Source: an uncultured Caulobacterales bacterium (GTDB lineage: Bacteria; Pseudomonadota; Alphaproteobacteria; Caulobacterales; Maricaulaceae). Taken from it: a stretch of 64,000 nucleotides of DNA. The position numbers were made by a program, and so were the translations under genes. The notes beneath the pieces were generated by a model that saw only the letters and a list, made by a program, of their open reading frames with translations, was not told where the DNA came from and did not search any database. Positions within the stretch are counted from its first letter, which is position 1. Every line of letters begins with the position of its first letter. Below are positions 1-64,000 of the stretch, piece after piece. The stretch spans positions 62,001 to 126,000 of the forward strand of contig CALLIK010000002.1 in assembly GCA_938009235.1 (NCBI GenBank). Reading direction: 5' to 3'.

Positions 1-2
1 AA

Positions 3-572
3 GGTGGTCAAGCCCCGCTTGTCTTCAGGCGGTTCTATCAGAAATCGCTCAACATTGTGTTTAGCGACTTCTCTCCCGAAGGGTATACAGAATTTTGGGA
101 AAGTCGCGAAAACGAAATTGTTGACGCAGCAAAGAGAGAGATCGCGTCAATTGAAATAAGCCTGAAGTCGGCAACTAAAAGTGCGCTCGAGAGTAAGTTC
201 AATGAAAATTGGGAAATTGCCGGTATACCCATCAAGGTCCGCAAATCTGCGAATGAACTAAAGATCGAAAAGGAGAACCTTTCGGGCCAGGTAGTCGACT
301 TAATGGATTGTTTAAATTTAATACACTATCGCGATATCTTTCTTCAAAATTGGGAAGATCTCTTCAAGTCTGTTTACATTTTCCCCAAGTCAGAAAACAA
401 ATCCAAAAAGTTACAAACACAATGGTTGGATAGACTAAGCAGAATCCGAAACGACCTCACTCACCAGCACATGATATTGCCTGAAGATGCCAAATTTTTA
501 AGCGCTGTCACAGATTGGGTGCTTGAAGATAACACGGAGAAACTCGAGCTCGGCGGCCATCTTTCAGGCTAA
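3..572 (+). CDS. HEPN-domain protein, C-terminal part (5' end outside window)
   Basis: The reading frame is open from the first bases of the window, so this is the 3' end of a longer gene; the GTG at 57 is only an internal codon. Near the C-terminus it carries the segment RIRNDLTHQH, which fits the RNxxxH signature of HEPN ribonuclease folds (Arg and His six residues apart). It is preceded by a helical region with the aromatic stretch NWEDLF, as in Swt1-type HEPN modules at the ends of larger helicase- or DGQHR-type proteins. The N-terminal domain that would define the system is missing. It lies 186 bp upstream of the TPR-CHAT gene on the same strand, in AT-rich accessory DNA. HEPN assignment rests on the motif and predicted helicity only. 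Confidence 0.6.
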   Translation, partial: GGQAPLVFRRFYQKSLNIVFSDFSPEGYTEFWESRENEIVDAAKREIASIEISLKSATKSALESKFNENWEIAGIPIKVRKSANELKIEKENLSGQVVDLMDCLNLIHYRDIFLQNWEDLFKSVYIFPKSENKSKKLQTQWLDRLSRIRNDLTHQHMILPEDAKFLSAVTDWVLEDNTEKLELGGHLSG

Positions 573-706
573 CCGGTGCAACCTCACTCTAGTGAATATA
601 GGACGCTCAGAGATCCCTGAAATTAAAGTACGTTTCATACATCAAATCTTATGGCAGCTAGAGGTCATTGATGAGTATCAATTGTGAAAACGTAGAGCCC
701 CACAAT

Positions 707-731
707 AATATAGGGCAGGTTCTCCTATATT
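707..731. promoter_or_regulatory. Inverted repeat upstream of the TPR-CHAT gene
   Basis: AATATAGG at 707-714 is matched by CCTATATT at 724-731, a perfect 8-bp inverted repeat around a 9-nt spacer. A third copy of AATATAGG lies at 595-602. The repeat ends 27 bp before the start codon at 759, where an operator or 5'-leader hairpin would sit. Function is inferred. Confidence 0.4.
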
Positions 732-758
732 CAATTTTAGCTATATGAAGGTTGTTAG

Positions 759-3700
759 ATGGAAAAATGGGCTTCGCTACTGCAAGATATTGTCACGTCG
801 ATCTCACTTGATGAAGCTGATTTAGGGCCTGTCATAAACGCGTGTGATGACCCAAAGGTAGAAATTTATCTGAAGGGTTTACCACACAAAGGCATTCAAC
901 CGCCCATAAAGGATAACTCGATCATTGCCGAGCTCAACGCGTCGGGGCAAACAGCAGAAGCAACCATATTAAACCTTACAATACACCGTTCAATCTTGGA
1001 GAATACCAACAATCCGGGTGCACTCTCAGCAAGTGAAAAAATCCAAATTTCAGATCTATTTGATGAGCTAATAGCATCCTGCCGAAATCACCCAGATGAA
1101 CTTTCACCAAGCGCATATTTCATCTTACGCTTGAATGCAGGCTTCTATGGTTCGGAAGGAGATTTTGAAGCTGAAAAAAATGCCAACGATGAAGCGCTGA
1201 AAATTTTACGTCACCAAACACTCTCTAATAAACACGATCAACGCGAAAAGTTGGCGGATTTTCTTTACAACCTTGGAATTCTTTATAGCCAAAGAGAGAA
1301 CTTTTCTGCATCCCTAAACGCTTACAAAGAAGCGCGGGACATCGGCATCCTTCTAATTCAGAACGGATCCGCCTCTTCCAAACATAGTCTGGCAATAACA
1401 TTAAACAATCTGGGTAATTTACAAGGACGAACAGGCGACTCAGAAGCGGCCCTTATTTCACTTTCCAGCGCAATAGCTATATACCGTGAATTGATAGAAG
1501 AGTGTTTTCATTCATGTGAAGAGGATCTTGCTCTCTCTCTCATTTCAATCGGAAAAATACACTTCACCAAAAAGGACTTTGAACAAGCTAAGCTAGATTT
1601 AAAAGAAGCGTGCCATCTGTATGAGACACTAAGCGAAATCCATCCAACTCAATATCAAACCGGCTTGGCATTGGCTTTAAGGAACCTTGGCGGCACTTAC
1701 GGCCAAAACGAGGAGCTTGCGCTTGCTCTTGAATGCTTTGAAAAAGCCTGCGTGATCGATAGAAATTTGGCGAGTTCCGGAGATCCGGATGCATGCAATG
1801 GATTAGCATCGACGCTGAACAATTTGGCAATAATATATTTTAAGCAGGGGCATTTTCAATTGTGCCAAGACGCGTTCCAAGAGTGCTGGCAGGTTCGCAG
1901 CCGACTTTCGGTCGAAAACCCCTTAACATTCGGAGGAGATCTCGCCTCCCTCCTAAAAAACCTTGGAATGGTCCACAGGAAGCTTGGCAATCATACTGCG
2001 GCCCTAAAATCTCAAAACGAAGCCTGCAATACGTTTCGAATTTTGTCCGAAAAAGCGCCAGAAGTATATAGCGCTAGTTTTGCAGATGCCCTCAACGGCT
2101 TAGGTGTACAACACAGAGCACTCAGAAACTTCTCCTGTGCCCTGATAGCGCATAAAGAGGCTCTCCCCATCCGGAATAAACTGGCTCAAAGAGAGCCTGA
2201 TATTCACAGAGGTACTCTGGCCACTACCTATAATAATATTGGGGTTTTATATTATGAAACCCGACAGTTTACTCAAGCTCGTATCGCGTATGAACACGCT
2301 CACGATATTCGCAAACAACTCGTTTTAGAGCGCCCAAAGGTCTATTCTTCTGACCTTGCGATGACCCTAAATAATTTGGGGATTTTATACAGAGAGCTAG
2401 AGTTGTATGAGCAAGCCTTAGATGTTCTGCAGAAGGCACTTTCTATCTACCGTATGCTGTCAGCCTCCAGCGGGAAGCTCTTTACAGCTAAGGTTGCAGA
2501 TAGCTTAAGCAACCTTAGCAACCTATACGAAAGAATGGGAAATTTTGAGGTCGCAATCAAAACCGGGCATGAAGCTTGTGATATCCGAGAAGCGCTGGTT
2601 ACCGCGGGCTTTAGAATTTACGAACGGCCTCTCGCCCAAGCAATGTCTAATCTCGGGAAAAGCTACCGAGCGAGCGGAGATATACTCAAGGCTCTCGATT
2701 TCCACCAAAAGGCATACGACGTTTTAGTTGATCTTGATTCAGATAATTTTAAAGGCCATCAAAGTGAACTTTCTATCGCACTTAATAACCTGGGGGTCCA
2801 AAACAATGACCTTGGGAACTTTATAGCGGCCAATGAAACTTTCACAGCCGCAGTAGAACATGCCGAAAATGAAATATTTGATTCTGACTTTCTCTCATTG
2901 GTGAAAGGCAAGATCCACTCAGCTTATAAACATTTACTCACTACGGTAAGCAACGAGCCAGTTCGCGCTTTTGCGTTGGCCGCAACTATGCGTGAGAGTG
3001 GTGTTCGTTCAAGCTCAATCGATAGATCAGACCTCACCTCCACCCAAAAAGTTTTGGCCCAACGGAGTCATCGCTATAGCACTCCTAACATTATACTCGT
3101 CCCGACATCCTCTGGAAAAAACAACAGCCTAACCCTCGGCCTAATCACGCCCGAAAGGTGTCAATGGTGGGTATTGGAATGTAAGGAGTGGTCAAACCTA
3201 TTAGTTCATAACCCGGAACATGTTGACCATAGGGCTCGACGGGAATTAGCTAGAGAAATATGGCTGACACTGCCAGAGGAATTGAAGTTTACAATTATTG
3301 ATACAATTAAACAGGCTGGAGATATATATATAAGCGGCGATAGCGAGTGGTCAGCATTCCCATGGGAATTACTACGCTATGATGAAGGCAACGATGAATA
3401 TCTCGGGTTACAGCAAGCCTTACCGAGAATAGGCTCAATTCTAGCATCAGGCTTAGAAAAGCACCTTAATGTTAAGCGTCTCGGTTCGGGAAAAAAGAAC
3501 ATTGCAGTCATAGCTCCTCATACAACCGGCAAAGTCCCACTTTATGGGGTGCTGGATGAGGTTAAGGCCATAAGAAAGAGCGTCCAAAAGTTAGGATACT
3601 CTCTAAATATATGCGAAATTGGTGACGAGGCTAACGACACTCTGATGCTTCAAGCCATAAGGTCGCAACCGGACATACTATATTTCAGTGGCCATGGAAA

Positions 3701-4169
3701 AATAGTTTCAAAAGAAGAAATGCTGGTTTTACATACGGATCGTAGAGTCACGCCACCACCACAAGCTCGCAAGACCTATTTCGGCGCGTACCATATTGAT
3801 CAGCTAGCCGAAGAAGCTGAAAACACCTGTTTAATGCCGAACTCTCCCTTGGTTGTTCTGAACAGTTGTTTTACAGGTGGAATAAGAACTCATGGTGGCG
3901 ACAGAGAAGACTTAATTCAAGCATTTCTACGAAATGGCTCCGGCGCAATTATTGCTACACCCTTTCCTATTTTTGATGACATTGGAATGGCGTTCGGCGA
4001 AGCACTATTTACTGCTCAGGCTACACCCTATACTTCTATAGGGAACTTGGTTGTAGCTTCCCGGAGAGAACTTGCTACTAAGCACTCTCACGATGTAAAC
4101 AGTCTCAAATGGGGATCTTGGGCAATGATCCATATCCACGGGACATCCAATGCTGCGTCACCTATTTAG
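759..4169 (+). CDS. TPR-CHAT caspase-like protease
   Basis: This 1136-residue protein has a long array of kinesin-light-chain-type TPR repeats (roughly residues 90-720, each with an ALxxxLNNLGxxY-like helix A) followed by a C-terminal CHAT domain (about 740-1130). The expected caspase-like dyad is present: His979 in YFSGHGK and Cys1037 in VVLNSCFTGG. CHAT proteases with TPRs include the Csx29 effector of type III-E CRISPR and separase-like peptidases; the TPR part normally senses a partner and unleashes the protease. No CRISPR locus is nearby. The gene precedes a small hydrophobic protein by 26 bp, so the two probably form one operon. It is AT-rich relative to the core genes, consistent with transfer. 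The family call is firm; the defence role is inferred. Confidence 0.9.
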   Translation: MEKWASLLQDIVTSISLDEADLGPVINACDDPKVEIYLKGLPHKGIQPPIKDNSIIAELNASGQTAEATILNLTIHRSILENTNNPGALSASEKIQISDLFDELIASCRNHPDELSPSAYFILRLNAGFYGSEGDFEAEKNANDEALKILRHQTLSNKHDQREKLADFLYNLGILYSQRENFSASLNAYKEARDIGILLIQNGSASSKHSLAITLNNLGNLQGRTGDSEAALISLSSAIAIYRELIEECFHSCEEDLALSLISIGKIHFTKKDFEQAKLDLKEACHLYETLSEIHPTQYQTGLALALRNLGGTYGQNEELALALECFEKACVIDRNLASSGDPDACNGLASTLNNLAIIYFKQGHFQLCQDAFQECWQVRSRLSVENPLTFGGDLASLLKNLGMVHRKLGNHTAALKSQNEACNTFRILSEKAPEVYSASFADALNGLGVQHRALRNFSCALIAHKEALPIRNKLAQREPDIHRGTLATTYNNIGVLYYETRQFTQARIAYEHAHDIRKQLVLERPKVYSSDLAMTLNNLGILYRELELYEQALDVLQKALSIYRMLSASSGKLFTAKVADSLSNLSNLYERMGNFEVAIKTGHEACDIREALVTAGFRIYERPLAQAMSNLGKSYRASGDILKALDFHQKAYDVLVDLDSDNFKGHQSELSIALNNLGVQNNDLGNFIAANETFTAAVEHAENEIFDSDFLSLVKGKIHSAYKHLLTTVSNEPVRAFALAATMRESGVRSSSIDRSDLTSTQKVLAQRSHRYSTPNIILVPTSSGKNNSLTLGLITPERCQWWVLECKEWSNLLVHNPEHVDHRARRELAREIWLTLPEELKFTIIDTIKQAGDIYISGDSEWSAFPWELLRYDEGNDEYLGLQQALPRIGSILASGLEKHLNVKRLGSGKKNIAVIAPHTTGKVPLYGVLDEVKAIRKSVQKLGYSLNICEIGDEANDTLMLQAIRSQPDILYFSGHGKIVSKEEMLVLHTDRRVTPPPQARKTYFGAYHIDQLAEEAENTCLMPNSPLVVLNSCFTGGIRTHGGDREDLIQAFLRNGSGAIIATPFPIFDDIGMAFGEALFTAQATPYTSIGNLVVASRRELATKHSHDVNSLKWGSWAMIHIHGTSNAASPI

Positions 4170-4195
4170 CGCTTCAAAACTGGAGATAAGGTTCT

Positions 4196-4561
4196 ATGAG
4201 AGAAGAATTAGTGGAGGCTTACAGAGTAGCTCAGGAGTTTGCTGACGAAGCCCAAGAAATACTAGGCGTCAGCGAAATTTCAGAACGTTTATCCCAAATG
4301 AAAGCAGATGCTATAAGTCTCGATAGTATTAGTTCACGTGGCCTCGGGGTTGGAGACGTGGCATCGATCGCAGGGCTCTTAGTCAGTTTAATTGCCTTCA
4401 CTCAGCAAATTCACGCAGGCCACACTCTAAAGGGCGCTTCCCGTAAAGAGGTTTATCGTGAACTTTCACTGCTAGTTTTTGAAGCAGGGGATCTCCAACC
4501 GCTACAAAAAGAACGCCTACTCAATCGACTCATAGACAGGGTTCTTCCCGATACGAAATAG
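4196..4561 (+). CDS. Small single-TM protein downstream of the TPR-CHAT protease
   Basis: A 121-residue protein not assigned to a named family. Residues 1-40 are charged and probably helical. Residues 53-69 form one hydrophobic segment (VASIAGLLVSLIAF) that could span a membrane. The C-terminal 45 residues are again charged and helical, ending in a Lys. A Shine-Dalgarno-like GGAGATAAGG lies just before the ATG, and the gene starts 26 bp after the protease stop. Small, one-TM companions are known beside effector proteases in bacterial conflict systems (for example the EACC-type constant components), but I cannot show homology. It could be the protease substrate, a membrane effector or an adaptor; the sequence does not decide between them. 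Confidence 0.75.
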   Translation: MREELVEAYRVAQEFADEAQEILGVSEISERLSQMKADAISLDSISSRGLGVGDVASIAGLLVSLIAFTQQIHAGHTLKGASRKEVYRELSLLVFEAGDLQPLQKERLLNRLIDRVLPDTK

Positions 4562-4570
4562 TACATGACT

Positions 4571-4592
4571 GCGGGGAGTGACGAATCCCCGC
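4571..4592 (+). terminator. Hairpin after the TPR-CHAT operon
   Basis: GCGGGGA (4571-4577) pairs perfectly with TCCCCGC (4586-4592) around an 8-nt loop, ten bases after the stop of the small TM gene. There is no run of T after the stem, so it is terminator-like rather than a classical intrinsic terminator. The rest of 4593-4742 shows no gene. Confidence 0.45.
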
Positions 4593-4742
4593 GTAGCCCA
4601 CTCTAGAGCATAAATGTGCTCATGGATGAGTTTCTAGAGGGACCCCAGAGTGTGACACAAACCCTACTACCCGTGTGATACAAAATGAAATTTGACAAGC
4701 GTAAGCAATTGTTTTATTTGTATTTTTCCACTCGGCGCTGTG

Positions 4743-4765
4743 CCGTGTGGGGGCACCATTTTCCT
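4743..4765 (+). repeat. Left attachment repeat (attL) of the integrative element
   Basis: The 23-bp sequence starting CCGTGTGGGGGCACC and ending TTTTCCT occurs again, without mismatch and in the same orientation, at 13685-13707. It lies 127 bp upstream of the integrase start, the usual position of the integrase-proximal att site. It is not part of a recognisable tRNA. Confidence 0.8.
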
Positions 4766-4892
4766 AACATAGCAACTTGCGTAAGCCACTGAAAAGTCTC
4801 GGAATATCTCTCTTTCCTGTACTTTCCACACGGTAACTCGCGCGATTTGCCTCACTTCTTGCCTTACAAAAGGCTGCACAGGAGATGGCAGG

Positions 4893-6269
4893 ATGAAAGC
4901 GATTAGACGGCCCGACCAATACTTACGTTTGCGCGGTGATATATGGCATTATGTGCGGCGCGTGCCCAAGGCCGTCAGCCACCTAGACGACCGAACACTG
5001 ATATACCGCTCCCTTGATACAGATAGCCGCAAGGTTGCCCGCCAGCGGCGAGACATATGCGCCGATGCGGACGAGCAGCGCTGGCATGAGATTGTACCCA
5101 GCCGTTTCCGTTCAACGCCAAGAGAGGTTAGCTTCCACGACGTAAGCCATCACGCCCGTTCTATGGGGTTCAATTATGAGCAGATGGAAAGCTTGATTTC
5201 ACGCGATACTGTCACGGATTTATTGAACCGCTTACAAGCCTTGGGGCCATTACAAGAAGCGCCACAGCCAAAAGAAGAACATAATGCCGACGCCTTGCTA
5301 GGTGTTGCCAAGACGCCTTCTGCGACCATTAGCGAAGCGATGGAGCTTTATCTATCCGAGATCGTCGCAGACGAACTCTCAAGTAAATCACCGGAACAAG
5401 TGAACAACTTTTCTAAGATTAAACGCCGCGCCGTGGCGAACTTCGTCAACATAAACGGCGATATAGATATGCGAGATATTACCCGCGAGCATGCCCACGC
5501 CGTGCGTAAATTCTGGCACGAGCGTATCCACCCGAAGGACGGCAGCAAGCCTATGAGCGGGAGTAGTGGCAACAAAGACTTGGGAAGTTTGCGTAAATTC
5601 TACCGCCGATACTTCGAGCATATCGGCGAGGAAGAACGCGAAAACCCATTCCGCAACATGCGATTCAAAGACAAAATTCTCACAAAGGTCATGCCGTTTA
5701 AGGACGGTTGGGTTAGGTCGCGCATACTCGCGCCAGATGTTTTTGAGGGCCTCAATCGGCAAGGCGCACTCCTTTGCATGGCCTTGATTGAGACAGGATG
5801 CAGACCAAGCGAGCTAGCGAATATCAGGCCAGAGAATATACGGCTGGACGCCGAGGTTTCACATATTCGCATCCGTCCAACGAAAGACAGAGAGCTTAAA
5901 TCGGGTGCATCCGTTCGAGATATTCCGCTTGTCGGCGTGGCGCTGGAGGCCATGCGGCAGGCCCCGAACGGTTTTCCGCACTATAGGGATAGGAGCTACT
6001 TATTGAGCGCGTCGCTTACAAAAGCGTTCAAAGCGAGAGCATTATTCCCAACAAAACAGCATCGCATCTATAGCTTTAGGCACAGCTTTGAGAACCGTAT
6101 GTTAGAGGCTGGATTGGACTTTGGATTGCGCTGCACATTGATGGGGCATCGCAACCCGCGACCTGAATATGGTGACGGAGGCTCGCTTGCTTATCGCCGA
6201 GAGGAGCTTTTGAAAATAGCCCATCCTGTTAGTGACGCGCTATTGCAGAGCTATCCATTTAAGGTCTAA
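4893..6269 (+). CDS. Tyrosine recombinase / site-specific integrase
   Basis: This 458-residue protein begins with the short YLRLRGDIWHYVRRVPK segment typical of DUF6538-type integrases, followed by a SAM-like core-binding region (about 150-270) and a catalytic domain. Catalytic features are visible: Arg in ETGCRPSEL, the second box YSFRHSFENR (Tyr replaces the first His, as is common in this group), His in LMGHRNP, and the nucleophile Tyr probably in PEYGDGG. It sits just inside the left repeat and reads inward, so it most likely excises and integrates the 4743-13707 element. The small gene 6281-6514 converges on its 3' end. Confidence 0.92.
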   Translation: MKAIRRPDQYLRLRGDIWHYVRRVPKAVSHLDDRTLIYRSLDTDSRKVARQRRDICADADEQRWHEIVPSRFRSTPREVSFHDVSHHARSMGFNYEQMESLISRDTVTDLLNRLQALGPLQEAPQPKEEHNADALLGVAKTPSATISEAMELYLSEIVADELSSKSPEQVNNFSKIKRRAVANFVNINGDIDMRDITREHAHAVRKFWHERIHPKDGSKPMSGSSGNKDLGSLRKFYRRYFEHIGEEERENPFRNMRFKDKILTKVMPFKDGWVRSRILAPDVFEGLNRQGALLCMALIETGCRPSELANIRPENIRLDAEVSHIRIRPTKDRELKSGASVRDIPLVGVALEAMRQAPNGFPHYRDRSYLLSASLTKAFKARALFPTKQHRIYSFRHSFENRMLEAGLDFGLRCTLMGHRNPRPEYGDGGSLAYRREELLKIAHPVSDALLQSYPFKV

Positions 6270-6280
6270 ATCTTATCGGC

Positions 6281-6514
6281 TTATGCAGCTTGGTCAGCAT
6301 CAGATAGGAGCGAGGCAAGCAAAGCTGCGCGGTCATCCTGCGCATCATATTCTTGTTTAAGGCGTTCCAAAACTGGCCAATATTTGGGGCCATATCGCTG
6401 AACAAGCTGCGCCGCGATAGTCATCCCGCACTTTATGTCAGCGCGAGACGGCGTTTCTATGGAGGCGTTTGATGCTATGTTTTGGGCTTCATTCACGAAG
6501 GGATTATAACCCAT
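6281..6514 (-). CDS. Small hypothetical protein of the mobile element
   Basis: A 77-residue acidic, helical protein starting MGYNPFVNEAQN and ending in an Ala-rich, Asp-containing tail. It has no signal peptide, membrane segment or recognised motif. It faces the integrase gene with 11 bp between the stops. Codon use resembles the integrase. It may be a small regulatory or accessory protein of the element, but no function can be assigned from sequence. Confidence 0.55.
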   Translation of the reverse strand: MGYNPFVNEAQNIASNASIETPSRADIKCGMTIAAQLVQRYGPKYWPVLERLKQEYDAQDDRAALLASLLSDADQAA

Positions 6515-6748
6515 CCAGCGCGATATTTACGAAGAAAAGAGTTGGAAAATTACAAGGTTACGGGTCAAAATAGCCCATAAGACGATTCCTCCAACCTACC
6601 CTAACTCGACAAAATTTCGAGATGATGTTGCTAAATTTTAGAACGACCTTCACCGAAAACAGATTCGAAGATAGGGCTATATTACCAACCGCTCTACTGT
6701 TAGGATTTACGTTTAACGAGAACAATTTCTTTGGAGTGATTTTTTGAT

Positions 6749-7060
6749 ATGTCAAACAACGTTCAGACTGACTTGAGAGTCGATGAAGCAAATTTCCAAT
6801 TTGTTTCTCAAAGGCTACCTAGCGCGGACAACGGCAACGGTAGGACAAAACAGTACTTTAGATTTAGGGATGAAAGTAATTTTCCTATATTTATTATCAG
6901 TGCCTCAAAGGACTATATTGGAAGTGAGCTTAATACAGATTTACTAAGAAAATTTATCTCCTCTGTAAGTAACGAAGAAGGACTTTACCAAAACATCACG
7001 GACGGATGGGTTAAGTCAGGACGGAATGCAGACGTAAAAAAACATGAATATGTTTTTTAG
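6749..7060 (+). CDS. Hypothetical protein, 103 residues
   Basis: This AT-rich gene encodes a soluble 103-residue protein starting MSNNVQTDLRVDEANF, with a predicted beta-rich middle (KQYFRFRDESNFPIFIISASKDY) and a helical C-terminus. TTTGGAGTG about 11 bp upstream can serve as a ribosome binding site. No family was recognised. A shorter ORF follows at 7070-7153 with its own AGGGG site, so the two may be an operon. The low GC compared with the relaxase downstream suggests a separately acquired cargo gene. Confidence 0.5.
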   Translation: MSNNVQTDLRVDEANFQFVSQRLPSADNGNGRTKQYFRFRDESNFPIFIISASKDYIGSELNTDLLRKFISSVSNEEGLYQNITDGWVKSGRNADVKKHEYVF

Positions 7061-7069
7061 GGGTTTAGA

Positions 7070-7153
7070 ATGACAGTCTACTATGACTCCGCCAAAGATA
7101 TTAAGGAGATCAAACAGAGCGCTTTAACCAATGTATCGAAAATAGAAAATTGA
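7070..7153 (+). CDS. Short ORF of 27 codons, possibly a gene remnant
   Basis: ATG at 7070 lies five bases after AGGGG and nine bases after the stop of the preceding gene, and the frame runs to TGA at 7151-7153. The predicted peptide starts MTVYYDSAKDIKEI. It could be a true micro-ORF or the beginning of a longer gene whose remainder was lost when the GC-rich region after 7160 joined here. Spacing and Shine-Dalgarno support translation; nothing supports a function. Confidence 0.3.
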   Translation: MTVYYDSAKDIKEIKQSALTNVSKIEN

Positions 7154-7207
7154 ATACTTGTTGCACCATGCCTTTTGAAAGCATCTTTTCCCCGCTTTGC
7201 GGCGAGT

Positions 7208-7256
7208 CCAACGCGCCTGCCTCCGCTCGTGTGGGCGGCTCCAGCAGGCGCGTCGG
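7208..7256. other. Candidate origin of transfer (oriT)
   Basis: Arms at 7208-7220 and 7244-7256 (CCAACGCGCCTGC against GCAGGCGCGTCGG) form a 13-bp inverted repeat with one mismatch and a 23-nt loop. It lies about 290 bp upstream of the relaxase gene, the classical position for oriT. No nick site could be identified, so the call rests on structure and position. Confidence 0.45.
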
Positions 7257-7359
7257 ACGGCTCTGTTTTGAGAAAGCGTAATTAATTAGATAGGTTTGGA
7301 GCTTGCGGAGGGATTAGGAAAGAAAGTAGCTTTAGCAAGATAAAGCGAACCGCCCTTTT

Positions 7360-7451
7360 GGGGGCACTTCGACGCTAAAGCTCTGTTTTTGCTACGCGAG
7401 TTGGGGTGTTACTTTTTCGGTAACTCATGCGCGGTGCCTCCAAAGTGCCCC
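7360..7451. repeat. Inverted GGGGCACTT motifs upstream of the relaxase
   Basis: GGGGCACTT at 7361-7369 is matched by AAGTGCCCC at 7443-7451, a perfect 9-bp inverted pair 73 nt apart. The GGGGGCAC core also occurs within both 23-bp attachment repeats of the element, so these could be binding sites for the element's recombinase or relaxosome. The remainder of 7154-7544 has no coding capacity I can support. Confidence 0.35.
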
Positions 7452-7544
7452 TATCCCGCTAAGACCTAGAAACTCCCCGTTCCCTACAATTTCCAATCGG
7501 CTTCCTTCGAGACAAAGTCGCCTGTTTTGTTCGATTATGGGCAA

Positions 7545-9803
7545 ATGTCAGATGAAGATGATTTCCGCTTAAAAGCCAAAGCCCGCAAGACCAGCAGCCG
7601 AGGCGCTGAGGTGAATGTCCCTGCAAACTATAAGGGGTTTTTCCAAGAAGCCCGTATTGCGCTCGTGAGAGGCAAGGCCGTTTCAGGAAGGCGCACTCTA
7701 ACGGTTCCCTCCAAACCCCGCACAGGGTGCTTCAACGCGCGAGGCAGAGGCCGAGCAGCGTTAGAGCGCGGCATTGGGCCAAAACAAGGCTGGCGCGTTC
7801 ACAAGGCGACGGGAGACCGCTACCGAGCCCGCCGCGCGATTGTGAAAGTCCGTGTGGTGAAACTACGCAATGCCAAGTCATCCGTGTCGCGAGGCCACTT
7901 GGCTTACCTCCAGCGCGAAGGCGCAGGTGTGGAGCGAGCCGAGGGGCTTGATGGCTCGGCGGAATTGACGCCAACGCGCGGCCAGCTCTACGGCCCAGAG
8001 GACGGCGTTGAGATTGACGGGCGAGACTTTGTTGCTCGCTCGCAGGAGAGCTTTGACGGACGCGGCGACCCGCATCAGTTTCGGATTATGATCTCGCCCG
8101 AAGACGGGGCGGAACTTGCCCGCGTGAATGGCGACGGCACGCCGAACCTCAAAGACACAACGCGAGCGCTCATGGCGCAGATGGAAGAGGACTTAGGCAC
8201 ACGGCTGGATTGGGTGGCCGTTGACCATTTCGACACGGCCCATCCGCACACGCATATCATCGCGCGCGGCGTGACCCATGATGGCAAAGGGTTGAACATT
8301 GCAGGGGAGTATATCTCGCGCGGTATTCGTGGACGGCTGGAGGAAGAACTCACACGAGAGCTGGGCTGGAAGTCCGAGCTTGCAATTCAGCAGGAGATGA
8401 AGCGCGAAGTCGGCGCGATGCGCGTCACGTCAGCGGATAGACATATCGCGAACGGGTTGGACAAACTTAACAACACAATTGACCTACGTGCAGGGTCAGC
8501 GGCGAGCACCTTCCCCGCCAACTCATCCATGAACAGGCACATCCTAATCGGACGGATGAAACATCTTGAGAAAATGGGCTTGGCGCAGTCTAAGTATGAC
8601 GGCCTCTGGCGGGTCGACAAGGACGCCTTCAAAACCCTTGGACAGATTGAGCAGCGCGAGCAGCTTACGAAAGATATTCACGGCGCTATGGAGCGAGCAA
8701 ATATCAAACGGCCTATCCGTCTGAATATTGGCCGCACAGACTATGAAGGCAAGCTCACCAATAAGCGCGTCATTGGCCGCGTGATTGCCAAGACACTTGG
8801 CCGTGATGAGGGTATGGACGCGGACGCCAAAGGCGGCGGAAAAGTGCGGTTCATTATCGACGGTACTGACGGCTATGTCAGCACGATAGAGACAGGGATG
8901 GACACGCGAGCGGGCGAAGCCGCCAAGGTCGGCTCTATCATCGAAGTCTCCCCGCCTAACTTGCGAACTGTAGATCGTAACATCCAAGCCATTGCAACAG
9001 GCAAAGACTATCACGGCAAGCCACACAATGGACTCGTCGGGACTTACGCTATCGCCACGAGCGGGCCAGAGGATTGGACAGACGGAAGCGGGAGCAGAGG
9101 CGCAGCTCATATGCGGGCATATAGGTTACGCCTAGCGGCACTGGTAAAGGCTGGCGTTGTGCAAGTCGCGAGCAAAGATAAGGACGGCGACCCTTCCGAG
9201 TGGCGCGTGCCAAAGAACTTTGAGGAAAAGGCTATCGCGCTAGATATGAAGCAAGGCCGTGCGTCAGGCGTGAAGCTACTTTCGGTTCAGGACTTAGAGG
9301 CACAACTTGCGAGTCCCGGTGCGACGTGGCTTGATCGCTCGCAGGTCAGTTGGGGCAGAGGTGGGATGAAGGACGTTAGCTCGACTATGAGTGCTTTTGC
9401 GAAAGAACTCGACACAACTTTCGAGCAGCGCCGCACATGGCTCGTTAAGCGCGGCTACGCAGAGCTTCGCCAAGACGCGCAGAAGACATCTATCATCTAC
9501 AAGCGCGGCTATTTGAAGGCGCTAGAGACGGAAGGGTTCAATGCCGCGACCCAAAAGCTGGAAGGCATGACAGGCAAGGCACACATCGCGGCGCAGTCAG
9601 GGCGATTGATTGAAGGCACCGTTGCTCAAAAGCTTGAACTTCCACAAGGCCCGCATGCCCTCATAGAAACGCAACGCGCCTTCTACCTCGTCCCTTGGGA
9701 GAGCACTCACGCGCAGAAATGGGGCAAGCGCATCAAAGGCCGCGTGCTGAGTGGTGGCGGCATTGATTGGGATACAGGACGGTCAAGAGGTATAGGGCGT
9801 TAA
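7545..9803 (+). CDS. rlxS: RlxS-type relaxase / mobilization nuclease (DUF3363)
   Basis: The protein nicks and pilots DNA at oriT during mobilization. I prefer ATG 7545 (MSDEDDFRLK) over the upstream TTG at 7527, because this family typically begins with such an acidic stretch; that gives 752 residues. The VirD2/MobA-type relaxase domain covers about residues 70-290 and contains the three-His motif HFDTAHPHTHII; the preceding QFRIMISPED strand is also family-typical. The remaining 450 residues correspond to the DUF3363 region. No secretion genes are linked, so it is a mobilization rather than self-transfer function. A fragment of a related relaxase survives at 13944-14031. Confidence 0.9.
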   Translation: MSDEDDFRLKAKARKTSSRGAEVNVPANYKGFFQEARIALVRGKAVSGRRTLTVPSKPRTGCFNARGRGRAALERGIGPKQGWRVHKATGDRYRARRAIVKVRVVKLRNAKSSVSRGHLAYLQREGAGVERAEGLDGSAELTPTRGQLYGPEDGVEIDGRDFVARSQESFDGRGDPHQFRIMISPEDGAELARVNGDGTPNLKDTTRALMAQMEEDLGTRLDWVAVDHFDTAHPHTHIIARGVTHDGKGLNIAGEYISRGIRGRLEEELTRELGWKSELAIQQEMKREVGAMRVTSADRHIANGLDKLNNTIDLRAGSAASTFPANSSMNRHILIGRMKHLEKMGLAQSKYDGLWRVDKDAFKTLGQIEQREQLTKDIHGAMERANIKRPIRLNIGRTDYEGKLTNKRVIGRVIAKTLGRDEGMDADAKGGGKVRFIIDGTDGYVSTIETGMDTRAGEAAKVGSIIEVSPPNLRTVDRNIQAIATGKDYHGKPHNGLVGTYAIATSGPEDWTDGSGSRGAAHMRAYRLRLAALVKAGVVQVASKDKDGDPSEWRVPKNFEEKAIALDMKQGRASGVKLLSVQDLEAQLASPGATWLDRSQVSWGRGGMKDVSSTMSAFAKELDTTFEQRRTWLVKRGYAELRQDAQKTSIIYKRGYLKALETEGFNAATQKLEGMTGKAHIAAQSGRLIEGTVAQKLELPQGPHALIETQRAFYLVPWESTHAQKWGKRIKGRVLSGGGIDWDTGRSRGIGR

Positions 9804-9893
9804 TATACACCCTTGGATGGAATTACAGGAAAAATACCTAGTTGTGTTTCCTCGAAAATTATGTGAATTTATAATAATGAAAAATAAAAAAAT

Positions 9894-11048
9894 ATGACGA
9901 AACCGCTGCTGGTTGATTTATTTTCGGGGTGTGGGGGCTTCGGATTGGGGGGAGAGCTAGCTGGCTTTCACTCAGCGATTGCGGTCGACGTTGATCCAAC
10001 GCTTCAATCTTCATATAAGCTCAATTTTCCTAAAACCAAAGTCATGGTTGGCGACATCGCAGCGATGAATGCCGCTGGTTGGAAGCTACTCTTGAGCGGA
10101 CTTGAAATTGACGGAGTAATTGGCGGACCTCCTTGCCAAGGCTACAGCCGTCAGGGAGTGGCCGATCCAAATGATGCTCGGAGAACGCTACTTCACGAAT
10201 TTTTTAAAAGCGTAAATGCTATAAATCCCAAATTCTTTATTATGGAAAACGTCGAAGGGCTTTTAGATAAAAAAAATCGCCCTGAACTTACATCGGCCAT
10301 CTCTGAATTAAGTTCAATTTATACTGTTTTAGAACCAATCGTTCTAGATGCTTCTAATTACGGACTGCCGACTAAACGAAAACGAGTGTTCGTTATCGGT
10401 TATAATTCAAGCTACGTAGACAAAGTTCAACCCTGTGATTTTATGAATTTTGAAAGCACAGTGAATGTAAGAGATGCTATAAACGATGTTCCCGAGCCAA
10501 TTGCTCAAGGCACTAAAAATTTAGACTTTGCTTGGGCAAAGTACGATAACCGAAAAAAGTGTTCTGAATATGCTAACTTGATGAAAGCATTGCCTCAGGC
10601 TGGCTTGGGGTCTCAGTTAGCGTTAGAACGACTTAAAGCTGGATATGTTTCGGGAAATTATCACACGAAACATACAGATGCCGTTTCCGAGCGCTATGCG
10701 TCTATCGAACCAGGTAAGACAGATCAGGTTAGTCGCTCAAAACGTTTAAGTTGGACAGGGTTTTGCCCTACTCTCAGGGCTGGAACAGGGTCAGATAAGG
10801 GAAGCTATCAGGCAGTCCGACCACTCCACCCTAAATTCGGAAGGGTGATCACCGTACGAGAAGCAGCTCGATTACAGAGTTTTCCTGATTGGTTTTTGTT
10901 TCATCATACTAAGTGGCATAGCTTTCGAATGATAGGAAACAGTGTGCCGCCTTTGATTTCTAAAATGATCTTAAACGTCCTCAGAGAGAAATCTAATAAT
11001 AGTGTGGAAACAGATTTGACAGAAACATATTCTGCTATGGAGGTATAG
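9894..11048 (+). CDS. DNA cytosine-5 methyltransferase
   Basis: This 384-residue enzyme has the ordered motifs of C5 methyltransferases: motif I DLFSGCGGFG (8-17), motif IV GGPPCQGYS with catalytic Cys81, motif VI ENVEG (118-122), motif VIII PTKRKRVFVIG, and the C-terminal motifs IX-X (VREAARLQSFPDWF and MIGNSVPP). It would transfer a methyl group from SAM to cytosine in a target that cannot be read from sequence. The next gene starts two bases after its stop, so it heads a three-gene operon with a GHKL ATPase and an unknown protein, suggesting it protects host DNA from that pair. The 90-bp upstream spacer is very AT-rich and contains TATAAT at 9870-9875. Confidence 0.95.
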   Translation: MTKPLLVDLFSGCGGFGLGGELAGFHSAIAVDVDPTLQSSYKLNFPKTKVMVGDIAAMNAAGWKLLLSGLEIDGVIGGPPCQGYSRQGVADPNDARRTLLHEFFKSVNAINPKFFIMENVEGLLDKKNRPELTSAISELSSIYTVLEPIVLDASNYGLPTKRKRVFVIGYNSSYVDKVQPCDFMNFESTVNVRDAINDVPEPIAQGTKNLDFAWAKYDNRKKCSEYANLMKALPQAGLGSQLALERLKAGYVSGNYHTKHTDAVSERYASIEPGKTDQVSRSKRLSWTGFCPTLRAGTGSDKGSYQAVRPLHPKFGRVITVREAARLQSFPDWFLFHHTKWHSFRMIGNSVPPLISKMILNVLREKSNNSVETDLTETYSAMEV

Positions 11049-11050
11049 CA

Positions 11051-12529
11051 ATGGCTGATAACTCAGTGCCATCGCCAGTGGCTAAAACTTCTCCATCTAA
11101 ATCATTTTTCGTCGATATGTTGACTCGTGATATCGAACTTAAAGATGCTCTACTTGATTTATTGGATAATTGTATGGACGGTGTAGTAAGGCAACGTTCT
11201 TCACAGTCTAACCCGTTCACTGATAAGCCGTTCGAAGGCTATCACGCTCATATTTCCATCGATAAAGATATTTTTTTAATTGAGGATAATTGCGGAGGCA
11301 TACCTCTCGAAGTCGCCCGTAATAGGGCCTTTGCAATAGGCAGGTCTTCGGCTTTCAAGAGCACTGAAGCTGACGGAGCTACAGTTGGAATGTACGGAAT
11401 CGGAATGAAAAGGGCGATCTTCAAGATGGGGCGTAACGCCACGGTAGAATCTTGGAATGACGAACATTTTTTAGTTACGATCGATGATAATTGGCTTAGT
11501 GATGAAGAATGGAAAGACCTTCCCATTGAGACTGAAGAAACGGAAGAGTTTCATCTTGCTAATGAAGGCACACGAATAGAGGTTACAAAGCTTAGACAAG
11601 AGGTTTCATCGAAATTTGGTGACGATCTATTTATTGAAGAGTTCCGTAAGGAAGTGTCTCGTCACTATGCTTTGATAGTGGAAAAGGGTTTCGAAGTTTC
11701 GATTGGCAGACCAAACGAAGTACAGGCCAACGAAGACGTTACCCATGTTAGAGCAGAAGATTTTTTATTACTCGACTCAGGTGATGATGAGGATGTGGTA
11801 ATTAAGCCCATTTTTTACGAGGGGACAGTCGAAGGGGTTAAATTCGAAATTTTTGCGGGATTAACAGCGCCTGCATTAGACAAGGAGCAGATTGACAAAG
11901 GTATAGCTGACACCAAGAGTAGCTATAAGGTCAATAAATCTGGATGGACGGTCGCATGTAATGACCGAATTGTAGTCTGGCGTGACAGGACAATCGTAAC
12001 AGGTTGGGGAACAGCTGGCGTTCCTGCCTATCATAATCAATTCTCGCCAGTTGCTGGTCTAGTTCTTCTTTATGCTGATGATCCCAACCTTCTTCCCCTA
12101 ACCACAACTAAACGCGGCATTGATCTTTCTTCAAAAGCTTATCAAATGATTCTCGATCTAATGAGGACAGCCACGAAAGAACTCACTTCATTTACAAATA
12201 GATATAAGAATGCAGACTCAAGAGGACCGATTTTTGAGAAGGCGCGCCTTCAGCCTTTAAAATCGCTTCAAAGGGAACGTGCTGCTGCGGTTGATGCTGG
12301 AAAGATTAAAACCTTACGAAAGGCTGGCGTTCAAGGAACGGTCGAAAGGCTCGTGAAATATCCTGAAATGAAAAAGACTTCTACTAAGAAGCGCGTAAGT
12401 TATCTTGCTGAAAAGGCCGAGATTAAGGAGGTAGAACGTTTCCTTGGTATGGAGGACGCTGACATCAAAGACATAGGGCGAGAAACTTTTGATCGATCAT
12501 TGAGAGACGCTAGGAGCTTTGACGAGTGA
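11051..12529 (+). CDS. GHKL ATPase (MutL/MORC-like) of an R-M-like cassette
   Basis: The N-terminal Bergerat fold is clear: N-box LLDLLDNCMD (around Asn40), motif II EDNCGG (78-83) and motif III GMYGIGMK (113-120). A central S5-like region and a charged helical C-terminus follow, 492 residues in all. Prokaryotic MutL/MORC-type GHKL ATPases beside DNA methyltransferases in restriction-modification neighbourhoods were described by Iyer, Abhiman and Aravind, which fits here. It is translationally coupled to both neighbours: two bases after the methyltransferase stop and a GTGA overlap with the next gene. It probably works as an ATP-driven clamp recognising or acting on unmodified DNA. It is not MutL itself, since no endonuclease or mismatch-repair C-terminal motif is seen. 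Confidence 0.85.
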   Translation: MADNSVPSPVAKTSPSKSFFVDMLTRDIELKDALLDLLDNCMDGVVRQRSSQSNPFTDKPFEGYHAHISIDKDIFLIEDNCGGIPLEVARNRAFAIGRSSAFKSTEADGATVGMYGIGMKRAIFKMGRNATVESWNDEHFLVTIDDNWLSDEEWKDLPIETEETEEFHLANEGTRIEVTKLRQEVSSKFGDDLFIEEFRKEVSRHYALIVEKGFEVSIGRPNEVQANEDVTHVRAEDFLLLDSGDDEDVVIKPIFYEGTVEGVKFEIFAGLTAPALDKEQIDKGIADTKSSYKVNKSGWTVACNDRIVVWRDRTIVTGWGTAGVPAYHNQFSPVAGLVLLYADDPNLLPLTTTKRGIDLSSKAYQMILDLMRTATKELTSFTNRYKNADSRGPIFEKARLQPLKSLQRERAAAVDAGKIKTLRKAGVQGTVERLVKYPEMKKTSTKKRVSYLAEKAEIKEVERFLGMEDADIKDIGRETFDRSLRDARSFDE

Positions 12530-13572
12530 GCGGCGGATCAGATGTAGATTACGAATTAAGGCCAGCAAAAGGTGTAGATCGTAATATCTTTCTTGACCTT
12601 CTGTCTCGTTATCAGCGCTGGGTCCCCTTAGACGGGGCTGTTTATATTTCCATGGGCGGGTACCCTATGTCAGACCATAGGATGATCTATCGGCGTTTCG
12701 GCTTAGAACATCTAATTTCAATCGACGGAGAAAAACATGTCGTGGACCGTCAACGTTTTAACAAGCCAACAGAAAAAACAAAATGCCTACACCTTCGATC
12801 AAATATATTGATTGAGAACTTCGACGAAATTCTCAGTGAAAATGAAATTCCAGATACCGCTACGCGAGTTGTTTGGATGGACTTCACAGAACCTAATAAA
12901 CTATCTGATCAGCTTTCACAGTTTGAACAACTATTAGAGACGCTAGGCGAAGGCGATATTATTAGAATTACACTCAACGCCAATGAATCTTCGCTCAAGA
13001 TGGCCAAGCCTGATGGGAGCAAACCAAAACCTATCGAGGTCGCAGCTATGGACCGCGAAGAACAACGAGAAGCTAGATTTAAAAGACTAGAAAACGACCT
13101 AGGAAGCTACCTTCCTAGTTCCGCAACGGCCCAAGATTTATCAAATGATAAGCTCCCGATTCTTTTAGGAAAACTGTTAGAGAAAGCTGCTGGAAGTGCT
13201 TTTCCCTCTGGTAGCAGTCAACATGCCTTTTTCCCATTATCATCGTTAGTTTATAGAGATGGTCAGCAAATGATTACTGTCACAGGAGCCATAATAGACA
13301 GGCATCATTTCGATCAAGTGGAAGTGATCATGGCCTTAGAAAACTGGCCGTTTTCGGTAGAAAAAATATCAGATTTCAAACGACTAAGTGTTTCAACGTT
13401 AACTCTGAAAGAACGCTTGCTGATGGAAAGGTTAGTTCTTGCTGATGGGGAAGTTGATATAGTCGAGCGCTTGGGTTTCTCTAAATTTGGGTCCACGGAT
13501 GCCAAGACGTATTTTGAGGACTTCAAAGAATTTTCGAGGTTTTACCCCAACCATGCAGTTGTTGAGTATTGA
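12526..13572 (+). CDS. Unknown third protein of the methyltransferase-ATPase cassette
   Basis: The GTG start overlaps the TGA of the ATPase gene by four bases, implying translational coupling and co-stoichiometry. The 348-residue protein has a strand-glycine-loop (AVYISMGGYPMSDHRMIYRRFG, residues 39-60) followed by an acidic strand end LISIDGE, and later VVWMDFTEP (115-123). This order resembles a Rossmann-fold SAM-dependent methyltransferase, though the canonical GxGxG is absent. The C-terminal 150 residues are helical. No nuclease motif was recognised with confidence. In this context it is a candidate effector or specificity subunit. The function is unknown. Confidence 0.75.
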   Translation: MSGGSDVDYELRPAKGVDRNIFLDLLSRYQRWVPLDGAVYISMGGYPMSDHRMIYRRFGLEHLISIDGEKHVVDRQRFNKPTEKTKCLHLRSNILIENFDEILSENEIPDTATRVVWMDFTEPNKLSDQLSQFEQLLETLGEGDIIRITLNANESSLKMAKPDGSKPKPIEVAAMDREEQREARFKRLENDLGSYLPSSATAQDLSNDKLPILLGKLLEKAAGSAFPSGSSQHAFFPLSSLVYRDGQQMITVTGAIIDRHHFDQVEVIMALENWPFSVEKISDFKRLSVSTLTLKERLLMERLVLADGEVDIVERLGFSKFGSTDAKTYFEDFKEFSRFYPNHAVVEY

Positions 13573-13590
13573 TAACTTAATAGTCGAGGC

Positions 13591-13624
13591 TTGCCTCACA
13601 ACTACCCTAACTCTTTGCCTCACA
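13591..13624 (+). repeat. TTGCCTCACA direct repeats near the right end of the element
   Basis: TTGCCTCACA occurs at 13591-13600 and 13615-13624, exactly 24 bp apart, and TTGCCTCAC recurs near the left end at 4847-4855. ACTTGCG is also shared by both ends (4775-4781 and 13629-13635). Repeats clustered just inside the two att sites fit arm-type binding sites for the tyrosine recombinase; this is inference. Confidence 0.4.
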
Positions 13625-13684
13625 AACGACTTGCGAAAACTGATAAATCATTGTAATCATTAGGTTCTCAGGACGATGGGCACC

Positions 13685-13707
13685 CCGTGTGGGGGCACCA
13701 TTTTCCT
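13685..13707 (+). repeat. Right attachment repeat (attR) of the integrative element
   Basis: This is an exact copy of the 23 bp at 4743-4765, in direct orientation, 112 bp after the stop of the last cargo gene. The sequence diverges immediately on both sides, as expected at a recombination junction. Confidence 0.8.
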
Positions 13708-13793
13708 GACGATTACAGTCCGAAATAGTCCCTTAAACCTAGTAATGCCTGACATTTTCACCTAATCAACGTCCTATAGCGTCCAGCGTCGCG

Positions 13794-13826
13794 GGGGTAT
13801 CATTGGAGTACGCGTTTGCATACCCC
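13794..13826. repeat. Inverted GGGGTAT motif beside integrase remnant
   Basis: GGGGTAT at 13794-13800 pairs with ATACCCC at 13820-13826. It sits 18 bp before the N-terminal remnant of a P4-type integrase, where the att site of such an element is normally found. It may be the fossil attachment core of the older element. Confidence 0.35.
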
Positions 13827-13844
13827 ACTAGATAGGGCTGACCG

Positions 13845-13922
13845 TTGCCGCTCACAGACAAGGAAATTCAGTCCCTAAAGCCAAATGCCAAACCCTATAA
13901 GGTGACTGACATTTACAGGTAA
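13845..13922 (+). pseudogene. P4-type integrase, N-terminal remnant (about 25 codons)
   Basis: Translation from TTG 13845 gives LPLTDKEIQSLKPNAKPYKV before a stop at 13920-13922. This is the typical start of DUF4102 (Arm-DNA-binding) P4-type integrases, which usually read as xLTDxxIxxLKPxxKPYKLxDGxG. The DGGG that normally follows is absent because the sequence switches to other DNA. The rest of the gene has been deleted. It belongs to a different integrase family from the intact one at 4893, so it marks an older, separate element. Confidence 0.7.
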
Positions 13923-13943
13923 GGTTTAGTCGAGCGATCCAGC

Positions 13944-14031
13944 GAGAGCATTAACGGATACGGCGAGCCGCACCAGTTTCGGATTATAATGCCTGCACAA
14001 AGACGGAGCTAATCGGGCCTACGTAAAGGGC
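13944..14031 (+). pseudogene. rlxS: Relaxase gene fragment (RlxS-like)
   Basis: The frame at 13944-13991 reads ESINGYGEPHQFRII, and after a +1 shift 13999-14031 reads KDGANRAYVKG. Together they match ESFDGRGDPHQFRIM followed by EDGAELARVNG of the intact relaxase (from 8046). The nucleotide match is also close, for example CAGTTTCGGATTAT in both. The remnant begins 21 bp after the integrase remnant, so most of an element was deleted between them. Its end overlaps, on the opposite strand, the last codons of the CitE-like gene. Confidence 0.75.
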
Positions 14032-14830
14032 TGCCCAAAATACGTCGCGCTTTTTTCACGACAGGTTCTTCTAATAATTTCCCATCCAGAAGGGCCACAT
14101 TCCCGCCCGCTTTGTCCATCGCCTCCATGACGCGGTGGGCGTGCGCTAACTCTTCTTCTCTGGGCTTCAATGCGGAATGGATAGGCTCTATTTGGTTTGG
14201 GTGGATTGCACTTCTGGCGAATATACCAATGTTCTTGGCCCGAGCCGTTTCGACCCTACAGCCTTCAGGGTTCCGAACATCACTATAGGGTGTATCAAAT
14301 AATATCACGTCATTCGCATGAGCAGAGGCGACAAGATGAGACCGCGCATAGAGCATCGTCTCCCACGCCATGTCTGAACCAATATCAGCTGAATAATCTA
14401 TAGCGCCAAAAATCGAGTATTTGACGCGTGGGTTTTCGTAAATCTCATCTGAATTCCGAAGGCCCTTTGCACTTTCAATCACAGGAAAGAACGCGCCTAA
14501 GTCCATAGGTAGCTTACGCGCGAGGTCATCCATCTGCTCGCCCAAGGCTACCTTGGGAACCATGATGTAGGGTAAATTCAAACTACTCTGACTGAGCGCA
14601 TCTATATCATCGCGACCATATTTATTATCGAGGGCATTTACGCGCAGCCCTACATTTTTGTAGCGAGTTGTTGCTAGCCATTCTAATGTTGTCTCGCGCG
14701 CCGCAGCTTTCTCATCAGGCGCAACCGCGTCTTCAAGATCAATGCAGACAAAGTCAGCCTCAGTCAGGCACGCTTTATCAAATCGGTCAGGCCTGTTGCC
14801 TGGAACAAATAAGAGAGATCGATAAGTCAT
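14009..14830 (-). CDS. CitE-like acyl-CoA lyase (HpcH/HpaI family), probable (R)-HMG-CoA lyase
   Basis: I start at ATG 14830 (MTYRSLLFVPGNRPDRFDKA), which is the family N-terminus; the longer frame overlaps the thiolase gene. The TIM-barrel lyase shows the Mg/CoA residues: Arg in GLRVNALD, Glu in PVIESAKG and Asp in AIDYSADIG. CitE-like proteins cleave beta-hydroxyacyl-CoAs (malyl-, citramalyl-, HMG-CoA). Here it follows thiolase by 11 bp in a leucine-degradation cluster lacking a classical HMG-CoA lyase; the Mycobacterium tuberculosis homologue in the same gene context (Rv2498c) is reported to act on HMG-CoA and citramalyl-CoA. The final residues SPLRRPD are encoded by DNA of the relaxase fragment, so the native C-terminus was probably replaced. 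Confidence 0.88.
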   Translation of the reverse strand: MTYRSLLFVPGNRPDRFDKACLTEADFVCIDLEDAVAPDEKAAARETTLEWLATTRYKNVGLRVNALDNKYGRDDIDALSQSSLNLPYIMVPKVALGEQMDDLARKLPMDLGAFFPVIESAKGLRNSDEIYENPRVKYSIFGAIDYSADIGSDMAWETMLYARSHLVASAHANDVILFDTPYSDVRNPEGCRVETARAKNIGIFARSAIHPNQIEPIHSALKPREEELAHAHRVMEAMDKAGGNVALLDGKLLEEPVVKKARRILGSPLRRPD

Positions 14831-14841
14831 GATCGAAGCAG

Positions 14842-16020
14842 TTATGCGCGCTTGAGACAAATAGCCGTCGCTTCGCCGCCGCCAATGCAAAGACTAGCAA
14901 CGCCCATTTTGGCGTCCCGCTTTTCCATCGCCGCAATGAGAGTCGCCATAATACGTGCGCCGCTCGCGCCAATCGGGTGACCTAAGACGCAGCCGCCGCC
15001 GTTCACGTTGACCTTATCATGATCAAGGCCAAGCTCTTGCATCGCAATCATTGGCACTACTGCGAAAGCTTCATTGATTTCCCATAGCTCAACATCTGCT
15101 GCGTCCCACTTCGCCTTCTTCAACGCTTTCTTCATGGCGTGAACAGGGGCCGTCGTGAAATAAGCTGGAGCATGAGCGTGGGCCGCGTGTGACACGATTT
15201 CAGCGAGGACTTTATGTCCACCTTTTTCCGCTTGAGACTTACGCATGAGAACGAGCGCGGCAGCGCCGTCATTGATCGAGCTAGCATTCGCCGCTGTGAC
15301 AGTACCATCTTTGGAAAACACGGGACGCAGGTTTGGGATTTTTTCAGGGCGAGCATTTTTCGGACCCTCATCCTCTGAAACGACGATATCGCCCTTACGG
15401 TGCTTCACATTTACAGGCATAATTTCTCGGTCAAAATCGCCATTCTCTTGGGCGGCCTTAGCGCGACGAACGGATTCAATTGCGTAAGCATCCTGCTGTT
15501 CACGGGTGAACTGATATTCTGCCGCAATCATATCAGCAAATACGCCCATAGCATTGCCTTCATAGGCATCCGTCAAACCGTCATGCATCATACTATCGAC
15601 AACAGTTTGATCGCCCATTCGCATTCCGCCGCGCGCTTTAGGGAGCAGATACGGCGCGATGGTCATATTTTCCATGCCGCCCGCGACTGCGATATCTACA
15701 GAGCCTGCTTTGATCGCGTCATGCGCCATGATCGCAGCCTGCATACCAGAGCCGCACATTTTATTGACCGTTGTGGCTTCGCAATCCTCACCCAATCCCG
15801 CTTTGATAGCAGCTTGGCGAGCAGGAGCTTGTCCCTGACCTGCAGGGAGAACGCAGCCCATTATAGCCTGCTCTACGCTTTCAGGCGCAACGCCCGACTC
15901 TTTTAAAGCGCCAATGATCGCAACAGCCCCTAGCGTTGACGCTTTGACTGTAGAAAACGCGCCTTGGAAAGCGCCCATAGGGGTGCGGGCCATGCCCACG
16001 ATGACAACTGGATCGGACAT
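14842..16020 (-). CDS. Acetyl-CoA C-acetyltransferase (thiolase)
   Basis: The 392-residue enzyme has every thiolase hallmark: nucleophile Cys89 in NKMCGSGMQ, NEAFAVVP with the His-environment motif, GGGCVLGHPIGASGAR and the C-terminal LCIGGGEATA. It interconverts two acetyl-CoA and acetoacetyl-CoA. In this operon it would cleave the acetoacetyl-CoA made by the CoA-transferase from leucine-derived acetoacetate. It starts 9 bp downstream of the CoA-transferase B subunit and is followed by the CitE-like lyase. Thiolases vary in chain-length preference, so degradation of longer beta-ketoacyl-CoAs cannot be excluded. Confidence 0.93.
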   Translation of the reverse strand: MSDPVVIVGMARTPMGAFQGAFSTVKASTLGAVAIIGALKESGVAPESVEQAIMGCVLPAGQGQAPARQAAIKAGLGEDCEATTVNKMCGSGMQAAIMAHDAIKAGSVDIAVAGGMENMTIAPYLLPKARGGMRMGDQTVVDSMMHDGLTDAYEGNAMGVFADMIAAEYQFTREQQDAYAIESVRRAKAAQENGDFDREIMPVNVKHRKGDIVVSEDEGPKNARPEKIPNLRPVFSKDGTVTAANASSINDGAAALVLMRKSQAEKGGHKVLAEIVSHAAHAHAPAYFTTAPVHAMKKALKKAKWDAADVELWEINEAFAVVPMIAMQELGLDHDKVNVNGGGCVLGHPIGASGARIMATLIAAMEKRDAKMGVASLCIGGGEATAICLKRA

Positions 16021-16029
16021 AATTTCTTC

Positions 16030-16668
16030 CTATTCAAAAACAATATTAGCTTCAGTTTTAGCTTTGACTTCATCAAGCGTAACGCCTTCAGCTAATTCCT
16101 TTAAGTGAAATCTATTCTGGTCGCCTTCGCGGTTGAAGACACCAAGATCAGTAATCACCATATTAATGCAATTTTGGCCTGTGAGCGGCAGCGTGCAAGC
16201 TTTCAGAAATTTGCTCTCGCCGCGCTTATTCGTATGATCGAACACCGCAATGCAGCGCTTTACGCCTGCCACTAAATCCATAGCGCCGCCCATACCCTTG
16301 ACCATTTTACCGGGGATCATCCAGTTGGCAATATCACCATTTTCCGCAACTTCCATCGCGCCCAATATAGATAAGTCAATATGTCCGCCGCGGATCATTG
16401 CAAAGCTTGTGGCGCTGTCGAAGAAACTCGACTTCGGCAATGTCGTGATGGTTTGCTTACCTGCATTGATAAGGTCAGCGTCCTCGCTGCCTGCATAAGG
16501 AAACGGTCCCATGCCCAACATACCATTTTCGGATTGAAGCGTTACGTCTACGCCGTCTGGGATATGGTTGGCGACTAGGGTTGGAATACCAATGCCTAGA
16601 TTGACGTAAAACCCATCTTCAAGTTCTTGCGCGGCCCGCGCGGCCATTTGGTCTCTTGTCCATGCCAT
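16030..16668 (-). CDS. scoB: 3-oxoacid CoA-transferase subunit B
   Basis: This is a 212-residue beta subunit of the family I CoA-transferases. The [10 protein letters not shown] motif contains the catalytic glutamate (Glu47), which forms the glutamyl-CoA thioester. Also present are the glycine-rich VNLGIGIPT near the N-terminus and [12 protein letters not shown]. With subunit A, three bases upstream, it would move CoA from succinyl-CoA to acetoacetate in the cytosol. The donor cannot be read from sequence; acetyl-CoA-dependent AtoDA-type or itaconate-type enzymes share these motifs. Confidence 0.9.
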
Positions 16669-16671
16669 GAC

Positions 16672-17370
16672 CTAAGCCTCCCGCACAGTGCGTTGTTCGA
16701 TACGTTTCTCGCATTTGGCTTCGATAATGCGTTGAACGAAAATACCTGGCGTATGGATGAAGTTAGGGTCAAGCGACCCGACAGGCACAATTTCGTCGAC
16801 TTCGGCAACAGTGACAACTCCCGCCATCGCCATCATTGGAGAGAAGTTACGCGCCGTAGCCTTGAAAATCAGGTTGCCCTCGGCGTCGCCCTTCCAGGCT
16901 TTTATAATGGACACATCAGCCTTGAGGCCTGTTTCCAAAATATAAGTTTCGCCGTCGAAATCCTTATGTTCTTTGCCTTCGGCGATAATCGTGCCTACGC
17001 CCGTTTTAGTATAAAACCCGGGAATACCTGATCCGCCCGCCCTGATGCGTTCAGCCAATGTGCCTTGAGGATTGAACTCTAGTTCTAGCTCACCGCCAAG
17101 GTATTGACGTTCAAATTCTTTGTTTTCACCAACGTAAGAACTAATCATTTTCTTGATTTGCCGCGTTTCCAAAAGCTGGCCTAAGCCAAAACCATCAACG
17201 CCGGCATTGTTGGAAATCACTGTTAAATTCGTTGCCCCGCTATCACGTATGCCTGCAATCAAATTTTCTGGAATACCGCATAAACCAAAGCCGCCACTCA
17301 TGACGATCATGTCGTTACGACAAAGGCCCGATAGAGCCTGTTCGATTGAGTTACATATTTTTTTGCTCAT
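16672..17370 (-). CDS. scoA: 3-oxoacid CoA-transferase subunit A
   Basis: The 232-residue alpha subunit has the CoA-binding loop SGGFGLCGIPENLI, the SNNAGVDGFGLG motif and PQGTLAERIRAGGSGIPGFYT, all typical of SCOT/AtoD-type subunits. It is the first gene of the leftward operon scoA-scoB-thiolase-citE. The TetR gene lies 30 bp upstream in the same direction, so regulator and enzymes may be one transcript. Its job here is activation of acetoacetate released by HMG-CoA cleavage. Confidence 0.9.
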   Translation of the reverse strand: MSKKICNSIEQALSGLCRNDMIVMSGGFGLCGIPENLIAGIRDSGATNLTVISNNAGVDGFGLGQLLETRQIKKMISSYVGENKEFERQYLGGELELEFNPQGTLAERIRAGGSGIPGFYTKTGVGTIIAEGKEHKDFDGETYILETGLKADVSIIKAWKGDAEGNLIFKATARNFSPMMAMAGVVTVAEVDEIVPVGSLDPNFIHTPGIFVQRIIEAKCEKRIEQRTVREA

Positions 17371-17400
17371 TTTTTACAATCCAGTTATCATGACCAATTA

Positions 17401-18006
17401 TTATGCTGATATACCATCGCGAAGTTGTAGGGCAAAATGATCCGCAATATCACCGCCTGTCAATCGACCTTCAGTATCAAACCAAGCATTGAGCCAGTTA
17501 AGCGCCCCCATAAAGAAGAAAACGTGAAGGCGCGCATCACCCGCCCGAATTGATCCATCCTCTTGGCCCTGCTGCACAAGGCTCACAACGCGCTTCTCAA
17601 TTTCAGTACGCCGCTTTAAAACGTCTGCCTGCCATTCACCGCTCAAACTATCAACATCAGTAAGAAGCGACACGCCAGACTGCGTGAGTAAATCTACGAA
17701 TTGGCGAAATATAGCTTCAAGATAATCAAGACCTGTTTGATCATCGGCCCGCCCGGCCTTCAAAACTTCATCCATAGAGTCATACGCCATGAGGTGAGAT
17801 TCAAATAGAATCTCTTCTTTATTGCGGACGTAATAATAGAGCGCAGCCTTGGTTAGCCCCAACGCCTTGCCAATATCTGTCATGGATGTGTTGTGATAGC
17901 CGCGCCGACGAAAGGCGCTAGCCGCACTTAATATGACAGCTCTCTTCTTAGAGGCAAATTGAACCTCCCTATCGAAAGGTGCCTTTATTGATGCGGCAGA
18001 GGCCAT
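17401..18006 (-). CDS. TetR-family transcriptional regulator of the leucine cluster
   Basis: A 201-residue regulator. The N-terminal helix-turn-helix (residues about 18-65) reads SAASAFRRRGYHNTSMTDIG, then LGLTKAALYYYVRNKEEIL, the TetR signature. The C-terminal helical domain would bind an acyl-CoA or related ligand. It is divergent from the carboxylase genes and upstream of scoA, so it is well placed to control both arms. A 10-bp palindrome lies between the divergent genes at 18033-18042. Ligand and sign of regulation are inferred; a repressor relieved by a pathway acyl-CoA would be typical. Confidence 0.88.
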   Translation of the reverse strand: MASAASIKAPFDREVQFASKKRAVILSAASAFRRRGYHNTSMTDIGKALGLTKAALYYYVRNKEEILFESHLMAYDSMDEVLKAGRADDQTGLDYLEAIFRQFVDLLTQSGVSLLTDVDSLSGEWQADVLKRRTEIEKRVVSLVQQGQEDGSIRAGDARLHVFFFMGALNWLNAWFDTEGRLTGGDIADHFALQLRDGISA

Positions 18007-18032
18007 AGGTACGGACTTTCAAATTAAATTTG

Positions 18033-18042
18033 ACTTTAAAGT
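18033..18042. promoter_or_regulatory. Palindrome in the divergent promoter region (candidate TetR operator)
   Basis: ACTTTAAAGT is a perfect 10-bp palindrome inside the short AT-rich spacer between the TetR start (18006) and the carboxylase start. TetR proteins commonly bind such sites next to their own gene. A fuller operator was not delimited. Confidence 0.45.
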
Positions 18043-18081
18043 AGAATTTTCTTACCTAAGGTCAAATTGCTGAAAGTCAAG

Positions 18082-19665
18082 ATGATTAAATCCTCGATAC
18101 AAACCCACACTGATGAGTTCAAAGCGAACGCTGCGCATATGGCTGAACTTGTTGAAGACCTCAGAACTAAGGTTCAGAAAATCGCTCTGGGCGGTTCAGA
18201 GAGGGCGCGAGAGAAGCATTTATCTCGCGGAAAATTACTACCAAGAGATCGCGTCGAAAGACTGCTAGATCAAGGCACACCCTTTTTAGAACTCTCGCAA
18301 TTCGCCGCCTATGAAGTGTATGATGACTACGTCCCTGCGGCAGGCATGATTACGGGCATTGGCCGCGTCGCGGGGCGAGAGGTGATGATCATTTGCAATG
18401 ACGCCACCGTCAAAGGCGGTACCTATTACCCAATGGCCTGTAAAAAACAGGGCCGCGCACAAGAGATCGCCGAGAAGAACCATCTGCCCTGTATCTATCT
18501 CGTCGACAGCGGCGGCGCGAACCTTCCGCGCCAAGCCGAAGTCTTTCCAGATAAAGAACACTTTGGCCGCGCTTTCTTTAATCAAGCCAATATGAGCGCA
18601 AAAGGCATAGCGCAAATCGCAGTCGTAATGGGCTCTTGCACTGCGGGCGGCGCCTATGTTCCCGCAATGGCAGATCAAAGCATTATCGTACAAGACCAAG
18701 CCACGATCTTCCTCGCGGGGCCACCTTTGGTGAAGGCCGCAACTGGCGAAGATGTTGACCCAGAAAGCTTAGGCGGGGGTCTGTTACATGCGCAGACATC
18801 TGGCGTTGTCGATCACTTGGCCTCGAGTGACGCCCACGCCCTACAACTCGCAAGAGACGCAATATCCACACTTGATGTTCCAACGCTTGCCTACACGCCC
18901 GAAGCGTTCTTGCCGCCCGCGTATGACGAAGCAGAATTAAACGGCATCATCCCCAAAGATGTGCGCAAGCCCTATGATTGCCGAGAGATCATTGCGCGCA
19001 TTGTCGATGGGTCTAAATTTGATGAATTCAAAAAACTCTATGGCGAAACGCTCGTGTGCGGCTTTGCTAAAATCGAAGGTTATAAGGTCGGCATCATCGC
19101 CAATAACGGCGTGTTGTTTTCTGACTCATCGCTCAAAGGCGCGCACTTCGTACAGCTATGCAGTCAACGACATATCCCGCTTGTTTTTCTACAGAACATA
19201 ACGGGCTTCATGGTTGGCTCGAAAGCTGAAGCGGGCGGTATCGCTAAACATGGCGCGAAAATGGTTCACGCCGTGGCCTGTACCAAAGTTCCAAAATTCA
19301 CCGTCCTCGTTGGCGGTTCTTATGGCGCGGGTAATTACGGCATGTGCGGCCGCGCCTATGATCCGAACCTTATGTTCATGTGGCCCAACGCCCGCATATC
19401 TGTGATGGGCGGAGAACAAGCAGCCAGCGTGTTAGCCACCGTGACCAAAGGCAGTGATAAATGGTCAGAGCAAGAGCTTGAAGATTTCAAGAAACCTATC
19501 CGAGACAAATACGAACGCGAGGGTCACCCCTATTATGCCAGCGCGCGCCTTTGGGATGACGGCATCATCGCGCCGACAGACACGCGGCGGGTATTGGGGC
19601 TTGGACTCGCAATGGCCGCAAATGCGCCAAGACGGGAGACTCGCTTCGGCGTGTTCAGAATGTAA
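18082..19665 (+). CDS. mccB: 3-methylcrotonyl-CoA carboxylase, beta (carboxyltransferase) subunit
   Basis: The protein transfers CO2 from carboxybiotin to 3-methylcrotonyl-CoA. Two crotonase-like carboxyltransferase halves are visible, with [29 protein letters not shown] and, in the second half, [18 protein letters not shown]. These match acyl-CoA carboxylases of the MCC type better than propionyl-CoA carboxylase, and the partner genes agree. ATG 18082 is taken as start. A TTG at 18067 with AAGG five bases upstream is a real alternative and adds five residues. The stop overlaps the alpha-subunit start (TAATG), so the pair is translationally coupled. Confidence 0.9.
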
Positions 19666-21665
19666 TGGCTAAAATCACCAAAATCCTCATCGCTAATCGC
19701 GGCGAAATCGCATGCCGTGTTATTCGCACAGCGCGCAAAATGGGCATAGCCACAGTCGCCGTCTTTTCAGACGCAGACCGCAATGCGATGCACGTTCGCA
19801 TGGCAGATGAAGCCGTACATATCGGCCCATCGCCTGCGATTGAAAGCTATCTCGTTATCGAGAAAATCATCAATGCCGCTAAAGAAACAGGCGCCGATGC
19901 CATTCATCCAGGTTACGGTTTCCTGTCTGAAAACTCTGCCTTTGTACGGGCGTGCTCAAAAGCAAAAATCAACTTCATTGGGCCGAGCGCAGAGTCAATG
20001 GACTCGATGGGTTTGAAAGATGCCGCTAAATCTTTGATGGATGAAGCAGGCGTTCCCATCACCCCCGGTTATCATGGAAAAGATCAGACACCTTCTTTGC
20101 TAAAAGCCAAAGCGGGTATGATTGGATACCCTGTGTTAATTAAGGCCGTCGCGGGCGGCGGCGGTAAAGGCATGCGAAAAGTTGAAGCCGACGCTGATTT
20201 CGACGCAGCCCTTGCGTCTTGTCAACGTGAAGCCAAGGCGAGCTTCGATAATGATGACGTTCTAATTGAAAAATATATTCAAAGCCCACGTCATATTGAG
20301 GTTCAAGTCTTTGGTGATGAACACGGCAATGTCGTACATATGTTCGAACGCGATTGTAGTCTGCAAAGGCGGCATCAGAAAGTTATCGAAGAAGCCCCTG
20401 CCCCAGGAATGACGAAACCCGTTCGCAAAGCCATGACTGACGCCGCCATTAAAGCTGCGAAAGCTGTCAATTACGTCGGCGCTGGCACCGTAGAATTTAT
20501 CGTCGACGGGTCTGGCGCGTTAAAGACAGATGGGTTTTGGTTCATGGAAATGAACACCCGCCTACAAGTCGAGCATCCCGTCACTGAAATGATTACAGGA
20601 CTGGATTTAGTTGAGCTTCAAATACGTGTCGCGCAGGGCGAAAAACTTCCCAAGCAAAAAGACATCCAAATGGAAGGTCACGCGATTGAGGCACGGCTTT
20701 ATGCCGAAGACCCAAGTAATGACTTCCTCCCGAGTATTGGGCGCATTTTCTGCTTTGACTCCGCCTCTTGGAAAGACGCTGACGACGAATATCGCATAGA
20801 TACAGGCATTGAAGAATCCGACCGTATTTCTATTTACTACGACCCCATGATCGCAAAAATGATCGCCCTCTGTGAAACCCGAGAGGAGGCCACAGAGAAT
20901 TTGAAATATTTGATAGATAAAGCCGAAGTCACTGGCATCGCGACAAATTCAGCCTTCCTCTATCGTTGTTTATCGCACGACGACTTTATTTGCGAAAAAC
21001 TATCCACGCACTTCATTCCCAAGAATTTAACGGATTTACTGCCGCCTGATTTCACACAAGACGATAGAGTTTACGGACTGGCTGCGCTGTTCATGGAACA
21101 GAAATACAAAGAAAAATCAGTCACACCTTTTGGCACTCAAAACGGGTGGCGGCTCAACCAACCCATCGTGAAAAAGCATCACTTCGTCAGAAACGGTGCT
21201 GCCGTATCCGTTCATATAAAACGAGAATCTGACCTGACCGCATTGATCAGTGTGAATGACGGCCCTTTGATCGAATATAGCTATGGGTCCGAAGATACAT
21301 CTCTAACTAATGAGCCTTCACTCAACCATTACTCGGCATGGGCGTTCAAAATTTTCGATGACCACGTTAGCCTTTATCGCCAAGGGCAAGTCATTCGGGT
21401 GGAACGCGAAATCTTTGATGGGGATACAAATGCTGTTGCTGGCAACGCTATCATCGCCCCCATGCCCGGCAAGATCATCGCTGTGAATGTGAAAGCAGGC
21501 GATGTAGTGAAAAAAGGTGATCCGATGATTGTCATGGAAGCCATGAAAATGGAAATGACACTTCCCGCGCCGCGTGACGGCCAGATTGAAACCATTAGCG
21601 CCATTCAGAATGCCCTCGTTGCGGACGGCGACATCTTACTCAGCCTTAAAGAGGAAACATCGTGA
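19665..21665 (+). CDS. mccA: 3-methylcrotonyl-CoA carboxylase, alpha (biotin carboxylase/BCCP) subunit
   Basis: The 666-residue subunit has an N-terminal biotin carboxylase ([23 protein letters not shown]-grasp loop [29 protein letters not shown]) and a C-terminal biotinyl domain with VMEAMKME, where Lys628 carries biotin. It carboxylates biotin using ATP and bicarbonate. It overlaps the beta gene by one base upstream and the isovaleryl-CoA dehydrogenase gene by four bases downstream. The substrate assignment comes from this context; the fold alone would also fit propionyl- or geranyl-CoA carboxylase. Confidence 0.92.
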
Positions 21666-22831
21666 CCACATCTTACCCAACACTGCAGTATGGCCTGTCC
21701 GACGAAATCACGATGATCCGCGACACGGTTCACAAATATGCACAGGAACAGATCGCGCCTATCGCAGCAGAGGTTGACAGCTCGAACGAATTCCCAAGGC
21801 AAATATGGCCTGACATGGGCGCGTTAGGTCTTCACGGCATCACTGTTGCAGAAGAATATGGCGGGATTGATATGGGCTATCTGGCCCACACCATCGCCGT
21901 TGAAGAAGTCAGCCGCGCCTCCGCCTCTGTGGGGCTATCCTACGGCGCTCATTCGAATCTCTGCATCAATCAACTGCATCGATGGGGCAATGCCGAGCAA
22001 AAGGCTAAATATCTCCCTAAACTCGTCTCTGGAGAGCACTTAGGTTCTCTGGCTATGAGTGAACCGGGTGCAGGTTCCGATGTTGTCTCTATGCGCCTGA
22101 AGGCAGATGCCGTTGAAGGCGGGTATCGCCTCAATGGGAATAAAATGTGGATCACCAATGCGCCTACGGCTGACACATTAGTCGTCTATGCAAAGACAGA
22201 CCCTAATGGTGGGTCCAAAGGCATTACGGCCTTTATCATAACGCCAGATATGAAAGGTTTCTCAACAGCGCAGAAATTAGATAAACTTGGGATGCGCGGG
22301 TCAGATACTTGCGAGCTCGTGTTTGAAGACTGTTTTGTGCCTGCTGAAAACGTCATGGGCAAAATTGGCCAAGGCGCTGAAATCATGATGAGCGGCTTGG
22401 ACTATGAGCGCGTCGTGCTCTCGGGCATATCTGTTGGCATTATGCAGGCCGTCATGGATATAGTTCTGCCCTATGTTCACGAGCGTAAACAGTTCGGCAA
22501 AGCCATTGGTGAATTTCAACTCATGCAAGGCAAGCTCGCGGATATGTATGTCACGCTATCGACCGCCCGCGCCTATACTTACGCCGTCGCTGCCGCCTGT
22601 GACCGCGGGGAAACCACTCGCAAAGACGCAGCAGGCTGTATTCTCTATGCGGCTGAAAAGGCCACGCAAGTCGCGCTTGAAGGCATTCAAATTTTAGGCG
22701 GAAATGGCTATATCAATGAATACCCGACAGGCCGCCTTTTGCGCGATGCTAAGCTCATGGAAATTGGCGCAGGCACGAGCGAGATACGCCGCTGGCTCAT
22801 TGGCCGTGAACTCTTTGGGGAGACGGCATAA
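21662..22831 (+). CDS. ivd: Isovaleryl-CoA dehydrogenase
   Basis: This FAD-dependent acyl-CoA dehydrogenase of 389 residues converts isovaleryl-CoA to 3-methylcrotonyl-CoA. Family motifs include [11 protein letters not shown] and KMWITNAP. The catalytic base is diagnostic: Glu249 lies in [12 protein letters not shown] on helix G, as in isovaleryl-CoA dehydrogenases, while the usual C-terminal Glu position (the YEGT site of medium-chain enzymes) reads IGAGTSEI and lacks it. GTG at 21662 overlaps the previous stop, and its own stop overlaps the MaoC start. Electrons would pass to ETF. Confidence 0.93.
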
Positions 22832-23295
22832 TGGCAGGTAAGTGGTTCGACGACCTTACAGTCGGTCAGATGTTTCAACATCCGATTCGGCGGACATTGA
22901 CAGAGACAGATAATATTCTTTTCACGTCACTGACCCATAATCCTGCACAGCTTCATTTGGATGCTGAATATTGCCGCACAGAAACTGAGTTTGGAAAGCC
23001 ACTGATCAATAGCTATTTCACACTTGGACTTGTCGTCGGCATTTCTGTTGGCGAGACAACATTAGGAACAGCCGTTGCGAACCTAGGAACAGATAAAGTG
23101 CGTTTCCCCAAGCCTCTTTTTGTCGGAGACACCCTCCATGTTGAAACAGAAATTATAGCCCTGAGAGAGTCCAAATCTCGCCCGACGCAAGGCATCGTGA
23201 CATTTGAACATCGTGCCTATAATCAACATGATGAATTAGTGGCGACGCTCCAGCGCAGTGGTTTGCAGCATAAGGCGCCTGCTGCTTCATCATAA
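22831..23295 (+). CDS. MaoC-family hydratase, probable 3-methylglutaconyl-CoA hydratase
   Basis: The 154-residue single hot-dog-fold protein keeps the hydratase His in THNPAQLHLDAEY, but the Asp of the classical R-hydratase Asp-His pair is not at its usual place. This is a feature I associate with MaoC proteins of the mesaconyl-/itaconyl-CoA type. It overlaps the dehydrogenase stop by one base, making it the last gene of the mccB-mccA-ivd-maoC operon. In M. tuberculosis a MaoC gene occupies the same position next to citE, fadE19 and accA1-accD1. Here it would supply (R)-HMG-CoA to the CitE-like lyase. Substrate is inferred from context. Confidence 0.8.
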   Translation: MAGKWFDDLTVGQMFQHPIRRTLTETDNILFTSLTHNPAQLHLDAEYCRTETEFGKPLINSYFTLGLVVGISVGETTLGTAVANLGTDKVRFPKPLFVGDTLHVETEIIALRESKSRPTQGIVTFEHRAYNQHDELVATLQRSGLQHKAPAASS

Positions 23296-23321
23296 ACACG
23301 GCACATCAAAGGCAACACAGT

Positions 23322-24476
23322 ATGATATCGGTTGATGAAGCCCTCACATTATTGGCGTCCAACCGACCTGTCACGTCCACAGAAACCGTCCCGCTAGAGC
23401 GCGCTTTGGGACGATGCCTCTCACAAGATATTATCGCCGCGTTCGACCACCCTGCTTTTTCAGTGTCCATCATGGATGGTTATGCCTGCCGTAAAGCAGA
23501 CGCAAAAAATTCGCTTACGGTCATTGGAGAGTCGCGCGCGGGGACGTGCTTTGACCGCACAATAGAAGCAGGGCAGGCCGTTAGAGTTTTCACGGGAGCC
23601 GTCCTCCCAGAAGGCGCAGATTGGGTTGAAATACAGGAACATGCAAAACGATCAGGTGAAACGGTCTCGTTCACTGAATTGTCTGAATACGTCACCTATA
23701 TTCGCTCTGCAGGGGCAGATTTCCAAAAAGACCAAACCTTATTCCCAGCAGGACATCAAATTTCGCCCTCAACAATTCTCTCTCTCGCAAGCAACAATAT
23801 GCCAACGGTCCCCGTAACAAGGCGGCCAACCATCGCGATATTACGCTCAGGTGATGAGTTAAATATAGTGGGTTCACACCTCAAGCGCGGTCAAATTATC
23901 GATGCAAATGGGCCAGCCATGATCGCCTTACTAAAATCATGGGGCATTGACGCCATCGACCTTGGCATAACTAAGGATGATCCAAAAGATATTCGCTCCC
24001 GTATTGAAAATTGTCGCGCAGATGTAATCGTGCCTATCGGCGGCGCATCCGTTGGGGATTATGATTTTATGCGGCAAGCCTTTGTGCAGGAAGGCTTCAA
24101 ATCCATCTTTGAAAAAGTCGCCATTAAGCCAGGGAAACCGACATGGTTTGCGACGCGCGGCGACCAATGCGTGTTGGGATTGGCTGGCAATCCAGCATCA
24201 GCTTGGGTTTGCGCGCATATCTTCTTGAGGCCTCTTCTGGGATTGAAAAACCAAACTCGCACTTACACGCTGGCTGTTAATCTCCCTCCAAACTCGAAAC
24301 GGGAAACCTATCTAAGAGCGCGCTTGACGCAAGCCGGACATGTCGAGCCTCTTGGGGTGCAGGACAGTGGGATGGTGACGCCGCTGGCCGCCGCTGAGTG
24401 TCTTATTCGGCGGCGCGTTAAGGCTCCGTCAGCCCAGATAGGTGACAGCGTCGAAGGCCTAAGCTTACTGTCTTAG
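23322..24476 (+). CDS. moeA: Molybdopterin molybdenumtransferase
   Basis: MoeA inserts molybdenum into adenylylated molybdopterin. The 384-residue protein shows the MoeA N-terminus (VDEALTLLASNRPV, then PLERALGRCLSQDI), the conserved SIMDGYA motif, the FTGAVLPEGADWVEIQE segment, and the MoCF domain with LRSGDEL, GGASVGDYDF and KPGKPTWFA plus GLAGNPASAWV. It follows the MaoC gene by 26 bp on the same strand and may be read through from the leucine operon, although there is no obvious biochemical link. Confidence 0.93.
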   Translation: MISVDEALTLLASNRPVTSTETVPLERALGRCLSQDIIAAFDHPAFSVSIMDGYACRKADAKNSLTVIGESRAGTCFDRTIEAGQAVRVFTGAVLPEGADWVEIQEHAKRSGETVSFTELSEYVTYIRSAGADFQKDQTLFPAGHQISPSTILSLASNNMPTVPVTRRPTIAILRSGDELNIVGSHLKRGQIIDANGPAMIALLKSWGIDAIDLGITKDDPKDIRSRIENCRADVIVPIGGASVGDYDFMRQAFVQEGFKSIFEKVAIKPGKPTWFATRGDQCVLGLAGNPASAWVCAHIFLRPLLGLKNQTRTYTLAVNLPPNSKRETYLRARLTQAGHVEPLGVQDSGMVTPLAAAECLIRRRVKAPSAQIGDSVEGLSLLS

Positions 24477-24520
24477 ACATACATCGAGATACGTTAATTA
24501 AACCCAGAATTTTGGCTCCC

Positions 24521-24552
24521 AGTCCTCAGTCCTCAGTCCTCAGTCCTCAGTC
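24521..24552 (+). repeat. Tandem heptanucleotide repeat AGTCCTC
   Basis: Four complete copies of AGTCCTC plus a partial AGTC run without interruption in the spacer between moeA and the TonB receptor terminator. Seven is not a multiple of three, but the repeat is intergenic, so it would affect spacing rather than a reading frame. It is probably a slippage product. Confidence 0.85.
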
Positions 24553-24579
24553 GAAAATCGGTCACTTGCTAATTCCAAG

Positions 24580-24614
24580 CAAAAAAAAACGCCCCACCGA
24601 AGTGAAGCGTTTTC
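24580..24614 (-). terminator. Intrinsic terminator of the TonB receptor gene
   Basis: On the minus strand CGCTTCAC, a TTCG tetraloop and GTGGGGCG form a fully paired stem (two G-T wobbles), extended by AAAA/TTTT and followed by nine T residues. It lies 38 bp after the receptor stop codon. Confidence 0.88.
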
Positions 24615-24651
24615 TAGAATTTAGACCGCGCACAATGGCGCGGTTAAGTCT

Positions 24652-27600
24652 TTAGAATGTGTAGCTTGCACCGAACAAGACACGGCGGTCTGTTAGGCCT
24701 TGGAAACACGTCACTGCGCCAGAGTTTACGCAAGACTGCGTAACATCAGACTCTGTAAGGTTTACGCCTTCAACACCAATATTCAGGTGATCAGTTACAT
24801 CGTAGTTGATACCGGCGTTAAGCTGTCCACGGGCTTCCTGAACAACAGGGAAACCGAATGGGAAGCTGCTTGTGCTACCGAAATCATCTGAACGATATTC
24901 ACTACGCCACGTATAACGTGCACGCGCTGAGATGCCGTACTTTTCATAATAGATCGTCGCATTGTAAGCATCTTCCGATAGATCAATCAGAGTAATGTCT
25001 CTTTCAACATCCGTTGCGCCACTTGCCGCAAGGAAAATATCACGCGCTCGACTAGTTGCACTGTTAGTTTCTGACCCACTGCTATCAAAAGTTTGGTGCG
25101 TGTAGTTGGCTTGAATACCAAATCCCGACGCAAAACCAATGCGATCTTCAAAGCTGGAAAGATCATACTGGAAGGAGAATTCGAAACCTTCTTGGATTTC
25201 ATCACCCGTGCCGTTGATGACTTGTACTGTTGGTACACAAACACCAACACCAGAAGTTTGGTCACCATTTGCATCAAGAGGCGCAAACACGTTCTGGTCA
25301 GCGATTGGGTTAAAGATACCGCCGCCCTCACATGGATCCGTAATATCACGAACATCAACGTTGAAACCGCCAGAATCTGTTACGGCCGTTGTCGCCACGT
25401 CTTCTTCAATCGTTGAGAATAGTCCCGTACGTTTCTTACGGAAATAACCCGCACTAAACACGGCAGCTGGTGCGAAGTACCAATCAGCAGAGACGTCGAA
25501 AGATTCCACTTCTTGTGGCAGCAAGCCAGGGTTACCAATACTTACTGATGTGTTCGGGCTAGTTCCAAAAGAAATAGCCGTTGACAAGTCATCAAACGCA
25601 GGGCGTGAAATGTCTTTGCCATATGAACCACGAAGAACGATGCTATCTGTAACGTCAGCAACCAAATTTACACGTGGAAGCAAGTAGTCATAGCTCCCTT
25701 TTGTTGTCGTTGGTGTCGCGACACCATTTACGATCGTGTTACCTGTTGAAGCCACATCAGTCTGTACATAGCGCACACCTGCATTTGCACGGAAAAGACC
25801 AAAGTCGAAGTTTGCTTGCCCATAAAGCGAGTGTGTTTCTTCGCTAATATCAAAAAACGCTTCTGCGTCAGAAGACAGCGCATCAAGGGTAGTAGACCCG
25901 CCATGCGCGAGGATTGCTGCGTTCAACGTTGCAAGAGCACCTGCTGGATCGCTTGCGACTTGTTCCGCATCAATGAGAAGGAAATTCTCAACGAAGAGTT
26001 CACGTCCATCCGCATCGCCAAAGTTATCTGGACCTGCAGTTAGGAGGCTAGCGAAAAGATCACCTGTTGGAGAATCAGCTGCTGTACGCAAGCCAATACG
26101 CGTGTTGACTTCATCAGACACACTTGAGTTTTTGTTAAAACGGTAACCCGCATCAACAGAGCTCAAAATCCCGCCGAATGAATCAGATGTGTCATATGAC
26201 GCATCAAGACGGAACGCTTGGTCTGAGTTTTCAACGCTGTTATTGCCGATGTTAACATCGCGCAAAACGACATTCGCAGGATCAAGTAATTGCTCAGTCG
26301 TAGGTCCGCCATATGCAGCATCTTGAAGAACTGCAAATGTAAGTGAACCACCCGTTAGATCGTAGATAAACGGTGTTCCGTTCTCGTTTGTATCGTTCGT
26401 TGCGACATTCGGGTTGATAAAGTTAAGCGTCGTGTTGAAGCTCGGTGTCGTTGATGAAGATGTTGAATTTGAATATTCAACAACGCCAGAAAGTTTTCCG
26501 AAGTCAAGTTCCGTACCAAGACGAAGAACGCGGCTATCGGTTAGACGAGAGTTAGTGTCGCTAGAGAAGCGCAAGTTACCATCTGTACCGTCATCTTGTA
26601 CAGGCACGATACCGCTAGTCGCGACGTCGATTGTACCAAGCTCTTGACCATTCAAAGACCCAAAATCAATTGTCTCAAATGTCGAAATATTATCGATGTT
26701 TTGAGCTAGGTCGCCGGCACTAATACCAGAGGCCTGAACTCTTGAGCTCTCTTGAAGACGCTGCTGATCATTCGCCATTACATCAAGATAGAGTTTAACA
26801 TTGTCACTTGGACGCGCTTCGAATGAAGCAGATACATTTAGTGTTTCATATTCAAAATTATCGTAATCCTGAACGAAGAACTGAGGCGCAATATAAAGAG
26901 GTAGATCACCCTCCGTACCCGCATTGTAAAGATCCGCAACACTATCGTTATCGCGATCGGCGCGAGGACGGAAGGCTGTGACGTCTTGTTCGGAATAGCT
27001 TAAACTGACAACTGCGCCAATTTCTTGACCCTTAGGGTTACTCCATTTTTTGCCAAGTGTACCTGACAAGCGTGGTGTAATGCCGTCTGTTGAAAGACTG
27101 CTGTCTTCGCCCTGAATACGAACGTTAGCAAGTAGATCACCTTCGTCTAGATCAAGAGGACGGATAGTTCTGAGGTTAATCGTACCGCCGATACCACCTT
27201 CAATCGTTTTAGCTGTTGGCGCTTTTGTGACTTCAACACCGGCAATCATCGCCGCTGGAACATCTTCAAAGCTAATACCGCTACGACCAGAGCCGGAACC
27301 TACAGTTGCGACGCCATTGATTTCGACGCGGTTGTCAGTCGTACCACGAATTTGTACGCCTGTACCAACACCGGCTGTACGCGTAATTTGGATACCTGGA
27401 AGGTTTTCCAAAACTTCAGCGAGGTTTTGGTCAGGAAGCTTACCGATGTCTTCAGCAAGAATAACTTCAACTAAGCTCGCGGACTGACGCTTTTCAGAAA
27501 GCGCATTGGCGAGTGACTGGCGAATACCTGTTGCGATAACGACATCGCCGTCCTCGGAATCTTGTGCGAACGCGGCTGGCGCGGCTAGGATCGAAAGAGA

Positions 27601-27666
27601 CGACCCGATGAGCAAGGCAACCTTGGCAGGTTGAAAGCGGCGTGTTTTTTGACGTGTTAGATGCAT
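24652..27666 (-). CDS. TonB-dependent outer membrane receptor (Caulobacter type)
   Basis: The 1004-residue precursor has a signal peptide (KVALLIGSSLSILAAPAAFAQ), a plug domain with GIRQSLANAL, LPDQNLAEVLENLPGIQITR and VQIRGTTDNRVEING, then a large beta-barrel ending in the aromatic C-terminus FGASYTF. These segments are typical of the Caulobacter-type receptor subfamily. Such receptors import polymers or chelates through TonB energy; the substrate is not readable. It is divergent from an exported formylglycine-generating enzyme. The spacer holds two ATTGGT-NNN-ACCAAT palindromes, so expression is probably controlled by a GntR-family factor. A sulfated glycan substrate is a reasonable guess from the neighbour. 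Confidence 0.92.
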   Translation of the reverse strand: MHLTRQKTRRFQPAKVALLIGSSLSILAAPAAFAQDSEDGDVVIATGIRQSLANALSEKRQSASLVEVILAEDIGKLPDQNLAEVLENLPGIQITRTAGVGTGVQIRGTTDNRVEINGVATVGSGSGRSGISFEDVPAAMIAGVEVTKAPTAKTIEGGIGGTINLRTIRPLDLDEGDLLANVRIQGEDSSLSTDGITPRLSGTLGKKWSNPKGQEIGAVVSLSYSEQDVTAFRPRADRDNDSVADLYNAGTEGDLPLYIAPQFFVQDYDNFEYETLNVSASFEARPSDNVKLYLDVMANDQQRLQESSRVQASGISAGDLAQNIDNISTFETIDFGSLNGQELGTIDVATSGIVPVQDDGTDGNLRFSSDTNSRLTDSRVLRLGTELDFGKLSGVVEYSNSTSSSTTPSFNTTLNFINPNVATNDTNENGTPFIYDLTGGSLTFAVLQDAAYGGPTTEQLLDPANVVLRDVNIGNNSVENSDQAFRLDASYDTSDSFGGILSSVDAGYRFNKNSSVSDEVNTRIGLRTAADSPTGDLFASLLTAGPDNFGDADGRELFVENFLLIDAEQVASDPAGALATLNAAILAHGGSTTLDALSSDAEAFFDISEETHSLYGQANFDFGLFRANAGVRYVQTDVASTGNTIVNGVATPTTTKGSYDYLLPRVNLVADVTDSIVLRGSYGKDISRPAFDDLSTAISFGTSPNTSVSIGNPGLLPQEVESFDVSADWYFAPAAVFSAGYFRKKRTGLFSTIEEDVATTAVTDSGGFNVDVRDITDPCEGGGIFNPIADQNVFAPLDANGDQTSGVGVCVPTVQVINGTGDEIQEGFEFSFQYDLSSFEDRIGFASGFGIQANYTHQTFDSSGSETNSATSRARDIFLAASGATDVERDITLIDLSEDAYNATIYYEKYGISARARYTWRSEYRSDDFGSTSSFPFGFPVVQEARGQLNAGINYDVTDHLNIGVEGVNLTESDVTQSCVNSGAVTCFQGLTDRRVLFGASYTF

Positions 27667-27754
27667 GTAGCATAATCCCCTGATTGTTTAACAGAGAAAG
27701 AACAACTCCACACACACTATGTTGTCAACCAAATAGGCCGCCCGATTGGGCCCG

Positions 27755-27769
27755 ATTGGTCTGACCAAT
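27755..27769. promoter_or_regulatory. GntR/PdhR-type operator, site 1
   Basis: ATTGGT-CTG-ACCAAT is a perfect palindrome with a 3-bp centre, matching the known PdhR-type consensus ATTGGTNNNACCAAT. It lies 89 bp upstream of the TonB receptor start. Confidence 0.65.
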
Positions 27770-27823
27770 TATGATTTTTATATCGTGTGACAATATGGCA
27801 ACATAATTCGCTATAAACGCTAC

Positions 27824-27838
27824 ATTGGTAGGACCAAT
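27824..27838. promoter_or_regulatory. GntR/PdhR-type operator, site 2
   Basis: ATTGGT-AGG-ACCAAT repeats the same half-sites 69 bp from site 1, close to an integral number of helical turns. Two identical half-site pairs in one spacer argue against chance. Confidence 0.65.
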
Positions 27839-27855
27839 TTTAAATTCAAAAGACG

Positions 27856-27905
27856 CCAACCCTTACTCTAAGGTTAATATCCAACCCTTATCCTAAGGTT
27901 GATAT
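27856..27905. promoter_or_regulatory. Tandem 25-bp palindromic repeat upstream of the FGE gene
   Basis: Two adjacent 25-bp units (27856-27880, 27881-27905) differ at three positions. Each contains the imperfect palindrome AACCCTTA-nnn-TAAGGTT. They lie 89-138 bp upstream of the FGE start and are different from the ATTGGT sites, so a second regulator probably binds here. The DeoR-family gene at 28896 is one candidate. Confidence 0.55.
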
Positions 27906-27993
27906 CATGGACCAGAGCTAACTTTGCAGACCGTTTTGTAAAACAAGAGCAAGGTAAGCTTGCGTCAGCATTATGGTTGTTTAGACAATAAGT

Positions 27994-28872
27994 ATGCTTA
28001 CAAAACGCCTCACGATCTCAACCGCCTGTTTCATGGGGGCGGCACTTTATATATCTGCGTGCAGTAAAGCGCAGGCCCCCTCAGTGCAAAGCTGCGTAGC
28101 CTTGCCCAACGAGACGAAAGACATCTCTAGCGCGGCGTTCATACTCGGCGCGGGCAATACATATCCAGAAGAGCGGCAGCGGCGCGGTAACGTTGGACAC
28201 TACAATATTGATACGCACGAAGTCACCAACGCTCAATTTGCAGGTTTTATTGCGGCCACGGATTATATCACCACAGCTGAAAGGCCGCAGGCAGGGTTTG
28301 ATGTGCCTGGCGCGGCGGTCTTTACGCCTCCAACCGCCAACCACACGAGTTGGTGGCGTTTCATTGAGGGTGCGTCATGGCAACATCCCGAAGGCCCCGA
28401 CAGCTCGATTGAAGGCCAAGACAACCACCCTGTTGTGCAAGTCTCCTATATGGACGCTCTCGCCTATGCGGATTGGGCGGGCCGCGCTTTACCGACAGAG
28501 GCACAATGGGAATATGCGGCCAAGGCAGGCAGCGAGACGTTATATGTATGGGGCGAAGAGCGCGTACCCAATGGAACGGAAATGGCGAATACGTGGCAGG
28601 GCGCGTTTCCAATCGAAAACTTTGAGGATGACGGTTACCGCCTCAGAGCGCCCGTAGGCTGCTATCCCGCGAATGATTTCGGCCTTTATGATATGATCGG
28701 CAATGTGTGGGAGTGGACCGCTAGCGATACAGGCCCCAATGTTCACGTCATCAAAGGCGGATCATTCCTATGCGCCGAGAATTTCTGCTCTCGCTACCGC
28801 AGTGCGGCGCGGCAATTTCAAGAAACGGACTTGCCAACAAACCACATAGGCTTTCGAACTGTTTCGAAATAG
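27994..28872 (+). CDS. Formylglycine-generating enzyme family lipoprotein
   Basis: The 292-residue protein has a type II signal peptide with lipobox YISAC (Cys about residue 23), so it is exported and lipid-anchored. The FGE-sulfatase domain follows: IDTHEVTNAQFAGF, RALPTEAQWEYAAKAG, DMIGNVWEWTAS and KGGSFLCAENFC. Cys260 and Cys265 have the same five-residue spacing and surrounding SRYRSAAR as the copper-binding catalytic cysteines of true FGE, which oxidises a sulfatase Cys to formylglycine. Most FGE-like proteins lack this pair. An exported location is unusual for a bacterial FGE. No sulfatase gene is in the window. It is divergent from the TonB receptor. Confidence 0.88.
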   Translation: MLTKRLTISTACFMGAALYISACSKAQAPSVQSCVALPNETKDISSAAFILGAGNTYPEERQRRGNVGHYNIDTHEVTNAQFAGFIAATDYITTAERPQAGFDVPGAAVFTPPTANHTSWWRFIEGASWQHPEGPDSSIEGQDNHPVVQVSYMDALAYADWAGRALPTEAQWEYAAKAGSETLYVWGEERVPNGTEMANTWQGAFPIENFEDDGYRLRAPVGCYPANDFGLYDMIGNVWEWTASDTGPNVHVIKGGSFLCAENFCSRYRSAARQFQETDLPTNHIGFRTVSK

Positions 28873-28895
28873 ACGCTCTGTTAGATTGCCGAGCT

Positions 28896-29669
28896 TCAAT
28901 CAGACGCGACACGCACCTTCACATCTGCTTTGGTGCAGAGCGTGTCGAACACGGGCGAGAGCGGCGCGTCGGTGACAAGTAAATCAAGATCAGACAAATC
29001 CCCAGACCTGTTCATCGCGCGGCGTCCGAATTTATGTTGGTCCGCCACAAGAATAACGCGGCGTGAGTTGCGCATAATAGATTGCGCGGTACGGACTTCT
29101 TCGGGGTCAAAGTCGAGCAATGAACCATCATCATCAATTCCGCCAACGCCGACAACGCCAATATCCATGCGAAAGCTATCGACAAAATCAACAGCCGCAG
29201 CGCCTGTAATGCCGCCATCTAGATTACGAACATGACCGCCCGCGAGCATAATTTTGAAGCTTTCATTGCGGCTCAGAATTTGCGCGACATTGATATTATT
29301 TGTAACAACGTGAAGATCTTCATGCTTCAAGAGAGCCTGCGCCACAGCTTCTGTTGTTGTCCCGATATTCAAGAACAAGGACGCGCCATTTGGAATGAGC
29401 GACGCCGTAAGCTGCGCAATTTTCTGTTTGGCTTGCACGCCGCTCAAGAGGCGATCTGCGTAAGGTTGGTTTTGCACGCTCTTGGCTTGCCCCGCCCCGC
29501 CATGAAAGCGCGTCAAAAGCCCTTCATGCCCAAGCTCATTCAAATCGCGGCGAATAGTCTGCGGGGTCACATCAAATGCCGCCACCATAGATTCAGTCGC
29601 GACGAAACCATCGCGGGTCACCATATTCAAAATCGCAGATTGTCGTTTGGAAGGTCTAAAAGCGGTCAT
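28896..29669 (-). CDS. DeoR-family transcriptional regulator
   Basis: The 257-residue protein starts with the DeoR helix-turn-helix (SKRQSAILNMVTRDGFVATESM, then VTPQTIRRDLNELGHEGLLTRFHGGA) and continues with a DeoRC sugar-phosphate sensor domain (NIGTTTEAVAQAL, GGHVRNLDGGITGAAAVDFV, VADQHKFGRRAM). Members repress carbohydrate genes and respond to phosphorylated sugars. It converges on the FGE gene with 23 bp between stops. Its target may be the FGE/TonB promoter region or a distant locus. Confidence 0.9.
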   Translation of the reverse strand: MTAFRPSKRQSAILNMVTRDGFVATESMVAAFDVTPQTIRRDLNELGHEGLLTRFHGGAGQAKSVQNQPYADRLLSGVQAKQKIAQLTASLIPNGASLFLNIGTTTEAVAQALLKHEDLHVVTNNINVAQILSRNESFKIMLAGGHVRNLDGGITGAAAVDFVDSFRMDIGVVGVGGIDDDGSLLDFDPEEVRTAQSIMRNSRRVILVADQHKFGRRAMNRSGDLSDLDLLVTDAPLSPVFDTLCTKADVKVRVASD

Positions 29670-29837
29670 CCGTCACATCTATAACAAATGGAGACAAAAA
29701 CCAAATGTGCAAAAGGCGTATGGAAACGGTGTCATCACGGCAGACGACACGGCAGACTCTAACGACATTGAACCGCCTTGTTTTCTAGGGCATGTCGCCT
29801 TCATGGATGATAATATATTTTTCAAAGTCATTATCTG

Positions 29838-30383
29838 ATGCCCGACACGCACCCCTGCATAGATCATACGAAAAAATGGCTCTCTGATGTTATCATCGGC
29901 CATGGGTTTTGTCCCTTTGCGAAGCGGGAATATGACTTAGGCCGTATTCATTATGCGGTGATTGAGGTGTCAGACACGCAGAGCCAGTTAGAGCAAATCA
30001 TCGCGCATTGCTCTGCGTTAGATAACGACGCCGAGAGAGAAACGAGCCTGTTGATATTCCCAACGGCCCTGTCTGATTTCGAAGAGTATTTAGACTTGTT
30101 AGAGATCGCGAATGCCCTGCTCTCCGATCAAGGCTATGAGGGCATTTACCAACTCGCGAGCTTTCACCCCGACTACTGTTTCGATGGTGTCAGCCCTGAT
30201 GACCCAAGCCATTACACCAACCGCTCGCCCTATCCGATGCTCCATATCTTGCGCGAAGCCAGCGTCGAGGCGGTATTGAAAACCCACCCAAATCCAGAGA
30301 TAATTCCTGAACGGAACATTCAATTAACGCAGGAATTGGGGTTAAAAATCATGCAGGACGCACTGGCCGCATGTTATAAATGA
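29838..30383 (+). CDS. DUF1415 family protein
   Basis: The 181-residue soluble protein contains the conserved DUF1415 features: an N-terminal HGFCPFA segment with Cys, ETSLLIFP, FHPDYCFDG and RSPYPMLHILRE, ending in EIIPERNIQL. The Cys and His/Asp residues are conserved in the family, whose function is not established. It starts 168 bp from the divergent DeoR gene and precedes the EamA transporter by 52 bp. Confidence 0.85.
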   Translation: MPDTHPCIDHTKKWLSDVIIGHGFCPFAKREYDLGRIHYAVIEVSDTQSQLEQIIAHCSALDNDAERETSLLIFPTALSDFEEYLDLLEIANALLSDQGYEGIYQLASFHPDYCFDGVSPDDPSHYTNRSPYPMLHILREASVEAVLKTHPNPEIIPERNIQLTQELGLKIMQDALAACYK

Positions 30384-30435
30384 ACCGTGTCCGATTTTCG
30401 GCGACACCGCGGATTAACTCTGCCTATAAGAGCGC

Positions 30436-31362
30436 ATGACACAGACCATTCATCAATACATGAAACTCAGCGACATGCTCATGTTGGCCGTACTCTCTGT
30501 CCTTTGGGGCGGATCGTTCTTCTTTGTTGAAGTCTTAGTCAAACATCTTCCACCACTCACCATTGTTACCTGCCGCGTCGGGTTCGCCGCGCTCGCGCTC
30601 TGGGGCATTGTCCTCGTCTTAAAAATTCCTATCCCAAAAACACGGCAACATTGGGCTGCCCTTTGCATTGTGGGCTTGCTAAATAACGCTTTGCCATTTT
30701 GCCTGATAGTCTGGGGGCAGACTCAAATTAGCTCTGGGTTAGCGTCCATTTTCAACGCGACAACGCCTTTCTTCACCGTCTTGGTTGCGGGCGCCCTATT
30801 AACCGATGAACGTATAACGAAACCAAAGCTCCTTGGCGTGTTGGTGGGCCTCATCGGGACAATCATTCTCATAGGGCCTGACGTTTTAAAAGGTGTCACA
30901 GGATCGATGATGGGGCAACTGGCCGTCATGGGCGCAGCCGTGTCTTATGCCTGTGCCGCAGCCTTCTCGCGGCGGTTCAAAACATGGGGACTGTCCCCGC
31001 TTGTGATCGCGACAGGCCAAGTCAGCATGGCGACGTTGATGCTATTGCCTCTCATGCTGATTATAGATCAACCTTGGACAGCTTTCGCGATCCCCCTTGA
31101 AGCGGTCTTAGCCATTGCAGGCCTCGCGTTTTTTAGTACCGTCATCGCCTATGTGCTTTACTTTCGGCTCATTGCTTCGGCGGGCGCGACCAATGCTGCA
31201 TTGGTCACATTCCTAATTCCCATCTCCGCCCTTCTGCTGGGCGTCACAGTGTTAGGCGAAAGTTTCACAGCCCTCCAAGCCGCAGGCATGAGCCTCATCG
31301 GAATGGGGTTACTAATTATGGATGGACGTTTGTTTCGAAAATTAAAAGCAAGAGCGCGATGA
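30436..31362 (+). CDS. EamA/DMT-family inner membrane transporter
   Basis: The 308-residue protein has about ten hydrophobic segments in two EamA repeats (residues about 15-145 and 160-295). The first begins MLAVLSVLWGGSFFFVEVLVKHLPPL, the usual drug/metabolite transporter signature, and the second repeat has the SYACAAAFSRR start. Members export amino acids or other metabolites. Substrate is unknown. It follows DUF1415 on the same strand; no regulator is linked. Confidence 0.88.
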   Translation: MTQTIHQYMKLSDMLMLAVLSVLWGGSFFFVEVLVKHLPPLTIVTCRVGFAALALWGIVLVLKIPIPKTRQHWAALCIVGLLNNALPFCLIVWGQTQISSGLASIFNATTPFFTVLVAGALLTDERITKPKLLGVLVGLIGTIILIGPDVLKGVTGSMMGQLAVMGAAVSYACAAAFSRRFKTWGLSPLVIATGQVSMATLMLLPLMLIIDQPWTAFAIPLEAVLAIAGLAFFSTVIAYVLYFRLIASAGATNAALVTFLIPISALLLGVTVLGESFTALQAAGMSLIGMGLLIMDGRLFRKLKARAR

Positions 31363-31635
31363 AAACCTATGCTCGAATAAGGTATAAAAACTAACTATAG
31401 AAGCTTTGTTAAGAAGACTTCATTCTTGAAATGACGTGGCTATTTCTAGTGAAAACTCTGTTTAGATGACGGTATTGAAACGCCTTAAGAAAGCAGAATT
31501 AACTGAAATTTTGTCACTGCTCCCAAAAATACCTCCAATCAATAAATGCATAAATTATTTTCGATAGTTTAGCATTAAAGTCGTTTCCAAAACTCCCCAT
31601 TGCCACGCCGATCAAAAGGGCCGAAAACCCCTCTC

Positions 31636-32397
31636 ATGACAGACAGCTCAAACATCATTATTACAGGCGCGACGTCTGGGTTGGGTCGTGAGATGGCGTT
31701 GCAATTTGCGGCGCAGGGCGGTCATGTTATGGCCTGCGGTCGGCGGGAAGACCGCTTGGCGGAACTCCAAACTACAACAGAAATAAACGGCACGATTACT
31801 CCGCATCGACTTGATCTGTCTTCGCCTGAAAATATCACTGAATTTTGCGATAGCTTTGACTCCCTAGACGGCATCATTCTGAATGCGGGTGTGACATTCG
31901 CAGACCGTTTTGACGCGTCAGAAGATGCGGAAAATATGAACCTGATTCAGACAAATGTGGCGGCGAACCTACAGCTTATTCGCGGGCTACTCCCCCTATT
32001 GAAAGCCAGCCAAGGCCGCATCCTGATCATCGCGAGCGTCGGCGGTTTAACGCCCCTGCCCTATCAAGCGGTCTATGCAGGGACCAAAGCCTTCATGATC
32101 AATTTCGGTCTGTCGCTGCGCGAAGAGCTAAAACATGACGGCGTCAAAGTCAGCGTCTTTGCCCCCGGCGGTATCAAGACAGAGATGACAGATATTCCCG
32201 AAATGAAAGCGTTAGAAAAAGACCTCGCCCCCGTCGAAGATGTAGCGCGCGCGGCGTTAAAGGCGTTCGAAAAAATGCCTGCGCTCTGCGTGCCAGGCAC
32301 GCAGAATAAATTGATTGCATTGGCAGGTAAACTCCTGCCGCGTCATGTGATTGCTGCGCAAGCCGAGCGTATTTACCGTAAAGCCAGAGGCGGTTAA
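31636..32397 (+). CDS. Short-chain dehydrogenase/reductase
   Basis: I use ATG 31636 (MTDSSNIIITGATSGLGREM), which places the cofactor loop at the expected N-terminus; the upstream ATG at 31600 adds a non-family leader. The classical SDR motifs are TGATSGLG, the NAG motif in ILNAGVTF, active-site Ser in ASVGGLTP and YAGTKAF with the Tyr-Lys pair. It is an NAD(P)-dependent oxidoreductase of about 253 residues with unknown substrate. It converges on the FAD monooxygenase gene with 13 bp between them. Confidence 0.88.
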   Translation: MTDSSNIIITGATSGLGREMALQFAAQGGHVMACGRREDRLAELQTTTEINGTITPHRLDLSSPENITEFCDSFDSLDGIILNAGVTFADRFDASEDAENMNLIQTNVAANLQLIRGLLPLLKASQGRILIIASVGGLTPLPYQAVYAGTKAFMINFGLSLREELKHDGVKVSVFAPGGIKTEMTDIPEMKALEKDLAPVEDVARAALKAFEKMPALCVPGTQNKLIALAGKLLPRHVIAAQAERIYRKARGG

Positions 32398-32410
32398 AGG
32401 GGCGACTAAT

Positions 32411-33598
32411 CTACGCCGTTACGTCATGCCCATAGAGCCAATCCATGCGGCGATGCACAAGGGTCGGCGCGACATGTCCCGCCACCCACATAGGTCCATA
32501 GGTCGCGAGTTGCGACAGTCGGGAGCGTTTGTGAAACAGCCCCATATTCGCACGCGAAGCGGCTTGGACTTTTGATGTCCGCGCCAAGCGTTGAGTTTGA
32601 AACTCCATCAAGGGGCGTCCGTTCGCGATCCCTTGCGCGAGGACATAGGCATCCTCAACCGCCATTGCTGCGCCTTGGGCGAGGAATGGCAACATCGGGT
32701 GGGCGGCATCCCCCATCAGGGCCACACGTTGGTCGGTCCATTTCATCAGTGGGTCACGATCAAACAGCGCCCATTTATGGAGTGTGTCAGCGGATTTAAT
32801 TAAATGCGTAATCGTTGGGTGCCAACCGTCGAAGTCTGCGAGGGCGTCGGATTTTTGACCTTCGAGGGACCAGCCTTCGTCTTGCCAATCGTCGCGTTCA
32901 ACAACGCCAACAAAATTAGCGTGCGTGCCGTCTGCGCCCAAACGATAGGTCACGGCATGGCGGCCTTTTCCGAACCATGCGCAAGCCGTTGGGCGCGGGG
33001 CGTGATCGCCAAGCGCCGCCATCGGAACAACAGCGCGCCATGCAACATTGCCCGTGAAACGCGGTGTATCAGCGCCTAGCATCTGAGTGCGAATAGTGGA
33101 CCGAATGCCATCTGCGCCGATGAGGGTGTGGCCCTCAAAGGTTTCGCCATTCGTCAGGGTGACAGTGACTGCGTTTGGGTTTTGCTTATAGGCTTGAACG
33201 CGTGCGCCCAAATACAACACGCCGTCGGGTAATGCCTCCCGTAGGGCCGTGATGTAATCGGCGCGGTGGATGTGCAGATAAGGTGCGCCCCAACGCGAGA
33301 CGGCTTGGTCCGCCAAGGGAATATCAAAGACGCGACGGCCACTCTCGCCCATGCGGGCTTCTATTGCGGTGGGCCTGAAGGCGCGTTTCGTAACGGTTGT
33401 CTCGAGGTTTAATGCGCGGAGGACTTTCACGGCATTGGGCGGAATTTGGATGCCCGCGCCGACGGGTTCAAGGGCGGGCGCGCTTTCTAAGATACGGACG
33501 TCTATGCCGCGCACCAAAAGCGCATGCGCCAGTGTCAGGCCACCAATGCCTGCGCCCACAATTATGACGGGATGTTCGGATATGTGTCGTGCAGACAT
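32411..33598 (-). CDS. FAD-dependent aromatic hydroxylase-type monooxygenase
   Basis: The 395-residue protein has the FAD-binding GxGxxG near the start (VIIVGAGIGGLTLAHALLVRG), the DG motif in LIGADGIRSTIR and the second FAD motif in ALMGDAAHPMLPFLAQGAAMA. It belongs to the salicylate/3-hydroxybenzoate hydroxylase group of single-component flavin monooxygenases using NAD(P)H and O2. No ring-cleavage genes are linked, so the substrate stays open. Its promoter region is shared with the divergent double DsbA-fold gene. Confidence 0.9.
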   Translation of the reverse strand: MSARHISEHPVIIVGAGIGGLTLAHALLVRGIDVRILESAPALEPVGAGIQIPPNAVKVLRALNLETTVTKRAFRPTAIEARMGESGRRVFDIPLADQAVSRWGAPYLHIHRADYITALREALPDGVLYLGARVQAYKQNPNAVTVTLTNGETFEGHTLIGADGIRSTIRTQMLGADTPRFTGNVAWRAVVPMAALGDHAPRPTACAWFGKGRHAVTYRLGADGTHANFVGVVERDDWQDEGWSLEGQKSDALADFDGWHPTITHLIKSADTLHKWALFDRDPLMKWTDQRVALMGDAAHPMLPFLAQGAAMAVEDAYVLAQGIANGRPLMEFQTQRLARTSKVQAASRANMGLFHKRSRLSQLATYGPMWVAGHVAPTLVHRRMDWLYGHDVTA

Positions 33599-33706
33599 AT
33601 GCGTCCTTACCGTTCAAATGCGGCGGCACATAGGTGAAAAATGGGTATGAGTCTTTGCGGTCAAGGTTGGCACTAGTCTACGCGGGTTTTCGTGTTAGCA
33701 CAGCCC

Positions 33707-34855
33707 ATGTCTTTACGCTCTCGCCTCGCGCCACATATCGCTTCACGTCTTTTGAGCCAAAGCCGTTTGGAACAACAACGCGCGAAAATTGAACGCAAAA
33801 GAGCGCAGTCTGGCGCGGCGCATGTGTTGGAAGTCTTCCATGACCCGAGTGATCCTTATTCGGGGATGTTGGTTCAGGTTTTGCCTGATTTGGCGGCGCG
33901 CTATAGGGTGGATATCCGCACGCATATCATCAGCCCGCCATCCGATAGTGCTGTGCCTGAGCGGGGTTTGCTTGCCGCCTATGCGCGGACGGATGCGGAG
34001 CGGTTGGCGCGGAAGGCAGGGATAGAGTTTGCGTGTGAACCTGCTGCGGCTGTTGGGGACACTGCTGAGGCTGATGCGCGCCTAGCGGAGTTAGGGCATT
34101 ACCAAGGCGGAATGATCTATTATGGCGGCGAGTGGTATTGGGGGATCGATCGCCTGCACTATCTGGAAGACAGATTAACCGCGTTAGGTCTGCGTAGTGG
34201 TGGCGCGGATACCCACGTTTTCACACCCCCAAATGTTCCACGTAGAACAGCGAATGAAACGCCTAAAACGGGCATAGATCTACATTGGTATTTCTCATTC
34301 CGCTCGCCCTATTCCGCGATTTCCGTCGACCGAATTTCAGCACTCGCAGATGTCTATGGCGCGAATTTGAAGCTCCGTTTCGTCCTACCTATGGTTATGC
34401 GAGGCCTGCCAATTCCTGCGACCAAGAAACGCTATATTCCGCGAGATACCGCGCGGGAAGCGCATCGTCTTGGTGTGCCATTCGGGAAAATTTGCGACCC
34501 AGTTGGAAAACCTGTTGAGCGGGGATATGCTGTTTTACATTGGGCCATCGCGCAAGATCGCGGGCTTGATTTCGTCCGCAGTTTCTTCACAGCGGTTTGG
34601 TCACAAGGCGTGGATGCGGGCCCGGATAAAGGCTTCCGGCGTATTGTTGAAATGGCAGGGCTCAATTGGGCGGATGCGAAACTGGCTTTGAATAATAATG
34701 ATTGGCGAGCCGCCGCAGAAGTGAACCGATCAGAGATGATGGACCGCGGCATTTGGGGCGTTCCAAGCTTTCGCATAAATGACGATATTGTCTGGGGGCA
34801 AGACAGGATTTGGGCTGTCGAAGACTCCCTGCAGTCTCTAGGTAAATCAGAGTGA
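33707..34855 (+). CDS. Two-domain DsbA-fold protein, HCCA isomerase-like
   Basis: Two thioredoxin-like domains are seen. The first (about 40-180) starts LEVFHDPSDPYSGML; the second (about 190-380) starts LHWYFSFRSPYSAISV and ends GIWGVPSFRINDDIVWGQDRI, the pattern of 2-hydroxychromene-2-carboxylate isomerase and kappa-class GST. Ser replaces the CxxC nucleophile, as in isomerases. ATG 33707 is preferred over an upstream GTG at 33692. It is divergent from the monooxygenase, so both may act in aromatic metabolism; the isomerase activity is inferred. Confidence 0.8.
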   Translation: MSLRSRLAPHIASRLLSQSRLEQQRAKIERKRAQSGAAHVLEVFHDPSDPYSGMLVQVLPDLAARYRVDIRTHIISPPSDSAVPERGLLAAYARTDAERLARKAGIEFACEPAAAVGDTAEADARLAELGHYQGGMIYYGGEWYWGIDRLHYLEDRLTALGLRSGGADTHVFTPPNVPRRTANETPKTGIDLHWYFSFRSPYSAISVDRISALADVYGANLKLRFVLPMVMRGLPIPATKKRYIPRDTAREAHRLGVPFGKICDPVGKPVERGYAVLHWAIAQDRGLDFVRSFFTAVWSQGVDAGPDKGFRRIVEMAGLNWADAKLALNNNDWRAAAEVNRSEMMDRGIWGVPSFRINDDIVWGQDRIWAVEDSLQSLGKSE

Positions 34856-35075
34856 ACTTCGTGTTAATGACGGATCTCAGTTGTAGGTATTGTATGAGCT
34901 ATCGTGGTTATAGCGCCTCGATCGCCTGTTTGCTAGGCGAAGCCATGATAACAAAGCTCTCAATCCGTCCACTACAACTAACAGGGTCGCGGCGTCACAA
35001 TCAATATTGACTCGACAACAATTTTGTAAATCACGTAAAAATTGAGTTGCAAGGACTTACCCTGAACACCATCTC

Positions 35076-35810
35076 GTGAAGATTACACACCCAACAGGAC
35101 TTACCGTTATTTCTAAAGCTTCCCCCATCAAAGAAACTGATCTCTATGCGCCCGTCAAAGCGCATTTTGTCGCCTTAGGTTATGAGGTGAAAGGCGAAGT
35201 TGGCGCAGCCGATATGGTCGCAATGCCACGGGCGCAAGACGACACAGAGCCCGTCATTATTGAGCTTAAAACGGGGTTTACACTCTCGCTTTTCCATCAA
35301 GCCATCAACCGCCAGTCCATGACGGATCAGGTCTATATCGCGGTGCCTCGTAAAACAGGGAAAGCGGCCCTTGTGGCTATTCGTAGGAATAAAATGTTGA
35401 GCCGGCGGTTGGGTATAGGCTTGATAACGGTTCGTCTCTCAGATGGACACATTACCGTACATTGCGAGCCAAAGCCCTTCACTCCACGTAAAATAAAAGC
35501 ACGAAAAACCAAACTTCTCTCCGAATTTGAAAGTCGCCACGGTGACCCAAATAAAGGCGGGATGACATCTGAAGGCTTAATGACATCCTATCGCCAAGGC
35601 GCTCTGCGCTGCGCCAAAGTCTTACATGACGAAGGGGCCTGTAAGGCCTCTTATGTCGCCAAAATGGCAGGCTTCGAAAAAGCGCGGAACTTAATGGCGT
35701 CTAACCATTATGGTTGGTTCGAGAAAATAGACCGAGGCGTCTACGGCCTCAGCGCAGCAGGGGCGAAAGCTTTAGAGGACCATGCAGACACAGTGACATC
35801 TATGATGTGA
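35076..35810 (+). CDS. DUF2161 family PD-(D/E)XK-like protein
   Basis: The 244-residue protein starts at GTG. Residues 20-75 contain LYAPVKAHFVALGYEVKGEVGAADMVAM and then PVIIELKTG, matching the D...ExK core of PD-(D/E)XK nucleases (Asp in GAADM, Glu and Lys in IELKTG). The C-terminal part holds a winged-helix-like region ending GVYGLSAAGAKALEDH. DUF2161 proteins are annotated as putative phosphodiesterases, with no known biological role. It stands alone between two spacers of about 200 bp. Confidence 0.82.
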   Translation: MKITHPTGLTVISKASPIKETDLYAPVKAHFVALGYEVKGEVGAADMVAMPRAQDDTEPVIIELKTGFTLSLFHQAINRQSMTDQVYIAVPRKTGKAALVAIRRNKMLSRRLGIGLITVRLSDGHITVHCEPKPFTPRKIKARKTKLLSEFESRHGDPNKGGMTSEGLMTSYRQGALRCAKVLHDEGACKASYVAKMAGFEKARNLMASNHYGWFEKIDRGVYGLSAAGAKALEDHADTVTSMM

Positions 35811-35997
35811 GCAGTCTCGAGAGGCTTACGTCACACATATTCAAGGGCAAAAGGAGACATTCATGAGGTCCACTACAGATATGCCTGCCTTCTGTCTAAA
35901 AACTTGCATTTTTTTACAATATCTTAACCGCAATCAAAAAGGCTCTAACCTAGGGGTGTCAATGAGTTGAAATTAGCTAAATCTACGGTGAAACCGC

Positions 35998-38699
35998 ATG
36001 AAACACTTAAATAAGAACATGTTACGTGTGGCGACCGCCAGCTTGTTTTTAACGGCCTGTGGTGGCTCTGGGATTGAAAATACAGTCACAGCCCAAACTC
36101 CAGTGACGCCACTTGTTCCCTCCGTTACAACAACATTGACAGGGCAAGTGACACTCTCCGGCAGCACAGCTGAATGTATAATCATCGCTCAGAGCTTGTC
36201 AGGAGACCCTATTAATGACGGAGCGCGTTCAGATCAATCTGGCGCCTTTACTTTGGATTTGGGCACATACAACGCTGACCTGCTCCTCACGGCCTCAGAC
36301 TGCACTTATACTGATGCGATTACAAACAGCAGCGTCGCGATTGACGGCGTATTTCGATCATTTGTTATTCAGAGTGATTTCAATACTGCAAACGCCGCTA
36401 ATGTTATAACCGCACAAATTACGCCATTCACAGAATTAGCGCTACGCCACGCAGAATCGATAGACACTAGCGCAACACTCACGAGCGCAACACTCTCGCA
36501 AGTCGACGCTTTATTCTCTTCTACATTCGAGCGCTTGAATTTCGCCTACAGAAACACATCACCTGTGCTAGCAACTGACACGGCATCCCTCACCGCTAAC
36601 CAAGCATCTCGTGATTACGGCCTCGCTTTAGCGGCTCTTTCAGGCGCTGGTGATATAACAGGCGTTTTAGACGGATTGACGCAGGATTTATCGTCTCAGG
36701 GCGTAGGTCTAACTGAGGCGGAATTATCTGCCTTCCTTTTGGATGACCTTAAGGATGGCGCGGCCGCCTTTGAAATGACCGGACAAAATATGTCGGGCGA
36801 TTCAAGTATCAACCTCATTTTATCGAGCTTTGTAGGCGACGGCGATGCCTCACCGGCTAGCACGTCTGCCCCCGTCGCGAGTGTCGATAATTTCATTGTG
36901 AATGTCGAATCCGCATCCTCACCAAACCGCACTGTAGCTTGGGAGACATTGTTTTCAGACGCTGATAGCCCTGACGGATCTTTGGAATATGTTATTCTTG
37001 GAGACATTTGTGGCAACAGCGCAGACACATCTTCAAGCCTGACTTTAGCCTGTAATATACCTGGTTCTTATTCGTTTTTTGTTGCTGCCATAGACCCTGA
37101 CGGCAATGTGACCGTCATTCCTGCGACGGCGAATATAAATTTACCGCTGACAGACACTCAAGCGTCTTCGTTTTTAATATCATCGACATTCGGACCAACG
37201 CTGGACACGATTGAAGATTTTGAGAGCCAAGGTTATTCAGACTGGTTTCAGACGCAATTTAACTTGCCTATAAATTCCATTCTTGATGGAATGGTTCTAC
37301 CCTTCGTAGATACATCAACATCTAAATGGGAAACTGTCCCGCGTGAGAGATGGTATGAACGGGCCGTTTTGGCGATGATCAATTACGCCAGCGGGCCGCT
37401 TTTGCGCTCTCCCAAATATTCGTGATCTCAACGGCACCCAGGGATTTGACGTTCAAATCTCAACTTCATGCGCGTTATATGGATATCATGCAGGAAGGCG
37501 CTTTTGGAAACTATCGCGACCTGATGGAAGACATCACTTACAGTCCCTTAATGGGCACTTGGCTCACATATATCGGAAATGAGAAGGCGGACTCGACTAC
37601 GGGCGGCGTTCCAGATGAAAATTATGCCCGCGAAGTGATGCAGCTTTTCACAATTGGTCTCATTGAGCTGAACCAAGACGGCACGCCTAAACTTGATTCC
37701 GACGGGCAGGAAATCGAGGTTTACTCGAATGATGACATAACAGAATTAGCGAAAGTCTTCACAGGGCTGTGGTGGGCAGATACAGAATTTGGTGTTAGCT
37801 TGGGACGACCTGCAATTCCTGAAATTGATGTTCTGCCTATGGAGATGACCGAGTCGCAGCATTCACCGTTTTCTAAATCTTTCTTGGGCGAAACAGTTCC
37901 TGAGGGACTGCCCGGTGACCAGTCAATTTCTATGGCGCTCGACATCCTCTTTGAACATCCTAATCTTGCGCCATTTGTATCTAAGCAGCTGATCCAACGC
38001 ATGACGACAAGTAACCCATCGCCAGCTTATGTTCGGCGTGTGGTAGAGGTGTTTGAAACTGGACTATATACTCTGCCTGATGGGCAAATTGTTGGCACGG
38101 GTGTCCGAGGCGATCTTGCGCCAGTTTGGGCCGCCATATTACTCGATAATGAAGCCATCGATGAGACTAGAGACGAAGATAAGACATTCGGGAAATTGCG
38201 TGAACCGATTATAAGATTCGTACATTGGGCGCGTTATGCAAATGTTTCCGCTGTCGAAGTCACGAATTCCCCTCCTGTTGTTAATGGGGCAACCACAGCC
38301 TCATTAGGTCAGACCCCATATAGGTCTTCATCCGTATTTAACTTCTATCGTCCGGGCTTTGTTGCTGGCGGATCAGAAACTGCGGCGGCAGGGCTTGTGT
38401 CTCCTGAGATGCAAATCACCCACACCGCGACAGCGATTACATATGCGAATTTCATGGCAAATTATGTTTTCCAAAAAAGCACCAAGGTCTGGGGCGGGGA
38501 TTATGCAGGCCCCTTAGCTGTCTCTGGCGACACAGAGGCCGTGATTGAGTATTTGGACCTTGTACTGACGGCGGGACGTATGAGCGAGGCGACGCGGGAA
38601 CGTGTGCGTGAAACTTATGAGTCCGTCGACCCAGAAGACGGTATTAAGCTCGCGACACAGCTCATCGTTATGTCCCCTGAATATACCACACAGCATTAG
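35998..38699 (+). pseudogene. DUF1800 family lipoprotein gene with a one-base frameshift
   Basis: The gene reads as one protein of about 900 residues if one G is restored. The first frame (from ATG 35998, lipobox LTACGG) ends in WYERAVLA and then drifts to a stop at 37425. The family segment DQLRQRAAFALSQIFVIS continues in the next frame from 37371, and 37422-38699 supplies the rest (EGAFGNYRDLMEDITYSP, NYAREVMQLFTIGL). The break is at TTTTGGCGATGATC (37367-37380), where TTGGGC would be expected. DUF1800 proteins are exported, of unknown function, and pair with DUF1501, as here. Either a real inactivation or a sequencing error; a slippery site was not evident. Confidence 0.88.
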
Positions 38700-38713
38700 G
38701 TTAGGTAATTACC

Positions 38714-40117
38714 ATGACAATTAATCGACGTAAATTTATTCGTAATGTTGGTGCCTTCGGTGCCGCCAGTGGCTTTGCTGCTAATTTGGGGTCTTTTAAC
38801 GCCTTTGCCGCTGATACGAGTGACTATAAAGCCCTCGTCTGCGTCTTCCTCTTTGGCGCAATGGATGGGCATGACACTGTCATTCCTTATGATGTGGAGT
38901 CTTATAATCAGTACGAAGGCATACGAGGTCGCCTGATTTCAGATTTAGATAATTCGACAGAAGGATATTCGCCTCGTCGCCGAGACAACCTTTTAGAACT
39001 GGCTGGTAATGGATCGAGTATTGACGGTCGAACCTTTGCATTTCCTGAAGAGTTTAGGCCTCTACATGAGCTTTACGCACAAGGTGACTTGGCCGTCGTT
39101 GGCAATGTTGGCCCGATTGTTGAGCCTATAACGCGGGCGACCTTCGAGAGTGGAAGCGCACGGCGTCCCCCTCGGTTGTTTTCACATAATGACCAACAAT
39201 CAATATGGCAGGCCTCTCAGCCAGAAGGCGCTCGGGCAGGATGGGGCGGACGTTTCGCTGATATCGTTGAGGCGGCAGGCGCAAATTCAAATTCGACCTT
39301 TACATCGGTTTCTGCGGCAGGCCCGCGAGTCTTTCTCCAGGGCGAAAACATACAGCCTTTTCAGATTTCTTCATCTGGGGCTCAAAGCGTAGATTTCTTG
39401 GATGTTAATGCTCATCTGAACTCATCGGTCTTTCCCGCTCATTACCGCGACGCCTTGCTAAATGCGAATGGCGCAACCAGTAATTTATTTGGAACCGACT
39501 TTGCCAATGTAAACCGCGCCGCACTTGAAGCGAATGAACTTCTAACGGCTCAATTTGCAATGCCCGGCGATCCAGTAACACAAATGCCAAATTCATCCTT
39601 AGGGTCGCAGTTAGGCGTTATTGCAAGGCTCATTGCACGAAATGCTAATTTTGGTGTGAAGCGCCAAGTATTCTTTGTTGGGACGGGCGGATTTGATACC
39701 CATGCTAATCAACCAACTGAATTGCCCGGACTTCAGGCTGACATCGCGGATTCTATGCGCGCCTTTCATGATTCAATGGTCGAGCTTGGTTTATCTGATA
39801 AAGTAACGTCATTTACAGCGTCTGACTTTGGTCGCACGCTCACCAGAAGCGGTAGCGGAACAGACCATGGCTGGGGTAACCATCACTTTGTAATGGGCGG
39901 GGCTGTCAATGGTGGCCGAATTTTAGGCAATATACCGCCCCCAGAATTTGAGCATGATTATGATGCTGGACAAGGACGCCTCATTCCACAAATCGCGGTA
40001 GACCAATATGCCGCTAGCCTTGGGCAGTGGTTTGGCCTCAGTGATAGCGAAGTTTTAGAGGCGTTACCTGGATTTGGAAACTTTGATCCAACAGCCTTGA
40101 GTAATCTCTTCAACTAA
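38714..40117 (+). CDS. DUF1501 family Tat-exported protein
   Basis: The 467-residue precursor has a Tat-like signal (NRRKFIRNVGAFGAASGFAA, cleaved near AFA). It then shows the DUF1501 sulfatase-like fold: LVCVFLFGAMDGHDTVIPYD, GGFDTHANQ and TASDFGRTLTRSGSGTDHGWGNHHFVMGG, with His and Asp residues typical of alkaline-phosphatase-superfamily metal sites. It starts 14 bp after the DUF1800 gene and forms the usual pair with it. The role of these pairs is unknown; periplasmic location is implied by the signal. Confidence 0.9.
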   Translation: MTINRRKFIRNVGAFGAASGFAANLGSFNAFAADTSDYKALVCVFLFGAMDGHDTVIPYDVESYNQYEGIRGRLISDLDNSTEGYSPRRRDNLLELAGNGSSIDGRTFAFPEEFRPLHELYAQGDLAVVGNVGPIVEPITRATFESGSARRPPRLFSHNDQQSIWQASQPEGARAGWGGRFADIVEAAGANSNSTFTSVSAAGPRVFLQGENIQPFQISSSGAQSVDFLDVNAHLNSSVFPAHYRDALLNANGATSNLFGTDFANVNRAALEANELLTAQFAMPGDPVTQMPNSSLGSQLGVIARLIARNANFGVKRQVFFVGTGGFDTHANQPTELPGLQADIADSMRAFHDSMVELGLSDKVTSFTASDFGRTLTRSGSGTDHGWGNHHFVMGGAVNGGRILGNIPPPEFEHDYDAGQGRLIPQIAVDQYAASLGQWFGLSDSEVLEALPGFGNFDPTALSNLFN

Positions 40118-40284
40118 GCGCGCCTCACAAACGTTCTTACAGATTTGAGGTCAGGTAAAAGCCTACACGCCTCGCAGTGTTGAAAGTGGGGTACCGGGGG
40201 CTTGAAGACACAAAGCTGAGTTCTTGGCCTTGTGCATAGTTTGAAATCCCCTGCTTTAACTTTTCTCAAAAGTTGCAATTTAAT

Positions 40285-40312
40285 AGACGTTACGGTGTCC
40301 ACCGTAACGTCT
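40285..40312. repeat. Perfect 13-bp palindrome with a 2-nt centre
   Basis: AGACGTTACGGTG (40285-40297) is followed by TC and CACCGTAACGTCT (40300-40312), a perfect inverted repeat. No T run follows, so a classical terminator is unlikely. It lies in the 479-bp non-coding spacer between the DUF1501 gene and an IS remnant; no gene is visible in the rest of the spacer. Confidence 0.6.
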
Positions 40313-40596
40313 GTAGACACGTCTAGATTATTTTGAGCCTAGCCCTGCAAGCGCCGTATTCTCTAGACAGTCCTTTTTTGGATAAATACCTATCTTCACC
40401 GCTGGCCAAAGCATCTCGCAATTTCGCTCTCGCTTAATATCAAACAAAGAGGTGAGCAAAGCCTCTCTTAGCTCAGGCTGAAATTTGAGGCATTTTATAT
40501 GAAGGTGGACACTGTCTAACGTCAGCGCTTGTGTCTCAGATTTAGGTCTGGGCTAAGAGAGACTTTTCGCTCATCTTCATTCTCATGGAGAGAAAG

Positions 40597-40905
40597 ATGA
40601 GACAGAGTAAATCAACGTTCGGCGAACGCATCGTCAAAGACATTAAACGTAAGACCCGAAAGCAATATTCGGCTGAGGAGAAGATCCGCATCGTTCTGGA
40701 TGGGCTCCGAGGCGAAGAAAGTATCGCTGAGTTATGCCGGATCGAAGGCATCGCTCAAGGCTTGTATTACAAGTGGTCCCAAGACTTCATGGAAGCCGGT
40801 AAAAAACGGCTCGCTGGAGACATCACCCGCCAAGCTAACACAACTGAAGTTAAAGGACTGCGCCGCGCCTTTGAGCTCCGTAAGATAACGATGTGCAGGC
40901 GCTAA
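40597..40905 (+). mobile_element. IS3-family OrfA transposase, 3'-truncated remnant
   Basis: From ATG 40597 (MRQSKSTFGERIVKDIKRK, preceded by GGAGAG) the protein carries the IS3 OrfA helix-turn-helix: KQYSAEEKIRIVLDGLRGEESIAELCRIEGIAQGLYYKW. It then loses homology after VKGLRR, where intact OrfA continues into a leucine-zipper helix. No OrfB follows. TGTCTCAGATTTAGGTCTGG at 40532 may be the left terminal repeat, but no matching right end was found. The element is therefore a dead fragment about 500 bp from tRNA-Arg. Confidence 0.8.
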
Positions 40906-41276
40906 CGCCTTCAAGACCCTCATCGTCTCCATCCCCTCTGGCGGCAAGTCAGGGATTAAGTAGGTCTGCTTTAAGGCTGTTGTTTTTATTTTAGAAGAAA
41001 AGCAGATTTTCTTTACACGCCCAAGTAACATGTAAAGAAACACGTTTTTTTACACGTTTTATGTATGTGTAAAATTTGTTGGTAAATCGTTATCGAAAAA
41101 ACAGGCTTAAAAAAGCAGAACTAAAAGGGCTTTAAACTCTCACTAAAGTTAAGCCGATTTTTTAGACGAGAAAAACCTATCTCAACGTTGAAAACCCGGC
41201 GCTGGGCGCTGCGCTAGGCACGCGAATGAGTTACCCCAAGTTAGGTCAATAAAAACAATGATTTAACGGGTGTAAA
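40906..41276. other. Non-coding AT-rich spacer between IS remnant and tRNA-Arg
   Basis: No gene is supported. The spacer contains CTTTACA (41011-41017) and TGTAAAG (41031-41037) as a perfect 7-bp inverted pair and two direct copies of ACACGTTTT at about 41041 and 41053. These could be regulatory sites or part of decayed insertion DNA. Confidence 0.5.
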
Positions 41277-41353
41277 TGGCGCACTGGGGAGGATTCGAAC
41301 CCCCGACCCCTTGATTCGTAGTCAAGTACTCTATCCAACTGAGCTACCAGTGC
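41277..41353 (-). tRNA. tRNA-Arg (anticodon ACG)
   Basis: The minus strand folds into a 77-nt cloverleaf. The acceptor GCACTGG pairs with CCAGTGC. The D-arm contains AGCTCAGTTGGATAGAG, the anticodon stem-loop is CTTGACTACGAATCAAG with anticodon ACG, and the T-arm contains GGTTCGAATCC. Discriminator G and an encoded CCA end the gene. Confidence 0.96.
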
Positions 41354-41635
41354 GTATCGCCTTGTGAGCGAGGCCGCCTTAAAGCGGAAAATGAACATGT
41401 TCGCAAGTGGTTTTTACGGCTTTTTCAGCTTCATTTGGCCATTATGGTTAATGCTGGGTTAATTGCCTCATTGAGACACGGGGCGTTAAGGGCAAGACAC
41501 ACCATGATTACCTAACGCTCTATTTCAACCTAGCTCATATAACGCAACCTTGCAGAGCCCGTTCAAATCATGAATGACTGTGCAGTCAGTAGCTGAGTTC
41601 ACGCCAGTAACTGCCCATTTAGCAAGGATCATGAT

Positions 41636-43309
41636 ATGAGCGACTTAAAGACACCTTGGTTGGCGACATATGCAAAGCTGGACATTGAAGTCCTTCCTCC
41701 TGCAGATCGAACTTTGACTGATTATTTGGAAGACCATGCAGAGGCGCGCCCTGATTCACCTGCTCTACATTATGTCTCCCGTACGTGGGGCTACGCTCAG
41801 GCGAATTTGGAAGCTAATCGACTAGCCAATGCACTCTCTAAACTTGGTATTGGGCGCGGAGATGTCGTGGGTTTGCATATGCCGAATATCCCGCAATATT
41901 ATTTTGCTCTAGCTGCACTCTCAAAACTCGGAGCCATCGGGTCGGGTGTCTCGCCCTTGCTTGCACCGCCCGAATTGGCGCATCAAATTGAAAACGCCTG
42001 CATTAAAGTTCTCTTGAGTTTTGAGCCTCTTGGACCTGCTCTTTCCGCCATAACGACACCTGAGTGTTTAGAGTCCGTCGTTATTTGCGGCGCTCGTGAT
42101 ATGTTGGATGCGCCAGACGTTATATTACCTAAATTATCACATGGCATCTCGGTCGCCTTTACGTCGATGATTGCCGGCATGTCGGATGAGTTCGAAACCG
42201 TCACAGTCCAACCTGATGACACATTTATGATTCAATATACGGGCGGAACAACTGGCCCGCCAAAGGGCGCTATGCTGTCGCATCGAACCCTTATGCACAA
42301 TCCCATTCAAACGCTCGCGCTCGCGCCCAAGGTGAATATAGGTGACGAAATTTTTGTCTCGGCCTTCCCACTCTTTCATATTGCTGGGTTTTGTTTTTGC
42401 ATGATGAGCTTTGTGACAGGCGGGTCCTATGAGTGCTTGCCAGACCCGAGAGATACAGACCGCATCTGCGATGCGCTGCAAACCCGTCCGCCTACGCGCA
42501 TGGCGGCTGTCCCCGCTCTATATGATATGTTGGTCGCCACGCCTAAGTTTAAGGACGTCGATTTCTCTCGGTTAGTTATGGCCTGCACAGGGGCCGCGCC
42601 GATGACACAAACCACCCAATCGTCCGTCACCAATATCATTGGCAAGTCAGTAATGTCCGACATATTTGGTATGACGGAGACAGGCCCTTGTCATACCTCA
42701 AACCCAGTGATTGCCCCAAAGGCAGGATCTGTTGGCATCCCTTGCGCAGGCGCAAAAATCCGTATTCGTGATGTGGAAACAGGTACAAAAGACATGCCAT
42801 TTGGAGAGCCTGGCGAAATTTGTTCGGCAGGTCCCCAGCTCATGAAAGGCTACCTTGATCTACCAGAAGAAAGCGCGCGCGCCATTCGCTTGATTGACGG
42901 CGAACGCTGGATGTTCACTGGGGATGTCGGTTATATGGATGAGGACGGATATGTCTTCCTCTGTGATCGCGCCAAAGATATGTTAGTTGTCGGGGGCTTC
43001 AAAGTTTTCTCTGTTGAAGTCGAAGACAAATTATCCGGTCTACCAATGATCGCCAGCTCTGCGGTTATTGGAACACCCGATACGCGGCGTCTTGGCAATG
43101 ATATTGTCAATTTATACGTGACTCTGAAACCCGAGTATCAAACGCGGGACGAGGAAGAAGTGCGCACAGAATTAGTGGGTTGGATTCGAGAGAATATGGC
43201 AGCTTATAAAGTGCCAAAGCGCATTATATTCTTAGATGAAATCCCGCTCACACCTGTCGGGAAAATAGACAAGAAAAAACTCCGCGTCGCCGCACTAAAA
43301 TCCGCCTAA
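41636..43309 (+). CDS. AMP-forming acyl-CoA ligase
   Basis: This 557-residue member of the adenylate-forming family has the P-loop-like YTGGTTGPPKGAMLSH, the adenine motif DIFGMTETG, the hinge region MFTGDVGYMDEDGYVFLCDRAKDMLVVGGFKV and the catalytic Lys in TPVGKIDKKKL. It activates a carboxylic acid to its acyl-CoA via acyl-AMP. Medium- or long-chain fatty acids are likely but not proven. It starts shortly after AGGATC at 41624. Nearby enoyl-CoA hydratase and thioesterase genes fit fatty-acid metabolism, though they are not in one operon. Confidence 0.9.
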   Translation: MSDLKTPWLATYAKLDIEVLPPADRTLTDYLEDHAEARPDSPALHYVSRTWGYAQANLEANRLANALSKLGIGRGDVVGLHMPNIPQYYFALAALSKLGAIGSGVSPLLAPPELAHQIENACIKVLLSFEPLGPALSAITTPECLESVVICGARDMLDAPDVILPKLSHGISVAFTSMIAGMSDEFETVTVQPDDTFMIQYTGGTTGPPKGAMLSHRTLMHNPIQTLALAPKVNIGDEIFVSAFPLFHIAGFCFCMMSFVTGGSYECLPDPRDTDRICDALQTRPPTRMAAVPALYDMLVATPKFKDVDFSRLVMACTGAAPMTQTTQSSVTNIIGKSVMSDIFGMTETGPCHTSNPVIAPKAGSVGIPCAGAKIRIRDVETGTKDMPFGEPGEICSAGPQLMKGYLDLPEESARAIRLIDGERWMFTGDVGYMDEDGYVFLCDRAKDMLVVGGFKVFSVEVEDKLSGLPMIASSAVIGTPDTRRLGNDIVNLYVTLKPEYQTRDEEEVRTELVGWIRENMAAYKVPKRIIFLDEIPLTPVGKIDKKKLRVAALKSA

Positions 43310-43372
43310 TAAGTGAGAGTAATAATAATAACCATCTACTCTCGGGCTTACATGTCAAGTTTAGACTAACGC

Positions 43373-44788
43373 CTACTCCTGACATTTCCCAAGCCACAGA
43401 ATAATCAGCCCGACAGCCCAGCTTCCCCATTTCTCAATTACATCCGCAAGCTGTCCAGATATATTATAGGCCGTCACGGCAATCAAAAACCCCGCGAGGA
43501 TAGCCGTAAAGACAAATCCATCTCGTATATTCAAACCCAAACATTTGAGAAGAACGACGGGGCCAAATGCCGCGCCCAGCGCTACCCACGCAAAGAGAAC
43601 ACGACTGAAAATATCTTGCGGCAGTGTCAGTGTCAAAATGACAGCAATTACCGCCACGCCGACCATGGCCAAACGCCCGAAGAACAACGCCTGCTTTGGG
43701 TCAGAATATTTAACGCCGCTATCATGTGAAACGGCTGAGGCGGCTGCGAGTAGCAAACTATCAACCGTCGACATAACGGCAGAGAGTACAGCCGCAATAA
43801 CTACGCCCGCAAGGACAGGCGGAAGATAGGCTTGTGCCGCAGCAAAGAACAAACTCTCACCGCCGACATCAACATTCAATGCCCGTCCCGCGAATGCCAA
43901 ACAGATCAAACCAGAATAGATAATCACGCCCCACCCAATCGTAATCGCGGCCGCTTTCTTTCGCTCTGAAGGGCTACGGACCGCCATGATACGGTTCAGT
44001 AATTGGGGTTGTCCCAATGACCCTAATCCTGTGCCCAATAATCCCATCGCGACACCAATACCTGCCATGCCCACTGCGCCATGTGTGAAACTGAAATAAT
44101 TATGATGTTCTGATGCATGCAGTGTTTCGATGATTGCGCCTACGCCGCCTGCGGCAGAGACTGTCATATAGGGAACGATAATACAGGCGGCCATCATAAC
44201 GCCGGCTTGTAGCGCGTCCGTAACACTTGCAGCCCAGAACCCGCCCAACAAGCAATAGGCAACGATCACGACCGCGCCCAAGATAACGGCTTCCGCAAGA
44301 CCAAGTCCGAAAACTTCATCTAAAGCATTTCCAGCGGCTTGGAATTGACTTGAAATATAAAAAACAAAACAGAACAAAATTAAGGCGGCGCAGAGTAATC
44401 CTGTGATACGTTTGGTCTTGGCTGTCATGCCTTCTGTTATGAAATCAACAATCGTAATGTGACCTTTGGCTGCAGTTTCAGCATTCAAGCGCGGCCCTAT
44501 GACGAGCCACGTTAATATGTAGCCTCCAAAAATACCGGGAACCAACCAAAGCCCAACAGCGCCCTGCGTGAAAACGAGGCCCGTAAACCCGAGTAAAACC
44601 CAAGCCGAGCTGGTGGAGGCCGCATAGGACAAGCCCGCTGTCCAAGCGCCTAGACCGCCGCCTTGACCGCCACCTGCGATAAAAAAATCGGACTCATCCG
44701 AGACGCGCTTTGACGCCCACCACCCGATGCTCAGTAAGACAACCTTATAGGCAATCAACGTCATCAGTACGATCGTGGTTTCAGTCAT
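43373..44788 (-). CDS. Sodium:solute symporter family protein
   Basis: The 471-residue protein has about 13 transmembrane segments and the SSS-family motifs: GWWASKRVSDESDFFIAGGG in the first loop, GGFWAASVTDALQAGVM and AAVLSAVMSTVDSLLLAAASAVSHD, where the Ser/Thr-rich segment forms part of the Na2 site. It resembles the PutP-like branch that takes up proline or related compounds with sodium. Substrate is not assigned. It converges on the acyl-CoA ligase gene. Confidence 0.88.
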   Translation of the reverse strand: MTETTIVLMTLIAYKVVLLSIGWWASKRVSDESDFFIAGGGQGGGLGAWTAGLSYAASTSSAWVLLGFTGLVFTQGAVGLWLVPGIFGGYILTWLVIGPRLNAETAAKGHITIVDFITEGMTAKTKRITGLLCAALILFCFVFYISSQFQAAGNALDEVFGLGLAEAVILGAVVIVAYCLLGGFWAASVTDALQAGVMMAACIIVPYMTVSAAGGVGAIIETLHASEHHNYFSFTHGAVGMAGIGVAMGLLGTGLGSLGQPQLLNRIMAVRSPSERKKAAAITIGWGVIIYSGLICLAFAGRALNVDVGGESLFFAAAQAYLPPVLAGVVIAAVLSAVMSTVDSLLLAAASAVSHDSGVKYSDPKQALFFGRLAMVGVAVIAVILTLTLPQDIFSRVLFAWVALGAAFGPVVLLKCLGLNIRDGFVFTAILAGFLIAVTAYNISGQLADVIEKWGSWAVGLIILWLGKCQE

Positions 44789-44972
44789 GTTTCCTCGTAT
44801 TCCCCATATCCCTAAAGCAGTTGCCCTGCTTCTTGATAGAATTGAAATACAGACTAGGTCATTCAGCCTCTTAAGTCAGTCGACTTTTGGGGGCGAATTA
44901 TAAAGCTCCGAGATGCGACCAACTTAACATGAAACGAGATGTAATTTTCGATCAGAGTGTTTAGACAGAATT

Positions 44973-45755
44973 ATGAACCACTCACCTAATTTATTGATTG
45001 ATAGACCACACCCAGGGATTGCTCGTGTGACCTTGTCCCAACCTGCGCGACGCAATGCTCTCAATGCCGCCATGTGGGCCGCGTTACCACGCGTTCTCGC
45101 TGACCTAGCTGCGGATGATACGGTTCGGGCTTTGATCCTTACCGGTGACGGAGAACACTTCGCAGCGGGCGCAGATATTTCCGAATTCAGCACGTTATAT
45201 TCTACGCCCGAAACCTCAGCTAAGATTAGTGCCGATATCCAAAGCGCCTTTGACGCAATCGGAGCCTTTCCTATGCCAACCATCGCCATGATCCGCGGCG
45301 CCTGTGTCGGCGGCGGATGCGGATTAGCCTTATGTTGTGATATTCGCTTTGCCGACGAAACGGCGAAATTCGCGATCACACCCACGAAGCTTGGCCTTGT
45401 CTATCCCTTCGGCGATATCGCCCGTTTAATTGACGCCGTAGGCGTTGCCAATGCGAGTGACATTATGTTGTCGGCACGCGTCATCACGGCTGAAGCTGCA
45501 CAAGACATGGGCCTCATCCACAGCGCTCTATCTGTTGATGCGCTTGAAGCCCAAGTTATGGATTATGCCAATCGTATCTTAGGCCTATCACCCGAAAGCC
45601 TGCGCATTACAAAGTCGATGATTACAGCGTATCGCAAAGGCCAACGCACAGACACGCCAGAAACTGACGCGCAATTCGCGGCTGGTTTTACGTCCAAAGA
45701 TTTCGGCGAAGGCTTTCGTGCATTCCTCGAGAAGCGTAAACCTAACTTCAAGTAA
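44973..45755 (+). CDS. Enoyl-CoA hydratase/isomerase family protein
   Basis: The 260-residue crotonase-fold enzyme shows the oxyanion-hole segments GEHFAAGADISEF and IAMIRGACVGGGCGLALCCDIRFA, and the FAITPTKLGLVYPFGD stretch. The position of the first catalytic Glu of hydratases is not clear, so isomerase or other crotonase activity is possible. It starts with ATG 44973 and converges on a thioesterase gene 13 bp downstream. It is 22 kb from the leucine cluster, so it is not assumed to be its hydratase. Confidence 0.87.
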   Translation: MNHSPNLLIDRPHPGIARVTLSQPARRNALNAAMWAALPRVLADLAADDTVRALILTGDGEHFAAGADISEFSTLYSTPETSAKISADIQSAFDAIGAFPMPTIAMIRGACVGGGCGLALCCDIRFADETAKFAITPTKLGLVYPFGDIARLIDAVGVANASDIMLSARVITAEAAQDMGLIHSALSVDALEAQVMDYANRILGLSPESLRITKSMITAYRKGQRTDTPETDAQFAAGFTSKDFGEGFRAFLEKRKPNFK

Positions 45756-45768
45756 GGCTCCCTAAAGG

Positions 45769-46200
45769 TCAGTCTTCTTTGGGCAATGCGTAAGCGACTG
45801 TTGCGAAGGCAGACGGATCATCGTGCCCTTCTCCATAAATGCGAACCTCAACGACAGCCTGCGTGCGACCTAACCGTAGAAGCGTACCTTCTGCTCTCAC
45901 CAAAGGCCCCAAACACGGACGTAGGAAATGCATGTTCAAATTCGAGGTGACAGCCATCGGTGTAATTCCTAATTTCGTAAAAATACAAACATAGGCGACT
46001 GTATCAGCAAGGCTCATTTGCGTCGGACCACTAACCATATTGCCAGGCCGCATGTGACGTTTTCCAGACTGTAACTCCAACGCCGCAAACCCATCTCGCA
46101 TATCTGTCACCACAGTGCATGTCTCTGTTTCCGAAAAATGCTCTGCAAACATGGCATTGACCGCATCAACATCTGTGTAAGGCACTTTAATCTTGGTCAT
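45769..46200 (-). CDS. PaaI-type hot-dog thioesterase
   Basis: I start at ATG 46200 (MTKIKVPYTDVDAVNAMFAEHF), preceded by AAGGGA; the longer frame adds a Cys-rich leader with no family match. The 143-residue protein has the hot-dog helix RPGNMVSGPTQMSLADTVAYVC with its Asp, then TSNLNMHFLRPC and a beta-strand with AEGTLLRLGRTQAVVEVRIY. It would hydrolyse acyl-CoA thioesters in the cytosol. Substrate is unknown. Confidence 0.82.
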   Translation of the reverse strand: MTKIKVPYTDVDAVNAMFAEHFSETETCTVVTDMRDGFAALELQSGKRHMRPGNMVSGPTQMSLADTVAYVCIFTKLGITPMAVTSNLNMHFLRPCLGPLVRAEGTLLRLGRTQAVVEVRIYGEGHDDPSAFATVAYALPKED

Positions 46201-46464
46201 GTTGATCCCTTGAGAACCGGACGAATTATGGACGACTTTACGTAGCCCTCTCCCTCCACAGCAGCACGAAACGCCTCTTACTTTCAAGGGTTTCTGAAAC
46301 TCGAACACCATTTCATGTTATTGTGATCATATTTGCCCCTCTCTAACCTCGACGCTTGCGGAATGGATAGATAGGGTACACTCTAAACCTGAGCGCATAT
46401 CTGTTGGCTTTAAAGACATTTGTGAGATTCATCGCGCCACATCTCGAAATGCCGGAGACACCAC

Positions 46465-46707
46465 ATGAAAGCCTTCACAGAGCATCCGAAGTCTGTCGGC
46501 GAGACTTACTTCCAACACATGCGTACATCCTTCAGCTTTGGTGGACGCATGCTAGCGGCTGGCGTGGGCTGTTTTTTACATGGACTGTTTCCATTCCTCT
46601 GCGTGAGAACAGGTAGCAAAGCTATTGGAACGCTGCACCACACAATGGTGACAAATCGTGACGCCTCTAAATCACCTTGTGCTGGCAACGATCAATTTTC
46701 AGCCTAA
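46465..46707 (+). CDS. DUF6356 family small membrane protein
   Basis: The 80-residue protein reads FTEHPKSVGETYFQHM, then FGGRMLAAGVGCFLHGLFPFLCVRTGS, the pattern of the alphaproteobacterial DUF6356 family, with one hydrophobic stretch (about 27-50). It probably sits in the inner membrane. No function is known. An overlapping frame at 46404-46616 is discarded because this frame carries the family match. Confidence 0.82.
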   Translation: MKAFTEHPKSVGETYFQHMRTSFSFGGRMLAAGVGCFLHGLFPFLCVRTGSKAIGTLHHTMVTNRDASKSPCAGNDQFSA

Positions 46708-46729
46708 GTGGGTTCATTGGGTAAGGCGT

Positions 46730-46975
46730 TTACCCTGCGGCTTGGAACATGTCGAAATTCTCATTCATCGCGACAGTCACCTGACTAGCGGCTGCGACTT
46801 CGGCGTTGACCGTATTAGCCGCCTTACGCCACGTAAAAATTTTAGAGAGCGGCGACCCTGCCAAACAATACCAACGCCGCACGGACGGGTCCCATTTCGC
46901 GCCTAGCCGCTTGGCTAGGTCACGGTCATTATAAGCTACATTCAGGTAATGCTTTGATGCTGATCGTGTTGCCAT
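46730..46975 (-). CDS. Small DUF5710-type protein
   Basis: From ATG 46975 the 81-residue protein contains HYLNVAYNDRDLAKRLGAKWDPSVRRWYCLAGS. This is the DUF5710 motif (YLxVPYxEKDxAKxLGAxWDxxxxxWYxP), a small fold seen alone or attached to DNA-processing proteins of mobile elements. The upstream ATG at 47020 gives an unlikely leader. It may be cargo of decayed mobile DNA, but no element ends are seen here. Confidence 0.7.
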   Translation of the reverse strand: MATRSASKHYLNVAYNDRDLAKRLGAKWDPSVRRWYCLAGSPLSKIFTWRKAANTVNAEVAAASQVTVAMNENFDMFQAAG

Positions 46976-47074
46976 GTCATTGTTCCACTTTGTTCTGAAA
47001 TGAGAACATAAGTAGAACAAACAGAATAATCAAGGGATATATTCCTATAGCCTCAGTCGCCAATATCCGCAGCC

Positions 47075-48013
47075 TTATCGCTTTTGGAACAACAATGTCA
47101 TGCGATCAGATTCGCCAATCTCGAGACGTTCAGCTTTTAGAGCCTCATCATCGCCTACGCCGTTGAGGCTCGGAGGCAAGCGCCAGACAATATCATCAGC
47201 TGTCGGTTGATCTTTTGCATTGGCATTGATCTCTGAAGATTTAACAAAATCAAAGCCCGCCGCGTCAAAGGCTGCAATCACATTCGCCTGCTTCAGATAA
47301 CCCGCACTTCCGTTCGCCCATGCGTCATCGGAATCAGCAGGTGCACGATGTTGGACAACTCCCACAAGACCTCCGACCTTCAACAGATCGTTCGTCGTCT
47401 TAAGCGCGTGGCTCATATACTGGCCTTCACCTTCAAAGCGCGCGAGATTATGTAAGGCTCGCACAAACAAGACAGCATCCAATTGCCCCGCCAGGTCAGC
47501 CGGCACGTCACCAAATGTTGTACCTGTGATTTTCGGTCCGTCAGCCGGAGCCCATTCTACAGATTTTGTCACAAATTCTGCAGGCCAGTTTTTCTTGTTT
47601 TCAATAAATTCTTCGTTGGCGAAACTGAATTCCTGCCACATATTCAAGGCGTAATCGATCCCAACCAACGCGCCGTCCTCGCCCAAATATGGAACGAGAA
47701 CTTTTGTGTACCAACCGCCGCCTGGTAACGCTTCGCCAACAGCCATGCCTGGCGTAATGCCAAAGAACGTCAATGTATCTGCCGGGTTACGCGCATTAAA
47801 GCGGGCCTTCGCCTTTTCAGATTGCGAGGCTAAAACGCTAGTTAATTTCGCTGTATCGACATTCGGCAAAATAGCGTGCTGAACCACAACAGCCTCAGAC
47901 GCTTTATCTACGGCGACCTTGGCGGCGTCCTGATTGACATCGCCGCAAGCGGTTAACAGTAAGGCCGCAGTTGTTATAGTCAGGGCCGTCTTAGCCGTAA
48001 GAAATGTGCGCAT
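47075..48013 (-). CDS. Exported methyltransferase-like lipoprotein
   Basis: The 312-residue precursor has a lipoprotein signal (TALTITTAALLLTACGD, lipidated Cys about 23). The mature part resembles class I SAM methyltransferases, with a strand-loop VGEALPGGGWYTKVLVPYLG in the motif I position, VGIDYA as the acidic strand, and DAVLFVRALHNL. Periplasmic methyltransferase-like lipoproteins of this kind are found in Caulobacterales and relatives. How they would obtain SAM outside the cytoplasm is unknown, so the activity is uncertain. Confidence 0.8.
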   Translation of the reverse strand: MRTFLTAKTALTITTAALLLTACGDVNQDAAKVAVDKASEAVVVQHAILPNVDTAKLTSVLASQSEKAKARFNARNPADTLTFFGITPGMAVGEALPGGGWYTKVLVPYLGEDGALVGIDYALNMWQEFSFANEEFIENKKNWPAEFVTKSVEWAPADGPKITGTTFGDVPADLAGQLDAVLFVRALHNLARFEGEGQYMSHALKTTNDLLKVGGLVGVVQHRAPADSDDAWANGSAGYLKQANVIAAFDAAGFDFVKSSEINANAKDQPTADDIVWRLPPSLNGVGDDEALKAERLEIGESDRMTLLFQKR

Positions 48014-48207
48014 GCTCAGTCTCCGAATGAATTTGAGAGACCCTATCAGGCGGAAGAGATTCCTCCAAGAGGCAGGACAGACTCTAAATCATCACCAATG
48101 CGTCATCATCAAGCACATCCGTACTGGGGGGGCTTACGTCCAAAACACGGCGTTACATCTAAGCGTGTATAGAAGGCCGTCGCGTCAGATATAAGAAAAC
48201 GGTTAGA

Positions 48208-49191
48208 CTAGATAGTTTCTTCCGCGACCTGACGCTTTTCATAAAACTGGCCATATTTACGATATTTCGAAAGATAGCTCGGCACAATGGCTTCAATGGT
48301 TTCAGGACGAATATTGAAATCCTCAAAGCCAATGGCTGTCTCAGACACGACATTATCCACTTTCAAATTCTTGACTTGGTCACGCGTCAAGAACGGCTTC
48401 ACGAATGGCAAAGCTCCAGACAGTTCACCGCCAAAGCCCATGATACTCGCGGCGAACCACGGCACAGGCGCAAGAAAGCGTTTCTTGTCGATCGTGTCCA
48501 AAATGAACTGAAGTAATTCTTTGAATGTATATGTATTGGGTCCGCCCAATTCATATGTCTTACCTGTCGTTCCGCGTGTCACTGCGATAGCTACGGCCTC
48601 TGCCACATCTTCAACGAACACAGGTTGGAATTTAGTTGCTCCCCCGCCGAAGGTGGGAAGCGCAGGTGCAAAACTCGTTAGACCTGCAAAGCGATTAAAG
48701 AACTCATCCTCACGGCCAAACAAAATAGAGGGACGGAGAACATCGGCGTTCGGAACATAATGGCGCAAAGCGGCTTCGCCCTCAGCCTTTGTACGCGAAT
48801 AATCGCTGGCGCTCTCTGCGTCTGCACCAATCGCTGAAACGCTGGCCACATTCGTAATGCCCGCAGCCGCGCAGGCTTCGCCAATCGCATCAGGACCGTT
48901 CACATGCAAAGCTTCAAAAGTCTGGCGTCCAGATTCGAACAAGGCACCCACCAAATTGATCACAGCATCGGAGCCTTTGACAGCGCGTGCAACGGAGTTT
49001 GGAAACCGCAAGTTCGCCTGCATCAATTGGACTTGACCCACATCGCCAATAACTTTCAACTCATGTGCCGTATGCGGATTGCGCACAGCGGCGCGTACAC
49101 GCCAGCCGCGCGCCGTCAGAGCGCGTACAACATATCGACCCAGAAAACCTGAGGCGCCGAAAACGGTAACAAGACCGGGGTTTGCAGCCAT
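48208..49191 (-). CDS. NDUFA9-like NAD(P)-binding protein (atypical SDR)
   Basis: From ATG 49191 the protein (327 residues) has the extended-SDR loop VTVFGASGFLGRYVVRAL, an AAVRNP cofactor-specificity strand, NLVGALFESGRQTFEALH, and SDYSRTKAEGEAALR, where the Tyr-Lys pair is present. Family members associate with complex I (mitochondrial NDUFA9) or handle quinone-related steps; alphaproteobacteria commonly encode one. The frame upstream of ATG 49191 has no family match. It is monocistronic here. Confidence 0.87.
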   Translation of the reverse strand: MAANPGLVTVFGASGFLGRYVVRALTARGWRVRAAVRNPHTAHELKVIGDVGQVQLMQANLRFPNSVARAVKGSDAVINLVGALFESGRQTFEALHVNGPDAIGEACAAAGITNVASVSAIGADAESASDYSRTKAEGEAALRHYVPNADVLRPSILFGREDEFFNRFAGLTSFAPALPTFGGGATKFQPVFVEDVAEAVAIAVTRGTTGKTYELGGPNTYTFKELLQFILDTIDKKRFLAPVPWFAASIMGFGGELSGALPFVKPFLTRDQVKNLKVDNVVSETAIGFEDFNIRPETIEAIVPSYLSKYRKYGQFYEKRQVAEETI

Positions 49192-49317
49192 GATTAAAGT
49201 GTCCTTCGTGAACAATCATCTGTGTGCCGTCATCATAGCACATATCTTTGGATGCGGATTAAGCCTTTGACACGCAGGTGTCCACCGCGCTTTGCAATCC
49301 ATTTCTAGCCATCGCCG

Positions 49318-49761
49318 TCATTTTTTAGGCGCTAGTTTTGAGAGCCAATGATCCGACGCCGCTTCGATCAGGTCGACAACATCGCGAAACCCATTCGGCC
49401 CGCCATAATATGGATCAGGCACATCCGCACCATTAGGCAGAAATAGCAACACTTGCGCCGTTGCCTCCAGCGGACATATCTCGCGTAAATCCGACAGGTT
49501 CGAAGCATCCATCGCGAGGACATAATCAAAGTCGTTGAAATCCTCGACGCGCACTTTTCGCGCCGCTTGTCCTGCGAAACTATAACCGCGGCGTTCGCCT
49601 TCTGCGCGGCTTCGCGGGTCAGGCCCCTCGCCCGCATGCCACGCGCCAGTTCCCGCGCTGTCGATACGAATATCTTGTCCGACGGCCCGCGCGCGGAACA
49701 CGGCTTCGGCTGTGGGAGAGCGGCAAATATTACCGAGGCAAACAAAGAGGACTGAGGTCAT
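49318..49761 (-). CDS. Low-molecular-weight protein-tyrosine phosphatase
   Basis: The 147-residue enzyme has the P-loop VCLGNICRSPTAE (nucleophile Cys, Arg and Ser of CxxxxxRS) and the general-acid motif VPDPYYGG near the C-terminus. It dephosphorylates phosphotyrosine or related arylphosphates. It begins two bases after the stop of the MFS transporter gene and is therefore co-transcribed with it. Physiological substrates are unknown. Confidence 0.93.
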   Translation of the reverse strand: MTSVLFVCLGNICRSPTAEAVFRARAVGQDIRIDSAGTGAWHAGEGPDPRSRAEGERRGYSFAGQAARKVRVEDFNDFDYVLAMDASNLSDLREICPLEATAQVLLFLPNGADVPDPYYGGPNGFRDVVDLIEAASDHWLSKLAPKK

Positions 49762-49763
49762 AT

Positions 49764-51011
49764 TTAACTTTCGTCTAAATCAGGCGCTTCTAACCTTCGG
49801 GTCCGGCTCATCTTTGGGAATATAACGCGCCAAATCGCAGCTACACCGACGGCGGCTGCGCCGCCTGCCGTGATAGTGAAAACTGCGCCCCAAACCGCTG
49901 CCATGGTGCCTGCACGAAATTCACCAAGCTCATTACTCGCGCCGAGGAAGATGGAGTTCACCGCATTCACCCGTCCGCGCACACGATCAGGCGTCCAAAG
50001 TTGCAGCAATATTTCGCGAATATAAACGCTGATCATATCAAACGCTCCGACGAACATTAGCGCCAAAATAGACACCCATGCCAAAGTCGAAACGCCAAAC
50101 ACAGCGGTCGCTGCGCCAAAGCCCGCCACGCTAAGAAGCAAGATTGTGCCAGCATGGTCCCGTACAGGAAAGGCAACCAAACAAGCGATCATAGCTACAG
50201 CGCCTACAGCAGGCGCTGCGCGCAACAGACCCAAACCGACAACGCCAACATTAAGAATATCGCTCGCGTAGATAGGCAAGAGCGCAACCGCGCCGCCTAA
50301 TAGAACCGCGAACATGTCTAGGGAGATAGCGCCTAAGACAATTTTCTCTTTCCAAATATAGCTAAATCCTCCCAAAATCATCGACCAACTGGTTGGGTCC
50401 GTTTCCATATCCTGATTGGGTTTCGGAATTGTCAGGATCAATATGGTCGACGTTGCGAACATGCCTGCCGCGACTGCATAGGCGACAGGTCCCGAAATTC
50501 CAAACAACAGACCGCCCACCGCAGGCCCGACAATAGACGCAAGCTGCCACGTTAAAGTCACCCAGCCGATTGCATTTGCGAAATCTTCCTTTGGTACAAC
50601 ATTGACAACAAGTGAGCTAGACGCGGGCGTATAAAAAGCGCGTGCCGTGCCAAAGACCGCCAAAGCTGTCAGGACGAGAACAGGCGAAAAATTCCCTGTG
50701 ATCGCCATTATCAAAATGACCAATGCGCACAGCATCTCAAGTGTTGTCGCGGCAGCCATAACGCGGCGTCTACCCAATCGATCAGCGGCTAATCCTGTGA
50801 CCAACACCAATGCCAACGCGGGCAGAAACTGAAACAAGCCTATTAAGCCAAGTAACAGCGCGTTCTTGGTTTGCTCCCACAACTGCCACCCGACTGCGAC
50901 GGATACGATTTGCGCAGCAGATGATGTAATAAACCGCGCCCAGAAATAGCGTTTGAATGCGCCATGCTTAAATGCGGCAAAGCGATCTTCATCTGTTGCG
51001 GTTGAACTCAT
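49764..51011 (-). CDS. MFS transporter
   Basis: The 415-residue protein has about 12 transmembrane segments and the MFS loop 2-3 motif GLAADRLGRRRVM. It resembles the enterobactin-exporter-like/MFS_3 branch (AVGWQLWEQTKNALLLGLIGLFQFLPAL near the N-terminus). Such proteins export siderophores, drugs or metabolites. It heads a two-gene operon with the tyrosine phosphatase and is divergent from the YaiI-type gene, with a short shared promoter region. Confidence 0.88.
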   Translation of the reverse strand: MSSTATDEDRFAAFKHGAFKRYFWARFITSSAAQIVSVAVGWQLWEQTKNALLLGLIGLFQFLPALALVLVTGLAADRLGRRRVMAAATTLEMLCALVILIMAITGNFSPVLVLTALAVFGTARAFYTPASSSLVVNVVPKEDFANAIGWVTLTWQLASIVGPAVGGLLFGISGPVAYAVAAGMFATSTILILTIPKPNQDMETDPTSWSMILGGFSYIWKEKIVLGAISLDMFAVLLGGAVALLPIYASDILNVGVVGLGLLRAAPAVGAVAMIACLVAFPVRDHAGTILLLSVAGFGAATAVFGVSTLAWVSILALMFVGAFDMISVYIREILLQLWTPDRVRGRVNAVNSIFLGASNELGEFRAGTMAAVWGAVFTITAGGAAAVGVAAIWRVIFPKMSRTRRLEAPDLDES

Positions 51012-51065
51012 ACCGCGCCCTAACCTTCTCTTGCGATCATGGCCAGTGCCAGACTATCAAGGGTC

Positions 51066-51533
51066 ATGAGTTACCATATTTATATTGATGCTGACGCTTG
51101 CCCCGTGAGGGAAGAAACCTACCGCGTGGCGCGGCGTCACGGCCTGCCCGTTACCGTCGTCGCCAACCATTATATTCGCACGCCCAAAGAACCCGGCGTC
51201 ACATTCCGCCTCGTCGATGACAGTTTTGACGCCGCCGATGATTTCATTGCAGAAGCTGTCGAGGCCGCAGGCGGCACATCTTGCATCGTCATCACAGCCG
51301 ATATTTTACTGGCCGAACGTGTCTTGAAAGCGAATGGCCGCGTGTTGGGATCGAACGGCAAGCCCATGACGATGGACACGATCGGGAGCCAAATTGCTGT
51401 TCGCGCGATCATGGCCGACCTACGTGCGGGCGCAGAGCAACCCAACCTCGGCGGCCCCGCGCCATTTTCACACCGCGATAGATCACGATACTTGGAAGCC
51501 TTGCATCTTATGATCACAAAACCTGTGCGTTAA
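51066..51533 (+). CDS. YaiI/YqxD family protein (DUF188)
   Basis: ATG 51066 gives MSYHIYIDADACPVREETYRVA, the family N-terminus; the frame from 51039 adds nine residues of no match. Other conserved parts are VANHYI, VDDSFDAADDFI, ITADILLAERVL and GGPAPFSHRDRSRYL. The protein (155 residues) has a NYN/PIN-like fold with clustered Asp residues, suggesting a metal-dependent nuclease, but no activity is established. It is monocistronic. Confidence 0.88.
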   Translation: MSYHIYIDADACPVREETYRVARRHGLPVTVVANHYIRTPKEPGVTFRLVDDSFDAADDFIAEAVEAAGGTSCIVITADILLAERVLKANGRVLGSNGKPMTMDTIGSQIAVRAIMADLRAGAEQPNLGGPAPFSHRDRSRYLEALHLMITKPVR

Positions 51534-51645
51534 ACACTAGCCACCTAATTTTTTTGATAGCGAGGCTCTACTTCGCGTTGACCTTCTACGCTGCCGCCCT
51601 ATGTTGCGCCCGCTTTTGCTAAGCCCCTTAAACAGGAATAAGACC

Positions 51646-52476
51646 ATGAACTCGACCCAACTCGCAACCGTAATCGAAGCCGCTTGGGATGACCGCGCTG
51701 CGCTCTCGCCTGACACAAAGGGCGAAGCCCGCGACGCGGTTGAAACTGCGATTGCAGGTCTGGACGACGGAACATTCCGCGTTGCGTCCAAAGAAGGTAA
51801 CGGCGATTGGGTTGTCCATCAGTGGCTCAAGAAAGCCGTCTTACTTGGCTTCCGCCTCCATCCAAATGCCATCATGACAGGCGGCCCGCAAGACGGATTT
51901 TTCTACGATAAAGTCCCGTCCAAATTCGAAGGCTGGACCTCCGAAGATTTCGCTAAAGCCGCCTTCCGCGTTGTCCCGCCTGCCACTGTGCGCCGCGGCT
52001 CATTCATTGCGCCGAACGCCGTCCTTATGCCGTCCTACGTCAATATTGGCGCGCGCGTCGGCTCTGGCACAATGGTCGACACATGGGCGACAGTTGGCTC
52101 TTGCGCACAGATCGGGGAAAACGTCCATCTGTCTGGCGGCGTTGGTATTGGCGGCGTATTGGAACCCCTCCAAGCGAACCCAACGATCATCGAAGATAAT
52201 TGCTTTATCGGCGCACGTTCCGAAGTTGTCGAAGGCGTTATTGTTCGTGAAGGCGCAGTTCTCGCAATGGGCGTCTTCCTCTCGCAATCGACAAAAATTT
52301 ATGACCGCGCCACTGGCGAAATTCACTTCGGCGAAGTCCCTGCTTATTCGGTTGTCGTGCCAGGTACGCTGCCAAGTAAAGACGGAACGCATAGCTTAGC
52401 TTGCGCCGTGATTGTTAAAACAGTCGACGCGAAGACGCGGGCAAAAACGGGCGTGAATGAGTTGTTGCGCGACTAG
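51646..52476 (+). CDS. dapD: 2,3,4,5-tetrahydropyridine-2,6-dicarboxylate N-succinyltransferase
   Basis: DapD succinylates tetrahydrodipicolinate in the lysine/diaminopimelate pathway. ATG 51646 is used ([20 protein letters not shown], with AGGA 10 bp upstream), giving 276 residues, the usual length. The left-handed beta-helix is visible as repeated hexapeptides ([37 protein letters not shown]), followed by [27 protein letters not shown] and the C-terminal [12 protein letters not shown]. An intrinsic terminator follows at 52519-52548. Confidence 0.95.
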
Positions 52477-52518
52477 GCCCGCACTAAATAAGAGTCAGGC
52501 AAAATGTCAAATAAACAG

Positions 52519-52548
52519 GAGGGAGCGCTCACAGCCGCTCCCTTTTTT
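52519..52548 (+). terminator. dapD: Intrinsic terminator of dapD
   Basis: GGGAGCG (52521-52527) pairs with CGCTCCC (52536-52542) around an 8-nt loop and is followed by six T. It is 44 bp after the dapD stop. Confidence 0.9.
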
Positions 52549-52589
52549 GTGGGCGACTGCCTAAATGCGTAGTCTCTATAAATTAGGAC

Positions 52590-52770
52590 TGCCCGCAGTG
52601 TCGGCCCCCACGACGGAATACCGAATAGTTTAGTTTTGTTTTACGCAAGTGATAACACTGCGGCGATGGTTGTAGATATGACGGTTAGTATTTCCCGCAG
52701 TCTGACCTGCCGACGTAAAGTTAAAACCGCAAGGTTTTAACAGAACCGGTTTAAGATCAGGCGGTCAACG
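52590..52770 (+). ncRNA. Structured non-coding region, possible small RNA
   Basis: Three helices are visible in non-coding DNA. CCGCAGTGT (52593-52601) pairs with ACACTGCGG (52655-52663). GTTAAAACC-GCAA-GGTTTTAAC (52720-52741) is a perfect hairpin with a GNRA tetraloop. TGACC(T)GCC near 52702 can enclose it with GGCGGTCA near 52766. No known RNA family was recognised: no tmRNA tag reading frame, and no RNase P or SRP consensus. The strand is not determined by the fold; plus is given because dapD reads that way. Confidence 0.35.
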
Positions 52771-53369
52771 CTCACCACATCATGGCCCGGCACAGTTCGG
52801 TGTCTCACCACCAAATGCTCAACCCCACCGTCTCTCGAACCAGATAGAGAGCGCTACCCTGTCCTAAGTCCGAAAGAACGAGATCAGTATGTCATACGTT
52901 TTGAATGCGGGGATGCTTCTCCTCACCTTTCAAACAACATACTGAAATTATAGGAGAGTTAGGATTTGAAAAGAGGGGCGGGTTTGATTTGAGGGTGGGG
53001 CAAGCTATTAACTGAGAGGCTTAAGCCGCCCAATTAAGTACACTTACGTTACTTCTCATATTGGGGAAGGAGAGCGCATCGAATCTACTTTATAAGGCAT
53101 AAGTCGTCGGGAATGTAGCTGTGTAGACGGCCAAATACGCCTGACACGTCCATGACATTGCATAAAAATGTGTCTAAATCCTTCAAATCACGCCCAACCT
53201 TTCACGGGTTTTCATCACTGCAAGTGGTGAAAGCGGGTTTAGGTATCGTTCCGCCCTGTTGCCTCATAAGTAGAGTACATCATCTTTTACGGTGAATAAG
53301 TAAGATGGCGACGAGGGTGTGACCTCGCCGCCTAACGCTAAACAAGCATAGATAGAAAGGACCCATCCA
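52771..53369. other. Intergenic region without a supported gene
   Basis: The region holds a 68-codon open frame without a start codon (52741-52947) and CAGTATGT (52885-52892) inverted at 52937-52944. A near-palindrome around TTTCATCACTGCAAGTGGTGAAAG lies near 53210-53235, perhaps in the leader or promoter of the UrcA gene. I see no convincing coding sequence. Confidence 0.5.
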
Positions 53370-53771
53370 ATGCTTATCAAACGAAAACACTTTATGGCCA
53401 CCAAGACTCGCGACGTCAAGAAATTGACCCGCTCTGCTCTCTCCATACTTGGCATTTGCACGGCGGCAATTGCGCCCGCAGCATTTGCTTCAGATTCTCT
53501 TCTGGTTGAAAAAACTGTGACGTTAAAGTTCCGACTTTCAGAGTTAAATACTGAGGGCGGCGATTATAAAATATATGCTAAAATGAAGAAGCGAGCGTCG
53601 TCCGTTTGCCGTGCTGATAGCAGTACATTGCGATACCTTGGTCAATCTAAAAAGGAATGCAATGATGATCTCATGGATAAATTTGTCAAAAGCGCTAATA
53701 TTGATGCTTTAACAACAATTCATCTGTCCCAAAAACCTGTGATTAAAACAGCGAAGCTTGCTCTTAATTAA
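53370..53771 (+). CDS. UrcA family protein
   Basis: The 133-residue precursor starts at ATG 53370, with AGAAAGGA 9 bp upstream; an internal ATG at 53394 is possible. A signal peptide ends near APAAFA-SDS. The mature part matches UrcA: KFRLSELNTEGGDYKIYAKMKKRASSVCR followed by a second Cys in KKECND, so a disulfide is likely. UrcA proteins are small exported proteins of Caulobacterales and sphingomonads with no defined function. An intrinsic terminator lies 61 bp downstream. Confidence 0.8.
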   Translation: MLIKRKHFMATKTRDVKKLTRSALSILGICTAAIAPAAFASDSLLVEKTVTLKFRLSELNTEGGDYKIYAKMKKRASSVCRADSSTLRYLGQSKKECNDDLMDKFVKSANIDALTTIHLSQKPVIKTAKLALN

Positions 53772-53832
53772 ACCAGTACATATCTAAGGTTCTATTTTCT
53801 CGAATGCCACAATCAAATAGGGCAACAGATAG

Positions 53833-53869
53833 CCGTCTTGCTTCATATGAAGGTGAGGCGGTTTTTTTT
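53833..53869 (+). terminator. Intrinsic terminator after the UrcA gene
   Basis: CCGTCT...CTTCATATGAAG...GAGGCGG forms a stem with a small internal loop and is followed by eight T. It is oriented for the plus strand. Confidence 0.75.
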
Positions 53870-54119
53870 GTTTTCCAGTTTTGCATTGATAGATGAAAAT
53901 CCTCCATGAATTTATCTGCAATTACTATCAAAACGGAGTGTCCTAAAATTGCTCCATTAAGGAGGTCGCACTGGATCTGTCCAATTCGACCAAATTTCGC
54001 CCCGTCTTTCACAGATTTAGTTTAAAACAGGACGTGTGAAAGGGTTTGGCTACCATTCGACTTCGATGCCTCATAACAAGACTACACAACATCAGCTTTC
54101 CCCGATGTTTACAACTTTA

Positions 54120-54168
54120 CAGCCCGGAGGCTGCTTTACTTCGGTAAAGCGCTCTGGGCTTTTTTTCT
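54120..54168 (+). terminator. Strong intrinsic terminator with no gene directly upstream
   Basis: AGCCC at the base pairs with GGGCT. The apical stem CTTTAC-TTCG-GTAAAG is perfect with a UUCG loop, and seven T follow. It is oriented plus, but 53870-54119 contains no gene and the UrcA transcript already has its own terminator. The 250 bp before it may therefore encode a small RNA. Confidence 0.85.
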
Positions 54169-54202
54169 CCCCATACATCAATCTGAGCGGCTAAAAATCG
54201 TC

Positions 54203-54787
54203 CTATTGAACAGGCGCTGCTAAATCGAACTCAGCTATAAACTCTCGGTTCTCGCGTCGTAATTCATAGGTCAGGGTCTTGTTCGCATCGAGGGTGAAGG
54301 ACCACACATTGGTGACTGAGGCATCTAGGCCGTTTTCGCGGAAATTATCTATCGACTCTTGATCGACTGGAAAGACAACATGTGTAGACGTACTGCTTGC
54401 TGCGGCCATGCCGCCATAATTCGTGACTGGATCAGGAGAGCCGTCTTTGAGCGTATGGGCGTGTTTAAACTCTAGAGCCCTGCCTTGTTCCATGATCTCT
54501 AGGGACCAGACGCGGCTTTTATCTGTGCCCACATCCAGAGCCATAGATGTCTTGTCAGGCGACACACAAGTTATGGGTCCAAGGGTCAGAATTTCTTTGC
54601 GCCAATCGTCGTCTTGCGGGTCCTGACTGATGACGCGACCTATAAATGTTTGTCCGCAGAGCGTCTGAACACTCGCGTGAAAACTCGATACGGGCGTCGC
54701 GTCCTGCGCATTTGAGCAAGCTGTTAGCGCGGCGACACAGCATATCAGTTTTACGTATTTTGAAATCTGCAACATATTAAACGTCAT
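54203..54787 (-). CDS. Hypothetical lipoprotein cotranscribed with the histidine kinase
   Basis: The 194-residue precursor has a lipobox LTACSN (Cys about residue 24). The mature protein contains LCGQTFIGRVISQDPQDDDWRKEIL and many short beta-strands, ending VWSFTLDANKTLTYELRRENREF, as in small beta-sandwich lipoproteins. No family is recognised. It starts three bases after the kinase stop, so it is translated from the same transcript and might sense or signal at the envelope for that kinase. This link is inferred from spacing only. Confidence 0.75.
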   Translation of the reverse strand: MTFNMLQISKYVKLICCVAALTACSNAQDATPVSSFHASVQTLCGQTFIGRVISQDPQDDDWRKEILTLGPITCVSPDKTSMALDVGTDKSRVWSLEIMEQGRALEFKHAHTLKDGSPDPVTNYGGMAAASSTSTHVVFPVDQESIDNFRENGLDASVTNVWSFTLDANKTLTYELRRENREFIAEFDLAAPVQ

Positions 54788-54790
54788 GAA

Positions 54791-57196
54791 TTATACAGCC
54801 TTGCGAATAAAAACAGCCCGCCCAGAATAGGCTTCCAGTTTTTCAATTAAATCACCCTGTTTTACAGGCTTCGTCAAGTAATCATCCATACCTGCCGCCA
54901 GACAATCTTCACGGTCATTTTTCAAGGCATGACCCGTCAATGCAATGACAGGAATCGGCTCTAGGTTATTTTCAGTTTCAAAAGCTCTAATCTGGCGGGT
55001 AGCTTCATGACCGTCCATCACAGGCATAGACACATCCATCACGATCAGCGGAAACCGCGCTGGGTCGGCTGTGTACATCTCAACCGCCTCTTGTCCATTA
55101 TGAGCGAAAACAGGTACAAAGGGAGCATCACCGAGCATGAGTTCTACCACGTCTCGGTTTAACGGGAAATCTTCTGCGACAAGAATTTCTTGCTTTCTGG
55201 CGACCAATGGCTTCGCCTCTGGTGCCATATCTTCGATGATGACCTCATCGCGAACTGTCGGGTTAGATATAACCCGCACGATTGTATCAAACAGACGGCG
55301 TTCTCGAACGGGTTTGATGAGGTAACAATCAATACCTATCTCTAGGAGGTCAGCCGTGGTCACGGGTTGATCACATGATGATAACATTATGATCTGCGGC
55401 GTTTTCAAACTCGGAGTCTGAGACACAAGCTGCGCGAACTCTTGCCCATTAATACCAGGCATAAGGAAATCGAGTAAGATCAAGTCATAAGGCTCGCCTG
55501 CCACCTGCGCTGCCCGAATAGCCGTCAGAGCATCAACGCCGTCCTTGGCTGTTTCAGTCTTAAGGCCCCACGATGTAAGTTGTTCGGTAAAGAGGGTGCG
55601 ATTGACCGTCATGTCGTCAACAATCAACACGCGCTTATCATTCAACAATGCACAGTCGAAAATTTCAGGCTTGGCATTTTTATCGATAGGTAGAGGCACT
55701 GTGAATCCAAAAGAGGAGCCCTCACCGAGTTTAGATTTCACGCGCATACGCCCGTCCATCATTTCGATGATATGTTTGGAAATTGTCAGTCCTAGCCCCG
55801 TTCCGCCGTAAACACGTGTCGTAGAGCCATCAGCTTGGGTGAACTTATCAAAAATTCTGTTCATTTTTTCAGGTGAAATCCCGATGCCCGTATCGGTGAC
55901 ATCTACGGTGCAAATCATCATGTCACGACTTGGTTGAAGATCGACATCAATCGTGATGTGTCCACTTTCAGTGAACTTCACAGCATTGCCCAGTAGGTTC
56001 GTAATGACTTGGCGAATACGCCCAGCATCCCCGATAAAGTGCTTCGGTAAGTCCGTTGGGTAATTGATAATCAACTCCACGGCCTTTTCTTGCGCCGTTG
56101 GTTGCAGCAATGATGTGACGTCATTGATGGAAGATTTCAGATCGAACGGAACTGGATCAATCTCAAAGGCCCCAGCTTCAATTTTCGAGAAATCAAGAAT
56201 GTCATTGATAATCGTCAACAGTGCAGATGCGGAACTATTGATAACAGAGACAAATTCACGTTGACGCTCACTAATTTCGGACCCTGCCAATAATTCCGCC
56301 ATACCCAAGATGCCGTTCATCGGCGTTCGGATTTCATGGCTCATATTCGCTAGGAATTCTGATTTGGCGCGCGATGCAGCAATCGCTTCATCTTTAGCTT
56401 GTTCCAATTCTTCAGATTGTCGTCTTTCGCGTGTTACATCTTTGACGAACGCTTCAATGCGGATGGCTTTACCTTTCGCGTCGCGAATAATTTCACCTGT
56501 CGTCCGCCCCCAAGTCTCCCCACCCTTGCGCGCCATCGTGCGGCAGACGACCTCAAACCTACCGTGAGTATTTACTGAATTACGTAGTGCCGCTTTATAT
56601 AAGTCGCGGTCCTCTGGAACTATGATAGATAGAAAGCCCTTAGTTTGAGCTTGTTTGACAAGTTTTTGACCAAAATGAAAATGAAGCGAGCGACTGAATG
56701 TGTAAACATTCGTCTCAATGTCTAAGAACCAATAGCCTGCGTGCCCTAAGGCCAAAGCTTTTTCGAGCAACTTATCTTTCTCAACGACTTCAGATACATT
56801 ATTTGCAATTGAGACTGTTTTTCCACACGACAACTTTTTTCTTACGAAGTTATGTGTCGTACCGTCGCCTAACATCATAAGCCGCACGGCTTCAGTGACA
56901 CCTGTTTGGTTACGACGCTTTTGCTCATCAGGAGACAAGGCTTGGTTTGCGATAATGTCTGGCGTGAGGAGACCGTTCTCCATCATAATTTCATGGCATT
57001 TGGAAAGAGGATCTCCTGGCTTAAGATGGTCTTTCGTCGTCTTGATATTCTTGTAAACGGAATCAGATATAAAAAGATAATTCATATCCTCATCAAGAAT
57101 GCTTACGCCTGACTCGAGCGTTGCGGCTAGTATGTTCAAATACTCAGTATTTTGGGCTGGCGTGTTCATTTCAGTCGTTTTATTTTTCTCTGTCAT
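54791..57196 (-). CDS. Hybrid sensor histidine kinase with two receiver domains
   Basis: The 801-residue protein is soluble and carries PAS-like sensor domains (about 20-260), HisKA with the H-box FLANMSHEIRTPMNGIL, and a HATPase_c domain (GRIRQVITNLLGNAVKFTESG; DTGIGISPEKM; GTGLGLTISKHIIEMM). Two receiver domains follow: phosphoacceptor Asp in LILLDFLMPG and in LIVMDVSMPVMDGHEA, each with the conserved Lys (LIKPV, LTKPV). No transmembrane segment is seen, so it probably senses a cytosolic signal. No Hpt or output domain is present; phosphate must pass on to a separate Hpt protein. A lipoprotein gene follows in the same operon. Confidence 0.93.
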   Translation of the reverse strand: MTEKNKTTEMNTPAQNTEYLNILAATLESGVSILDEDMNYLFISDSVYKNIKTTKDHLKPGDPLSKCHEIMMENGLLTPDIIANQALSPDEQKRRNQTGVTEAVRLMMLGDGTTHNFVRKKLSCGKTVSIANNVSEVVEKDKLLEKALALGHAGYWFLDIETNVYTFSRSLHFHFGQKLVKQAQTKGFLSIIVPEDRDLYKAALRNSVNTHGRFEVVCRTMARKGGETWGRTTGEIIRDAKGKAIRIEAFVKDVTRERRQSEELEQAKDEAIAASRAKSEFLANMSHEIRTPMNGILGMAELLAGSEISERQREFVSVINSSASALLTIINDILDFSKIEAGAFEIDPVPFDLKSSINDVTSLLQPTAQEKAVELIINYPTDLPKHFIGDAGRIRQVITNLLGNAVKFTESGHITIDVDLQPSRDMMICTVDVTDTGIGISPEKMNRIFDKFTQADGSTTRVYGGTGLGLTISKHIIEMMDGRMRVKSKLGEGSSFGFTVPLPIDKNAKPEIFDCALLNDKRVLIVDDMTVNRTLFTEQLTSWGLKTETAKDGVDALTAIRAAQVAGEPYDLILLDFLMPGINGQEFAQLVSQTPSLKTPQIIMLSSCDQPVTTADLLEIGIDCYLIKPVRERRLFDTIVRVISNPTVRDEVIIEDMAPEAKPLVARKQEILVAEDFPLNRDVVELMLGDAPFVPVFAHNGQEAVEMYTADPARFPLIVMDVSMPVMDGHEATRQIRAFETENNLEPIPVIALTGHALKNDREDCLAAGMDDYLTKPVKQGDLIEKLEAYSGRAVFIRKAV

Positions 57197-57271
57197 GTAC
57201 TTTACCCTGCCGATGCTTTGGCTTTCTTACGCGCGCGAGCAACTTGCACGCTTGAGGGTTAACAAATAGCC

Positions 57272-57307
57272 AAAAAAAACGGCCCACTACCAATAAGGCA
57301 GGGGCCG
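57272..57307 (-). terminator. Intrinsic terminator after the lysR gene
   Basis: On the minus strand CGGCCC pairs with GGGCCG and is followed by eight T. It lies about 230 bp beyond the lysR stop and 76 bp before the kinase start, separating the two units. The rest of 57197-57535 shows no supported gene. Confidence 0.75.
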
Positions 57308-57535
57308 GAAAAGTCTTCGCAATCCAATCGGGGAGAGTGAATGCGGTATGATCGCAGCGCAATCTGGAGGACATTGCTGCGTTCGTGATAGTTATATATG
57401 AATCTGCAGCCACATTCGGAACCCGCGCCCGCGCAACCGAGCTATGCTTATATGCATAGCAAAGCAGGGGATTTGAATAAATTGGTTCATCCCAACGTTA
57501 GAATCGGGCCGTTAACGTCAAAAATCGGCCTTATT

Positions 57536-58444
57536 TTAAGTTATTGGCCAATCGCGCGTCGCATCCGTCAAAAACTCTCGGAAAACTTTCGCCCGCATAG
57601 AGCCTCTCAATTCCGTCGGGTAAACGAAATAGAGATCAAAACTCTCTCCGCGCACGCTCGGTAAGACACGCACCAATCGTTTGGACAGGGCCGTCATATA
57701 GTCTGGAATACCGACAACCCCAATACCTGCCTCACCGGCACGCATGATGCCATGCAAATTATTCACGACGAGTGCAGGTTTACGAGCTGTTTCGCCTGCC
57801 TCATGCCCCACGTCCAACACCCAATTCGCGCTATGTAGGTTTTTAGGGTTCAGCGCTCCAAAGGCGACAATACGATGATTATCTAAATCACGGGCTGAGG
57901 TTGGCGCGCCGTAGTCAGAAAGATATTTGTGACTCGCATAAAGTGACTGCGTGATTTGCCCCAATTTTCGTTGAATCACATCACCCTGTGTGGAGGGCCA
58001 CGGACGCAAGGCACAATCCACGTCAAAGGCCGACAGATCATGCTCCGCGTCCTCAAGGATCAACTGAACGTCAATATCTGGATAGGCCTTCAAAAATTCT
58101 GGTAATACAGACGGCAGCCAATTTGACCCCAATGAAATCGGTGTCGATACGCGCAACACACCTTGCGGCTTTTGGCGACTATCGATGACGTGGCTTTGGA
58201 CACGCGCAATGCGTATGGCCACATCATCTGCGGTTTGAAACAAAATTTGCCCTTGTTCCGTTAACGTCAATCCACGCGCATGGCGGTGAAACAGAGGCAT
58301 GTTCAAATAATCTTCAAGCGCCGTAATCTGGCGTGACACCGCCGACTGAGAAATTCGCAACTTATCCGCCGCAGCGGTCAAGGACCCTTCTTGCCCTGCG
58401 GCATGAAAGGTTTTCAATTTATCCCAGTCGAGGGAGTGAGGCAT
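57536..58444 (-). CDS. LysR-family transcriptional regulator
   Basis: The 302-residue protein has the LysR winged helix (WDKLKTFHAAGQEGSLTAAADKLRISQSAVSRQITALEDYLNMPLFHRHARGLTLTEQG) and a periplasmic-binding-like effector domain. Its ATG immediately follows the trxB stop codon, with no bases between, so it is cotranscribed with thioredoxin reductase. A redox-linked role is plausible, but no conserved OxyR-type Cys pair is visible. Targets are unknown. Confidence 0.92.
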   Translation of the reverse strand: MPHSLDWDKLKTFHAAGQEGSLTAAADKLRISQSAVSRQITALEDYLNMPLFHRHARGLTLTEQGQILFQTADDVAIRIARVQSHVIDSRQKPQGVLRVSTPISLGSNWLPSVLPEFLKAYPDIDVQLILEDAEHDLSAFDVDCALRPWPSTQGDVIQRKLGQITQSLYASHKYLSDYGAPTSARDLDNHRIVAFGALNPKNLHSANWVLDVGHEAGETARKPALVVNNLHGIMRAGEAGIGVVGIPDYMTALSKRLVRVLPSVRGESFDLYFVYPTELRGSMRAKVFREFLTDATRDWPIT

Positions 58445-59410
58445 CTATTCCGCAGCCTCAGCAAGACCCGCTTCAACTTCTGTCAAATAACGCTCAGCTT
58501 CCAACGCACCCATACAGCCAAGTCCCGCCGCCGTCACAGCCTGACGCCAATCCTCATCCGACACATCACCCGCCGCAAATACGCCAGGAATATTCGTGGC
58601 CGTACTGTCGGCAGCCGTCGTAATATATCCGCCCTCATTCATAACAACGTGGCCCTTAAAGACATCTGTCGACGGCTTATGACCAATCGCGATAAAGACG
58701 CCATGCGTCTCGCGGTCAAAGGTCTCACCCGTTTTCATACTTTTGAGGCGTACGCCTGTGACGCCCAAGGGTTGATCATCACCCAAAATTTCGTCCAATG
58801 TTGTATCCCATAGGATTTCGACTTTTGGATTATCAAACAAACGCTTTTGCAAAATTTTCTCTGCGCGCAATGTATCACGGCGATGCACGAGTGTAACGCG
58901 AGAGGCAAAATTGGTGAGGAACAGCGCTTCTTCGACAGCCGTATTCCCGCCACCAATAACGACGACTTCTTTTTCGCGGTAGAAAAACCCATCGCAAGTC
59001 GCGCAGGCCGAAACCCCGAAGCCTTGGAATTTATCTTCGGACGGAAGGCCAAGCCATTTCGCCTGAGCGCCTGTCGCGATAATCACAGCATCCGCCGTGT
59101 AGCGCGTTCCGCTTTCACCGTTTAGCTTGAATGGGCGTTCAGAAAAATCGACATCCGTAATCATGTCTTCGTGGAAAGCTGTACCAAATTTCAGAGCATG
59201 CTCTTTGAACTTATCCATCAAATCAGGTCCCATAACTTCTGGGAAGCCCGGATAGTTTTCAACATCCGTCGTGATCGTCAACTGACCACCTGGTTGCGGA
59301 CCTGCAACAATGCCGGGCTCGAGCATGGCGCGCGCAGCGTAAACAGCCGCCGTATAACCCGCAGGGCCAGATCCGACGATAAGAACGCGGTGATGAATAG
59401 TCTCGGTCAT
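58445..59410 (-). CDS. trxB: Thioredoxin reductase
   Basis: ATG 59410 (MTETIHHRVLIVGSGPAGYTAAVYAA) is used; the longer frame adds 51 residues overlapping the neighbouring promoter. The 321-residue flavoenzyme has FAD motif GSGPAGYTAA, the redox-active CATCDGFFY, the NADPH motif VIGGGNTAVEEALFL and the C-terminal GVFAAGDVSD. It reduces thioredoxin with NADPH. It is directly followed by lysR in one operon. Its start is divergent from the ThuA-like lipoprotein gene. Confidence 0.95.
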   Translation of the reverse strand: MTETIHHRVLIVGSGPAGYTAAVYAARAMLEPGIVAGPQPGGQLTITTDVENYPGFPEVMGPDLMDKFKEHALKFGTAFHEDMITDVDFSERPFKLNGESGTRYTADAVIIATGAQAKWLGLPSEDKFQGFGVSACATCDGFFYREKEVVVIGGGNTAVEEALFLTNFASRVTLVHRRDTLRAEKILQKRLFDNPKVEILWDTTLDEILGDDQPLGVTGVRLKSMKTGETFDRETHGVFIAIGHKPSTDVFKGHVVMNEGGYITTAADSTATNIPGVFAAGDVSDEDWRQAVTAAGLGCMGALEAERYLTEVEAGLAEAAE

Positions 59411-59547
59411 GTGGGTATCACTCTTAAAATAAATCTTATCCTGAATGTAGGCACGAGCTGCGCTGTCCGCAACAGGGTAGGCCATCACGCCTGTGGGGTA
59501 TTTACGTGAGCATAGAGGGTGTGCGAAAGGTCTGGCAGGATAAATGT

Positions 59548-60429
59548 ATGAAACATATGACACGTAAATGCCTCGCCCTGCTCACGAGCCTCGCTTTGAT
59601 GGCCTGTGCACCGCAGTCCGATATACAGACGAACACAAATCTAGTCACAGAGAACACCGCTGCCCCTAAATTCAAATGGCCACGAAGTTATGACTATATG
59701 GCTGAGGACGCGACTCTCGTTTTTTCCGCCACATCAAATTGGCGACACGACAGCGGTATCGCGGGTGCTCACGCATTTTGGGCGCGCGAGTCAGATACAA
59801 ATGGAACAGGCCTTTTCATCACAGAGGACGCACGTGTTTTCTCAGGCGCTAACCTCGTCAAATTTGATGTCGTCATTTTAAACTCTGTTACGGGACCCGT
59901 TTTATCAGATGATCAGCAAGCTGCACTCCAACGTTTCGTCGAAGCGGGCGGAGGATTAATTGCCCAACACGCGACAGGCGATAGTAGCTTGGCCAAAGAC
60001 TGGCCGTGGTGGGAAACGCAACTCGGCACTAAATTTGTCAGTCATCCTGCGGACCCTCAATTCCAAACCGCAGATGTCGTAACATTAGCCTCCGACCATC
60101 CCGTCATGGCAGGCCTCGGCGAGAAATTCTCACATACTGATGAATGGTATACATTTAACTCCCCTGTGGACGGCAACGTCATTGTCCTCGCAGGGCTAGA
60201 TGAAAGCACCTATTCCCCAATTAATAAGATATACGGCGTTGAAGACCTGCGCATGGGACCAAAGCCATCAGATCATCCTATCGTCTGGGCCAAATGCCCG
60301 AGTAGTGGCAAAGTCATCTACTCAGCCCTCGGCCACAAAACTGACAGCTATGACAACACGGTCCATCAAACTCTGCTTCGAAATGCAATGGCATGGGTCC
60401 GCAGCGAAGGCGGTCATGGCTGCCCGTAA
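59548..60429 (+). CDS. ThuA-domain lipoprotein
   Basis: From ATG 59548 (MKHMTRKCLALLTSLALMACAPQ, AGGA 7 bp upstream) the 293-residue precursor has a lipobox LMACA. The mature part is a ThuA domain, a class I glutamine amidotransferase-like fold: TLVFSATSNWRHDSG, VVILNSVTG, FVEAGGGLIAQHATGD and the C-terminal GKVIYSALGHKTDSYD. ThuA proteins occur with sugar or trehalose utilisation genes, but the biochemical role is not settled. Here it stands alone. A GTG at 59506 would add a leader without family match. Confidence 0.85.
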   Translation: MKHMTRKCLALLTSLALMACAPQSDIQTNTNLVTENTAAPKFKWPRSYDYMAEDATLVFSATSNWRHDSGIAGAHAFWARESDTNGTGLFITEDARVFSGANLVKFDVVILNSVTGPVLSDDQQAALQRFVEAGGGLIAQHATGDSSLAKDWPWWETQLGTKFVSHPADPQFQTADVVTLASDHPVMAGLGEKFSHTDEWYTFNSPVDGNVIVLAGLDESTYSPINKIYGVEDLRMGPKPSDHPIVWAKCPSSGKVIYSALGHKTDSYDNTVHQTLLRNAMAWVRSEGGHGCP

Positions 60430-60492
60430 GGTTTAATTTAGGGCGCGATAAGACTTATTCATCGCAGAATAAAAGCAACTCAATAAATACAA

Positions 60493-61470
60493 TCAACTTC
60501 GTGCGCCATACCGTTCCCAAAACAAGCCCGCGACACGCGCTGTTTCGTTCAATGGCTCATAATCCGAGCCATTGCTCTGTCCCGCATAGGTCACAACGCC
60601 GCAGCGCGTCTTAAGAGCATCGTAGAGCGTTTGAAACTTCCCGTGAGAGCCATCCTTTAATTTTGAGGCCATTGGCAAGCGGGACACAGGCTTGCCTGTA
60701 GCGCAGGCTTCAGTCAGCATATTCGTGCTGTCTTCTGTCACGAGGATAAGGTCAGCCCCGCCAAGAAACGCAAAATACGGATTAGGCCCCTCCCCTGTAT
60801 GCAGCCAAACATTTGGATGGTCAGACGCGAATTGTTTCCACGCGAGCGCAGCAAAATCAGGCGTGCGCCGAGAGGTCGTGATCAACAAAGATTGCCCCGC
60901 CGCCCTGAGAGTTTCGGCCGCCGAAAGATGCGAAACATGACTATCTTGATCTAAGATATGGGTTTTAGACGCGCCGCCAATTAAGAGCGCCGCGCGCGGC
61001 ATCGGAAGGGTGGACAGCCCTTCTGCAAAATTCAAAGTCTCGCCGATGATTTTATTATCTGTCACCCGATTAGGCGACCCAATCATCGAGATAACATTCG
61101 CTCCCTGCACACCATCATGTTCAGGCGCGATCACGAGATCAAAATTATCAACCGCCACGCGCGGGTCTTGCACATAGGCGGTGAAAACATCTGGACGCTT
61201 GCGTTTCAGGTGCATCAGCGCGGCAATCGCTTGCCGGCCGCAGCCAATCGCAATGTCGCACGCGGGTAAATCAAATGACGCCAATCGCAATTGCGCCTTT
61301 GGCGGCAATGCAGTCAAAGGTTTGGCGTGATTTATATGATGTGTACGGAGCGTAAGAGGCCGCAATAGAGCCAAGCTCTCCGCCAAGCCAAGAGCCTGAT
61401 TTTCAATCCCGCGACGCCCGTCTGATATGACAAGGCAACGCAGCGGCTGAGGTGCCGCCTGCGCCGTCAT
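60493..61470 (-). CDS. ELM1 family (GT-B-like) protein
   Basis: The 325-residue protein matches the alphaproteobacterial family related to mitochondrial fission protein ELM1: ISDGRRGIENQALGLAE, GCGRQAIAAL, AYVQDPRV, FDLVIAPEHDG, LIGGASKTH, and VTEDSTNMLTEACATGKPV in the C-terminal sugar-nucleotide-like region. The fold suggests a glycosyltransferase-like protein, perhaps in envelope glycan synthesis; activity is not established. Its ATG overlaps the greA stop (TAATG), so the two genes are translationally coupled. Confidence 0.88.
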   Translation of the reverse strand: MTAQAAPQPLRCLVISDGRRGIENQALGLAESLALLRPLTLRTHHINHAKPLTALPPKAQLRLASFDLPACDIAIGCGRQAIAALMHLKRKRPDVFTAYVQDPRVAVDNFDLVIAPEHDGVQGANVISMIGSPNRVTDNKIIGETLNFAEGLSTLPMPRAALLIGGASKTHILDQDSHVSHLSAAETLRAAGQSLLITTSRRTPDFAALAWKQFASDHPNVWLHTGEGPNPYFAFLGGADLILVTEDSTNMLTEACATGKPVSRLPMASKLKDGSHGKFQTLYDALKTRCGVVTYAGQSNGSDYEPLNETARVAGLFWERYGARS

Positions 61471-61943
61471 TATTTGTAGTAAACTTCCAGAATTTCGTAA
61501 GCCTTCGATCCACCCGGCGCGAGGACTTCAATTCCGTCGCCGACTTCTTTTGTGATCATGGCACGCGCGATTGGGGAGGTGATGGAGATTTTTCCGTCTT
61601 TCACATTCGCTTCGTCTTCGCCTACGATTTGATACGTGCTTTCTTCGTCCGTATCTTCATTGATGATTTTAACTGTCGCACCAAAGCGAACGACTTCGCC
61701 CGACATTGATGTTGGATCGATAACCTGCGCGAGAGACAGTTTGCTTTCCAGCTCTTGAATGCGGCCTTCAATGAAGCCCTGCTTTTCTTTTGCTGCGTGA
61801 TATTCAGCGTTCTCTTTCAAATCACCATGATCGCGCGCGACCGAAATCGCATTGATAATCTCAGGACGCTCAACGGATTTGAGGTGTTTAAGTTCTGTTT
61901 CGAGCGCGGCATGGCCGTGAACTGTCATCGGAAATTTTTGCAT
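61470..61943 (-). CDS. greA: Transcription elongation factor GreA
   Basis: The 157-residue protein has the coiled-coil N-terminal domain with the acidic tip [18 protein letters not shown] and the C-terminal FKBP-like domain with VGEDEAN and [18 protein letters not shown]. GreA binds the secondary channel of RNA polymerase and stimulates cleavage of backtracked RNA. It begins the greA-ELM1 operon. The start [18 protein letters not shown] is family-typical. Confidence 0.96.
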
Positions 61944-62096
61944 AATGAAGTCGATCTCAGCATGAAATTTATAAGACGCAAGCAGATAGGGGCAAAAACA
62001 GGGTCGTCAAGATAAAAAATGCGCTAGACGCCCCAGCATTCCACCTAATCTAGGTAAAAACCCTGCATTTAGTCAGGCGTAAGATGGCTTTTTCCA

Positions 62097-62129
62097 ATAA
62101 AAAAGCGGCAGGGGTGCCACCCTGCCGCT
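62097..62129 (-). terminator. Intrinsic terminator of the carB-lipoprotein unit
   Basis: AGCGGCAGGG and CCCTGCCGCT form a near-perfect 10-bp stem, followed on the minus strand by a T run. It lies about 50 bp after the stop of the lipoprotein gene. Confidence 0.88.
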
Positions 62130-62179
62130 ACAAGTCTTTGTCAATTCAAAGGAGACGAAAATCTAAAGACTTAAATAAT

Positions 62180-62659
62180 TTACGGAATTTCGACACCCAA
62201 TTCAAGGTCGTCATACGGTGGATAAATGACCTTTGCAGTCTTTCTGTCCAAGTTATATTTTACACGCGTTTTGACGCCACATCGAGACACACTTTCGCGG
62301 TTAATTATTCGGGGGTTAAATATCCATTGTTCAACCGCAGAGGTTGATGGCATTTCAAAAACCTTTGATGTGCATTGCGCGGTCACATCAACTGTGCGGC
62401 CCATCACGTTCACATTATATGCGACATCACAGGCCCCAGATTCTTTCCCAACCGCAGGATGGTAGGCATGAAGGCGAATAAGGGGTTGAGCATTGGGGTC
62501 CAAAGCTAAACTTGCGGGACACTCCGCAGGCTTAGGCGCAGGTCTGGGCAGATATGACCGAGAGCTAACAGACGGTGCGGAGGCTTGATTTGAAGGTTGA
62601 GACGCACATCCACTTAAGAACAAGATGCCGCTCACAATCCCAAAACATAGCCTCAACAC
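62180..62659 (-). CDS. Lipoprotein with a TonB C-terminal-like domain
   Basis: The 159-residue precursor has a lipobox FLSGCAS (Cys about residue 18) and a Pro/Ser-rich linker. The last 85 residues fit a TonB-C fold: CDVAYNVNVMGRTVDVTAQC, then AVEQWIFNPRIIN and VKTRVKYNL. It has no inner membrane anchor for ExbBD coupling, so it is probably not a true energy transducer but an envelope protein using the same fold. It begins six bases after the carB stop and ends at a terminator. Confidence 0.78.
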   Translation of the reverse strand: MLRLCFGIVSGILFLSGCASQPSNQASAPSVSSRSYLPRPAPKPAECPASLALDPNAQPLIRLHAYHPAVGKESGACDVAYNVNVMGRTVDVTAQCTSKVFEMPSTSAVEQWIFNPRIINRESVSRCGVKTRVKYNLDRKTAKVIYPPYDDLELGVEIP

Positions 62660-62665
62660 ATTGCC

Positions 62666-64000
62666 CTACCCCGCAGCGATGCTCTGTAGGCTCTCCACCT
62701 CATAGTCACCTTTAGACAAAGCTTTGACCGCTTCGACTGTGGCTTTCGCAGCCGCAGCCGTTGTGAAATATGGAATTTTTTGCGTTAGGGCCGAGCGGCG
62801 CAGAGACTTACTATCGTCTAACGCTTGCTTGCCACTGGTCGTGTTGAACACCATCGCGATTTGTCCATTTTTCATCTGATCGACGATATGCGGGCGGCCT
62901 TCATGGACCTTGCGCACATATTCAACCTCGACGCCATGTTCACGCAGATGTTTGGTTGTTCCGCCTGTTGCAATAATTTCGAACCCAAGCTCGATCAACT
63001 CTTTCGCCATATCCACCATCGCTGGTTTGTGGTCTTCACGCACAGAGATGAAGACCTTACCCGAAGACGGCAATGTCACGCCGCCGCCCAATTGACTTTT
63101 CGCGAAGGCCATGCCGAAATCTTCGGCCAGACCCATGACTTCACCTGTAGAGCGCATTTCAGGCCCGAGGACCGTGTCCACACCCGGGAATCGCGCGAAT
63201 GGGAAGACCGCTTCTTTAACCGCGATATATTTCTGTGGGCGTAGCGTCAGGTCAAATTCAGAGAGCTTCATGCCCGCCATAACTTTGGCCGCGATATTCG
63301 CAACGGGTAAGCCAATCGCTTTCGCTACGAACGGTACAGTCCGTGACGCGCGTGGGTTCACCTCAATGAGGTACACAACATCGTCTTTGACCGCGAATTG
63401 CGTATTCATGAAGCCAACAACGCCGAGTTCAAGCGCAAGGACTGTCGCCTGACGGCCTAGCTCTGCGATAATTTTATCGGACAATGTGTAAGGCGGAAGG
63501 GAGCACGCCGAGTCGCCAGAATGAACACCCGCTTCTTCGATATGTTCCATAACGCCCGCGACGAAAACATTTTCGCCATCACAGATAACGTCAACATCAA
63601 CTTCGATTGCGTCGCGTAAATATTGGTCAATCAAGAGCGGTGACTTGCCAGAGACTTTGACAGCCTCATTGATGTAGCGTTTCAATTCCGCATCCGAGTC
63701 CACGATTTCCATACCGCGTCCACCGAGGACGTTGGACGGACGTAGAACGAGTGGATAGCCAACAACATCAGCGCCAGCTTGCGCCTCTTTCGCATTACGC
63801 GCGATCGCATTATTAGGCTGCTTCAGGCCAAGCATTTCGACGAGTGCCTTGAAACGTTCGCGATCTTCTGCGCGGTCGAGCGCATCGCGCTTCGTGCCAA
63901 GCAGTGGAATACCATTAGCTTCCAACGCTTCCGCCAATTTAAGCGGAGTTTGTCCACCAAATTGAACAATAACGCCTAGCAACTCGCCAGACTTCATTTC
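62666..64000 (-). CDS. carB: Carbamoyl-phosphate synthase large subunit, C-terminal part
   Basis: The frame runs off the right end of the window, so only about 444 C-terminal residues are seen. They cover the end of the second ATP-grasp unit ([61 protein letters not shown]) and the MGS-like allosteric domain ([43 protein letters not shown]). CarB makes carbamoyl phosphate for pyrimidine and arginine synthesis with CarA, which is expected outside the window. Confidence 0.96.

Follow-up and report, generated by a model that had tools for sequence, protein, structure and literature searches.

A TPR-CHAT protease gene followed by a small single-helix protein gene at the end of a conjugative-type island, a candidate two-gene defence module

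Near the left end of the window (the whole stretch of 64,000 nucleotides analysed here), a long gene for a TPR-CHAT protease is followed on the same (+) strand, after a gap of 26 bp, by a small gene whose product contains one hydrophobic helix. The features of this pair are as follows.

759..4169, + strand, TPR-CHAT protease gene, 1136 aa (ORF, Pfam, coding score z 11.8)
1128..2918, + strand, array of 13 TPRs with 46-residue spacing, residues 124-720 (repeat-start scan; Pfam TPR_12)
3246..4112, + strand, CHAT (caspase-fold) domain, residues 830-1118 (PF12770, E 3.7e-17)
3693..3695, + strand, codon of catalytic His979 in SGHG (scripted check; invariant in a nine-row alignment)
3867..3869, + strand, codon of catalytic Cys1037 in NSC (scripted check; invariant in the same alignment)
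4182..4191, + strand, Shine-Dalgarno-like GGAGATAAGG ahead of the small gene (sequence read)
4196..4561, + strand, gene for a small protein with a single hydrophobic helix, 121 aa, without known family (ORF; coding score; family scans)
4349..4414, + strand, hydrophobic helix, probably transmembrane (TM), residues 52-73 (KD19 2.04; helix 52-73 in a low-confidence model)
4571..4592, + strand, GC-rich hairpin 3' of the small gene, possible operon end (fold energy; no T-run)

The protease matched PF12770 with 63.1 bits against a curated cut-off of 24, and its His979 and Cys1037 occupy the invariant His and Cys columns shared with eight other CHAT domains in the nine-row alignment, which bears out an earlier, sequence-only reading that had proposed a CHAT protease with this pair intact. 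Judging from the intact His/Cys pair, the CHAT protease is probably catalytically competent. The long TPR region of that reading was confirmed as well: 13 helix starts lie between residues 124 and 675, spaced by 45 residues once and then by 46 eleven times, as found with a motif list derived from this very sequence, and TPR_12 covers nine stretches of the protein (E 2.7e-48). The AlphaFold2 single-sequence model of the protease reached a pLDDT of 37.

The small ORF looks coding, with a log-odds score per codon of 0.102 against -0.31 to -0.51 in the five other frames and a z of 4.1 against shuffles. Its 121-residue product shows only one hydrophobic peak (KD19 = 2.04 from residue 50), as had been claimed, and carries a net charge of -6 before the hydrophobic helix and +2 after it. 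Because the charge-free stretch is short (18 residues, 55-72) and ends T, Q, Q, I, membrane insertion is a prediction only. The protein had been described as belonging to no recognised family, in agreement with the lack of a match in Pfam, NCBIfam, or PADLOC, libraries that may or may not hold a bacterial-gasdermin model. Its AlphaFold2 single-sequence model, of low confidence (pLDDT 58), is all-helical, with six helices, one of them hydrophobic. Such a model would suit a pore-forming or membrane-targeting death domain of the BELL/HeLo type, triggered by contact with the TPR-CHAT protein and not by proteolysis, and BELL is described as a small α-helical bundle that contains a single hydrophobic TM helix and whose gene lies beside an NLR gene (PMC7889193). 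We nevertheless consider this explanation quite improbable, given that the Pfam scan found no NTPase domain in the TPR-CHAT protein and that the sequence of the small protein matches no known family.

The claim that the small gene lies behind the CHAT gene in an operon-like manner is sustained by the ORF map and the Shine-Dalgarno-like site. No promoter-like match was found inside the 26-bp gap, while the number of such matches in the region was within chance (10 versus 7.2, sd 2.8, in shuffles). Downstream of the small gene, the segment 4555-4625 folds with -23.4 kcal/mol (z -2.7); its hairpin is absent from the list of terminator-like structures because it has no T-run. The GC3 values of the two genes are alike (0.41 for the TPR-CHAT gene and 0.38 for the small gene), but this similarity says little because other cargo nearby spans 0.37-0.47.

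The pair is the last cargo at the right end of a separate conjugative-type island of ~47 kb at a tRNA-Thr gene. The features that define its surroundings are as follows.

1..572, + strand, HEPN C-terminal part of a 765-aa DndB-like/HEPN protein, a neighbour and not a proposed part of the module (PF14072, PF18731)
4743..4765, + strand, 23-bp direct repeat at the junction of the ~47-kb island (left) and a 9-kb integrative element (right) (sequence comparison)
13685..13707, + strand, second copy of the 23-bp direct repeat in the window, bounding the 9-kb element on the right (sequence comparison)

The 23-bp repeat has only three copies in the genome at ≤3 mismatches. The 9-kb element (4743-13707) was rejected as the carrier of the pair, because the direct repeat places the pair outside it; an integrative element does adjoin the pair from 4743, as the sequence-only reading had noted, but the pair belongs to the other, ~47-kb island. 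A match between the window at ~40.5 kb and the region behind tRNA-Thr in locus L220 was dropped as an island border, since the reading frame at that place presumably resembles an insertion-sequence transposase. The neighbouring HEPN gene of the same reading needs a similar correction: the HEPN sequence is present, but it is not a gene of its own, the ORF at 3-572 being the tail of the 765-aa DndB-like/HEPN protein, whose gene starts 1.7 kb left of the window (PF14072, E 4.4e-16; PF18731, weak). Together with this gene, McrB/C-like and D12 methyltransferase genes lie near the pair, in line with a defence-gene neighbourhood. Contig positions 1-126000 contained no CRISPR-like repeats (sought as three consecutive exact 20-mers) and no ORF longer than TPR-CHAT (>1136 aa), therefore also no Cas7-11-sized gene, so the statement that no CRISPR array or gRAMP lies nearby stands for these 126 kb.

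Searches with the small protein gave no homologue in 137 genomes of the family nor, by tblastn, in plasmids and phages. None was accepted from 398 genomes of the phylum, where matches of E 0.0034-0.098 appeared in 22 other genomes, mostly partial and inside larger frames; these were taken as chance, with the DNA viewed around the best one (L055) only. For the C-terminal 392 aa of the CHAT protein, there was no useful homologue in 385 genomes of the class or 299 of the order. CHAT proteins as such are common, being present in 80 of 385 class genomes sampled. Against plasmids this segment gave three weak matches (best E 0.04), among them a 5.9-kb TPR gene (H1) with no annotated same-strand small gene behind it in the stretch fetched; phages gave no homologue. 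Scans by peptide pattern, which demand an exact eight-residue match and so detect close relatives only, found no relative of the small protein in genome contigs and viral sequences, of the CHAT segment in genome contigs, or of the whole TPR-CHAT protein among viral sequences.

How much the adjacency itself says can be judged from other genes. A small hydrophobic ORF lies just downstream of 4 of 71 other ORFs of ≥200 aa in the 126-kb stretch and adjoins the CHAT gene at 5 of 152 other CHAT loci analysed, all 152 judged by one set of limits, a rate not above that of ordinary genes here. Because of these base rates, adjacency alone is weak evidence for a link between CHAT and the small protein. 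The small ORF might then be an orphan or an unrelated membrane protein that came to stand behind the CHAT gene by chance at a variable island end; mobile-island ends gather unrelated cargo, and the searches run brought up no close relative of either gene. The shared strand, the 26-bp gap, the Shine-Dalgarno-like site, the good coding score of the small ORF, and the hairpin after the second gene all speak against such a coincidence, which we hold to be unlikely.

One of the five CHAT loci with a small hydrophobic neighbour recurs. In this Azospirillum-group arrangement (L036, L202-L205), a CHAT-ATPase-TPR gene is followed by a gene for a 121-132-aa single-TM protein in five of five assessable loci, showing that CHAT proteins can own dedicated single-TM neighbours in this class. 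The order of a CHAT protein and then a small single-TM protein is as observed here, whereas the ATPase domain, the N-terminal CHAT, and the overlap of the genes at ATGA are different. Kinship between the two partners was rejected: hhalign gave a probability of 0.5% over 20 columns, and the profile of the Azospirillum-group partner (alignment A2) had no match in this genome (G000) at E≤0.01. These pairs suggest that independent single-TM partners of CHAT proteins are a recurring theme.

Taken together, it is probable that the pair forms one functional module, because of the gene layout, the Shine-Dalgarno-like site, the gap without a promoter-like match, the hairpin, the coding scores, the invariant catalytic residues, the defence-type neighbours, and the Azospirillum-group precedent. 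Against it count the small protein without a homologue, and hence without conserved linkage, the base rates given above, and the unrelated Azospirillum-group partner. We propose, with a probability of about 0.38, that the two genes are one operon, in which a sensor-protease is encoded together with a partner embedded in the membrane, and that the conjugative-type island carries this operon at its end as defence cargo. A self-defence switch made of the protease and the small protein is a well-founded guess. Until it binds a sign of infection or of foreign DNA, the TPR array would keep the CHAT protease inactive; once switched on, the protease would act at the membrane via the small protein, which it would most likely cut or release, and the freed hydrophobic helix may damage the membrane or halt growth. 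That the small protein is such a cleaved or released effector, as the sequence-only reading had suggested, is a tentative assignment.

The partner might instead act upstream in the signal and not be a substrate: as an anchor or sensor in the membrane, it would bring in and trigger the CHAT protease, which would then cut itself or other proteins. There is a precedent in the two-gene EACC1-caspase systems (Kaur et al., 2020; PMC7159879), where a caspase-superfamily peptidase is accompanied by a single-TM protein whose proposed role is that of a sensor at the membrane rather than of a substrate. The small protein shares the extension-TM-extension layout, with -6 and +2 around the helix. PF19953 (EACC1), however, had no match in the genome at E≤10 in a search without positive control (no control genome came over the cut-off), the low-confidence model is all-helical where EACC1 extensions are α+β, and the gene order is reversed. 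We rate this explanation as rather less likely than the main proposal.

The 121-aa protein might even open a new class of CHAT-activated membrane effectors as its first known member, all-helical, non-gasdermin, and non-EACC1, and set free by a CRISPR-independent TPR-CHAT protease in a mobile two-gene abortive-infection system, although we regard this as doubtful. If true, and taken with the Azospirillum-group pair, to which it is unrelated, it would mean that unrelated single-TM partners were gained repeatedly by CHAT proteases. To our knowledge, few CHAT proteases have known substrates, and a locus where a TPR-CHAT protease that is probably active stands beside a single small candidate substrate, with no CRISPR machinery nearby, would make a compact test case. 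The locus further places a CHAT module within a conjugative-type island, alongside other defence-type genes.

Among known systems, the precedent closest in layout may be the EACC1-caspase systems. Both have adjacent genes, a caspase-superfamily peptidase, action proposed near the membrane, and a small protein with short extensions around a single TM-type helix (present here, KD19 2.04), but EACC1 is the 5' gene (PMC7159879) whereas the partner here is the 3' gene, and the peptidase here is a TPR-CHAT protein with a C-terminal catalytic domain. Membership of the small protein in EACC1 was dropped, PF19953 being absent from its Pfam scan.

With a nine-row CHAT profile that includes this CHAT domain, the solved CHAT protein 8rot was matched at 2.5e-10, and chains that we take to be Csx29 at E ~0.6 only. 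Craspase, in type III-E CRISPR, combines Cas7-11, the TPR-CHAT protease Csx29, and Csx30 (PMC10028731); it shares the TPR and CHAT protease and proteolysis triggered by sensing (an activity predicted here), but its partner is a sigma-factor inhibitor and not a small membrane-type protein, and its hallmarks, a Cas7-11 gene and a CRISPR array, are absent from contig positions 1-126000.

At 121 aa, the partner has roughly half the length of a gasdermin. Borvo, a single-gene system, resembles the pair in having a CHAT protease in phage defence, here a candidate role. It is tabulated as CHAT (PMC10952713). In fungi, gasdermin genes form clusters with those of CHAT-TPR Q2-like proteases, and gasdermins of bacteria are also described (PMC10989679); there too a protease gene adjoins a gene for a membrane-active protein, here a candidate one, but the partner has a helical model and no family match, and at pLDDT 58 its fold is not comparable. 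BELL is likewise small and helical and has a single hydrophobic TM helix, as in the low-confidence model, but its neighbour is an NLR and not a CHAT protease (PMC7889193). A BELL effector also has an amyloid (BASS) motif in common with its neighbour. The pair is best read as a putative two-gene module of a protease and a membrane partner, with a logic like that of EACC1-caspase, BELL, or gasdermin systems and assigned to none of them.

The window (bases 62001-126000 of contig C2) derives from a genome of 2.79 Mb, and a whole-genome profile search for PF12770 matched the TPR-CHAT protein alone in this genome. The protease gene and its surroundings on the 3' side are organized as follows (window positions).

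759-4169, + strand: TPR-CHAT gene, an open reading frame of 1136 residues with Pfam matches to TPR repeats and CHAT
1128-2918, + strand: array of 13 TPRs with a near-constant spacing of 46 residues
4196-4561, + strand: gene of the small protein P0002 (121 residues), starting 26 bp past the CHAT stop codon and preceded by GGAGATAAGG
4571-4592: hairpin 3' of the P0002 gene, lacking the T-run that a standard terminator would have

The CHAT domain (PF12770) covers residues 830-1118 (Pfam, E 3.7e-17). The catalytic His979 and Cys1037 claimed in the sequence-only reading are indeed present, and neither varies when the domain is aligned with eight further CHAT domains of the same class, to which the window domain shows an overall identity of only 19-25%. 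The 13 TPR starts lie between residues 124 and 675, spaced by 45 residues once and then by 46 residues 11 times; this spacing is almost perfectly constant, while the mean identity among repeats 2 to 13 is only 26%.

The same reading had described a 121-residue protein with one hydrophobic segment 26 bp behind the CHAT gene, and the gap, the length, and the single peak all agree with our analysis. The coding score is positive only in the frame of P0002 itself (0.102 per codon vs. -0.31 to -0.51 elsewhere; z 4.1). Its single hydrophobic helix (KD19 hydrophobicity peak 2.04) is flanked by a net charge of -6 on the N-terminal side and +2 on the C-terminal side, and a single-sequence model with a pLDDT of only 58 predicts helices at residues 2-23, 26-40, 44-48, 52-73, 83-96, and 102-116. 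The nearest terminator-like match downstream (4740-4756) lies inside a 23-bp repeat region.

A family search with P0002 gave no match of note in Pfam, NCBIfam, PADLOC, PHROGs, or PDB sequences; the top Pfam line was ATG22 (E 0.29), and the top NCBIfam line (E 0.017) was far below the cut-off of that model. No homologue was found in 137 family genomes, plasmids, phages, viral contigs, or genome_contigs (peptide patterns), and none was accepted in 398 phylum genomes, where the best other match had an E of 0.0034. The CHAT part likewise had no close relative in 385 class genomes, 299 order genomes, phages, or genome_contigs (patterns), nor in plasmids, which gave three weak matches, and no close relative of the whole TPR-CHAT protein was found in viral sequences (patterns). 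PF12770 itself is common, with matches in 80 of the 385 genomes of the class and 23 of the 136 genomes of the family, the window genome being counted.

The pair lies in a defence-type cargo context, probably on an island at a tRNA gene.

L034 (stretch including DNA left of the window) 10275-12572, ending at window 572: DndB-like protein of 765 aa with a C-terminal HEPN
C2:19560-19635: tRNA-Thr gene, its 3' end shared with the third repeat copy

The "HEPN gene" noted earlier beside the pair is actually this DndB-like protein (PF14072, E 4.4e-16), whose terminal HEPN match is weak. On its left side lie genes for a D12 adenine methyltransferase and for a 444-aa protein with no Pfam match, together with an AAA gene followed by a DUF2357-PDDEXK_7 gene, a pair that we name McrB/McrC-like from these domains. 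The 23-bp repeat at 4743 has an exact copy at 13685 and a copy at C2:19620 with one mismatch, in the last base; these three are the only copies genome-wide at ≤3 mismatches. The C2:19620 copy overlaps the tRNA-Thr 3' end and is followed by a DUF6538 integrase, then by T4SS genes and a relaxase; the T4SS coupling protein is PF02534, and the remaining T4SS genes are putative assignments from sequence inspection. On the simplest reading, tRNA-Thr is the site of a tandem of two elements. The first would be a conjugative-type island of ~47 kb that extends from C2:19620 to window 4743 and whose last cargo is the TPR-CHAT pair; the second, at 4743-13707, would be a mobilizable element of ~9 kb containing an integrase, a relaxase, a C5 methyltransferase, a HATPase, and a Methyltransf_35 gene. 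Both carry their own DUF6538 integrase and DUF3363 relaxase (4743-13707; C2:19560-19642), and both are delimited by a repeat of 22-23 bp that overlaps the end of the tRNA. At 9894-13572 the C5 methyltransferase, HATPase, and Methyltransf_35 genes lie in a row, with junctions of a 2-bp gap and a 4-bp overlap, probably forming an operon of restriction- or defence-like cargo within the 9-kb element. Among 13 tRNA loci examined from 17 other genomes of the genus, integrase matches stood behind the tRNA in four (L213, L214, L218, and L221); L216 also has an integrase match, and the tRNA end was located in neither L216 nor L219.

We defined a partner as a same-strand ORF of 60-200 aa with KD19 ≥1.6, starting -30 to +120 bp from the CHAT stop. 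Of 157 other CHAT loci, a sample that omits short fragments and weak rows of PF12770 matches, 152 were analysable; L052 was excluded from the count, its CHAT match being fragmented, and L157 duplicates L049. A partner-type ORF was found at 5 of the 152 (L004, L016, L025, L036, and L091), compared with 4 of 71 other ORFs of ≥200 aa at contig positions 1-126000. Judging from these counts, CHAT genes do not generally have such a partner, and adjacency alone carries little weight. The downstream ORFs of L004, L016, and L025 presumably resemble known unrelated proteins, and that of L091 has two hydrophobic segments. L036 belongs to a recurrent module.

L036:2526-6808, and L202-L205: Azospirillum-group module, CHAT-ATPase-TPR gene overlapping (ATGA) the gene of a 121-132-aa single-TM protein

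In L036, a 1296-aa open frame with CHAT, AAA, and TPR matches shares the ATGA overlap with a 132-aa protein having a single hydrophobic segment; among 82 genomes of that order, six contain this partner at E <1e-3 and three more have a match at 0.0045-0.0073. In the four of these loci with sufficient DNA (L202-L205), the partner gene likewise overlaps the end of a large ORF with a P-loop and the VFLSACRTAE motif (LTGHG in three of the four), these ORFs being assigned by motif, not Pfam, with CHAT annotated in the source record of L203. The module was thus found in all five assessable loci; the sixth, L206, was not assessable because it is too near a contig end. The Azospirillum-group partners have no Pfam family, and profile comparison detected no relationship to P0002. 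Because this pair repeats, single-TM partners of CHAT proteases are credible as a general idea, although unproven for the window pair. Separately, a CHAT-nSTAND1-TPR protein (1225 aa) at L035:2917-8001 has a 4-bp overlap with a second protein, which spans at least 470 aa up to the end of the stretch and which we take to be patatin-like from its start; this is possibly a CHAT protein with a candidate phospholipase.

The window pair combines an intact catalytic pair, a repeat array, an operon-like layout, a membrane-type partner, and a defence-type cargo context. No description of such a CHAT and small single-TM pair was found among titles and abstract starts in open-licence PubMed Central. The TPRs would activate the CHAT protease, which would then act on or through the small partner, leading to membrane damage or arrest of growth. 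Two known systems suggest other roles for the partner, and both alternatives keep some weight. It may be a BELL-like effector switched on by contact (cf. PMC7889193), or a membrane sensor or anchor, as PMC7159879 proposes for EACC1.
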